NCBI GenBank assembly: GCA_021204025.1
Contig: JAJQAC010000017.1
Span: forward strand, 1,584-42,088
Source: Clostridiales bacterium
GTDB taxonomy: Bacteria; Bacillota; Clostridia; Lachnospirales; Lachnospiraceae
Direction: 5' to 3'
Length of the DNA stretch: 40,505 bases
Below the pieces are notes generated by a model. The model worked only from the letters and a program-made list of their open reading frames with translations. It did not search any database and was not told the DNA's origin. The position numbers and the translations under genes are program-made. Every line of letters starts with the position of its first letter. The first letter of the stretch is position 1. This document shows positions 1 to 40,505 of the stretch, piece by piece.

Positions 1-1184
1 ACCTGCATCACTCCGCTTCCGTCCAGATAGTACCGGACGCCGTTATCGCTGATCCAGCCCGTCTGCATCACTCCGGAAGAACTCAGATAATACCAGCGAT
101 TCTGCTCACTGGCCCAGCCGGTGCGCATCGCGCCGTCCGTGCCAAAGTACATCCAGCCATTTGCGGTTTCCTGCCATCCTTCTACCATTCTCGCGCTTGT
201 CAGGTCCAGATAATACGTCTTTCCGTTTTGCGTCAGCCAGCCGGTATAAGGATGTCCGTCTGAATTCAAGTAAAACCAGCCGGTACCATCGTGGATCCAG
301 GTGCTTTTCTGCATCGTATAATCCTGATAATAATAGGTTTCTTCATCAATGGTTCTCCAGAGATCGGCGGATATCACATCGGAAAAGTCACGGAACTGGA
401 AGTCTATGTCACAGCCTCCGCTCACGCCATTTACCGATCCGGAACTGGTTGCCTGCCACATGACGGGATCGGAATATTCATACATCGTCTCATACCGCGC
501 AACCCACACGTCATAATCCATCTTTGACATATCGAGTTTATTAGCCAGCCAGTTGTCATTGGCATAGATAATCGGATAATAACCTGCCCCCTCAATCTTC
601 GCACAGAACGCATTCGCCAGCTCCGCCAGCTCGTCTGAGCTGAAAGACGCCTGTGAGGAATCCTCCATGTCAAAAGCGATCGGGTAGGAGATCGGGTAGT
701 CCTTGACCAGATCCAGGACAAAATCCGCTTCTGCCTCCGCCTCCTCTACGGTCTGCGCATAGGAATAAATATACGCGCCAATCTGAATCCCGGCAGCAGA
801 CGCTTCCGATGCGAACGAACGGAAATAAGGATCAACATCTCCGCTGTAACGCACGCCGAGCATGACAAAAGTAACGTCATCATCCGCGGCTTCCTCCCAG
901 TCAATCTCACCCTGCCAGTGCGACACATCGATGCCTCTGGCATAGACGCCCGATATTTCCGTGCCATCCGACAACTGATAGACGCCGTTTCTGACTTTGT
1001 TATATATGGACGCGAAAGCTGTCATACCGCCACATATCTGCGTAAAGGAAAGCACCGCCGTGAGAACTGCGCTACAGCAGGCCGCCGTTTTTCTTTTGGA
1101 AAATTTTCGGGTATAAACGGTCTTACGAGAAGAATCCTGCATGGCAGGATTCTTCATGAAATCAATTATATATTTATTATTCAT
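1..1184 (-). CDS. GH25 lysozyme with wall-binding repeats, partial (3' end beyond left edge)
   Basis: Secreted muramidase that would cleave peptidoglycan. Reading the minus strand gives an open frame from 1184 to the window edge with no stop. A basic stretch followed by a hydrophobic segment ending in TAFA forms a signal peptide. Then comes a GH25 domain with GIDVSHWQG (first catalytic Asp) and the AFDMEDS motif (second acidic pair), and the WQATSSG...CDIDF end typical of the fold. From about base 330 down to base 1 it continues as aromatic repeats of about 20 residues (GWYYL/TGW pattern), the cell-wall-binding type. The start is uncertain: the first in-frame ATG is at 1184, a second at 1157; neither has a good Shine-Dalgarno. 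It lies 9 nt after the stop of the upstream repeat protein, so the two are probably one transcript. Confidence 0.88.
   Translation of the reverse strand, partial: MNNKYIIDFMKNPAMQDSSRKTVYTRKFSKRKTAACCSAVLTAVLSFTQICGGMTAFASIYNKVRNGVYQLSDGTEISGVYARGIDVSHWQGEIDWEEAADDDVTFVMLGVRYSGDVDPYFRSFASEASAAGIQIGAYIYSYAQTVEEAEAEADFVLDLVKDYPISYPIAFDMEDSSQASFSSDELAELANAFCAKIEGAGYYPIIYANDNWLANKLDMSKMDYDVWVARYETMYEYSDPVMWQATSSGSVNGVSGGCDIDFQFRDFSDVISADLWRTIDEETYYYQDYTMQKSTWIHDGTGWFYLNSDGHPYTGWLTQNGKTYYLDLTSARMVEGWQETANGWMYFGTDGAMRTGWASEQNRWYYLSSSGVMQTGWISDNGVRYYLDGSGVMQ
1129..1155 (-). repeat. 12-bp perfect inverted repeat in the 5' coding end of the lysozyme gene
   Basis: Arms 1129-1140 and 1144-1155 are exact reverse complements with a 3-nt loop. 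The hairpin lies between the two possible start codons and the signal-peptide codons, and its loop lies beside a third in-frame ATG (1142). No U-tract follows, so it is not an ordinary terminator. It could slow or gate translation initiation. Confidence 0.6.
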
Positions 1185-1193
1185 TCTTTATCA

Positions 1194-2348
1194 TCACGGC
1201 TTTGGGCCGGTAGTGAGTCCGGGTTCCAGGTCATAATCACTGGAATTCGGAGAGGAATAGGTACTGGAGCTGCTCGAACCAGAGCTGCTCGTGCTCGAAC
1301 TGCTCGATGATGTCAGCGTTGCAAGCACTCCCGGAGAACTGATACCGGTTCCCGGTCCATATGCAGAGTCTTCCTCCTCCTGATTCGGCCAGGTAACGGT
1401 ATCCGGGCCGCCTGAGATACCGGGCGCGATACTTGTTGTTGAGGAAGTCGTCGTTGTCGGATTTGTTGTCGTAGTAGTGGTTGTACTGCTGTAAACGTTA
1501 CTGGTATTCACCGAAGAGCTGCATACTCCATTAGCTGCAAAGGTATAGGTAACGCCGTCGATCGTCTTTGTCGTACCCGCTACCATCCTGCCGTCCTCGT
1601 CCGGATCCAGATAATAATAATTGCCATCTACCTGAACCCATCCGGTCTGACAGTGTCCGGAATTATTGAAATAATAATAATAGCCGTCAATCTGGGTCCA
1701 TCCGACCGACATCTGGCCGGTGGACGTATTCATGTAATAACTGTTTGTCCCGTCGCTCAGCCAGCCGGACAGCATCTGCCCATCCGTACTCAGATAATAA
1801 TAGGAACCGTCAATCTGCTGCCAGCCGGTCACCATCTTGCCGTCTGAACCAAAGATGTACCACTGACCGTCAATCTGGATCGTACTGTCAATCGTACATT
1901 TACCGGTACTCAGATCAAAATAATACCAGGCGTCGTCCATCTCGCGCCAGCCGGTCGCCATGGAACCGTCGCCTCTCATATAATAATAATCATCGCCGAT
2001 CTTAATCCATCCGGTCACCATCGTACCGTCTGTCAGCAGATAATAGGATTTGCCGTCGACCGTCAACCAGCCAGTCGCCATCAGCCCGTCCGCCTGAAAA
2101 TAATACCACTTATCATCGATCTTTGTCCATCCGATACACATCTGACCGGTAGACAGATCCGTGTAATAATAACCGTCCGAAGTACTGATCCAGCCCTTAT
2201 GCAGAGAACCATCCGAATCATAATAAGTATAAGTGCTTCCCGTCTGAACCCATCCGGTTGCGGCTAGTGAAGTAAGTGCCGGCGCCATTGCCACTATACC
2301 CAGCGCGCCAGCCAGCACAAGCCCCGCGAGGTATCTGCTGCGTTTCAT
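1194..2348 (-). CDS. secreted cell-wall-binding repeat protein without a catalytic domain
   Basis: 384 residues. An N-terminal signal peptide (MKRSRYLAGLVLAGALG, cleavage near LAA at about residue 30) is followed directly by roughly twelve tandem choline-binding-like repeats of about 20 residues (residues 31-275; pattern GW..IDG.WYYF..DG.M.TGW). The last 100 residues are a low-complexity tail with a run of seven Thr, Ser-rich blocks and Pro/Gly, ending PGLTTGPKP. No hydrolase domain, LPXTG or transmembrane anchor is visible, so attachment would be through the repeats. AAGGAGG stands 8-10 nt before the ATG, which fixes the start. The tandem TGATGA stop is followed 9 nt later by the lysozyme frame. 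Likely a wall-bound adhesin, decoy or spacer protein; its exact role is unknown. Confidence 0.85.
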   Translation of the reverse strand: MKRSRYLAGLVLAGALGIVAMAPALTSLAATGWVQTGSTYTYYDSDGSLHKGWISTSDGYYYTDLSTGQMCIGWTKIDDKWYYFQADGLMATGWLTVDGKSYYLLTDGTMVTGWIKIGDDYYYMRGDGSMATGWREMDDAWYYFDLSTGKCTIDSTIQIDGQWYIFGSDGKMVTGWQQIDGSYYYLSTDGQMLSGWLSDGTNSYYMNTSTGQMSVGWTQIDGYYYYFNNSGHCQTGWVQVDGNYYYLDPDEDGRMVAGTTKTIDGVTYTFAANGVCSSSVNTSNVYSSTTTTTTTNPTTTTSSTTSIAPGISGGPDTVTWPNQEEEDSAYGPGTGISSPGVLATLTSSSSSSTSSSGSSSSSTYSSPNSSDYDLEPGLTTGPKP

Positions 2349-2371
2349 TTCCCGTCCCCTCCTTACATTCT

Positions 2372-2392
2372 CCCGGTGAACCTCTCACCGGG
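2372..2392 (-). promoter_or_regulatory. leader hairpin upstream of the wall-binding protein gene
   Basis: 8-bp perfect stem (CCCGGTGA / TCACCGGG) with a 5-nt loop, between the predicted -10 box and the Shine-Dalgarno sequence. It would form in the 5' UTR. No U-tract follows. Confidence 0.45.
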
Positions 2393-2407
2393 TATCATCT
2401 GCTATTG

Positions 2408-2416
2408 ATTATAGCA
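2408..2416 (-). promoter_or_regulatory. extended -10 promoter for the wall-binding protein/lysozyme operon
   Basis: On the minus strand TGC-TATAAT (extended -10) lies 60 nt upstream of the start codon. No convincing -35 box is seen at 17-18 nt, which is usual for extended -10 promoters. It lies downstream of the leuA terminator. Confidence 0.5.
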
Positions 2417-2485
2417 TAACCTGTCGAAGAAAGGATAACATTTTTATTACAATTCTGGGACAATCGCTTATTTTGTCATGAATAA

Positions 2486-2545
2486 AAATATGTCCCCGGT
2501 CACAATTCCTCACTTTGGAGAACTGGCAAAACCGGAGACATATTT
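2486..2545 (-). terminator. leuA terminator
   Basis: 15-bp stem (2486-2500 with 2531-2545, one wobble/mismatch) with A/T-rich base and a 30-nt loop, about 45 nt after the leuA stop. On the minus strand the stem is followed by a T-rich tract. The A/T symmetry makes it potentially bidirectional. Confidence 0.65.
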
Positions 2546-2590
2546 TTTTAAAAATCTCTTTTTCCAGATTTATCGATTTACCATATTTTC

Positions 2591-4264
2591 TTACGAGTAG
2601 AACAGTCGGTTCACCGCACTGAATATCCCACGGATCGACGCTCTCGTGATGTTGGAGCTGATACCTACGCCATAGGTCGTGCGGGCGCTGCGTTTATCCA
2701 TCAGGTGGATATAGGAAACTGCCTGCGCGTTGGAACCGGAGCTGAGCGCGTGTTCACTGTAATCAAGCACCTTGATCTGGATGCCGAGAGCTTCCTCCAG
2801 ACCGCGCTGCACCGCGTCGATCGGTCCGTTTCCTACTCCCTCCATCGTCTTTTCCAGCCCATGATCGGTATAAACCACCTTTGCCAATGTCGCGAATACG
2901 TCTTCTTCCACTTCGGTATCCGTGATCTGCAGCTTGCGGAAATGCATCGGTTCCTTCTTTTCCAGATAATTCTCCCGGAACTCATTCATAATCTGCTCCG
3001 GCGCCACTTCTCCCTGGCGTTCGGAAATCTTCTGAATGATATCCGCAAATTCTTTGTGCATGCCCTTTGGCAGCTTAAACCCGTAAAACGTATCCATGAC
3101 AAAAGCCACTCCGCCTTTTCCGGACTGACTGTTGATCCGCACGATCGGCTCATAGACTCTGCCGATATCCGTCGGATCAATCGGCAGATATGGAACTTCC
3201 CAGTATTCGCCGCCGCGGGCTTTCAGCGCCTGCAGACCCTTGTTAATCGCATCCTGATGAGAGCCGGAAAACGCGGTAAAGACCAGCTTGCCTGCATACG
3301 GATGACGCGGATGGATATCCATGCGGGTACACCTCTCATAAATCTCCGCGATCTCACGCACGTTCTCGATCTCCAGCTTCGGATCGATGCCCTGGGAGAA
3401 CATGTTGTAAGCCAGCGTCATAATATCTACATTGCCGGTGCGTTCACCATTGCCGAAAAGGGTTCCCTCGACGCGGTCCGCGCCCGCCAGAAGAGCCAGC
3501 TCCGTCGCTGCAATCCCCGTACCACGATCATTGTGCGGATGGACGCTCAGGACAATGCTGTCGCGATCCTTAAAATGCCGATTCATCCACTCGATCTGAT
3601 CTGCATATACATTTGGCGTCGTTTTCTCAACCGTACTCGGCAGATTAAAAATAATCGGACGTTCGGGAGTCGCCTGTCCCCAGGCATCCTGAACTGCCGT
3701 ACAAACCTCCAGCGCATAATCCAGTTCCGTCTCGGTGAAGCTCTCCGGAGAATACTCTAACAACAGATCTCCGTCAAAATCTTTCGCGTATTTTTTTACC
3801 AGTTCCGTTCCTTCGACCGCAATCGCCTTGATTTCCTCGCGATTCTTGTTAAAGACTACGTCTCTCTGCAATGTGGAAGTTGAGTTATAGATATGCACGA
3901 TTACCTTTTTGATGCCCTGGATGGACTCAAACGTTCTCTTAATCAGATGTTCCCGGCACTGCACCAGTACCTGCACCCGCACGTCATCCGGGATCATCCG
4001 GCGTTCAACCAGCTGACGCAGGAAATCGTACTCGATCTGGGACGCGGACGGAAATCCAATCTCGATTTCTTTAAATCCCATCCGGATCAGTAAGTTGAAA
4101 AATTCAATTTTTTCCTCCACAACCATCGGCTCTACCAGCGCCTGGTTGCCGTCCCGCAGGTCTACACTGCACCAGACCGGCGCTTTGGTGATCTCTTTTC
4201 CCGGCCATTCGCGCTCCGGGTAATCTACGACTGGGACTCTTTTATATCTGTGATAATTTAACAT
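2591..4264 (-). CDS. leuA: 2-isopropylmalate synthase (long LEU4-like form)
   Basis: First committed step of leucine synthesis: condenses acetyl-CoA with 2-ketoisovalerate. 557 residues. The TIM-barrel catalytic domain has the metal-binding CSVDLRDGNQAL (about residues 32-43) and SVHPHNDRGTG (about 243-253); the C-terminal LeuA regulatory/dimer domain (from about 425) carries the leucine-feedback site. The length and N-terminus (YKRVPVVDYPEREWP) match the class found in yeast, actinobacteria and some Clostridia rather than the E. coli type. GAGGA lies 7 nt before the ATG. No leuB, leuC or leuD is nearby. The large hairpin at 4303-4440 lies immediately upstream and could affect expression. Confidence 0.95.
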   Translation of the reverse strand: MLNYHRYKRVPVVDYPEREWPGKEITKAPVWCSVDLRDGNQALVEPMVVEEKIEFFNLLIRMGFKEIEIGFPSASQIEYDFLRQLVERRMIPDDVRVQVLVQCREHLIKRTFESIQGIKKVIVHIYNSTSTLQRDVVFNKNREEIKAIAVEGTELVKKYAKDFDGDLLLEYSPESFTETELDYALEVCTAVQDAWGQATPERPIIFNLPSTVEKTTPNVYADQIEWMNRHFKDRDSIVLSVHPHNDRGTGIAATELALLAGADRVEGTLFGNGERTGNVDIMTLAYNMFSQGIDPKLEIENVREIAEIYERCTRMDIHPRHPYAGKLVFTAFSGSHQDAINKGLQALKARGGEYWEVPYLPIDPTDIGRVYEPIVRINSQSGKGGVAFVMDTFYGFKLPKGMHKEFADIIQKISERQGEVAPEQIMNEFRENYLEKKEPMHFRKLQITDTEVEEDVFATLAKVVYTDHGLEKTMEGVGNGPIDAVQRGLEEALGIQIKVLDYSEHALSSGSNAQAVSYIHLMDKRSARTTYGVGISSNITRASIRGIFSAVNRLFYS

Positions 4265-4293
4265 GGCTTGTCCTCGCTGTATATTTTCTTATT

Positions 4294-4454
4294 CCGTCCG
4301 TCCCTGAGAGGGAAACATATCCTCCGAGGACCGCTCGCGCTTAGGTTTTCACGTAGCGGTACTAAACTCACCGGAAAAGCATCCGGTTCGTTAAGTGCCG
4401 ACGTGAAAAATGTCCTCTGCGGATATGTTTCCCTCTCAGGAACTACTATATTGG
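4294..4454. repeat. large palindromic element (copy 1, 138-nt hairpin)
   Basis: Perfect 20-bp outer arms at 4303-4322 and 4421-4440, then GAGGAC/GTCCTC (4326-4331 with 4412-4417), TTTTCACGT/ACGTGAAAA (4346-4354 with 4401-4409) and an apical ACCGGA/TCCGGT stem (4370-4375 with 4382-4387). Nearly the whole segment folds into one long hairpin. Flanks CCGTCCGT (4294-4301) and AACTACTATATTGG (4441-4454) recur at the short element at 13182-13213. It carries no ORF, no T-box motif and no transposase. It could be a miniature mobile palindrome or a structured leader of leuA. Confidence 0.75.
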
Positions 4455-4505
4455 CAAAACTTTATATTCTGCTAAGGCTCAGCTTCCTTTTTCACGGCTG
4501 TTTTC

Positions 4506-5876
4506 TCAACTCACATGCCCCTGCGCTTTCAGAATCTCCACTACGCGGTTGGCGTAAAGCTCGCACTGCTCTTTTGTCGCGGCCTCTACCATGACGCGTA
4601 CCAGCGGCTCTGTACCGGACTGGCGCAACAGGAGACGTCCGTTGTCGCCCAGTTCTGCACTGACTTTCTCTGCCTCTGCCTGCACGGCCGGATCTTCCAT
4701 CGCCGCCTGTTTATCGGCTACCGGTACGTTGATCAGTACCTGTGGGAAGATCTCTACCTCGGAGGCAAGCCGGCTTAAGGGCTGTTTTTTCTCGAGCATA
4801 ACTTCCATAACCTTGAGGGAGGTCAGGATCCCGTCTCCGGTTGTCGCATGCTTGCTGAAAATGATGTGTCCGGACTGTTCTCCGCCAAGGCAGTGCCCGT
4901 ACTGGCACATATTTTCATAGACATATTTATCGCCTACCGCTGTCTTCTCGTAGCGGATCCCCTCCCGCTCGAATGCCTTATATAATCCCAGGTTGGACAT
5001 TACGGTGGTGACCACGGTATTGTGATGCAGCGCACCGGTTTCCTTCATATATTTACCGCAAATATACAGGATGAGATCTCCGTTTACCTCATTTCCGTTT
5101 TCATCTACCGCGATGCAACGGTCTGCGTCCCCGTCGTAAGCGAATCCGACGTCGCAGCCAGTCTCCTTTACAAAGCGCTGCAGTTCCTCAATATGTGTCG
5201 AACCACAGCCTGCGTTGATATTCAGGCCGTCCGGCTCATTGTGAATCACAAGTGTACGCGCGCCCAGCGCGTCAAATACACTTTTGGCAATTGCGGACGC
5301 ACTGCCGTTTGCGCAATCCAGCGCGACCTTTTTCCCCTTAAAGGATCGTGTAGCGGTCGCGATCAGATAGCCGATGTAGCGGTTGCGTCCGGCGGAATAA
5401 TCGGTTGTTCGTCCGATATCTCCTCTCAGAGCATACGGAAATTCTCCGAGCTTTCCATCCAGGTAATCTTCGATCTGTACGATCACTTCTTCTTCCAGCT
5501 TTTCTCCTCTGCTGTTTATGACTTTCAGACCATTATCATAATAAGGATTATGACTCGCTGAAATCATAATGCCGCAGTCAAAGCCCTCTGTGCGCACGAC
5601 ATAGGATACGCTGGGCGTTGTGGTTACGTGGAGCAGATATACGTCCGCACCGGACGCTGTCAGACCTGCTACCAGTGAATATTCAAACATATAGCTGGAG
5701 CGACGCGCATCCTTGCCGATCACCACGCGGCAGTGTCCCCCCGGCTCTCTGCACGAGCCACAGTTTTTCTGCGCGTAATAATGACCCAAGAAACGCCCCA
5801 CCTGGTACGCGTGTTCCACGGTCAGCGTAACATTCGCCTCTCCGCGAAAACCATCCGTTCCGAAATATTTTCCCAT
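4506..5876 (-). CDS. glmM: phosphoglucosamine mutase
   Basis: Converts glucosamine-6-phosphate to glucosamine-1-phosphate for UDP-GlcNAc and peptidoglycan synthesis. 456 residues, slightly long for the family. It shows FGTDGFRG at the N-terminus, the phosphoserine loop ISASHNP (about residues 104-110), the Mg-binding DGDADRC (about 246-252) and the phosphate-binding RQSGTEPLVRVM near the C-terminus. An unusual Cys-rich insertion CGSCREPGGHC sits at about residues 39-49, before the conserved VVIGKDARRSS. GAGG lies 7 nt before the ATG. It follows rfbD by 14 nt and is probably the last gene of the rfbA-rfbB-rfbD-glmM transcript. Confidence 0.95.
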   Translation of the reverse strand: MGKYFGTDGFRGEANVTLTVEHAYQVGRFLGHYYAQKNCGSCREPGGHCRVVIGKDARRSSYMFEYSLVAGLTASGADVYLLHVTTTPSVSYVVRTEGFDCGIMISASHNPYYDNGLKVINSRGEKLEEEVIVQIEDYLDGKLGEFPYALRGDIGRTTDYSAGRNRYIGYLIATATRSFKGKKVALDCANGSASAIAKSVFDALGARTLVIHNEPDGLNINAGCGSTHIEELQRFVKETGCDVGFAYDGDADRCIAVDENGNEVNGDLILYICGKYMKETGALHHNTVVTTVMSNLGLYKAFEREGIRYEKTAVGDKYVYENMCQYGHCLGGEQSGHIIFSKHATTGDGILTSLKVMEVMLEKKQPLSRLASEVEIFPQVLINVPVADKQAAMEDPAVQAEAEKVSAELGDNGRLLLRQSGTEPLVRVMVEAATKEQCELYANRVVEILKAQGHVS

Positions 5877-5890
5877 ATTTCAACCTCGTT

Positions 5891-6739
5891 TTACTGAACT
5901 TCTTTTAAAAATCTTGAAAGTGCATCCTGCCAGGATGGCAGCCGCTCAAAGCCGTTTTCTGATAATTTATCCTTACTCATACGGCTGTTAAAGGGTCTGG
6001 TTGCCTTCGCCGGATATTCGGCACTCGTCACCGGCGCGACCTTCACATCATTCATGCCGGCCTGGCGGAAGATCTCGCAGGCAAATTCATACCAGCTGCA
6101 AAGTCCCTCGTTGGTCGCGTGATAACGCCCATAGTGCTCTGTCTGGATCATATCCACCAGCAAACGCGACAGATCATAGGTATAAGTCGGTGAACCGACC
6201 TGATCGGCAACCACCGTCACATTCTTATGATCTCTACCCAGGCGCAGCATCGTCTTGATAAAGTTTTTGCCTGCTATACCAAATACCCAGGCGATACGTA
6301 CGATAAAATACCTCCCGGCAAGCAACTCTTCCACGGCAAGCTCGCCCTCATACTTGGTCTGTCCGTAGACGTTCAACGGCTCTCTGTGATCGTCCGGCTC
6401 CCATGGGCGGGTTCCCTGTCCGTTGAACACATAATCGGTGCTGATATACATCATCGTAACGCCGGCCTCGCGGCAGGCAGCCGCTACATTACGCGTACCC
6501 TCCGCATTAATCCGGCGACAAAGTTCCTCGTTATCCTCCGCCGCATCTACTGCAGTGTATGCGGCACAGTGAATCACTGCGTCAACATTCGCCCCGGAAA
6601 TTACTTTTCTGCACGCTTCGGCATCCGTGATATCCATCTCGTCGATATCCACTCCGATGCCTTCAAGCCCCCGTTTTGCCAGTTCATTCATCAGATCCGT
6701 GCCGAGCTGCCCTCTGGCACCGGTTACAAGTACCTTCAT
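5891..6739 (-). CDS. rfbD: dTDP-4-dehydrorhamnose reductase
   Basis: Last step of dTDP-L-rhamnose synthesis: NAD(P)H reduction of dTDP-4-keto-L-rhamnose. 282 residues, normal length. Extended SDR fold with the nucleotide-binding GARGQLGTDL (7-16), STDYVFNG (about 104-111) and the catalytic YGQTKYEGE (about 128-136). GGAG lies 9 nt before the ATG. It sits between rfbB and glmM on the same strand. The usual 3,5-epimerase partner (rfbC) is missing from this cluster. Confidence 0.93.
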   Translation of the reverse strand: MKVLVTGARGQLGTDLMNELAKRGLEGIGVDIDEMDITDAEACRKVISGANVDAVIHCAAYTAVDAAEDNEELCRRINAEGTRNVAAACREAGVTMMYISTDYVFNGQGTRPWEPDDHREPLNVYGQTKYEGELAVEELLAGRYFIVRIAWVFGIAGKNFIKTMLRLGRDHKNVTVVADQVGSPTYTYDLSRLLVDMIQTEHYGRYHATNEGLCSWYEFACEIFRQAGMNDVKVAPVTSAEYPAKATRPFNSRMSKDKLSENGFERLPSWQDALSRFLKEVQ

Positions 6740-6823
6740 CTTCTAATCTCCATTCCGCCGCTCTCTGGTTGACGGCACCAATCCTGCTCAAAGATCTGCT
6801 TTCTTTCACACGATTTCCATTTC

Positions 6824-7843
6824 TCATCGATTGGCGTACATTTTCTCATAATAGTTCTGATATTCACCGGAGATGATCGTTTCCCACCACTCCCGGTTAT
6901 CCAGATACCACTGGATCGTTTTCCGGATACCGTCCGCAAACTTTGTCTCCGGCAGCCAGCCCAGTTCCCGGTGAATCTTCGCCGGATCGATCGCATAGCG
7001 CATATCATGACCCTTGCGATCCGTCACATACGTAATCAGCGTTTCCGGCTTGTTTAACGCCTTGCAGATCAGTTTTACAATGTCGATATTTCTCATCTCA
7101 TTATGACCACCGACATTGTAAACCTCTCCCTCTCGTCCTTTATGAATGATCAGGTCAATCGCGCGGCAGTGATCTTCCACATACAGCCAGTCGCGGACAT
7201 TAAGCCCCTCTCCATATACCGGAAGCGGCTTATCATTTAAACAGTTCGCAATCATCAGCGGGATCAGCTTCTCCGGGAAATGATACGGCCCGTAGTTATT
7301 GGAACAGCGGCTGATCGTCACCGGCAGTCCATACGTCCGGTGATACGCCAGCACCAGCAGATCTGCCGACGCTTTCGACGACGAATACGGGCTGCTTGTA
7401 TGAATCGGAGTTTCCTCGGTAAAAAACAGATCCGGACGATCCAGCGGCAGATCGCCGTATACTTCATCCGTAGAGACCTGATGATAACGTGTAATCCCGT
7501 ATTTCCGGCAGGCATCCATCAGTACAGCAGTTCCCATAATGTTGGTCTGCAAAAAGATCCCCGGATCTTCGATCGAGCGGTCTACATGACTCTCCGCCGC
7601 AAAGTTTACTACGATATCCGGATGCTCTTCCTCGAAGAGCCGGTCCACAGCCTCACGATCACAGATATCTGCTTTGACAAAACGGAATTTCGGATTGTCC
7701 ATGACCGGCGCAAGCGTCGACAGATTGCCCGCATAGGTCAGCTTATCCAGGCAGATGATACGGTAATCGGGGTATTTCCCCAGCATATGAAAGATAAAAT
7801 TGCTTCCAATAAAACCGGCGCCGCCGGTTACAATGATAGTCAT
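6824..7843 (-). CDS. rfbB: dTDP-glucose 4,6-dehydratase
   Basis: Second step of dTDP-rhamnose synthesis: converts dTDP-glucose to dTDP-4-keto-6-deoxyglucose using bound NAD. 339 residues. It has GGAGFIGSNF (7-16), the catalytic TDEVYG (about 126-131), YSSSKASADL (about 154-163) and the conserved NNYGPYHFPEKLIPL. AGGAAAGG precedes the ATG. A 94-nt gap containing a hairpin separates it from rfbA upstream. Confidence 0.95.
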   Translation of the reverse strand: MTIIVTGGAGFIGSNFIFHMLGKYPDYRIICLDKLTYAGNLSTLAPVMDNPKFRFVKADICDREAVDRLFEEEHPDIVVNFAAESHVDRSIEDPGIFLQTNIMGTAVLMDACRKYGITRYHQVSTDEVYGDLPLDRPDLFFTEETPIHTSSPYSSSKASADLLVLAYHRTYGLPVTISRCSNNYGPYHFPEKLIPLMIANCLNDKPLPVYGEGLNVRDWLYVEDHCRAIDLIIHKGREGEVYNVGGHNEMRNIDIVKLICKALNKPETLITYVTDRKGHDMRYAIDPAKIHRELGWLPETKFADGIRKTIQWYLDNREWWETIISGEYQNYYEKMYANR

Positions 7844-7908
7844 AAATCTTTTTCCTTTCCTGACTGCGATTTTATTCAGGACGCAGTATCTTCTATCCCG
7901 GATGATAC

Positions 7909-7939
7909 AGGAAACGACAAATTATTTTTGACGTTTCCT
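7909..7939 (-). repeat. 8-bp inverted repeat over the rfbA stop codon
   Basis: AGGAAACG (7909-7916) and CGTTTCCT (7932-7939) pair around a 15-nt A/T loop. The distal arm covers the rfbA stop codon (7938-7940). It has no U-tract on the minus strand. It may mark processing or differential stability between rfbA and rfbB; weak evidence. Confidence 0.4.
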
Positions 7940-8831
7940 ATAAATTATGCAGACGATCAATATATTTGCCGTCCAGCACATCCTTCAGATACTGTCCATA
8001 CTGGTTCTTTTTTAATTCCTCATAAGTCTTAAGCACCTGCTCTCTGGTAATCCAGCCGTTCAGGTACGCAATCTCCTCCAGGCAGGCGATCTTTCTGTGC
8101 TGATGAGTCTCAACAGTTTTGACAAAATTGGTTGCGTCTACCAGAGACTCATGCGTCCCCGTATCCAGCCAGGTAAAGCCCTGTCCCAGAAGAGCTACCT
8201 CAAGCTCGCCATTTTCCAGATAGATGCGATTCAGATCCGTAATCTCCAGCTCGCCGCGTGCGGACGGCTTCAGATTCTTTGCATACTCTACAACACGATT
8301 ATCATAAAAATACAGACCGGTTACGCAATAATTAGACTTCGGCTTCGCCGGTTTCTCCTCGATGGATATCGCCCTGCCCTCTGCGTCAAACTCTACGATG
8401 CCAAAGCGTTCCGGGTCGTCTACATAATAACCGAATACCGTCGCTCCCTTATCCTTGGCAGCCGCGGCGCGCAGCCGTTTCCTCAGTCCATGGCCATGGA
8501 AAATATTATCCCCCAGAACCATCGCGACAGAATCCTCTCCGATAAATTCGGCTCCGATAATAAATGCCTGCGCCAGTCCGTCCGGGCTCGGCTGCACCCG
8601 GTACTCCAGATGGATTCCGAACTGGGCTCCATCTCCCAGCAGTGCTTCAAACCGCGGCGTATCATCCGGAGTCGATATAATCAGAATATCACGAATGCCC
8701 GCATTCATCAGCACCGACAGTGGATAATAAATCATGGGTTTGTCATAAATCGGCAGCAGCTGTTTCGATGTAACCTTGGTTAAGGGATAGAGGCGGGTGC
8801 CGGAACCGCCCGCGAGAATGATTCCTTTCAT
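7938..8831 (-). CDS. rfbA: glucose-1-phosphate thymidylyltransferase
   Basis: Makes dTDP-glucose from dTTP and glucose-1-phosphate, the first step of the dTDP-rhamnose pathway. 297 residues, normal length. The nucleotidyltransferase signature [11 protein letters not shown] (about 8-18) with [18 protein letters not shown] follows the start; VLGDNIFHG (about 108-116) carries the metal-binding Asp. The ATG is preceded by AGGAG about 8 nt away. It is the first gene of the sugar-nucleotide transcript and has its own strong promoter. Confidence 0.95.
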
Positions 8832-8882
8832 CGGTAGTTCTCCTTTATGATATGAGCAAAAAGCCCGTTTTTACTAACTTGT

Positions 8883-8911
8883 ACTATAGCACAGAACCTC
8901 GCTTTTGGCAA
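8883..8911 (-). promoter_or_regulatory. promoter of rfbA-rfbB-rfbD-glmM
   Basis: On the minus strand TTGCCA (8911-8906), 17-nt spacer, TATAGT (8888-8883), with TGC directly before the -10. It starts about 45 nt upstream of the rfbA leader ribosome site. Confidence 0.7.
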
Positions 8912-8954
8912 CGGACAGAATCCCTCGCGGCACAAAGCGTACCGCGTATCTCAC

Positions 8955-8996
8955 GTTACAGGCCACAGGCTGGCCAGCCGGCGCGTGACCTGTAAC
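8955..8996 (-). terminator. inverted repeat after mfd, possible terminator
   Basis: GTTACAGG / CCTGTAAC arms (8955-8962 and 8989-8996) with further pairing inside and a GGCTGGCCAGCC palindrome at the tip, 23 nt after the mfd stop. No U-tract follows on either strand, so termination would need to be factor-assisted, or it is an mRNA 3'-end stabiliser. Confidence 0.45.
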
Positions 8997-9018
8997 TATC
9001 TGGCTCATCTGCCCCGCC

Positions 9019-12000
9019 TTACACCGCAAGTTTGCCCAGTTCTGTCAGAAATTTCTGTGCCACAGACATCATCTCCGTACAGTCCCTGTACTTTGTCTTT
9101 TTATCGACATACTGAAAATAGGGATTTTCTCCCGCAACATATCTCATATTTCTGCCAAATCTTTCCATCAGAGCCGGGATCCCGGTTACATCCAGGCTGG
9201 CCTGCGGATGCATCAGCAGCCGGACTTCCTGACGGTTGATCCTTACTTCGGTAACCCAGGCGTGATGCGCAGCGGTCCGGATCGCTGCCACGGTCAGCAA
9301 GTTGCCCGCCGGACGCGGGATCTCACCAAAACGGTCAATCAATTCATCTTCCATATCAAGAACCTCTTCCTGATTTTCAATCGAAGCGATCCGCTTATAG
9401 ACATCCAGCTTCTGATATTCATTTTTGATATAATGTCCCGGCAAGTAAGCGTCGATATCGCAGGTTACCTCAGTCTGGAAATCTTCTTCCTTTCTACGGG
9501 TTCCTTTTAATTCCTGCACCGCCTGATTTAACATCTTACAATAGAGATCGTAGCCGACCGCCTCCATGTGACCACTCTGCTCCGCTCCCAGCACATTTCC
9601 CGCACCACGGATCTCCAGATCGCGCATCGCGATCCGGATCCCGGATCCCAGTTCCGTAAACTCGCGGATCGCGCGCAGACGCTTCTCCGCCTCTTCTTTC
9701 AGAATCTTATCCTTGCGGTACATCAGAAACGCGTAAGCGGTCCGGCTCGAGCGTCCCACCCGGCCGCGCAGCTGATAGAGCTGTGAGAGCCCCATCCGGT
9801 CTGCGTCATAGATAATAATCGTGTTGACATTGGGAATATCCAGGCCGGTCTCAATGATTGTCGTCGATACCAATACATCGATCTCTCCGTTGACAAAGTC
9901 CAGCATGATCTCCTCCAGATCATGCTCTCGCATCTGTCCATGCGCGTAAACCACCGTCGCTTCCGGTACCAGTGCCTGCACACGCGACGCCATCTCCTCG
10001 ATATCCTTCACCCGATTATAAACAAAGTACACCTGTCCGCCACGAGCCAGTTCCCGGTCAATCGCCTCACGGACCATCTCATCATGATATTCCATCACGT
10101 AAGTCTGGATCGGCACACGGTCTACCGGAGGCTCCTCCAGGACACTCATATCACGGATTCCGACCAGGCTCATATGGAGCGTCCTGGGAATCGGAGTCGC
10201 GGTCAGTGTCAGGACATCCACATTTTCCTTTAATTTCTTGATTTTTTCTTTATGAGTCACACCAAATCGCTGCTCCTCATCGATAATGAGGAGTCCCAGA
10301 TCCTTGAATTTTACATCCTTCGACAATACCCGATGCGTCCCGATCACAATGTCGACCAGCCCTTTTTGCAGATCCTCCACCGTCCTGCGGATCTCCGCAC
10401 TGCTGCGAAAACGGGACATCAGAGCCACTCGCACCGGAAAATCCTTCATCCGCTGCACAAACGTATTATAATGCTGCTGCGCCAGAATGGTCGTCGGCAC
10501 CAGATACACAACCTGTTTACTCTCCTGGACCGCCTTAAAAGCAGCACGTAAAGCGATCTCGGTCTTCCCATATCCGACGTCGCCGCAGATCAGACGATCC
10601 ATGATTCTGGTACTTTCCATATCCCTCTTGGTATCCTCAATAGCCACCAGCTGATCCTCTGTCTCTTCAAAAGGAAACAATTCTTCAAATTCCGTCTGCC
10701 ATACCGTGTCCGGGCCATAAGGAAAGCCGTCAGTCTGCTGTCTCGCGGCATAAAGCTCGACCAGATCCTTTGCGATCTCCTGAACGGCGCTTTTTACCTT
10801 TTTCCTGGTTTTTTTCCACTGTGTGCCGCCAAGCGGATCAAGGGTCCGCTTTTTGTCCGTCTCCGCGCCGGAATATTTCTGGATCACTTCTAATTTTGTT
10901 GCCGGCAGGTAAAGATACCCTCCGTCTGCATACTCGATCTTCAGATAATCACGCAGAGCACGATCACGCTCAATCTTCTCAATCCCGCGGTAAATGCCCA
11001 GACCGTGATCCTCATGAATCACATAATCGCCGACAGACAGTTCGGTAAATCCCTGAATCTGACTGCCATCGCGCTTCTTCTTCCGGCGCCGGTTCTTTTT
11101 CCGGCGCCCGCCGAACATATCCGTTTCGGTAATTACCACAAAACGAATCTGGGGATACTCAAATCCCCGGTGCAGATTTCCATAGGTCACAAGGATCTGG
11201 CCCGGCTGTACCCGGATATCTCCCTCATCCGGACAAAACGCTGACAGACCATACTCCCGCAGATCATTTGCCAGACGGCTGGCCCTGGTATGGGAACCAG
11301 ACAAGAGTACGACCCGATAGTTATTTTTCTTCCAGCGGGTCAGATCGCTGATCAGCAGTTCAAAGCTGTTCTGATAGGAGCTGACGCTTTTTCCCTGAAT
11401 ACTGTATCTCTTTGTAATCCCGATCTCCGGGATATTCTGGTCCAGTCCCGTCAGACAAAGAGTATCCGGCCTCGCACAGCGCGTCAGGATCTCCTTTGCC
11501 GGGATCAGCAGCTGCATCTGAGCAGGCAGGGCGTACCCCTCTTCCTGCCGGTTCTTCATGCTCTCCGCAAATTCTTCCTCTACTGCTTCTCCCCGTTCTC
11601 TCAGGCGCACCGGTTCATCCAGAAATATCATACTGGTTCCGGGCGCAAAATAATCCAGCAATGACACGGTCTCGCGCTCCCGCTTCTGTTCCGGCTTTTC
11701 CGCGCTCATACCGTCCTGCTCCCAGACGGACGCAAATTCAACCGCCGGATAGATATCAACCTGATCCAGCTGCTCGACCGAGCGCTGGCTCTCCAGATCA
11801 AACAGCCGGATCAAATCGATCTCATTATCCCATAATTCGATTCGCACCGGCTGATCCTGCGTCATCGGAAAGATATCCAGAATATCGCCGCGTACGGAAA
11901 ACTGTCCCACTCCGTCCACCTGCGGGAGCCGCTCATAACCCATCCTTGCCAGGCTCTCTTTCCAGGCTTCCAGATCCAGCTCCATCCCGCTCTTTGCGTG

Positions 12001-12414
12001 AAGTACTTCCTCATAGAATCGATCCATCGGAAGGAGACGGTCCATCAGACCGTCAATGGTTGTTACAAAGACCCCGGTCTCATCCTCCATGCGATGGCGA
12101 AGCGCCACCAGCCGTTCCCTCGAGATCAGGTTTCCATGAATATCCGCGCTGTAAAAGAGCAGATCCTTTGCCGGATACAGCCAGACATCCGGACGGAAAC
12201 AGCGAAAATCCTCATAAATCTCCTTTGCATGGCTCTCATCTGAGGTCACCACCAGTTTCCATGGCATATCCGTCGCCGTCTCACTCATCAGATGAACCTT
12301 CTGAGAATCCATGCAGCCTGACAGCTGAAGCGGTCCTTTTTTCTGTTTCAAATCACGGCTCAGTTCTTCATACTCGATTAATTCTGTTAAAGGATTTGCA
12401 AATATCCCACTCAT
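9019..12414 (-). CDS. mfd: transcription-repair coupling factor
   Basis: ATP-dependent translocase that removes RNA polymerase stalled at lesions and recruits UvrA. 1131 residues, full length. The UvrB-like N-terminal region is followed by a very basic linker ([14 protein letters not shown], about 435-450), the CarD-like polymerase-interacting domain ([16 protein letters not shown], about 455-475), a superfamily 2 helicase core with [10 protein letters not shown] (about 606-615) and DEEQRFGV (about 710), and the C-terminal TRCF domain. It overlaps pth by 4 nt (ATGA), indicating translational coupling. Confidence 0.96.
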
Positions 12415-13016
12415 ATACTCTCCCGCGCTTCTGTCGGTTTTACGGTTGCTCCCTGCTTTGTATTATAGATATTCATTGCCCTGTCGATATCATCCATCAT
12501 CATCACCGCGGCGGATGCGGCGTTGCGAAACGCCTCATCCATCATCTTCTGCTCTCCTGCCGAGAAATGGCCCAGAACATAATCCGCCAGATCCATCCGC
12601 TCCGGTTTCTGTCCGACGCCTACCTTCACACGGGCAAATTCCTGCGTTCCCAGATGCGAGATGATACTCTTAACGCCATTGTGACCGCCGGCGCTGCCTT
12701 TTTTGCGGATCCGCAGCTGCCCCGGTTCCAGGCTCACATCGTCAAAAATGACAATCAGATCAGTCGTTGGATCTGCCTTATAAAAATCCACAACCGCCCG
12801 CAGGCTTTCCCCGCTCGCGTTCATGAAGGTCTGTGGTTTGATCAGAACCACTTTATGACCCTCGATCACGCCTTTTCCGACCAGCGCCTTGTGTTTTTTT
12901 TCTGTGACCGCAATCCCGTATCGGTCCGCCAGGGCATCCACGGAGCAGAAGCCTGCATTGTGTCTTGTATTAGCATATTCTTTCGTAGGGTTTCCCAGTC
13001 CTGCGATGATAAACAT
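12411..13016 (-). CDS. pth: peptidyl-tRNA hydrolase
   Basis: Recycles peptidyl-tRNA released from ribosomes. 201 residues from the preferred start, giving the standard N-terminus MFIIAGLGNPTKEYANTRHN; GAGGG lies about 9 nt before it. The frame also opens 6 codons earlier at 13034, but that ATG has no ribosome site. Catalytic His is in NTRHNAGF and Asp in FDDVSLEPG; GSAGGHNGVKS is the substrate loop. The gene overlaps mfd by 4 nt, a pairing common in Firmicutes. Confidence 0.94.
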   Translation of the reverse strand: MFIIAGLGNPTKEYANTRHNAGFCSVDALADRYGIAVTEKKHKALVGKGVIEGHKVVLIKPQTFMNASGESLRAVVDFYKADPTTDLIVIFDDVSLEPGQLRIRKKGSAGGHNGVKSIISHLGTQEFARVKVGVGQKPERMDLADYVLGHFSAGEQKMMDEAFRNAASAAVMMMDDIDRAMNIYNTKQGATVKPTEARESI

Positions 13017-13118
13017 AATTTTTCCCTCATTCATAGCATAAAGTACAGAAAACAGACACGCAAAAATGTTACAGCTTCGGCTTTCACCAAAACTGCAACT
13101 TTCCTGATGTCTGGTCAG

Positions 13119-13147
13119 ATTTTAGCAGAATTATCGGAAAATGTAAA
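13119..13147 (-). promoter_or_regulatory. pth-mfd promoter
   Basis: On the minus strand TTTACA (13147-13142), 17-nt spacer, TAAAAT (13124-13119), with TGC just before the -10. About 100 nt upstream of the pth start. Confidence 0.7.
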
Positions 13148-13181
13148 GGATTGTTTCCAGGCAATAAAATATATTGGCAAA

Positions 13182-13213
13182 CCGTCCGTTCCTGAGAGGA
13201 ACTACCTTATTGG
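13182..13213. repeat. short palindromic element (copy 2)
   Basis: Contains CCGTCCGT, then TTCCT-GAG-AGGAA (13189-13201), then AACTACCTTATTGG. The outer parts match both flanks of the 138-nt element at 4294-4454, while the long internal stem is absent. It lies between the pth promoter and the spoVG terminator. It looks like a collapsed copy or the minimal form of the same repeat family. Confidence 0.6.
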
Positions 13214-13267
13214 ATTAACATATGCATTAAATTGGAATATACAGTATATAATAATAAATATGACAGG

Positions 13268-13297
13268 AAAAGCGCGTCAGCCGGCCGACGCGCTTTT
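13268..13297 (-). terminator. spoVG terminator (bidirectional)
   Basis: 11-bp perfect stem AAAAGCGCGTC / GACGCGCTTTT (13268-13278 and 13287-13297) with an 8-nt loop; T-rich on both strands. It lies 82 nt after the spoVG stop. Confidence 0.8.
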
Positions 13298-13379
13298 TGC
13301 TGGTATCACATATAACAATTTGTCTGTCTTGCAGACATCTGAAGTAAAATGGTATCCATTACCTATCCGCTCACGCACC

Positions 13380-13658
13380 TCAATCGTGCGCCATGCAGCC
13401 CATCATCTCTGTGACCTCGTATTTGCGCAGGATCGTTTCCTGGATCCGTTCTCTGGTGCTTGTGTTGATAGGATGCGCGATGTCCCGGAATTCTCCGCTC
13501 AGGGATCTTCGGCTTGGCATCGCGATGAACAGTCCTTTGTCGCCCTCGATAATCTTAATATCATGAACTACAAATTCATTGTCGATCGTAATCGAAGCTA
13601 CCGCACGCATCTTACCCTCGTTTTCAACTGTCCGCACTCTCACATCTGTAATCTCCAT
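13380..13658 (-). CDS. spoVG: septation/regulatory protein SpoVG
   Basis: Small RNA/DNA-binding regulator, linked in Firmicutes to sporulation septum control and other stationary-phase functions. 92 residues, family length. It starts MEITDVRVR and carries the conserved [10 protein letters not shown] and FIAMPSRR segments and [20 protein letters not shown] precedes the ATG. It stands alone with its own terminator, divergent from asnS, and has a leader of about 175 nt. Confidence 0.95.
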
Positions 13659-13756
13659 TACTGATTATCCCCCTGATCTTGTAAGCCTGACTTCTTGTTC
13701 GCTTGTTGTGTAATGGTGAAGGTGGCATTGATCACCTGATTCAACTGTGATGTGCC

Positions 13757-13791
13757 GCCCTGTTACCGGCTTCACGGTGCTGCCGCAGGGC
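13757..13791 (-). promoter_or_regulatory. hairpin in the spoVG leader
   Basis: GCCCTG (13757-13762) pairs with CAGGGC (13786-13791), with a further CGG/CCG inside. It lies about 100 nt upstream of the start codon within the predicted 5' UTR. Confidence 0.4.
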
Positions 13792-13841
13792 AGACTCCAC
13801 TTATTACTATGATACCACAGTCTGGCAAAATAGTATACAAA

Positions 13842-13871
13842 TTATTCCGTAATGTTTATTAATATTTCGTT
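13842..13871 (-). promoter_or_regulatory. possible sigma-H-type promoter of spoVG
   Basis: On the minus strand AACGAAAT (13871-13864), 13-nt spacer, ACGGAATAA (13850-13842). The -10 fits the sigma-H pattern RnnGAATww fully; the -35 differs from RnAGGAwWW at two positions. In Bacillus subtilis spoVG is a sigma-H gene, which motivated the comparison. No good sigma-A box was found for this gene. Confidence 0.35.
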
Positions 13872-13915
13872 ACAATTTCACAATCATTCTCGATTTGAAT
13901 TCTTCCCCTCACCTC

Positions 13916-13944
13916 TTGAATATTGTCCGAAAATAAAGTATACT
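13916..13944 (+). promoter_or_regulatory. asnS operon promoter
   Basis: TTGAAT (13916-13921), 17-nt spacer, TATACT (13939-13944), 50 nt upstream of the asnS start. No T-box leader fits in the short gap. Confidence 0.75.
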
Positions 13945-13994
13945 TAACTGAAGTATGAACAAAATTGAACCATCAATTAACAGGAGATATAGTC

Positions 13995-15386
<1,392 letters not shown>

Positions 15387-15395
15387 GAGAAATCC

Positions 15396-16472
15396 ATGAA
15401 ATTCATTCATATTGCTGACGTCCATTGGGGCATGCACCCGGACAACGATAAACCCTGGGCCAGAGACCGCGCACAGGCGATCAAGGATACTTTTACGGAG
15501 GTCATCCGCCAGGTGAAAGAGCGGGAGGCTGACTGCCTTTTTATCGCCGGTGATCTCTTTCACCGGCAGCCGCTGCTGCGCGACCTCAAGGAAGTAAATT
15601 ATCTCTTTTCCACGATCCCGGCGACCAGAGTCGTCATCATCGCGGGAAATCATGATCGTATACGGACGAATTCTGCCCTGATGAGTTTTCGCTGGTGTTC
15701 CAATGTCACATGGCTCATGAGCGAGGAGCCGTCTGTCGTCACTTTTCCGGAGCTTGGTCTGGACGTAACCGGCTTTTCCTATCATACACCGGAGATCACG
15801 GATGCCCGGCTGACTGATATCCGCCCGCCTGCCGGCTCTTATATCTATATCCTGCTGGCGCATGGCGGCGATCCCAGGCATCTGCCGATCGATAAAAATC
15901 TCCTCTCCGCGTCCGGGTTCTCCTATACAGCCCTGGGACATATCCACAAACCGGAGATCTCTCCCGATAAGCGCTGGGCATTTCCAGGGTCGCCGGAACC
16001 TCTGGATCGTACAGAGACCGGCCGGCACGGCATGATCGTCGGAGAGATCAGCCCGTCCACACGCCAGGTCACTTCCCTGGAGTTTGTCCCGCTGTGTCAG
16101 GCTCAGTATATCTCTCTGATCGTCCGCGTCATCCCCAGGACGACCAACACAGAGTTAAATGAACGCGTCTTAAACGAGATCCGCAAACGCGGAGTCCATC
16201 ATATCTACCGGCTGCGGCTGCAGGGACGTCGTGATCCGGACATTGTCTTTGATCTGGACTCACTGGAGCATCGCTTGCAGATTATTGAAGTAATTGACGA
16301 AACAGAACCACAATATGATTTCAGCCGGCTTTTTGCCGAGCATCCCAGTGATATGATCGGATTTTACATCCGTGCGCTCGATAAAGAGAATATGACGTCT
16401 GTCGAAAAAAAAGCCCTGTATTATGGCATCGACGCCCTGCTTAACACCACGGATGAAAGGAGCGCAACATGA
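15396..16472 (+). CDS. SbcD/YhaO-type DNA repair phosphoesterase
   Basis: Predicted calcineurin-like nuclease, the Mre11 half of an Mre11-Rad50-like pair. 358 residues. Metal-binding motifs are all visible: IADVHWG (6-12), AGDLFH (about 51-56), GNHDR (about 84-88), LLAHGGD (about 152-158) and ALGHIH (about 179-184). The C-terminal half is a family-specific domain. AGGAGA lies before the ATG. The stop overlaps the next start by 4 nt, coupling it to the ATPase partner. It resembles YhaO of Bacillus more than classic SbcD. Confidence 0.85.
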   Translation: MKFIHIADVHWGMHPDNDKPWARDRAQAIKDTFTEVIRQVKEREADCLFIAGDLFHRQPLLRDLKEVNYLFSTIPATRVVIIAGNHDRIRTNSALMSFRWCSNVTWLMSEEPSVVTFPELGLDVTGFSYHTPEITDARLTDIRPPAGSYIYILLAHGGDPRHLPIDKNLLSASGFSYTALGHIHKPEISPDKRWAFPGSPEPLDRTETGRHGMIVGEISPSTRQVTSLEFVPLCQAQYISLIVRVIPRTTNTELNERVLNEIRKRGVHHIYRLRLQGRRDPDIVFDLDSLEHRLQIIEVIDETEPQYDFSRLFAEHPSDMIGFYIRALDKENMTSVEKKALYYGIDALLNTTDERSAT

Positions 16473-18331
16473 AATTACTGGATTTACACATCAGCGGGTT
16501 CGGCAAATTTCACGACCGCGATATCACCTTTCACGACGGCATCAATATTATTTACGGCAAAAACGAAGCCGGCAAATCGACGCTGCACACCTTTATCCGC
16601 TGTATGTTCTTCGGACTGGAGCGCAGCCGGGGGCGAGCGGCAAGAAATGACCTTTTTTCCCACTATGAGCCGTGGGATCTGACTGCCCTCTACGGCGGCC
16701 GTATGCGCGTCGAACAGAATGGCATCGTCTACCGGATCGAACGAAATTTCCGCAAGGATCAGAAATCCTTTCAGATTATCAATGAGACAAAGGGGATTGA
16801 AATCGAACCAACCAGAGCCTTTCTGGATCAGTTTCTCTGCGGCTTGTCGGAGACCTCTTACCGGAACACGATCAGCATCGGCCAGTTAAAGAGCGCAACG
16901 GACGGCGGCATGGTAAATGAACTGAAAAATTATATTGCCAATATGAACACAACCGGCAGCCGGTCTCTCAATATCACGCGCGCAACCTCGTATCTGCAGA
17001 ACCGACGCAGACAGTTTGAACGCCAGCTTCATCCCGACGCAGCCAGAGATTATGCCTCCCTGACTGCCGAGATCCAGGGAATCGAAGCGGAGATCACCGA
17101 TCCGGCTTATGAGAATCAGCTTCTTACCTGGCAGGACCGGCAGACCGATATCCGCGGACAACTCACACAAAAACAAAAAGAGCGCGAGGAACTGCTCCAG
17201 AAAATCGCCGCACAGCGACAGACCCTGACCGGCGCTCAGTTTACCGATGAGGCGTCGATTACCTCCTACCGGGATGAGACGATCTCCATCTACAAGCAGT
17301 ATCAGAATGAAAAGGCGATCTGTGACAGGAAAAGCCATTCGATCTGGTCGACTGTCTTTTTTGTGCTCATTCTCCTAAGCGGCGCACTCGCCGTCTACTG
17401 CTATACCGCCGGCACCTCCAATCCACTGGAATCGATCTTGCCGTTTAAATCAATCTGGCTCTTCTTTGGATCACTCATCGCCTGCCTGATCTTTCTGTAC
17501 GCGGCGATCGACTTTTCAAAGGAAGGGAAGATTTTAAAACGATCGGTTGCCTCCAACCATAAAGTCCTGCAGGAAATCTTTTCCCGCCATCTCGGTGATT
17601 CTTCCGTTACTGAGGACGCCATCCAGGCGTTTGAGAACCGTATGGACGAGTATCAGCGCATCAGCCGGTCTCTGAAGGACGCCGAAGCTACTGAGAAAAC
17701 ACAGTCAGATGAGATCTCTGCCCTGCAGGAAAAGGATCGTTCCTGTGATCTCTCGATCTCTCAACAACAGAAAACTCAGTGGGAGCTGGAAAAGAAGCTC
17801 GACCGCCTGACCGTCTGCAAGGACCGGATCGAATCCATCAAACAGGAGCTTACCGAAAATGAACGGCTCCGCGAGGAAATCGACGCCATCGATCTCGCTC
17901 TGGAAACCATGACCTCGCTCTCATCGACCATCCGGGATTCATTTGGCCTTTATCTCAATAAAGCTGCGTCGGATATGATCTGTGAAATCACCGGAGGCGC
18001 CTATGACAGTATGAGTGTTGACGACAATCTAGACATCTATCTCAACACACCGCAGAAGCTGGTTCCGATCGCCCAGCTGAGCAGCGGCGCGATGGATCAA
18101 GTCTATCTCGCGCTCCGCCTGTCCGCGGCCAGACTCATCCAGAAAGGCTATGACCGGATGCCGCTGATCTTTGACGATAGCTTCGTGCAGTATGATTATG
18201 AGCGCCTTGGCGCGGCACTTACCTGGCTGGCTGGCGCTTATGACGGCCAGATTCTCATCTTTACCTGCCATAAGCGGGAAGAACAGGTGATAGCAGAGAA
18301 ACAGATCCCCTATTGGCTGATTGAGATCTGA
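16469..18331 (+). CDS. YhaN-type AAA ATPase with coiled coil and two membrane segments
   Basis: Rad50/SMC-like partner of the upstream nuclease. 620 residues, short for a Rad50. Walker A is YGKNEAGKST (about 29-38). Coiled-coil stretches (about 190-290 and 360-490) are interrupted by two hydrophobic segments, at about 291-309 (STVFFVLILLSGALAVYCY) and 327-349 (IWLFFGSLIACLIFLYAAI). The ABC signature QLSSGAMDQVYLALRL (about 535-550) and Walker B LIFDDSF (about 566-572) follow. There is no CxxC zinc hook. The membrane segments where a hook would be suggest a membrane-anchored complex; family YhaN proteins are the closest known relatives. Confidence 0.8.
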   Translation: MKLLDLHISGFGKFHDRDITFHDGINIIYGKNEAGKSTLHTFIRCMFFGLERSRGRAARNDLFSHYEPWDLTALYGGRMRVEQNGIVYRIERNFRKDQKSFQIINETKGIEIEPTRAFLDQFLCGLSETSYRNTISIGQLKSATDGGMVNELKNYIANMNTTGSRSLNITRATSYLQNRRRQFERQLHPDAARDYASLTAEIQGIEAEITDPAYENQLLTWQDRQTDIRGQLTQKQKEREELLQKIAAQRQTLTGAQFTDEASITSYRDETISIYKQYQNEKAICDRKSHSIWSTVFFVLILLSGALAVYCYTAGTSNPLESILPFKSIWLFFGSLIACLIFLYAAIDFSKEGKILKRSVASNHKVLQEIFSRHLGDSSVTEDAIQAFENRMDEYQRISRSLKDAEATEKTQSDEISALQEKDRSCDLSISQQQKTQWELEKKLDRLTVCKDRIESIKQELTENERLREEIDAIDLALETMTSLSSTIRDSFGLYLNKAASDMICEITGGAYDSMSVDDNLDIYLNTPQKLVPIAQLSSGAMDQVYLALRLSAARLIQKGYDRMPLIFDDSFVQYDYERLGAALTWLAGAYDGQILIFTCHKREEQVIAEKQIPYWLIEI

Positions 18332-18438
18332 AGAAATCATAATCAGGATCGACCGGAACGGAATGTAGACGCCATCGGCGCTCAACGCCCGGCATCAGCC
18401 GGAAAAACTCCTTACGCTGCCCGCGCGCATATAAATGG

Positions 18439-18496
18439 CAACAGGTCATGAACCCGATTTCACATCGCGATTCATGACCTGTTGTCATCATTTTTT
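18439..18496 (+). terminator. terminator of asnS-yhaO-yhaN
   Basis: 14-bp perfect stem CAACAGGTCATGAA / TTCATGACCTGTTG (18439-18452 and 18471-18484) with extra CGAT/ATCG pairing in the loop, then a T6 run at 18491-18496. It also faces the end of glyA, but the minus side lacks a clear U-tract. The 107 nt between the yhaN stop and this stem hold no gene. Confidence 0.75.
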
Positions 18497-18521
18497 CTTA
18501 TTTTCCCTTAATATGTCCGGT

Positions 18522-19772
18522 TTATTCATAAATCGGATACTTCTCGCACATCTTCGTCACTTCCGCGCGAATATAATCCGCCTGATTCTCAAAATCGGTC
18601 GCCGCCAGCCAGATGCACTCCGCGATCTTCGGCATGTCAGCTTCCTTCAAACCTCTGGAAGTCACAGCCGGAGTACCGATGCGGACGCCGGAGGTGACAA
18701 ACGGACTGCGGGGATCGTTGGGAACCGTATTCTTGTTAAGCGTAATATAGACCTCATCGCAGCGGTTCTGCAGCTCTTTACCGGAGACTTCGAGACCGCG
18801 CAGGTCGACCAGCATCAGGTGGTTGTCGGTGCCGCCGCTGACGATCGAGAAGCCCTGCTCCTGCAGCGCCGCCGCCAGTGCCGCCGCGTTTTTCTTTACC
18901 TGCAGCTGATATTCTTTAAATTCCGGCTTTAACGCTTCGCCGAAGCAGACCGCCTTGGCCGCGATGATATGCTCAAGCGGGCCGCCCTGGGAGCCGGGGA
19001 AGATCGCCTTATTGAAGTTAAACTTCTTTGCCGCTTCTTCATTTGCCAGAATCAGGCCGCCCCTCGGTCCGCGCAGCGTCTTATGCGTGGTCGTCGTCAC
19101 AACGTCCGCATATGGGATTGGGCTCGGATGAAGTCCCGCAGCCACAAGACCGGCAATGTGCGCGATGTCCGCCATCAGATACGCGCCCACCTCGTCCGCG
19201 ATCTCGCGGAAACGTTTAAAATCAATCTCTCTCGCATAGGCGCTCGCGCCGGCGAGAATCAATTTCGGTTTGCACTCCTTCGCAAGACGCTCCACCTCGT
19301 CATAATCGATCCTGCCATCGTCATTTACCCCGTAAGGCACGATATGGAAATACCGTCCGGAGAAGTTTACCGGACTTCCATGAGACAGATGTCCGCCATG
19401 ATCCAGGCTCATGCTGAGTACGGTGTCGCCATGCTCCAGCATCGCCATGAATACCGCCATATTGGCCTGCGCGCCGGAATGAGGCTGTACATTCGCGTAA
19501 TCACAACCAAAGAGCTTCTTCGCGCGCTCGATGGCAATAGTTTCCAGCACGTCCACATGCTCACAGCCGCCATAATAACGCTTACCCGGATAGCCCTCGG
19601 CATATTTATTGGTCAGGACTGTGCCCATCGCCGCCATCACCGGCTCGGATACGATATTTTCCGACGCGATTAATTCCAGATTTCTTCTCTGGCGGGCAGC
19701 TTCTTTTTCAATCACCTGACCCACTTCCGGATCATAATCGGTGATAAATTTCATGATCTCATTTACCATCAT
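18522..19772 (-). CDS. glyA: serine hydroxymethyltransferase
   Basis: PLP enzyme interconverting serine and glycine with tetrahydrofolate; supplies one-carbon units. 416 residues, family length. It shows [20 protein letters not shown], the PLP-lysine motif [14 protein letters not shown] (Lys at about 230) and the C-terminal [20 protein letters not shown] lies just before ATGATG. It overlaps the upstream oxidoreductase by 14 nt, so it is the last gene of the recJ transcript. Confidence 0.97.
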
Positions 19773-20934
19773 GATTCTCCTCTCTCATCACTTTTTTGTT
19801 CTTATCCTTTAATTCCATGGCCGCCCGGTCTTGCAGGAGCCTTGTATAAAGTGCATCATCCATCGGCAGCGCGATCCGTATCCCTGTCCACGCGGACAGA
19901 TACGCCGCATTGGCGAGAGTCAGACTGTTAACGCCGTTTGCCGCATCCGCCAGAAGAGGCGTCCCTTTGCGGATATGGTCACTGAAATTCTGAAATACCT
20001 TCTGATACTGTTTGCCCGGCTGCGGCTCCACTAGCACCTCCGTATGATATTCCGGCTCCCCGTAAATCTCCGTATTCGTCCGGCAGAAGGTATCCACATC
20101 TGGCTCACTGCGGTCAAAGATCAGCTTCTTTTCATCAAGCAGAGTCAGCCTTCCCTTTTTTCCCCAGATCTCGAAACGATTGTCTCCCGGATACTCGCCT
20201 GTCGCGCTGATAAAGGTGCCGCGCAGCTTCGGATGCACCGAACCCGGACCGTAAAGGAAGCGCAGATCCACACTGTCATCCACCGTGAAATCATTGTACT
20301 TGCCAAAATCAATATCCGCATCCACCTCATCCGGCATTCCCAGAAGCCACTGCCAGAGATCCAGATAATGCTGGCACTGGTTAATCAGCAGGCCGCCGTA
20401 CTCTCCTGACCAGCTGCTCCTCCAGGGGGAACTCCTGTGATAAACCGGCGTCCGAAACCAGCTGTTACAGATCCAGACTGCCCGCGTGATCTCTCCCAAT
20501 TCTCCCGCATCCAGAAACTCCTTTGCTTTCAGGGCCGCCGGCTCCATACGGGTATTAAACATGATTGCCCAGACGGACTCTGCCGGTTTCTTAGCCAGAG
20601 TTTCTTTGACTTCGCCCGCGCAGATCCCGGCCGGCTTGTCGCAAAGAACATGCTTGCCCAGTGCCAGCGCCTCTGCTGTGATCGGCACATGTGTCGCGTG
20701 CGGCGTCACCACGACAACCGCGTCAAAATCAGACGCATGCGCAAAAGTATCCTCCGTATCTTTGTAAATCGCAACTCCAGGATGCCGCTCACGAATCTTC
20801 TGCTGCCCCGGCTCATTGCGGCAGCAGATGCCGGTCAGCGTCATTCCCTCGACCTTTCCGTCGTAAAGCATCTGCGCGTACTGACTTCCCATGCCTCCAT
20901 ATCCAATGATCACGGTTCGAAGATAATCGGTCAT
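19759..20934 (-). CDS. Gfo/Idh/MocA family oxidoreductase
   Basis: NAD(P)-dependent sugar or cyclitol dehydrogenase of unknown substrate. 391 residues. An N-terminal Rossmann domain with [11 protein letters not shown] (about 9-19), the CDKPAG version of the conserved EKP motif (about 97-102), and a C-terminal alpha/beta domain with [20 protein letters not shown] carrying the conserved H-x-x-D. It overlaps recJ by 4 nt and glyA by 14 nt. Nothing in the neighbours points to a substrate. Confidence 0.85.
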
Positions 20935-22694
20935 GTTTCCTCCTGTTCTCCGCCATGCAGACGGTATTCTTTTACTACCACCTGCAGACTGCGGTTTCCA
21001 TTATATTCGTTTATTTCCGGATAGTAAATAATATCCATGATTTTTTTATTGCCCAGTTCCTCCAGGAATCGGTCGCCCTCCGCAAAGAGGATCCCCTCCA
21101 TCACAAATCCGCTCTCTGTCACCAGTGACAGGCGAACCGCGTTATGTAGTTTTCCGAGTACTCTGACGTCACGGATTCGCAGGCGTCTCTGCGCAAACTG
21201 CGGTTTTTCATTCCCCTGTCCAAACGGTTCTAAAAGGCTCAGTTCCTGAATCAGACGTTCTGAAATGTATTCAAACGGCATCGCAACATCGATCCAGATC
21301 TCCGGGATAAAATCCTTTGACGTCAGCCCGGACTGTTCGTTTAACCGGCGGCGGAACTCGTCAATATCTTTTTCCTCTAACGAAAAACCGGCTGCCATCG
21401 GATGCCCGCCAAATTTAAGCAGAAGATCCTGCACCTCACACAGCTTCTGATACATCGAATATGCCCGGATCGAGCGCCCGGAACCCTTGACGCACCCCTC
21501 GCCTCTGGTGAGCACCATCGACGGACGATTCCACGCTTCGCGCACCCGACCGGCGATGATCCCGGCAATGGATTCATGGCATTCCGGCAGATAGATTACC
21601 AGCACCTTATCCTCTGCATAGCGTTCTTCCACCTGCGCCAGTGCCTGGTCAACGCCCTTCTGCGTCATCTCCTTGCGTTCTTCATTGAGCTGCTGCAGAC
21701 GGGCCGCCATCTTCCTCGCGGATTCTTCTTCCTCACACAGCAGGAGTTCAAGCGCCAGTTCTGCTGTCTGCAGTCGTCCGCTCGCGTTCAGGCAGGGTCC
21801 AATCACGAAACCGATATGATACGCCGTCAGATGATAGATGTCCAGATTGCACGCTTCCACCAGACAACGCAGCCCCACGCTGCGCGTATTAGGCATCTGC
21901 TTTAACCCATGTTTGACCAGGATACGGTTTTCATCCTTCAAGGGCATCACATCCCCGACCGTAGCGATCGCCGCAAATTCCAGCATCGCGGCCCACTCTG
22001 CCTCCCGGATCCCAAAGTTCTCATACAGCACCTGGATCAGCTTATAGGCAACGACCGCACCGCAGATATCTTTATAAGGATAGCGGCATGATTCCTGATG
22101 CGGATTAATCACGGCAGACGCCGGCGGCAGCTTTTCTTTTCCCTCCGTATCTTTCGGCACCTCATGATGATCGGTCACAATCACCGTAAGCCCCAGTTCC
22201 CGCGCAAGCTGCAGTTGATCATACGCGGATATCCCGTTATCACAGGTGATAATCGTATCCACTCCGTCTGCGGCTGCCTTGCGGATAATCGATTCATTAA
22301 TCCCATATCCGTCCCGGATTCTCTCCGGGATCTGATGATCCACGTTAGCTCCGCACCGACGCAGTCCCCGGATGAGAAGATAAGTCGCACAGACTCCATC
22401 GATGTCATAATCTCCCACAATACGGATCCTTTTGCCCTGGCCAATCTTCTGCCGGATCAGTCCTGCAGCATAATCAATATCTTTTAATTTATGCGGGGAA
22501 TGCAGATCTTTCACTGTGCCGTAAAGATAACGCTCCATCTCCCGATCGCCAACTACGTCCCGGTTACGCAGGATCCGCGCTGTCACAGGATCAATGCCAA
22601 ACCGCGCCGAAATTTCCTGAAAATCTGCTTTTTTTGTGTAGAGCATCCATCTCGGCTCTTCCTTTTTTCTCCTCACAGTAATCTCCGCCCTCAT
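20931..22694 (-). CDS. recJ: single-stranded-DNA-specific exonuclease RecJ
   Basis: 5'-3' exonuclease of recombination and mismatch repair. 587 residues, standard short form. DHH-family motifs: VGDYDIDGVCA (about 94-104), TCDNGIS (about 150), VTDHHEVP (about 172-179); DHHA1 domain with LNASGRL (about 303) and KFGGHPMAAGF (about 424-434); C-terminal OB domain. AAGGA lies 8 nt before the ATG; an internal Met at residue 17 (MLYTKK) is an alternative. First gene of the recJ-oxidoreductase-glyA unit. Confidence 0.94.
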   Translation of the reverse strand: MRAEITVRRKKEEPRWMLYTKKADFQEISARFGIDPVTARILRNRDVVGDREMERYLYGTVKDLHSPHKLKDIDYAAGLIRQKIGQGKRIRIVGDYDIDGVCATYLLIRGLRRCGANVDHQIPERIRDGYGINESIIRKAAADGVDTIITCDNGISAYDQLQLARELGLTVIVTDHHEVPKDTEGKEKLPPASAVINPHQESCRYPYKDICGAVVAYKLIQVLYENFGIREAEWAAMLEFAAIATVGDVMPLKDENRILVKHGLKQMPNTRSVGLRCLVEACNLDIYHLTAYHIGFVIGPCLNASGRLQTAELALELLLCEEEESARKMAARLQQLNEERKEMTQKGVDQALAQVEERYAEDKVLVIYLPECHESIAGIIAGRVREAWNRPSMVLTRGEGCVKGSGRSIRAYSMYQKLCEVQDLLLKFGGHPMAAGFSLEEKDIDEFRRRLNEQSGLTSKDFIPEIWIDVAMPFEYISERLIQELSLLEPFGQGNEKPQFAQRRLRIRDVRVLGKLHNAVRLSLVTESGFVMEGILFAEGDRFLEELGNKKIMDIIYYPEINEYNGNRSLQVVVKEYRLHGGEQEET

Positions 22695-22756
22695 TCACAA
22701 ATCCTTCGCTGCTCCCCGCATATCCATCCCTGCGTCACAGGCAGTCAAACATAAAC

Positions 22757-22765
22757 ATTGTACCA
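22757..22765 (-). promoter_or_regulatory. recJ operon promoter (extended -10)
   Basis: On the minus strand TGG-TACAAT, about 60 nt upstream of the recJ start. The -35 is poor. It lies back to back with the flippase promoter, 19 nt apart between -10 boxes. Confidence 0.45.
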
Positions 22766-22780
22766 CATTTCCCTTAATTG

Positions 22781-22789
22781 TGCTATAAT
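22781..22789 (+). promoter_or_regulatory. flippase gene promoter (extended -10)
   Basis: TGC-TATAAT, 34 nt upstream of the ATG; the -35 is poor. Divergent from the recJ promoter, so the two -35 regions overlap the opposite transcription unit. Confidence 0.55.
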
Positions 22790-22822
22790 CAAACGGTATA
22801 ATTATTCAGGAGAATCTTATTT

Positions 22823-24493
22823 ATGAAAACGATTGCAAAAAAGGCTGACCGGCAGAACCACCCTGATAAAAAAGGAACTAATTCCGGCGGATTTCTGGTA
22901 CAGGGCAGTATCCTGGCAATGGCGGGAATCATCGTCCGCTTTATCGGTCTTCTCTACAAGATCCCCATGACCACTGTCCTAGGCGACGACGGTATCGGAT
23001 ATTACAATACTGCTTACGAGATCTACAATATCGGACTGATCCTATCTTCCTACAGTCTTCCGCTGGCGATCTCCAAGCTGATCGCGGCCAGACGTGTCCA
23101 TGACCGTTACGAGGACGTGCGCCATGTCTTTCTGAACGGACTGCTCTTTGGCATGATTGCCGGGGGCGCGATGACGCTGCTCCTGCTCTTTGGCGCGGAC
23201 TGGATCACCACACACATTTTTAACAGTCCCAGCAGCGCACTGCCGCTCAAAGTCATGTCGCCGACAATTTTTGTATTTTCTGTCATGGGCGTGATCCGCG
23301 GATATTTTCAGGGGCACGGCAATATGGTGCCCACTTCGGTATCTCAGATCATCGAGCAGATAGTCAACGCGATCGTCAGCATCACGGCATCCTACACCTT
23401 TATGATCTGGTTTGCCTCCAGAGAAAACCCGGCGTCCTATGGCGCGGCCGGCGGTACTCTCGGCACGCTCTCCGGCGCGCTGGCATCCCTGATCTTTCTC
23501 GCGTTCCTGATCTCGCTCTATTTTAAAAAAAATAAAAGCCGCCTGCATCGCAGACAGCTGGATACTCCGGAAACCACCGCTCAGATCTATAAGGCTCTGC
23601 TCCTGACTCTGACTCCGATTATCCTGAGCCAGTTTGTCTATCAGCTCAGCGGATCGACAGACAACTCCATGTTCGGTCTCATCATGGGCAGCAAAGGACT
23701 CACTGAGAAAGAACGGCTCTCCCTGCTCGGCATCTACGGCGGCAAATACCGTCTCCTTTCCAATGTGCCGGTGGCAATCGCGTCCTCACTGGGCACCTCC
23801 ATGATCCCCAGCATCGTGCATTCGCGTGCACAGAAGCTCGACGACGAAGTCAATGACAAGATCCGCCTGACGATCAAGTTTAATATGCTGATCGCGATCC
23901 CCTGCGCCGTCGGTCTCGGCGTCCTCGCCGGCCCGATCATGCAGCTGATTTTCCGCGACAGCCGCCCGCTGACTGCCAGACTGATGGAGATTGGCGCTCC
24001 TGCCGTGGTCTTTTTCTCCCTCTCGACCGTCACCAACTCTGTGCTGCAGGGCATCGACCTGATGCGCAAATCCGTAACCCACTCGGCGATCTCGCTGGTG
24101 ATCCACATCCTCCTCGTATACCTCATGCTGGACCGGCTGAATCTGGGCGTCTACGGACTGGTGATCGGCAACGTCACCTTCGCACTGGTGGTCTGTATCC
24201 TCAACTGGCATGCGATCGGCAAGGCACAGCACTACCGGCAGGAAATCCGGACAACCTTCCTCCTGCCGCTCGGCGCCGCGCTCATCATGGGGATCGCCGC
24301 CCGGGGCATCTATACGGTGATCCATATGGCGTTATCCGTCAATCTGATCAGTCTGATGATCGCAGTCCCGATCGCCATGGTGATCTACGCAGTGCTGATC
24401 CTTGTCTTCCGGGCCGTCACAGCAGAGGAACTGCCGGACATGCCGTTTGGGACGAGAGTGCTGGCGCTGGCGAGGAAGTTGCGGCTGATGTGA
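22823..24493 (+). CDS. polysaccharide/lipid II flippase (SpoVB/YtgP, MurJ-like)
   Basis: Integral membrane transporter of the MOP exporter superfamily, expected to flip lipid-linked wall precursors. 556 residues with about 14 hydrophobic segments after a short basic N-terminus (KKADRQNHPDKK). FLVQGSILAMAG...IVRFIGLLYKIP and the GDDGIGYYNTAYEIYN loop are typical of YtgP/SpoVB proteins. AGGAGA lies 9 nt before the ATG. Monocistronic. Whether it is the vegetative MurJ equivalent or a sporulation SpoVB cannot be decided from the sequence alone. Confidence 0.88.
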   Translation: MKTIAKKADRQNHPDKKGTNSGGFLVQGSILAMAGIIVRFIGLLYKIPMTTVLGDDGIGYYNTAYEIYNIGLILSSYSLPLAISKLIAARRVHDRYEDVRHVFLNGLLFGMIAGGAMTLLLLFGADWITTHIFNSPSSALPLKVMSPTIFVFSVMGVIRGYFQGHGNMVPTSVSQIIEQIVNAIVSITASYTFMIWFASRENPASYGAAGGTLGTLSGALASLIFLAFLISLYFKKNKSRLHRRQLDTPETTAQIYKALLLTLTPIILSQFVYQLSGSTDNSMFGLIMGSKGLTEKERLSLLGIYGGKYRLLSNVPVAIASSLGTSMIPSIVHSRAQKLDDEVNDKIRLTIKFNMLIAIPCAVGLGVLAGPIMQLIFRDSRPLTARLMEIGAPAVVFFSLSTVTNSVLQGIDLMRKSVTHSAISLVIHILLVYLMLDRLNLGVYGLVIGNVTFALVVCILNWHAIGKAQHYRQEIRTTFLLPLGAALIMGIAARGIYTVIHMALSVNLISLMIAVPIAMVIYAVLILVFRAVTAEELPDMPFGTRVLALARKLRLM

Positions 24494-24498
24494 ATATC

Positions 24499-24548
24499 AT
24501 GAGATGAATAAAAACCCGTGCCGTTGACGCGTTTTTCATTCATCTCAT
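24499..24548 (+). terminator. flippase gene terminator
   Basis: ATGAGATGAAT (24499-24509) pairs with ATTCATCTCAT (24538-24548), and the inner AAAAAC...GTTTTT continues the stem with a one-base bulge. The T5 lies inside the 3' arm. It is 5 nt after the stop and also faces the end of the minus-strand remnant. Confidence 0.55.
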
Positions 24549-24555
24549 AAAAAAT

Positions 24556-24849
24556 TTATTTTCTCAGAATCTCCCAGTATCCCGAACGATTGGTTCCCAT
24601 ATGCCTTATCAATTGTACTTTTCTAAATTTCGTCAAGTAATATTTTACTCGATTGAGTTCCCATCCTAACGAAAGCGCCATGTCTCGTTGTGAATACTCC
24701 GGATGTTCCTTTATCAACTGAAGAATTTGTTGTTCTGTATCCGTAAATTCCCCAATTATCGTAGGGAATTGATTATCCAGTACACCATCCGTAATTTGGG
24801 TGGGACTTTGGGTAGACTGGGTGGGACTTTGGGTAGTTTGGGTGGGGCC
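24556..24849 (-). pseudogene. winged-helix C-terminal remnant, in frame after the M20 stop codon
   Basis: The minus strand is open for 97 codons directly after, and in the same frame as, the TAA of the M20 peptidase gene, with no start codon of its own near the front. It reads as a TQ/SPTQ linker, then FTDTEQQILQLIKEHPEYSQ, an HTH-like core ending in IRHMGTNRSGYWEIL and a stop. That ending is typical of the C-terminal winged helix of AlbA/AAA_4 or Fic-type proteins of Clostridia (family recognition by eye). The catalytic or ATPase part is missing. Most likely the 3' end of a deleted gene. A weak internal start (ATG, about 24684) has no ribosome site. Confidence 0.65.
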
Positions 24850-25992
24850 TTAGGATCTGAAATATTTCAATACACTCTCAAACGCCACCCGATACCCCAT
24901 CTTCAGCGAATCCTTTTCGATATATTCTTCGCGGGTATGCGCCCCGTCTCCGATGTAGCAGCCATAACACACGCTGGGGATCCCTACCGACAGCGGGATG
25001 TTGCAGTCTGTTGAGCCGGAGCCGGTCTTTGTCTCCTTCCCGGTAATGCCTGTCAGCAGTTCCTGTGTCTCCGCCACCATGCGGTCACGTTCCGCCCGCT
25101 GCGCTTCGTCCAGATGCTCGCACGGACGGAGTCCGACCGTCTCTACCAGCACTTCGACATCATCACTGCGCTGCTCCTCAAAGATCTCGCGGAAGCGCTC
25201 CTCCATATATGCCATATCCGTCTCGCAGTCGGAACGGTATTCACAGAGCATCGATGCCTTCTGCGCGATCGTGTTGACCGACGTGCCTCCCTCGATCACA
25301 CCGACATTGTACGTGGTCTTACCGCCGTTCGGCACCTGGATCGCATAGATCCGGCCGATGATCGCGGCCAGATTGGCGATCGCGTTTTCATTGCCGAATT
25401 TACCGTAGGAATGTCCGCCCGGCGTCTTTACCGTCACCCGGAAGCGCGCGGAACCGACTGCACGGTTTACCACGCTGTTCATCGTCCCGTCAAAGCTGTA
25501 AAATTCACGGATCCTTCCGGCATAATCCTTGCAGATCTTTCGCGAGCCTTTCAGATTGCCCATACCTTCTTCTCCAGTGTTGCAGACAAATAATATCCCG
25601 CAATCTTTCGGAACCAGTTCCTGCTGCGTCACGTATTTTGCCACCATCATCAGCGCCGCCAGGTTGGCCGTATCATCGCCGACTCCCGGACAGCAGATCC
25701 GTCCGTCCTGTTCGGTGAGCGGAAGCGGCGTTGTATCCGGGAATACCACATCCATGTGTGCCATAAATACCACGACCGGCAGCCCGTCTCTCATGCCATA
25801 CGGATACACGACATTAAGCGCCTCGTCCGTATAAACGCCTTTTGCGCCCATATCCGTCAGCCATTTTCTGCAAAACTCCATACGCTTTTCTTCATGATTC
25901 GATGGCGCCGGGATCTGCGCAATCGTGTAGAGCAGATCCAGCGTTTCCTGCGCATGATTTTCAATGTAATCCAAAATTTTGTTTTCCAGCAT
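24850..25992 (-). CDS. M20 family metallopeptidase, PepT-like
   Basis: Zinc aminopeptidase/carboxypeptidase-like enzyme, probably acting on small peptides in the cytoplasm. 380 residues from the preferred start (MLENKILDY), which has GGAGG 8 nt upstream; the frame stays open further upstream to 26118 without a ribosome site. Metal-binding features: FMAHMDVVFP (about 74-83), GVGDDTANLAALM (about 103-115), NTGEEGMGN (about 138-146), a dimerisation domain with TPGGHSYGKFG, and a final HTREEYIE. It is separated from the other three M20 genes by a divergent promoter region. Confidence 0.87.
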   Translation of the reverse strand: MLENKILDYIENHAQETLDLLYTIAQIPAPSNHEEKRMEFCRKWLTDMGAKGVYTDEALNVVYPYGMRDGLPVVVFMAHMDVVFPDTTPLPLTEQDGRICCPGVGDDTANLAALMMVAKYVTQQELVPKDCGILFVCNTGEEGMGNLKGSRKICKDYAGRIREFYSFDGTMNSVVNRAVGSARFRVTVKTPGGHSYGKFGNENAIANLAAIIGRIYAIQVPNGGKTTYNVGVIEGGTSVNTIAQKASMLCEYRSDCETDMAYMEERFREIFEEQRSDDVEVLVETVGLRPCEHLDEAQRAERDRMVAETQELLTGITGKETKTGSGSTDCNIPLSVGIPSVCYGCYIGDGAHTREEYIEKDSLKMGYRVAFESVLKYFRS

Positions 25993-26143
25993 GATCATAT
26001 CCTCCCTCTTCCCCTGACTCTCACACCTGATGATATGCCGCGCCAGTGGCGCGTGTCCATTTACAATACACTTCCCAACTGACAGTTGTGTGTCTTTCTT
26101 CACGGCCAGAACCGACAATTTTCACCGATTCTGCCCGAACATG

Positions 26144-26172
26144 ATTATACCATACCAAAATTTACATCTCAA
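26144..26172 (-). promoter_or_regulatory. promoter of the PepT-like M20 gene
   Basis: On the minus strand TTGAGA (26172-26167), 17-nt spacer, TATAAT (26149-26144). The leader is about 145 nt and contains a CGCGCC/GGCGCG stem with a 3-nt loop near 26040-26055. Confidence 0.75.
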
Positions 26173-26263
26173 TCCATTTTCTCTGATTTCGATTAGCATA
26201 ACCATGATTCCACCGTCAGCAGTCATTCCTGTTTTTTAATCATTTCCCATATCAAACCAAACC

Positions 26264-26292
26264 TTTTCTTTCTTTTCCGAATGATATATAAT
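26264..26292 (+). promoter_or_regulatory. promoter of the AbgB-like M20 gene
   Basis: TTTTCT (26264-26269), 17-nt spacer, TATAAT (26287-26292). The -35 is weak. It is divergent from the PepT-like gene promoter about 100 bp away. Confidence 0.5.
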
Positions 26293-26313
26293 AATGACAT
26301 TCAGATCATACTT

Positions 26314-26374
26314 GGGGCAAAATATTTGACCCCTGTGATACCTGAGAATTTTTCCGTGCTTCGCACTCACGGAA
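26314..26374 (+). promoter_or_regulatory. two dyads in the leader of the AbgB-like gene
   Basis: First dyad: GGGG and CCCC (26314-26317, 26330-26333) around a central AAATATTT. Second dyad: TTCCGTG (26352-26358) and CACGGAA (26368-26374), with flanking AATT. Both lie between the -10 box and the ribosome site (AGGAGG at about 26395). They could be operators or leader hairpins; no known riboswitch was recognised. Confidence 0.4.
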
Positions 26375-26411
26375 TTCTAATCCAAATATCATTCAGGAGG
26401 TTACTCTTATT

Positions 26412-27731
26412 ATGGACGCGATAGAAAAGAAAATACTTACCATCATCGACAGCCACGCGGACGAACTGCAAAAGCTCGCCATGGATATCTACCAGCACGG
26501 AGAACAGGGATACCACGAATACCGCACTGCCAGAATCGTCTCTGACTTTCTGAAAAATCTGGGGCTTGATCCCAGGGAAGGTCTTGCCATTACCGGCGTA
26601 AAGGCCGCCATCGGCAAAAAGGACGGTCCCAACATCGCTCTGATCGGAGAACTGGACGCTCTTTCCTGCCCTACTCATCCGGCCGCTACTGCTGCCGGTT
26701 TTGCTCACTCCTGCGGTCATTACGCTCAGATTACCTGTATGCTCGGCGCCGCCCTTGCACTCAGCGATCCAGAGGTCTGTGCCAGCCTGGACGGAACCGC
26801 CACGATCTTTGCCGTCCCCGCGGAAGAATTTCAGGATGCCTCCGTGCATGAGGAAGTTCTCCGCACTCACGATGTACACTGTCTCGGCGGCAAATGTGAA
26901 CTGATCCGCCGCGGCGAATTTGATGAGATTGATCTTGCCATCACCACACACTCTCTGATGGTCGGACGCGACAGCGGCGCGGATCTGATGCTTGGCAACA
27001 GCAAGTGTACGGGGTTTGTCGGCAAGACGGTCTATATGCATGGCCGCGCCGCGCATGCTGCCGCGGCTCCGCACCTCGGCGCAAACGCCCTGAATGCCGC
27101 CTGTCTCGGTATGTCGGCTGTCGGCATGATCCGCGAAACCTTTGAAGAAAAAGACTGTGTCCGCGTCCATCCCTATATCCGCAAGGGCGGAGAAGCCATC
27201 AATATCGTTCCCAGCGAAGTTGTCGTAGACATGATGGTTCGCGCAAATAATCAGAAAACCATTGAAAAAGTCAGCAAAAAAGTCGACAACTGTTTCCTTG
27301 GCGCCGCACTCTGTATCGGCTGTGAAGCGGAGATCGTAAATTCCCAGGGATATATGCCCTGTCCGGAACGCCAGCCGGATCAGGCCCTGCTGGAAGCCGC
27401 CGCAACACTGCGGGAAACAGACGAAAGTCTTGATATCCGTCCGATTCCATCCGGCATCTGCAATACCGCCAGCACCGACGTCGGGGACCTCTTTGCCATC
27501 ATGCCGGTTGTAAACTTTACCTTCGGCGGCAGCGTCGGCGCTTTGCACTCCAGAGATTATGCCGTTTCTGATCCCAACGTTGCCCATATTATCCCGGCCA
27601 AGATGATGGCGCTCACCGCCTATCATCTTCTCAAAAACCAGGCCGCCGAAGTCCGTGAAATCATTGCGAACTACGACGCGCCTTATACGATTGAACAGTA
27701 CCGCGAATATGTCAGAAATATGGAATCCTGA
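26412..27731 (+). CDS. M20 amidohydrolase, AbgB-like
   Basis: Predicted metal-dependent amidohydrolase of the M20D group; the relatives I recognise include p-aminobenzoyl-glutamate hydrolase subunit B and indole-acetyl-amino-acid hydrolases. 439 residues. Features: IYQHGEQGYHEY (about 26-37), GELDALSCPTHP (about 78-89), the metal Cys/His in AHSCGHYAQI (about 96-105), VPAEEF (about 136-141), the dimerisation domain with HGRAAHAAAAPHLGANALNA, and GGSVGALHSRDYAV near the end. AGGAGG precedes the ATG. It is the only plus-strand gene of the M20 group. The substrate is unknown. Confidence 0.86.
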   Translation: MDAIEKKILTIIDSHADELQKLAMDIYQHGEQGYHEYRTARIVSDFLKNLGLDPREGLAITGVKAAIGKKDGPNIALIGELDALSCPTHPAATAAGFAHSCGHYAQITCMLGAALALSDPEVCASLDGTATIFAVPAEEFQDASVHEEVLRTHDVHCLGGKCELIRRGEFDEIDLAITTHSLMVGRDSGADLMLGNSKCTGFVGKTVYMHGRAAHAAAAPHLGANALNAACLGMSAVGMIRETFEEKDCVRVHPYIRKGGEAINIVPSEVVVDMMVRANNQKTIEKVSKKVDNCFLGAALCIGCEAEIVNSQGYMPCPERQPDQALLEAAATLRETDESLDIRPIPSGICNTASTDVGDLFAIMPVVNFTFGGSVGALHSRDYAVSDPNVAHIIPAKMMALTAYHLLKNQAAEVREIIANYDAPYTIEQYREYVRNMES

Positions 27732-27741
27732 TATCCCAATC

Positions 27742-27780
27742 AACCACCCTGGCACAATGTGCATCGGGGTGGTTTCTCTC
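27742..27780 (+). terminator. terminator of the AbgB-like gene
   Basis: AACCACCC (27742-27749) pairs with GGGTGGTT (27767-27774), 17-nt loop, followed by a T/C-rich tract. It is 10 nt after the stop codon. Confidence 0.65.
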
Positions 27781-27784
27781 TTAC

Positions 27785-28969
27785 TTACTCACTCTTCTCC
27801 CGCAGATAATCCAGCGCAAACTGCGCATAAATCCCGGTTCCGTATTGCAGCGCCGACTCATCCACATCAAATGCCGGGTGATGAGCGATGCAGTCAATCC
27901 CTTTTTCGCGGTTTCCGACGCCCAGGTATCCATAAACACCCGGAATTCTTTCCATATAAACGCTGAAGTCCTCCGCTCCGGTAGCCTTATTCCGATGCAC
28001 AAGGCAGCCCTCACCGACCACTTTCCTGGCGGCGCCCTGCGCCAGACGCACTAGATCTGCATTTTCATTGATCAACGGATCCGGACCAAAATAATAATCC
28101 GACTCTGCCGTACAGCCGTAACCTTCCGCCACCTGCGCCGCGATCTTACGGATCCGCTCCGGCATGCTCTCATGGAACGCCTTATGAAAAGTACGTACTG
28201 TGCCAACCAGCTCCACCTGATCTGCAATGATGTTCTGTTTGGTTCCTCCATTCATCATACCCACGGTCACAACCAGGCTGTCTAACGGGTTATTGCTCCG
28301 GCTGGGGAGCGTCTGTAAAGCCATCACAACCGCAGCCGCCGCGAGGATCGCGTCATGTCCCAGATGGGGCGCGCTTCCGTGCGAGCTCACACCCTTTACA
28401 CGGATCGTAAAGCGGTCGCTGCACGCCATGCGCGCTCCCCCTTCAAAGTTAACGGTCCCAATCTGTGCCTCCGGCCAGACGTGCATCCCAAAGATCGCGT
28501 CCACATCATCCAGCGCGCCGCGTCTGACATATTCCTCCGAACGCCTCCCGATTTCTTCTGCCATCTGAAAAAGCAGTTTTACCCTACCATGGAACTCATC
28601 GTTGTGTTCCTTTAAGATTCGTGCCGCGCCCAACAACATTGCGGTATGGCAATCATGTCCGCAGGCATGCATCACACCCGGACAGGTACTTCCGTAAGTT
28701 CTTCCCTCTACTTCCTGAATCGGCAGAGCGTCAATATCAGCGCGCAGCATCACAGTAGCGCCCGGCGCACTGCCCTCGATCACACCGACACAGCCGGTAA
28801 TCCCTTCAAAAGTCAGCACCGGGATCCCCATACTCTCCAGTTCTCTGACGATAGTACGGGTCGTCTCCACTTCTCTTTCTCCGAGTTCCGGATGTGCATG
28901 GAACTGACGTCTCATACGGATCACATAGTCTTCCTGTTCTCCGGCAAGTTCGCTGATCGGTCTCATCAT
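27785..28969 (-). CDS. M20D amidohydrolase (hippurate/N-acyl-amino-acid hydrolase type)
   Basis: Cytoplasmic metal-dependent deacylase of N-acyl amino acids or related amides. 394 residues, normal length. Features: RQFHAHPELGE (about 20-30), MLRADIDALP, GVMHACGHDCHTAML (about 95-109; metal ligands), QMAEEIG (about 131-137), VSSHGSAPHLGHDAI, and ATGAEDFSVY near residue 352. Start ATG overlaps the previous stop (ATGA), with GGAGGTGAG upstream. Clearly paralogous to the gene before it (same motif order, long stretches alike), suggesting an old tandem duplication. Confidence 0.9.
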   Translation of the reverse strand: MMRPISELAGEQEDYVIRMRRQFHAHPELGEREVETTRTIVRELESMGIPVLTFEGITGCVGVIEGSAPGATVMLRADIDALPIQEVEGRTYGSTCPGVMHACGHDCHTAMLLGAARILKEHNDEFHGRVKLLFQMAEEIGRRSEEYVRRGALDDVDAIFGMHVWPEAQIGTVNFEGGARMACSDRFTIRVKGVSSHGSAPHLGHDAILAAAAVVMALQTLPSRSNNPLDSLVVTVGMMNGGTKQNIIADQVELVGTVRTFHKAFHESMPERIRKIAAQVAEGYGCTAESDYYFGPDPLINENADLVRLAQGAARKVVGEGCLVHRNKATGAEDFSVYMERIPGVYGYLGVGNREKGIDCIAHHPAFDVDESALQYGTGIYAQFALDYLREKSE

Positions 28970-30159
28970 TCCTCACCTCCCGCCATTTTTTCCAGATAAT
29001 CCGCCGCGACCTGCGCATACTCGGCTGCCCCGACCGGAAGAATATCCTCGTTAATCCGGAATCTCTCGTTATGTACCGGATAGACCGAGCCGCTTGCCTC
29101 GTCATGACACCCCAGGAAGATAAACAGAGAATCCGGTATCCGCTCCATGATATAAGAAAAATCCTCACTTCCCGTAGCAGGCTCAACCTCCTGCAGCACG
29201 TCCTCTCCATAGAGTTTCTTTGCGGCCCGTCTCGCAATCTCATTTAACTCCGGCGAATCATTACGCACCGGCGGTTCCAGCCATCGATAATCAATATCCG
29301 CAGTGCAGCCGTAAACTGCCGCCGTCCCCTCTGTAATCTCACGGATCGCCTTCTCTGCAAGCGTGCGGGTCGCCGTAGAGTAAGTACGCACTGTACCCTC
29401 AATCACTGCGGTATCCGCGATAATATTAAACTGTGTGCCGGCATGAACCTTTCCCACCGTTACTACCAGCATTTCCAGAGGATCCAGTCTGCGGCTCACG
29501 ATGCTCTGCAGATTACTGATGATCGCACTGACCGCCACGATCGCATCCTTTCCTGCATGGGGCATCGACCCATGTGCGGCAACTCCGTGAACCGTGATTA
29601 CAAAATTATCACAGCTCGCCATCAGCTCCCCGTCCCGGACAACAATCCGTCCACTTTCCGCCGACGCCCATACATGCATCCCGACCGCCGCGTTCACATC
29701 CGACAGATACCCTCTATCCACATAATAATGGCTTCCGATAAATTCCTCCTCAGCCGCCTGAAATAACAGCTTTACCGTCCCGCAAAGTTCCTCTCTGGTC
29801 TCCCACAAAAGCCTTGCCGCTCCCAGCAACATCGACGCATGGCAGTCATGTCCGCAGGCATGCATCACACCCTCATGTTCACTTTCAAACGCTACCCCGC
29901 TGCATTCCGTGATCGGCAGCGCGTCGATATCCGCACGCAGCAGGATTGTGTGATCTCCCGGTTTCCCTCCCCGGATCGTTGCAATACAACCCGTATAATC
30001 CTCAAAGGTCTGCACCGGGATCCCTGTCTTCCTCAACTGACTCACCAGGAAAGCTGTCGTCTCATATTCTTTGAATGACAGTTCCGCGTGCTGATGAAGA
30101 TAATGGCGGCAGGATACGATATCATCCTGGATCTCGGCCGCCCGTTTTGCGTAGTTCAT
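28966..30159 (-). CDS. M20D amidohydrolase (hippurate/N-acyl-amino-acid hydrolase type), upstream paralog
   Basis: Same family as the following gene. 397 residues from the chosen start (MNYAKRAAEI), which has GAAGGGAAG close upstream; the frame is open to 30231 but without a ribosome site. Features: YLHQHAELSFKEYE, LLRADIDALPI, GVMHACGHDCHASML (metal ligands), QAAEEEF, VAAHGSMPHAGKDAI, and ATGSEDFSYI. It ends in a 4-nt overlap with its paralog. The two copies differ enough that different substrate ranges are likely. First gene of the pair; a -10 box lies about 90 nt upstream. Confidence 0.9.
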   Translation of the reverse strand: MNYAKRAAEIQDDIVSCRHYLHQHAELSFKEYETTAFLVSQLRKTGIPVQTFEDYTGCIATIRGGKPGDHTILLRADIDALPITECSGVAFESEHEGVMHACGHDCHASMLLGAARLLWETREELCGTVKLLFQAAEEEFIGSHYYVDRGYLSDVNAAVGMHVWASAESGRIVVRDGELMASCDNFVITVHGVAAHGSMPHAGKDAIVAVSAIISNLQSIVSRRLDPLEMLVVTVGKVHAGTQFNIIADTAVIEGTVRTYSTATRTLAEKAIREITEGTAAVYGCTADIDYRWLEPPVRNDSPELNEIARRAAKKLYGEDVLQEVEPATGSEDFSYIMERIPDSLFIFLGCHDEASGSVYPVHNERFRINEDILPVGAAEYAQVAADYLEKMAGGEE

Positions 30160-30246
30160 ATCTTCCCTTCTCCTTCCATACAAATAGATACCACCGTCTC
30201 CACTTCCGGCATCGTCTGAACTCCTTCTCATTTATATATTACCCTG

Positions 30247-30252
30247 ATTATA
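30247..30252 (-). promoter_or_regulatory. -10 box of the M20D pair
   Basis: TATAAT on the minus strand about 90 nt upstream of the start codon. No good -35 at normal spacing; GTG precedes it. It lies just downstream of the terminator of the ene-reductase gene. Confidence 0.4.
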
Positions 30253-30298
30253 CACGGTTGACAACGCATATAACCAACAAAACGCTTCTGTAATCAGG

Positions 30299-30328
30299 AA
30301 AAAATCCGGGCGCTCCCTGCGCCCGGAT
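30299..30328 (-). terminator. terminator of the ene-reductase gene
   Basis: 10-bp perfect stem ATCCGGGCGC / GCGCCCGGAT (30304-30313 and 30319-30328), 5-nt loop, followed on the minus strand by T6. It begins 22 nt after the stop codon. A textbook intrinsic terminator. Confidence 0.9.
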
Positions 30329-30349
30329 CACAACTTCTTCTATTTTTTA

Positions 30350-32341
30350 TTATATATGATTTGCTACTTCAAATGCATCCCATATCCCATACATAATATT
30401 GGAAACAGTTCTCGCGTCTCCCAGCAGATAGATCTCCGGAATGTCAAATTCGAGTTCATGATACAGAGAATTGTTTTCCTTGTATCCGACTGCCAGGATT
30501 ACACTGTCGCAGGCAATTGTTTTCTCTTCTCCATCGCGTGAGAATATCAACTTCCCATCCTGATAGGAAAGAACCTTCGCTCCGGTCTCGATCGCTACTC
30601 CATGATACGGTACCAGACGCTCCAGCATATCCTTATTGGCATGACAGAGCGGACCATTGACCGCGAGGATCTGATCCAGCGCCTCGACGATCGTGACTTT
30701 TTTCCCATGCTGTGCCAACCACAGCGCAGTCTCGCATCCTACCAGACCGCCGCCGATGACTACGGTCGTCCCACCGCAGTCTTTCTCGCCGATCAGTACC
30801 TGAGCGGCTGTATACACATGCTCGTCATCACCAAGAGAGAACACCTTCGGCGTAGAACCGGTTGCGATGATCACCGTATCATAACCGCCCTTTAAAACGT
30901 CCTCCTTCGTTACTTCCGTATTCAGGTGAACCGGGACCATCAGCTTATCCATCTGCACCTGGTACCAGTCTGCCAGAGCGATATCGTCCTCTTTAAACTC
31001 CGGCGCTCCACCCGGGATCAGGTTACCTCCCAGTCGGCTGCCTTTCTCAAAGAGCACCGGCTGATGACCACGGAGTGCGAGTACTCTCGCCGCCTCGCAG
31101 CCGGCCACGCCGCCGCCCACGATCATCACCTTCTTCGGCTTTAAGATCGGCTCATATGCGGTAACCCGTTCTCTCGCCGCCTGCGGATTTACCGCACAGT
31201 TAATCATCGAATATTCCTGTACACGACCCATGCAGCCCTCCTGGCAGGAAATGCAGGGACGGATCTCATCATACCGTTTCGCGCGAAGTTTGTTTACATA
31301 ATCCGGATCTGCGAGAAGCGGACGGCCCAGTCCGATGATATCGCATTCCCCGTTCTCGATCGCCGCAGATGCCATCTCCGGGTTATCCATACGTCCCGCA
31401 CACAGAACCGGGACATCCACAACTTCCTTTACCATCTTACAGTACGGACGATAAAGACCTTTTTCCTGATACATCGGCGGATGATTCCACCACCACGCAT
31501 CATAAGTGCCCACATCAGTATCCAGAGCGTCATAGCCGTACGATACCAGCAACTTCGCCGCTTCCAGTCCTTCCTCGATGTCACGGCCTTTTTCTTCAAA
31601 TTCTTCTCCCGGCAGTGCGCCCTCGCGCCAGTCCTTGATCATGCTCTTGACACTGAAACGCAGCACGACCGGAAAGTCCTTTCCGCAGCGCGCCTTGATC
31701 TCTTCCACAACCTCTTTCGCAAAGCGCAGCCGGTTCTCCAGAGAACCGCCGTATTCATCTGTCCTCTGGTTAAACATCGAGATCGCGAACTGATCCATCA
31801 GATACCCTTCATGAACCGCATGGATCTCCACACCGTCAAATCCGCCGCGTTTCGCATTGTAGGCACCGTCTCCAAAGGATTTCACGATGCTGTGAATCTC
31901 ATCCACCGTCAGCGGACGGCAGATCTTATCCAGCCAGCGATGCGGGATCGCAGACGGGGCAACCGGCGGAAATTCGCCCAGGTTCGTCGGGATCGTCACG
32001 CGTCCGAATCCGCCCGACATCATCAAAAATACCTTGCTTCCGTACGCATGGATCCGTTCCGTCATCTCCTTGCTCGTACGAATAAAATGAACGGGATTGT
32101 ACGTAGAGTTCGGGCAGTTCGGCATACTCTGCGTCTCGACCTTGCAGTCCGAAAATGTGACCCCTGTGATGATCAGTCCGGTACCGCCCTTTGCGCGCTC
32201 GGTATAGTAGTCAATCCCACGCTGATTGAAACCACCTTCTGCGTCCGCCAGCCCTAACGGTCCCATGGGTGCCAGTGCAAAACGGTTCTTGATCGTCAAC
32301 GAACCGATTTTGACCGGAGTGAACAGATTTCTGTACTTCAT
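30350..32341 (-). CDS. FMN/Fe-S/FAD ene-reductase of the OYE family (enoate reductase/BaiCD-like)
   Basis: Predicted anaerobic reductase of activated C=C bonds. 663 residues from MKYRNLFTPVKIG, which has AGGAGG 6 nt upstream (the open frame starts 12 codons earlier). N-terminal TIM barrel binding FMN (1-about 350; RFALAPMGPLG, GVEIHAVHEGYLMDQF, TDEYGGSLENR), a 4Fe-4S cluster motif CISCQEGC plus a later Cys (about 367-390), then FAD/NAD(P)-binding domains with MIVGGGVAGCEAARV (about 408) and VVIGGGLVGCETAL (about 545). Known relatives include 2-enoate reductase, 2,4-dienoyl-CoA reductase and bile-acid BaiCD/BaiH; the substrate here cannot be told. Monocistronic, downstream of a LysR gene and a strong dyad. 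Confidence 0.85.
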   Translation of the reverse strand: MKYRNLFTPVKIGSLTIKNRFALAPMGPLGLADAEGGFNQRGIDYYTERAKGGTGLIITGVTFSDCKVETQSMPNCPNSTYNPVHFIRTSKEMTERIHAYGSKVFLMMSGGFGRVTIPTNLGEFPPVAPSAIPHRWLDKICRPLTVDEIHSIVKSFGDGAYNAKRGGFDGVEIHAVHEGYLMDQFAISMFNQRTDEYGGSLENRLRFAKEVVEEIKARCGKDFPVVLRFSVKSMIKDWREGALPGEEFEEKGRDIEEGLEAAKLLVSYGYDALDTDVGTYDAWWWNHPPMYQEKGLYRPYCKMVKEVVDVPVLCAGRMDNPEMASAAIENGECDIIGLGRPLLADPDYVNKLRAKRYDEIRPCISCQEGCMGRVQEYSMINCAVNPQAARERVTAYEPILKPKKVMIVGGGVAGCEAARVLALRGHQPVLFEKGSRLGGNLIPGGAPEFKEDDIALADWYQVQMDKLMVPVHLNTEVTKEDVLKGGYDTVIIATGSTPKVFSLGDDEHVYTAAQVLIGEKDCGGTTVVIGGGLVGCETALWLAQHGKKVTIVEALDQILAVNGPLCHANKDMLERLVPYHGVAIETGAKVLSYQDGKLIFSRDGEEKTIACDSVILAVGYKENNSLYHELEFDIPEIYLLGDARTVSNIMYGIWDAFEVANHI

Positions 32342-32366
32342 ATGCAACCTCCTATATAATATTATG

Positions 32367-32401
32367 GGAAACGTCATAAATCTTTCTCTTATGACGTTTC
32401 C
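32367..32401. promoter_or_regulatory. 13-bp perfect dyad upstream of the ene-reductase gene
   Basis: GGAAACGTCATAA (32367-32379) and TTATGACGTTTCC (32389-32401), 9-nt spacer. It ends 25 nt before the start codon on the minus strand, overlapping where the promoter or early leader should be. A plausible operator for the neighbouring LysR protein or another regulator, or a 5' UTR hairpin. Confidence 0.6.
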
Positions 32402-32471
32402 TGCGCCGATTTTTGCTGCGTGTAAACGCAGAATCTACCTTCCAAAAATCGTGCGCATCCCCGGAGGGGTT

Positions 32472-32505
32472 ATAGAAAACGGCAAATTCATTTGTTGTTT
32501 TCTAT
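32472..32505. repeat. intergenic inverted repeat
   Basis: ATAGAAAAC (32472-32480) with GTTTTCTAT (32497-32505), and CAAA/TTTG inside. On the plus strand the two bases between arms form G-U pairs, giving a continuous 15-bp stem with a 4-nt loop; on the minus strand they are mismatches. This suggests, if transcribed, the plus orientation. Confidence 0.5.
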
Positions 32506-32519
32506 CATTTTCGTATCGC

Positions 32520-32562
32520 TTCCAGACATGTCCTTACGATCTCAATCACGTTTTGTCTGGAA
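32520..32562. repeat. intergenic inverted repeat
   Basis: TTCCAGACA (32520-32528) and TGTCTGGAA (32554-32562), perfect 9-bp arms with a 25-nt spacer, 14 nt from the previous repeat. No ORF of substance covers it. The rest of the gap to 32718 holds only the AAACGATCGTTT palindrome (32610-32621). Confidence 0.45.
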
Positions 32563-32718
32563 TCTTTACTTTGTTAATATTATATCAATCAGGCAGTTCC
32601 TATGGAAGAAAACGATCGTTTCCGGGGTAAACTCGTTTGTTTCTGCAATCGGGCAGGCAGAGCGCAGACCGCTTTAGCGGCATATCTCCACTCCGCCATA
32701 GTACGATTCATCAGAGAC

Positions 32719-32783
32719 TTTTTATTTCATAGGACGCACTTCTAATGAAATAAAAAAAGCTGCCTGCAACAACACAGACAGCT
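32719..32783 (-). terminator. terminator of the LysR gene with an overlapping second hairpin
   Basis: AGCTGCCTG (32758-32766) pairs with CAGACAGCT (32775-32783) with one wobble, followed on the minus strand by T7. The T/A tract is itself one arm of a second 12-bp hairpin (TTTTTATTTCAT 32719-32730 with ATGAAATAAAAA 32745-32756). The stem starts 23 nt after the LysR stop. Confidence 0.8.
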
Positions 32784-32805
32784 CCGAAATTTCTCCTGGA
32801 TTACC

Positions 32806-33684
32806 TCAATGATATAAATGCTTCCGTACAAACGCGTCAAACCGCGTGATCGTCTCATAATGCCGGTTATCCTTTTTATAAACACCATAGACGTCCCACT
32901 TGAGCGGTTCCTCAATCGGAACTGCGCGAAGATGTTCCAGATGATATTCCCGCAGGGCAAATCCGGGTACCAGCGCCAGCCCGGCTTTCAGCCGCGCGAG
33001 TTTATAAAGGAAACCCGATTCTGCTGTCTTTGCCACGATCCGCGGATGCACAGCGTTCATCTGACAAAGCCGCGCAAAATCGTGATACATATGAAAATGC
33101 TCATTCATCAGCAGCAGATTCTCTCCGTCCAGATCATTGACGCTGATTCGCTCCCTCTCATAAAACGGATGCCCCTCATAGATAAGCAGAAAGATATCTT
33201 CCTCCCCCAGTTTTCTTCGCTCAATCTTTTCTTCAATCCAGTCCCCGACGATCAGGCCATATTCCAGGCGCGAATCCCGCAGCAGAGCTTTCACTTCCTC
33301 GTTAAAATATTCGCAATATTCTACCCGGATCTGATCATTTTCTTTCATAAACTGCTGGATCAGATCAAATGGAAGCACGTTGAAGACCCCGCAGGCATAT
33401 CCAATCCGCAACAGGATCTTCTGCTGCTTCAGCTGGCTGATACTGTAATCCAGCGTCTCCAGCCGATGTATCAGCTCCCCCGCCTGCTCATATAGCAAGT
33501 GAGCGCTTTCCGTCGGCTCTACCCCATGACTGGTCCGCTCAAAAAGTACCGTATGCAGATCCTGCTCCAGCGCCCGGATATTTTTCCCCAGGCCCTGGGG
33601 CGTGATGAAAAGCTTCTGCGCCGCCTTGCTGATGCTGCGCTCCTCATAGACGGCCTGAAAGCTCCTTAGATCTTTGGTATTCAT
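32806..33684 (-). CDS. LysR-family transcriptional regulator
   Basis: 292 residues. N-terminal winged helix (about 1-60: LRSFQAVYEERSISKAAQKL, then FITPQGLGKNIRALEQDL) and a two-lobed effector-binding domain (about 90-290). The start MNTKDL has GGAGGTGA 6-8 nt upstream; an ATG five codons earlier is part of that ribosome site. It lies 21 nt after the DUF4143 ATPase gene on the same strand, so it may share its transcript. The gene on the other side of the repeat-rich gap is the ene-reductase, a natural candidate target. Confidence 0.9.
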   Translation of the reverse strand: MNTKDLRSFQAVYEERSISKAAQKLFITPQGLGKNIRALEQDLHTVLFERTSHGVEPTESAHLLYEQAGELIHRLETLDYSISQLKQQKILLRIGYACGVFNVLPFDLIQQFMKENDQIRVEYCEYFNEEVKALLRDSRLEYGLIVGDWIEEKIERRKLGEEDIFLLIYEGHPFYERERISVNDLDGENLLLMNEHFHMYHDFARLCQMNAVHPRIVAKTAESGFLYKLARLKAGLALVPGFALREYHLEHLRAVPIEEPLKWDVYGVYKKDNRHYETITRFDAFVRKHLYH

Positions 33685-33705
33685 GCGGGTCACCTCCATT
33701 TTAAA

Positions 33706-34929
33706 TCAGATCAGATTGCTCGGAATAAAACAGTTATCCGCATCAATTGGTATCGGTTCCTCACACATACAGATGATACCGCCGTTGCCACGATTCAAAG
33801 AAGCCTTGTCAATCACGCTGTATTTCTTTACCTCCCGGCGATCCGGCGCTGCGCTCTTTTTGATCTCCAAAGGATGAATCACATTGTTTTCCTCTATGAA
33901 GACATCAATCTCCTTTGCATTGGAATCACGGAAGTAAGTAATATTCACCTTCGATTTCGCATAGGCATAATTCTTTACAAGCTCCATTACCACATAATTT
34001 TCATAATAATGACCGCTGGCCGCGCCATTCCGCAGAGTATCCGCCGTCAGCCACATAGACAGATATGCGCACAGTCCCGTATCGCAGAAATACAGTTTGG
34101 GCGTCTTGCTGAGCCTTTTTAATTCGTTATTTGAATACGGCGCAAGCAGATATATAATATGCAGACCGACAAGCACTCTGAGCCATTCCCTTGCGGTAGA
34201 CGGTGCAATATCGGCGGATTCCGCCAATGTTGTATAATTAACCTGCTCTGCAACAAGAGAAGCACATCCGACGAGAAATTTGTGAAAACGCACGATATCT
34301 GTAATTCTGCCTGCTTCTGCCGCGTCTCTCATCAGATAAGTTTCAATATATGAATTAAAATACTCCTGTCGCAGTTCGTCGTCCACACCCTGTACCTGCG
34401 GCATACCACCCTCCCAAATATGACGGAACACCTGAATCACGTCATTTTTGGGAATTTTACGCTGTCTCGCCTGTAACGTCGCTAATGAAAAATCCAGATC
34501 CGTATCAAATACAAGCCCGGCCTTTTCCCTTGCGGATAAGCTGTATAGTTCCAGTATACCAATTCTGCCGACGAGTGTTTCGCGCACCTTTTTCATCATC
34601 CTATATTGCTGGGAGCCTGTAAGCCAGATCAGCCCTTTTTCGTCGCTCTCATCACATATCATCTTAATCTGCTCAAACAGTTCCGGCGCTTTCTGTACCT
34701 CATCAATCAGTATTGGCAGCTTGTAGGTCTGGAAAAACAACACAGGATCTGATTGTGCAAGTCCTCTTGCCATGGCGTTATCCATGGTAACATAAGTTCT
34801 GTCATTCCCGGCAAGATGTTTTAACATCGTCGTTTTGCCGACCTGCCTCGCTCCCGTAACAAGAATAACCTTGAAAAAATCATTGAGTTTTCGGAACTTT
34901 CTTTCCAGTTCCCGTGTAATATATTCCAT
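33706..34929 (-). CDS. AAA_14/DUF4143 ATPase
   Basis: 407 residues of the widespread AAA+ family with an N-terminal AAA_14 ATPase and C-terminal DUF4143. Walker A GARQVGKTTM (about 26-35), Walker B LPILIDEVQKAPELF (about 73-87), sensor IWLTGSQQYRMM (about 105-116). Near the C-terminus EIDVFIEEN...HPLEIKKS resembles a PD-(D/E)XK nuclease core. GGAG precedes the ATG. Function unknown; such genes are patchily distributed and often considered accessory. It has a consensus promoter. Confidence 0.88.
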   Translation of the reverse strand: MEYITRELERKFRKLNDFFKVILVTGARQVGKTTMLKHLAGNDRTYVTMDNAMARGLAQSDPVLFFQTYKLPILIDEVQKAPELFEQIKMICDESDEKGLIWLTGSQQYRMMKKVRETLVGRIGILELYSLSAREKAGLVFDTDLDFSLATLQARQRKIPKNDVIQVFRHIWEGGMPQVQGVDDELRQEYFNSYIETYLMRDAAEAGRITDIVRFHKFLVGCASLVAEQVNYTTLAESADIAPSTAREWLRVLVGLHIIYLLAPYSNNELKRLSKTPKLYFCDTGLCAYLSMWLTADTLRNGAASGHYYENYVVMELVKNYAYAKSKVNITYFRDSNAKEIDVFIEENNVIHPLEIKKSAAPDRREVKKYSVIDKASLNRGNGGIICMCEEPIPIDADNCFIPSNLI

Positions 34930-34968
34930 AACGCATCTCCGTTTTTATGAAAATCTACGATCAATCGA

Positions 34969-34997
34969 ATTTTATCATAATTTCTATATCCTGTCAA
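34969..34997 (-). promoter_or_regulatory. promoter of the DUF4143 ATPase gene
   Basis: On the minus strand TTGACA (34997-34992), 17-nt spacer, TAAAAT (34974-34969), the closest match to a sigma-A consensus in the window, 40 nt upstream of the ATG. Confidence 0.82.
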
Positions 34998-35012
34998 TTG
35001 AGATAAGCTAAT

Positions 35013-35057
35013 AGAAGGCAGATCGTCTGAATCTCACAATCAGACCATCTGCCTTCT
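35013..35057 (-). terminator. terminator-like hairpin after the DUF554 gene
   Basis: AGAAGGCAGAT and GTCTGA (35013-35023, 35025-35030) pair with TCAGAC and ATCTGCCTTCT (35040-35045, 35047-35057): 17 pairs with one mismatch and a 9-nt loop, 5 nt after the stop. The following tract is only moderately T-rich. Confidence 0.65.
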
Positions 35058-35062
35058 CAAAT

Positions 35063-35776
35063 TTACAGTAACTCCCAGACAACCGCGACCACAATCGACG
35101 GCAGCATATTGCCAACCTTTACCGACTTTCCCCACACCAGATTGACTCCCACACAGAAAATCAGGATCGAACCGACAAGGGAAAGATTATCGAGCGCGGC
35201 CTCTGTCAGCACCGGTTCGATCACCCGTGCCAGCGCCGTTATCGATCCCTGAAAGACTCCGACCGGAATCGCGGAAAATGCACATCCCTTTCCCATTGAT
35301 GCGGCCATGACCATGACAATCACCATATCCAGCACCGCCTTGGCAGTCAGGATGGAATAATCACCATAGATTCCATCCCGCAGCGAACCTACTACCGCCA
35401 TCGCTCCGATACAGACCGTAAGAGAAGCGACCACAAAACCATTGACAAAACCAGAATCGCCCTCACTACCCGAACGGAGTTTCAGCCATTCGCCAAATTC
35501 TTCCATATGCAATTCAATATTGAGCCATTCGCCGATCAGGGATCCGATCACCAGACTGGCGATCATCATCATGGAACCGCCGCTTGCCAGACTGCCGCCT
35601 TCAATCCTCAGCATTTTTTCCATTGTCCCGGCCGCTCCCAGAAAAAGGCTGGCTAATCCGCAGGCCGTCATCAGGATATCCTGGTACCTTTTCTCAATCC
35701 GTTTGCCAAACAGGCAGCCCATAAGGCCGCCTGCTATAATTGCTCCGACATTAATAATTGTTCCTAAACCTGGCAT
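35063..35776 (-). CDS. DUF554 membrane protein
   Basis: 237 residues, mostly hydrophobic, about seven membrane segments; begins MPGLGTIINVGAIIAGGLMG followed by GKRIEKRYQDILM, the family hallmark (YdfK/YqgA-like). Other conserved parts are GSLIGEWLNIE and CIGAMAVVGSLRDGIYGDYS. GGAGG lies 8 nt before the ATG. Function of the family is not established (transport has been suggested). It lies downstream of the thiE-like gene, separated by a hairpin next to the ribosome site. Confidence 0.88.
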   Translation of the reverse strand: MPGLGTIINVGAIIAGGLMGCLFGKRIEKRYQDILMTACGLASLFLGAAGTMEKMLRIEGGSLASGGSMMMIASLVIGSLIGEWLNIELHMEEFGEWLKLRSGSEGDSGFVNGFVVASLTVCIGAMAVVGSLRDGIYGDYSILTAKAVLDMVIVMVMAASMGKGCAFSAIPVGVFQGSITALARVIEPVLTEAALDNLSLVGSILIFCVGVNLVWGKSVKVGNMLPSIVVAVVWELL

Positions 35777-35793
35777 GATATAACATCCTCCGT

Positions 35794-35818
35794 CCGTAAA
35801 ATCTTATTCATTTTACGG
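35794..35818 (-). promoter_or_regulatory. hairpin adjacent to the ribosome site of the DUF554 gene
   Basis: Perfect 9-bp stem CCGTAAAAT / ATTTTACGG (35794-35802 and 35810-35818), 7-nt loop. On the minus strand it ends directly before the GGAGG of DUF554. No U-tract, so a leader structure or operator rather than a terminator for thiE. Confidence 0.45.
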
Positions 35819-35893
35819 CGGTTTCCTGAGGTTGTCAATTGCATCGTTATCTTTCCAAAATCTCTCTGCCCACAGGCTGACGTTATATCCCCT

Positions 35894-36484
35894 TTACTTT
35901 CCCAGCCGCATAGCCGCCGACATCATACATCCGCCGACTGCTCCCGCCGTCATAACTTCCTCCACATTATCCTGTGTGACTCCGCCGATAGCGTAGACCG
36001 GCAGCTGCACTGCCGCGCAGACATCTCTCAAAAACGGTAATCCCCGTCCCGGCAGCCCCTTTTTGCAGTCGGTATCAAAGATATGTCCGGCTATCAGGCA
36101 AGTCGCTCCGGCAGCTTCCGCCCTCCGGGCTTCCTCGATCGAATGAACAGAAGTGCCGATGTGGATAAAGTCAGCCAGCGCTTCCCGGTTAGCCAGAAGT
36201 GCAGCCAGCGGCAGATGGACAGCCGGACATCCTAGGCGTCTTGCCACACCAATATAGCTGTGCAAAATACATTTCTTATTCCGTTCCGCACAGACTGCCA
36301 GAACATCCGCCGCCAGCCGCTCATATTCTGTCTCTGTCAGATCCTTTTCCCGCAGGATAATCGCCTCGATATCCGTAGAGGCCAGATAACGGATCTGCTC
36401 CAGAAAGTCTCCGTCGCAAAGTTTTCGGTTTGTCACCGCAATCATATGGTTTAACGAACATTTCTCAGACATAGATATATTCAT
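35894..36484 (-). CDS. thiamine-phosphate synthase/TenI-like protein
   Basis: 196 residues with the ThiE/TenI barrel: MIAVTNRKLC near the start, IILREKDLTE (about 45-54), KCILHSY (about 75), AVHLPLAALL (about 90), GTSVHS, and the phosphate-binding VYAIGGVTQDNVEEVMTAGA (about 165-184). It would join the thiazole and pyrimidine halves of thiamine, or act as a TenI thiazole tautomerase; the two are hard to separate by eye. It overlaps the thiH remnant by 20 nt, the usual thiH-thiE order. None of the possible starts (36484, 36472, 36445) has a clear ribosome site. Confidence 0.75.
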   Translation of the reverse strand: MNISMSEKCSLNHMIAVTNRKLCDGDFLEQIRYLASTDIEAIILREKDLTETEYERLAADVLAVCAERNKKCILHSYIGVARRLGCPAVHLPLAALLANREALADFIHIGTSVHSIEEARRAEAAGATCLIAGHIFDTDCKKGLPGRGLPFLRDVCAAVQLPVYAIGGVTQDNVEEVMTAGAVGGCMMSAAMRLGK

Positions 36485-37067
36485 TCAGCACTGGCTGAAG
36501 CCCCTGCCCGCTGATCGCGTTATAAATCGCTTCCAGACTCCGGTCGTCGGAAATCTCAAACTGTTCGTCCCCGCTCTCCGCCTGCTTTTCCTTTCCGGTA
36601 TATTTTTCCTCATGATCACCAATCCCCGTGCTGACGCCGGCTGAGATCTTAGTCGCCGCAAAACGGATAATGTGATCCCGGAAGGACGCGACTTCCCGTG
36701 AAGAGACCGTAATACCTGCGTAAGGGAGGAAGATACGATAGGCGCAGAGGATCTGGCACAGCTGCGTCTCATGCACATCCTTCGGATTGATTTTATCGTT
36801 ATTAATGATTGGCCGCAGCCGCGGACAGGACAGGGACATCTCCGCATGAGGGTATTTACGCTGCAGATAATATACGTGAAGAGCTGTCGCCAATGCATCC
36901 TTCCGGAAATCATCCAGACCCAGCAATGCAGAAAAGCCAACGCCGCGCATGCCGCCCATCAGAGCGCGTTCCTGAGCTTCAAAACGATACGGCCAGACGC
37001 GTTTATGTCCCATCAGGTGCAGCGTCTCATACTTGTCCGGATTGTAAACATCGGTTTTATAAATCAA
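36465..37067 (-). pseudogene. thiH: 5'-truncated thiH (2-iminoacetate synthase C-terminal half)
   Basis: 200 residues matching only the C-terminal part of ThiH: VYNPDKYETLHLMGHKRV, PYRFEAQERALMGGMRGVGF, SALLGLDDFRKDALA, YLQRKYPHAEMSLSCPRLRP, VSSREVASFRDHI. The N-terminal half with the radical-SAM CxxxCxxC is absent, and whole ThiH proteins are about 370-470 residues. The open frame begins at a TTG with no ribosome site; upstream sequence is AT-rich and unrelated. Loss of the cluster-binding part should abolish activity. The break lies at about 37068-37080, beside the AAA/PD-(D/E)XK gene, and thiS and thiG are also absent. Confidence 0.85.
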
Positions 37068-37155
37068 AGAGGATAAACGAATGTAACATTTTCTTGCGAA
37101 TTTTCAAAAAACAGAGCAGCAACAGAGAAAGAGACTGTTAAATTTATAATGATTA

Positions 37156-37164
37156 TGGTACAAT
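37156..37164 (+). promoter_or_regulatory. promoter of the AAA-ATPase/nuclease gene
   Basis: Extended -10 TGG-TACAAT, about 107 nt upstream of the start codon. -35 weak (TGTTAA region). It lies immediately inside the thiH breakpoint. The leader has no evident structure. Confidence 0.4.
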
Positions 37165-37270
37165 AAAACCAGTATCAGAAGAAGATTCCATGACCGGAGA
37201 TATTCGTGAGTCATGGCGGGCATAGGGTATCGCAAAAAGGATAAGGAAGATCATTATAAGGCGGATATAT

Positions 37271-38950
37271 ATGGAAAAAGTAAAAATGCCGATTGGCATA
37301 GATGATTTTGCAAAATTGCGGGCTAATCATTTTTATTATGTGGATAAAACTGGTATGATAAAAGAACTTCTCGAAAACTGGGGGGAAGTCAATTTGTTTA
37401 CTCGGCCGCGCCGTTTTGGTAAAAGTATCAATATGAGTATGCTGAGATATTTCTTCGAGATCGGAACGGACAAAAGTCTGTTTGAAGGATTGTTTATTTC
37501 AAAAGAAATTCGATTATGTGAAGAACATATGGGACAATATCCAGTAATTGCTATATCATTAAAACAGGTGAGCGGAAACACATATGAAGGAGCGGAAGCG
37601 AATATCCGTAATATTATCAGCAGAGAGGCTCGAAGATTTTCGTGCCTTATGGATAGCGACATGCTCGATGAGGACGATAAATGGGTGTTGCGCAGACTCA
37701 GGAGAGGGGAAAGTCTTCTTGATGACAGTATTTACGATCTGTCGCGTCTGCTGAATAAGCACTATGATAAAAAAGTTATAATTCTGATTGACGAATATGA
37801 CGCCCCTCTTCAAAAAGCGTATGAAAATGGCTATTATGATGATATGGTTCGTCTGATTCGCCAGATTTTTGGTTATGCGTTGAAGTCAAACGAGGCGCTT
37901 TATTTCAGTGTTCTGACTGGCTGCATGCGTGTTTCAAAAGAAAGTATTTTTTCAGATCTGAATAATCCGGTTATTCATTCTATCAGTGATGAGCAGTTTG
38001 ATGAATGGTTTGGGTTCACGGATGCGGAAACGATCAGGGTTTTGGAGGATTTGGGGCTGTCCGCCCATTATGAGGTTACAAAAGAATGGTATGACGGTTA
38101 TCAGTTTGGGCAGCATAAAGTTTATTGCCCGCGGGATGTCATAAACTGGTGCAGCCAGCTTTTAAATACATCCGATGATATACCCAGAAATTTCTGGGTG
38201 AACTCCGGCGGAACGGATATGATACGTCAATTTGCGGAAATGGCGGATAGCACAACCCGCGATCAGATAGGAGATCTGATAGAGGGGAGGATCGTGCACA
38301 AGAAGCTAATACAGGAATTGACTTATCGGGATATGATGGAAAATCCGGAAAACATATGGAGCGTTTTATATACGACAGGTTATCTGACCCAGCAGGAGCG
38401 GTATCATGACGGAAGTTATGACCTGCGTATACCGAATCGTGAAGTGAAAAATATCTTTATGACAAAAGTCGATGAATGGTTTAAGACAAAGGTTCTTGAT
38501 GACGAGGATGGTCTAAAGGAGTTCTTTTGCGCGTTCATTGGCGGAGACGCCAAGGCGCTGGAGGATTGTCTGAATGTGCGGCTCGGTGAATCAATCAGTT
38601 ATCTGGATGAAGGAAAATATGAAGATAAGGAAACGTTTTACCATGGTTTGCTTCTCGGAATGTTGAACAGTAAAAAAGGATGGGAAATCCGATCAAACAG
38701 AGAAGCGGGAAAAGGAAGACCGGATATCACAGCGTTCAACCTGCGCGAGAAAGATGCCTATATTATTGAAGTCAAATATGCAAAACAGGAAAATAATTTG
38801 TCAGCGGATGCCCAAGCCGCGCTTGATCAGATTGATATACAGCAATATGATCAATATTTCCATTCACGGGAACCGAAACACATCCGACATTATGGAATTG
38901 CCTTTTGCAGGAAATTGTGCAGGGTACTAACTGAGAACCACCGGATGTAA
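37271..38950 (+). CDS. AAA-ATPase-like protein with C-terminal PD-(D/E)XK nuclease domain
   Basis: 559 residues. Starts MPIGIDDFAKLRANHFYYVDKT, followed by a Walker A variant TRPRRFGKSIN (about 44-54) and Walker B VIILIDEYDAPLQKAY (about 171-186). The C-terminus has a nuclease core GRPDITAFN...AYIIEVKYA (about 484-507). This is the AAA-ATPase_like plus PDDEXK_9 family, abundant and often multicopy in Bacteroidetes and Clostridia, with unproven function. AGGCGG lies 6 nt before the ATG. Its base composition is visibly more AT-rich than the housekeeping neighbours, and it abuts a truncated thiH, both consistent with transfer. Confidence 0.88.
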   Translation: MEKVKMPIGIDDFAKLRANHFYYVDKTGMIKELLENWGEVNLFTRPRRFGKSINMSMLRYFFEIGTDKSLFEGLFISKEIRLCEEHMGQYPVIAISLKQVSGNTYEGAEANIRNIISREARRFSCLMDSDMLDEDDKWVLRRLRRGESLLDDSIYDLSRLLNKHYDKKVIILIDEYDAPLQKAYENGYYDDMVRLIRQIFGYALKSNEALYFSVLTGCMRVSKESIFSDLNNPVIHSISDEQFDEWFGFTDAETIRVLEDLGLSAHYEVTKEWYDGYQFGQHKVYCPRDVINWCSQLLNTSDDIPRNFWVNSGGTDMIRQFAEMADSTTRDQIGDLIEGRIVHKKLIQELTYRDMMENPENIWSVLYTTGYLTQQERYHDGSYDLRIPNREVKNIFMTKVDEWFKTKVLDDEDGLKEFFCAFIGGDAKALEDCLNVRLGESISYLDEGKYEDKETFYHGLLLGMLNSKKGWEIRSNREAGKGRPDITAFNLREKDAYIIEVKYAKQENNLSADAQAALDQIDIQQYDQYFHSREPKHIRHYGIAFCRKLCRVLTENHRM

Positions 38951-38964
38951 TTTCCGGTGGTTTT
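38936..38964 (+). terminator. terminator overlapping the stop codon of the ATPase/nuclease gene
   Basis: AACCACCGGA (38936-38945) pairs perfectly with TCCGGTGGTT (38953-38962), ending in T4. The stop codon lies in the 7-nt loop, so the last codons form the 5' arm. Confidence 0.85.
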
Positions 38965-39016
38965 CATGATAATTATGGATATAAGAGTTATTTATATATC
39001 TGAATTTGGAATTGCG

Positions 39017-40033
39017 TCAGTCTGCGTATCCATTCGGATTTTTCTGCTGCCAGTTCCACGAATCCATGCACATCTCATCGATGCCGTATTCCGCGACCCA
39101 GCCCAGTTCTCTGCGGGCCTTGTCCGGATCGCAGTAGCAGGTGGCAATATCGCCGGCACGGCGCGGCTTGATGACGTAGGGAAGTTCGCGTCCGCAGGCT
39201 TTGCTGAAGGCTGAGATAACCTGGAGTACACTGTAACCATGCCCGGTTCCCAGATTGTAGATACGAACATCCTTTTCTTCGTTGAACTTAGCAAGAGCTT
39301 TTACATGGCCGCGTGCCAGATCTACAACGTGAATATAATCTCTGACGCCGGTACCGTCCGGGGTGTCATAATCATTGCCGAAAACACCGATGGAAGGCAG
39401 CTTGCCGATCGCGACTTGCGCGACATAAGGCAGCAGATTATTGGGAATTCCCTTGGGATCTTCGCCGATTTTGCCGGATTTGTGAGCGCCGATGGGATTG
39501 AAGTAGCGCAACAGGATCACATTCCATTCGGGATCGGATTTGCGGATATCGATCAGGACCTGTTCCAGCATGGTTTTGGTCTGTCCATAAGGGTTGGTCG
39601 GAGTTTTCTTTGGACATTCTTCTGTGATCAGGATCATGGCCGGATCTCCGTAAACGGTAGCAGAGGAACTGAAGATGATATTTTTAATACCGTGGCGCCG
39701 CATGGAGTCGCAGAGCAGTAAAGTGCCTGTCATATTGTTGTGGTAATATTCAATTGGTTTCTGGACGGATTCTCCGACGGCCTTATATCCGGCGAAATGT
39801 ATGACCGCGTCGATCGTTTCCTGATCCAGGATGGCGTCAATTGCCGGCTGGTCCAGAAGATCTGCCTGATAAAAGGTGAGAGATTTTCCTGTAATTTCCT
39901 GTACACGGTCGAGCGCTTTGGCGCTGGAGTTATAAAGATTGTCAATTACGACGACGTCATAACCTTCATTTAATAATTCAACACAGGTATGACTGCCGAT
40001 ATATCCGGCACCGCCGGTTACTAAGATTCTCAT
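39017..40033 (-). CDS. galE: UDP-glucose 4-epimerase
   Basis: Interconverts UDP-glucose and UDP-galactose; supplies UDP-Gal for envelope polysaccharide or closes the Leloir pathway. 338 residues, standard. GGAGYIGSHTCVELL (7-21), FAGYKAVGESV, SSSATVYG (about 122-129), NPYGQTK (catalytic Tyr/Lys, about 147-153) and RYFNPIGAH (about 176-184). AAAGGAAA precedes the ATG. Monocistronic with its own promoter; no galK or galT nearby, which fits a cell-envelope role. Confidence 0.96.
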   Translation of the reverse strand: MRILVTGGAGYIGSHTCVELLNEGYDVVVIDNLYNSSAKALDRVQEITGKSLTFYQADLLDQPAIDAILDQETIDAVIHFAGYKAVGESVQKPIEYYHNNMTGTLLLCDSMRRHGIKNIIFSSSATVYGDPAMILITEECPKKTPTNPYGQTKTMLEQVLIDIRKSDPEWNVILLRYFNPIGAHKSGKIGEDPKGIPNNLLPYVAQVAIGKLPSIGVFGNDYDTPDGTGVRDYIHVVDLARGHVKALAKFNEEKDVRIYNLGTGHGYSVLQVISAFSKACGRELPYVIKPRRAGDIATCYCDPDKARRELGWVAEYGIDEMCMDSWNWQQKNPNGYAD

Positions 40034-40112
40034 AATGATAATTTCCTTTCTGCGATTTGGAATTTTAATATGCTTGGTCTGTTTAGGAAAAAGCGTTGTC
40101 TGAACTGTTATT

Positions 40113-40141
40113 AATATAACGAAAGGACAGAAAAAAGTCCA
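40113..40141 (-). promoter_or_regulatory. galE promoter
   Basis: On the minus strand TGGACT (40141-40136), 17-nt spacer, TATATT (40118-40113), 80 nt upstream of galE and 46 nt past the small-RNA terminator. Confidence 0.55.
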
Positions 40142-40187
40142 TATGAATTTGAAAGAAAAAGAATGATTTTTATCCTTTTGTTAAAAT

Positions 40188-40210
40188 AAAAAATCTCCCA
40201 TACCGGGAGA
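40188..40210 (-). terminator. terminator of the candidate small RNA
   Basis: TCTCCC/GGGAGA stem (40194-40199 with 40205-40210), 5-nt loop, followed on the minus strand by T6 and a further T-rich tract. It separates the RNA from galE. Confidence 0.8.
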
Positions 40211-40327
40211 CAACCATCTTCAAGGGGGGCCTGCTAAGGGGTAATCCCTTAGCAGGAATGAGTATGAAAAAGCTTTGTATCGTCAGGCGGAAAACTTGAC
40301 ACAAAGGTCATCGCCTTCCGACGATGC
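40188..40327 (-). ncRNA. candidate structured small RNA with H-type pseudoknot
   Basis: Read on the minus strand. A stem ATCGTC/GACGAT (40325-40320 with 40284-40279) and GGCG/CGCC (40315-40312 with 40289-40286) encloses a loop holding CTTTGT (40306-40301). That loop sequence is exactly complementary to ACAAAG (40278-40273), which follows the stem without a gap: a pseudoknot. Then comes an 11-bp perfect hairpin (CCTGCTAAGGG/CCCTTAGCAGG, 40256-40246 with 40240-40230) and an intrinsic terminator (40188-40210). A TATATT box at 40339-40334 would place the start at about 40327; its -35 is weak. No ORF is plausible. I did not match it to 6S, SRP, T-box, fluoride or c-di-GMP RNAs. Could be a free sRNA or an orphan riboswitch-like leader. 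Confidence 0.6.
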
Positions 40328-40429
40328 TTCTATAATATATACTAAAAATGTGAACGAATTATGTTCGGAAAGTGAAAAAACAATAAAGAAAGAAGAAATA
40401 AAAAGATTGGGAAACCGTGAAAAAAAGCC

Positions 40430-40458
40430 TTTAAAAATGTGGCGTGATTGTATATAAT
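40430..40458 (+). promoter_or_regulatory. promoter directed out of the right edge
   Basis: TTTAAA (40430-40435), 17-nt spacer, TATAAT (40453-40458). Expected start near 40465. The 80 nt before it, back to the small-RNA promoter, are A-rich and hold no recognisable gene. Confidence 0.6.
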
Positions 40459-40485
40459 CCCGTTTTCGACACTTTAAGATTAGAA

Positions 40486-40505
40486 AAGAGGTGCAATCCC
40501 TTATA
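40486..40505 (+). promoter_or_regulatory. possible 5' end of a lysine riboswitch (cut by window edge)
   Basis: AAGAGGTGCAATCCCTTATA at the edge resembles the opening of L-box leaders (AGAGGTGC followed by a short stem side and later GUA). It lies about 20 nt after the predicted transcription start, the right place for a leader. Only 20 nt can be seen, so an ordinary ribosome site (GAGGTG) is the alternative, though no ATG follows within 12 nt. Confidence 0.35.

Follow-up and report, generated by a model that had tools for sequence, protein, structure and literature searches.

A putative antisense small RNA of Lachnospiraceae with two unpaired arms complementary to a translation start

What might be encoded in some 140 nt of non-coding DNA upstream of a galE-like gene in a Lachnospiraceae contig? 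Lachnospiraceae rank among the most abundant bacteria of the gut, and the question arises from the window, the whole 40,505-nt stretch of Clostridiales bacterium DNA analysed here, in which a sequence-only reading had singled out a possible undescribed structured RNA with a gap-free pseudoknot, transcribed apart from galE and perhaps binding a ligand or a protein. Compared with its relatives, this segment looks like a small-RNA gene on the minus strand, running from about 40327 to 40188. We assign a probability of about 0.62 to the reading that it encodes a trans-acting antisense RNA, an inhibitor of translation initiation whose gene has its own promoter and terminator and usually lies divergent from mreB (Table 1).

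That the segment specifies a structured RNA was borne out by compensatory changes across many relatives. In an alignment of 29 relatives from which the window copy was excluded, three nested hairpins (A, B and C) were paired in 97.7% of 811 cells and changed on both sides in 13 of 28 pairs, with a covariation score of 0.353, for which shuffles gave 0.172 and slid controls no more than 0.103. Most of this signal came from hairpins A and C: in the same 29 relatives hairpin A was paired in 100% of cells and had 6 of its 7 pairs changed on both sides, and among 59 sequences of several subtypes the same was true of 7 of the 8 pairs of hairpin C. Hairpin B was paired in 93.8% and 95.7% of cells of the 29 relatives and showed little covariation. 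Unguided, RNAalifold returned nearly identical three hairpins. The minus strand folded at -55.7 kcal/mol and its shuffles, on average, at -35.7 kcal/mol (z -5.3; 0 of 200 dinucleotide shuffles as low). The 11-bp hairpin and the U6 terminator described earlier were both recovered, the latter among three terminator-like sites in a scan where 0.5 were expected. During alignment, L141 was dropped before set A2 and L023 between A2 and A3; for A4, 13 of 72 selected cores were excluded for odd hairpins, changed arms or long C-runs, an exclusion that flatters the conservation of the arms.

Table 1. Positions in the window of the putative small-RNA gene, its parts and its surroundings
Feature	Position	Strand	Remark	Basis
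Putative small-RNA gene	40188..40327	-	5' end presumed near 40327, 3' end in U run	R1 match 40327-40221 and terminator
Hairpin A	40309..40326	-	7 bp, GGAA loop	Fold and relatives
Hairpin B	40273..40306	-	Outer 6 bp are the loop-to-tail stem of the sequence-only reading	Fold and relatives
Single-stranded arm AGCUUUUUCAUACUCAUU	40257..40274	-	Complementary to start codon region	Best conserved stretch
Hairpin C	40230..40256	-	11 bp	Compensatory changes in 59 relatives
CCCCCCU arm	40223..40229	-	Complementary to Shine-Dalgarno sequence	Sequence; kept in relatives
Intrinsic terminator with U6	40188..40211	-		Terminator scan
Presumed -10 region TATATTAT	40333..40340	-	Missed by consensus scan	Aligned with conserved TATACT of relatives
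Presumed degenerate direct-repeat site GAACATAATTCGTTCACA	40349..40366	-		Aligned with GACACA-N5-GACACA of relatives
Promoter-like site TGGACT-17-TATATT	40113..40141	-	Before galE	Consensus scan
Promoter-like site TTTAAA-17-TATAAT	40430..40458	+	Faces mreB in C50 copy and G006	Consensus scan
galE-like ORF, 338 aa	39017..40033	-	Downstream gene	Function judged from sequence
Exact 361-bp repeat	40098..40458	n/a	Second copy at end of contig C50	Sequence match

Membership in a wider family was assessed with a covariance model of the 29 relatives (R1) and a core model (R2), both built without the window copy or L004, its nearest relative. R1 matched the held-out window at 68.2 bits (E 4.7e-13), the single match in 40.5 kb at E<=10, and this match is the independent test of membership; on the whole genome of origin, R1 recovered both copies of the gene. 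Across 299 sampled Lachnospiraceae genomes, scanned like the order and phylum samples below with strict filters that lose weak matches, R1 gave matches at E<=0.01 in 43 genomes, and R2 in 57 at E<=0.01 and in 40, the own genome among them, at E<=1e-5; these totals describe prevalence and are not an independent test, as many of the matched genomes supplied sequences to the models. Of 295 genomes sampled from the order, R2 matched 10, of which eight belong to Lachnospiraceae; the other two, from beyond the family, matched weakly (E 0.004 and 0.008). Among 299 genomes of the phylum it matched three, namely the own genome and two others at E 0.001 and 0.003, where the sequences (GGAGGTAATGAGTATGAAAAAGCTG in L254, GGGGGAGAATGGGTATGAAAAAGCTG in L255) are gene start sites on the opposite strand and the matches appear to be due to chance. 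The family was seen only in Lachnospiraceae, with weak matches only outside.

Two further searches extended the set of loci. A blast search with the surrounding 361 bp in 61 genomes matched 27, comprising the own genome, 20 of its 23 congeners and six genomes of other genera; these six gave only short, weak matches, and some congeners matched in the mreB promoter part only, although the loci fetched from these congeners nevertheless contain the RNA. A scan of GTDB genomes for the pattern AGCTTTTTCATACTCATNCC yielded at least 117 stretches, mostly from Lachnospiraceae or clostridia, with Enterocloster, Hungatella, Lacrimispora, Lachnoanaerobaculum and Brotaphodocola among the matches listed. 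Because these loci were selected by an exact match to that pattern, the selection itself accounts for part of the invariance of their 5' arm; the loci from the blast search and from the R1 and R2 genome scans were selected without it. Matches in Algoriphagus, Providencia, Asticcacaulis, Chlorobium and Methanobrevibacter were without a C-run and were taken as chance; the chance matches with no C-run include L075, L116, L123, L129, L131 and L135. Three Helicobacter loci (L068, L080 and L105), whose sequence looks like a gene start on the opposite strand, were also taken as chance. In the counts given below, copies are distinct sequences and not distinct species, and L068 is included in the count of 142 copies used for the promoter box and excluded from the 141 copies used for neighbours and terminators.

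The earlier failure to recognise a known family agreed with the Rfam check once it was run: the window gave 0 matches in Rfam 15 at the gathering cut-off, and even at a permissive threshold the best score of the window end was 16.4 bits against a cut-off of 49.5. Twenty homologous loci yielded only tRNAs in Rfam 15, the L010 segment yielded nothing at E<=1, and phage and plasmid collections gave no match. A weaker-scoring class keeps CUUUUUCAUA and the hairpin and ends in CCUCC, the common anti-Shine-Dalgarno word (L245, L246 and L251-L253); it comes from the genera g323 and g231, lies near position 1501 of each locus at E of about 0.001 to 0.005, and has no mreB nearby.

The antisense reading comes from two unpaired stretches, the best conserved of the RNA, which flank hairpin C: AGCUUUUUCAUACUCAU on its 5' side and CCCCCCU on its 3' side. 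When hairpin C is looped out and the two arms are joined, their complement reads AGGGGGG-UAUGAGU-AUGAAAAAGC, that is, a Shine-Dalgarno sequence, a 7-nt spacer, a start codon and two lysine codons (AUG AAA AAG C), with the 5' arm GCUUUUUCAUACUCAU pairing with AUGAGUAUGAAAAAGC. Scored as a translation start, this complement reached 11.1 bits, above 92% of 320 native starts, on a profile that favours the C arm, because the 320 naive ORFs behind it, drawn from 107 of the 117 loci, had been picked for a G-rich Shine-Dalgarno word; the same score was reached by 14 of 20000 shuffles that kept base composition only. Pairing of the arms with the 320 starts averaged -13.3 kcal/mol, and none of 30 shuffled arms paired as strongly (mean -11.7, sd 1.05). 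The CCUCC class and the two chance matches of R2 to gene start sites in the phylum sample also count in favour of this reading.

Under the antisense reading, the RNA would be transcribed from its own promoter to its own terminator, and its two single-stranded arms would be held out by the hairpins, of which A and B lie at the 5' end and C lies centrally. These arms would pair with a translation start while hairpin C is looped out, the 3' arm CCCCCCU lying on the Shine-Dalgarno sequence, and the start site so bound would be closed to ribosome entry, lowering translation. Target mRNAs would be expected to carry G-rich Shine-Dalgarno words 6-8 nt before AUGAAAAAG. Such a two-arm antisense design appears unusual and, if true, would mean that one RNA reads a whole translation start in two halves. 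A more specific proposal is offered only tentatively: that the RNA, its arms kept side by side by the covarying hairpin C, is a split antisense of the entire start (Shine-Dalgarno, spacer, AUG AAA AAG) which measures the natural distance between these elements and, controlled by a single dedicated regulator, represses mRNAs of a broad class, and that the CCUCC sister class does likewise.

No target with the full complement was found in the own genome. A search there for AUGAGUAUGAAAAAG after a Shine-Dalgarno sequence, allowing at most 2 mismatches, returned 31 places, two of which are the RNA gene itself and the rest without a convincing G-run, as compared with 12 places for a reversed control pattern. 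GGGG at 4-10 nt before AUGAAAAA occurred at 9 places of mixed kind, and the reversed control at 0; some of the 9 are probably intragenic, and others include, as judged from sequence, a likely transport-binding lipoprotein and a transporter permease. A regulon of signal-peptide genes was also considered and set aside, given that such genes made up 6% of the top 32 pairings and 5% of the 320 ORFs.

The extreme conservation of the unpaired arm across genera, with no target found, could be expected of an RNA that binds a protein, as a sponge or as a protein-guided RNA, with AGCUUUUUCAUACUCAU and the C-run as the binding sites. We consider this unlikely, though it is the alternative that fares best, because the joined arms read as the complement of a start to a degree that so few shuffles matched, and because the weaker class has CCUCC in place of CCCCCC, both of them anti-Shine-Dalgarno words.

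In relatives, a -10 box TATACT lies directly upstream of hairpin A, and a direct repeat GACACA-N5-GACACA occupies roughly the position of a -35 box. With as many as 5 substitutions allowed, the direct-repeat box was found upstream of 113 of 142 listed copies as against 10 of 625 control windows, and a stricter pattern with at most 1 mismatch had exactly one site, at the promoter of the RNA, in 6 of 6 genomes, with one match of its reversed control (in G010); no other promoters carrying the box were found in these 6 genomes. In the window copy there is no box match at 5 substitutions, and the alignment places GAACATAATTCGTTCACA at this position; the consensus scan, which found 4 sites where 1.9 were expected, placed no promoter before the RNA. 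Direct repeats with an 11-bp period suit regulators of the OmpR/PhoB type. Most likely the repeats represent an upstream activator site that is degenerate in the window copy, and transcription would probably be activated by a regulator that binds them near -35 and may belong to the response regulators of that type.

At the other end of the gene, a terminator-like hairpin followed by a T run was present after 115 of 141 listed copies. Between the C-run and the terminator lies a second conserved unpaired element, UACCUACCAUUCC, for example on the minus strand of L010 at about 1438-1500; it follows the C-run in 63 of 142 listed copies, is lacking in the window copy, and is perhaps a second pairing site.

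The link to galE that had been drawn from the window held in the own genome and in the nearest relative (G006) only, and elsewhere the usual neighbour was the cell-shape gene mreB; the claim that the RNA is separate from galE stood, and a promoter-like site for galE comes after the terminator. An mreB-like gene is divergent within 700 bp of 101 of 141 listed copies (92 of 124 loci), another 15 copies have mreB in the locus but farther off or in another orientation, and for 25 the fetched stretch contains no mreB start, in some cases because it breaks off too soon. The downstream gene is variable and, by naive ORF calls, lies on the strand of the RNA in 35 of 93 cases. Tandem copies occur in L009, L013, L042, L065, L071, L093, L108, L111, L121 and L126. 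Adjacency to mreB, varied downstream genes and tandem copies together argue for a stand-alone gene and not a galE leader. In these tandem copies, the 5' part is shortened and the core is unchanged. A 559-aa ORF next to galE in the window (37271-38950) resembles, by eye, a protein of the AAA-ATPase/nuclease type.

The own genome holds two identical copies of the gene, which may in truth be one. The 361-bp repeat in the window is identical to positions 13035-13395 of contig C50, where mreB follows; its two copies lie at the ends of two contigs, and each continues into a different tail of about 50 nt that matched nothing else fetched. In G006 (L004), mreB, the RNA and galE lie on one contig, and from this order contigs C50 and C75 are probably neighbours. 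Either the two contigs would overlap, their tails being doubtful, or an insert would separate the two copies of a tandem duplication.

The frequency of divergent mreB genes within 700 bp also invites the view that the RNA, or its transcription, acts in cis on the mreB promoter. This appears improbable in that the RNA of the C50 copy begins at a distance of more than 100 bp from the mreB promoter and is directed away from that promoter, tandem copies exist, and the copies just described with mreB farther off, otherwise oriented or missing from the fetched stretch (in part for lack of flank) do not fit a cis-acting element. A trans-acting antisense RNA remains our preferred reading of the locus.

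Folding energy was about equally good on the plus strand (z -5.1), and the strand was assigned from the pairs themselves: cells with G-U outnumbered those with A-C by 40 to 4 and by 17 to 2, so the RNA is that of the minus strand. Read in the other direction, the core is GGGGGG-hairpin-UAUGAGUAUGAAAAAGCUU and makes a plausible start in which a hairpin separates Shine-Dalgarno and AUG, and 136 of 141 listed copies would begin a small peptide MSMKKL, but the motif used for selection itself dictates these residues. A functional plus strand seems very improbable to us, given that the frames run for 6 to 61 codons and show no visible conservation past the motif and that both the G-U against A-C counts and the terminators indicate the minus strand; no conserved protein was found opposite the RNA among the listed copies.

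The complementarities on which the pseudoknot had been built are real and all on the minus strand (AUCGUC/GACGAU with GGCG/CGCC, and CUUUGU/ACAAAG without a gap), and dinucleotide shuffling of the segment produced an exact gap-free 6+6 pseudoknot in 20 cases out of 2000, which is uncommon and not decisive. The pseudoknot itself did not survive comparison: in the 29 relatives its 6-bp stem was paired in 56.9% of cells, with one pair formed in none of them, and its 4-bp stem in 57.8%. The loop-to-tail stem was paired in 94.2% of cells, being the outer part of the ordinary hairpin B; for this reason the pseudoknotted alternative as a whole still reached 71.1% of cells, against 69.9% in its shuffles, and its covariation score was reached by 49 of 500 shuffles. 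The nested two-hairpin fold of the window had -19.2 kcal/mol, as compared with -10.3 and -3.6 kcal/mol for the parts of the pseudoknot with loop cost uncounted, and the nearest relative keeps AUCGUC/GACGAU, yet its two-hairpin fold had -23.6 kcal/mol. A ligand-binding role found no support, the best conserved nucleotides being those of the single-stranded arms, the downstream gene variable and the copies at times in tandem. A pseudoknotted ligand- or protein-binding RNA, perhaps of this lineage only, is the most doubtful reading of all, its exact complementarities in the window and G006 being outweighed by stems that fail in the relatives, by a more stable nested fold and by the lack of a constant downstream gene.

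RsaE, FsrA, SprD and RNAIII are of a type in which an unpaired C-rich motif is able to pair with Shine-Dalgarno sequences. All four are named among the C-rich small RNAs of Firmicutes in the accessible part of one report (PMC4132741), and they differ from the RNA described here, which has no Rfam match, in hosts, sequences and structures. Closest in logic are LhrC1-5 of Listeria monocytogenes, which exist in several copies, carry a C-rich (UCCC) motif in unpaired regions, of a kind reported to interfere with initiation by blocking at the Shine-Dalgarno sequence, and require the two-component system LisRK for transcription, in a context of cell-envelope stress (PMC4132741). Multiple copies and an unpaired C-rich motif, here the CCCCCCU after hairpin C, are thus shared. 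However, no Rfam match links the two, and the C arm is here coupled across a hairpin with an anti-start arm. As to promoter control, direct repeats that may bind a response regulator lie upstream of 113 of 142 listed copies, with no box match in the window copy.

Comparative discovery of the same kind has been carried out in screens for structured RNAs in 26 and 50 bacterial genomes (PMC8632094, PMC11109978), whose main texts, as far as accessible, contain no mention of Lachnospiraceae; the 50-genome search was, by the accessible account, not designed for comprehensive finding of small RNAs (PMC11109978). A start-site study of Clostridium phytofermentans reported other non-coding RNAs, with mreB absent from its main text in the accessible portion, and used libraries with a 200-bp size threshold, by which an RNA of this size would be missed (PMC5171806). 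The literature search returned no paper containing CATACTCATACC and nothing naming this RNA; supplements and most subscription journals were beyond its scope, so that the RNA may already stand without a name in some transcriptome table. The RNA family is undescribed in the sources searched, and its class, antisense small RNA, is already known.

A conserved and often duplicated RNA gene beside mreB, together with its covariance model and well-defined arm design, provides a direct handle on post-transcriptional control in Lachnospiraceae. Elsewhere in the window, positions 24795-24846 hold a short tandem array with the unit TGGGTGGGACTTTGGGTAGAC.
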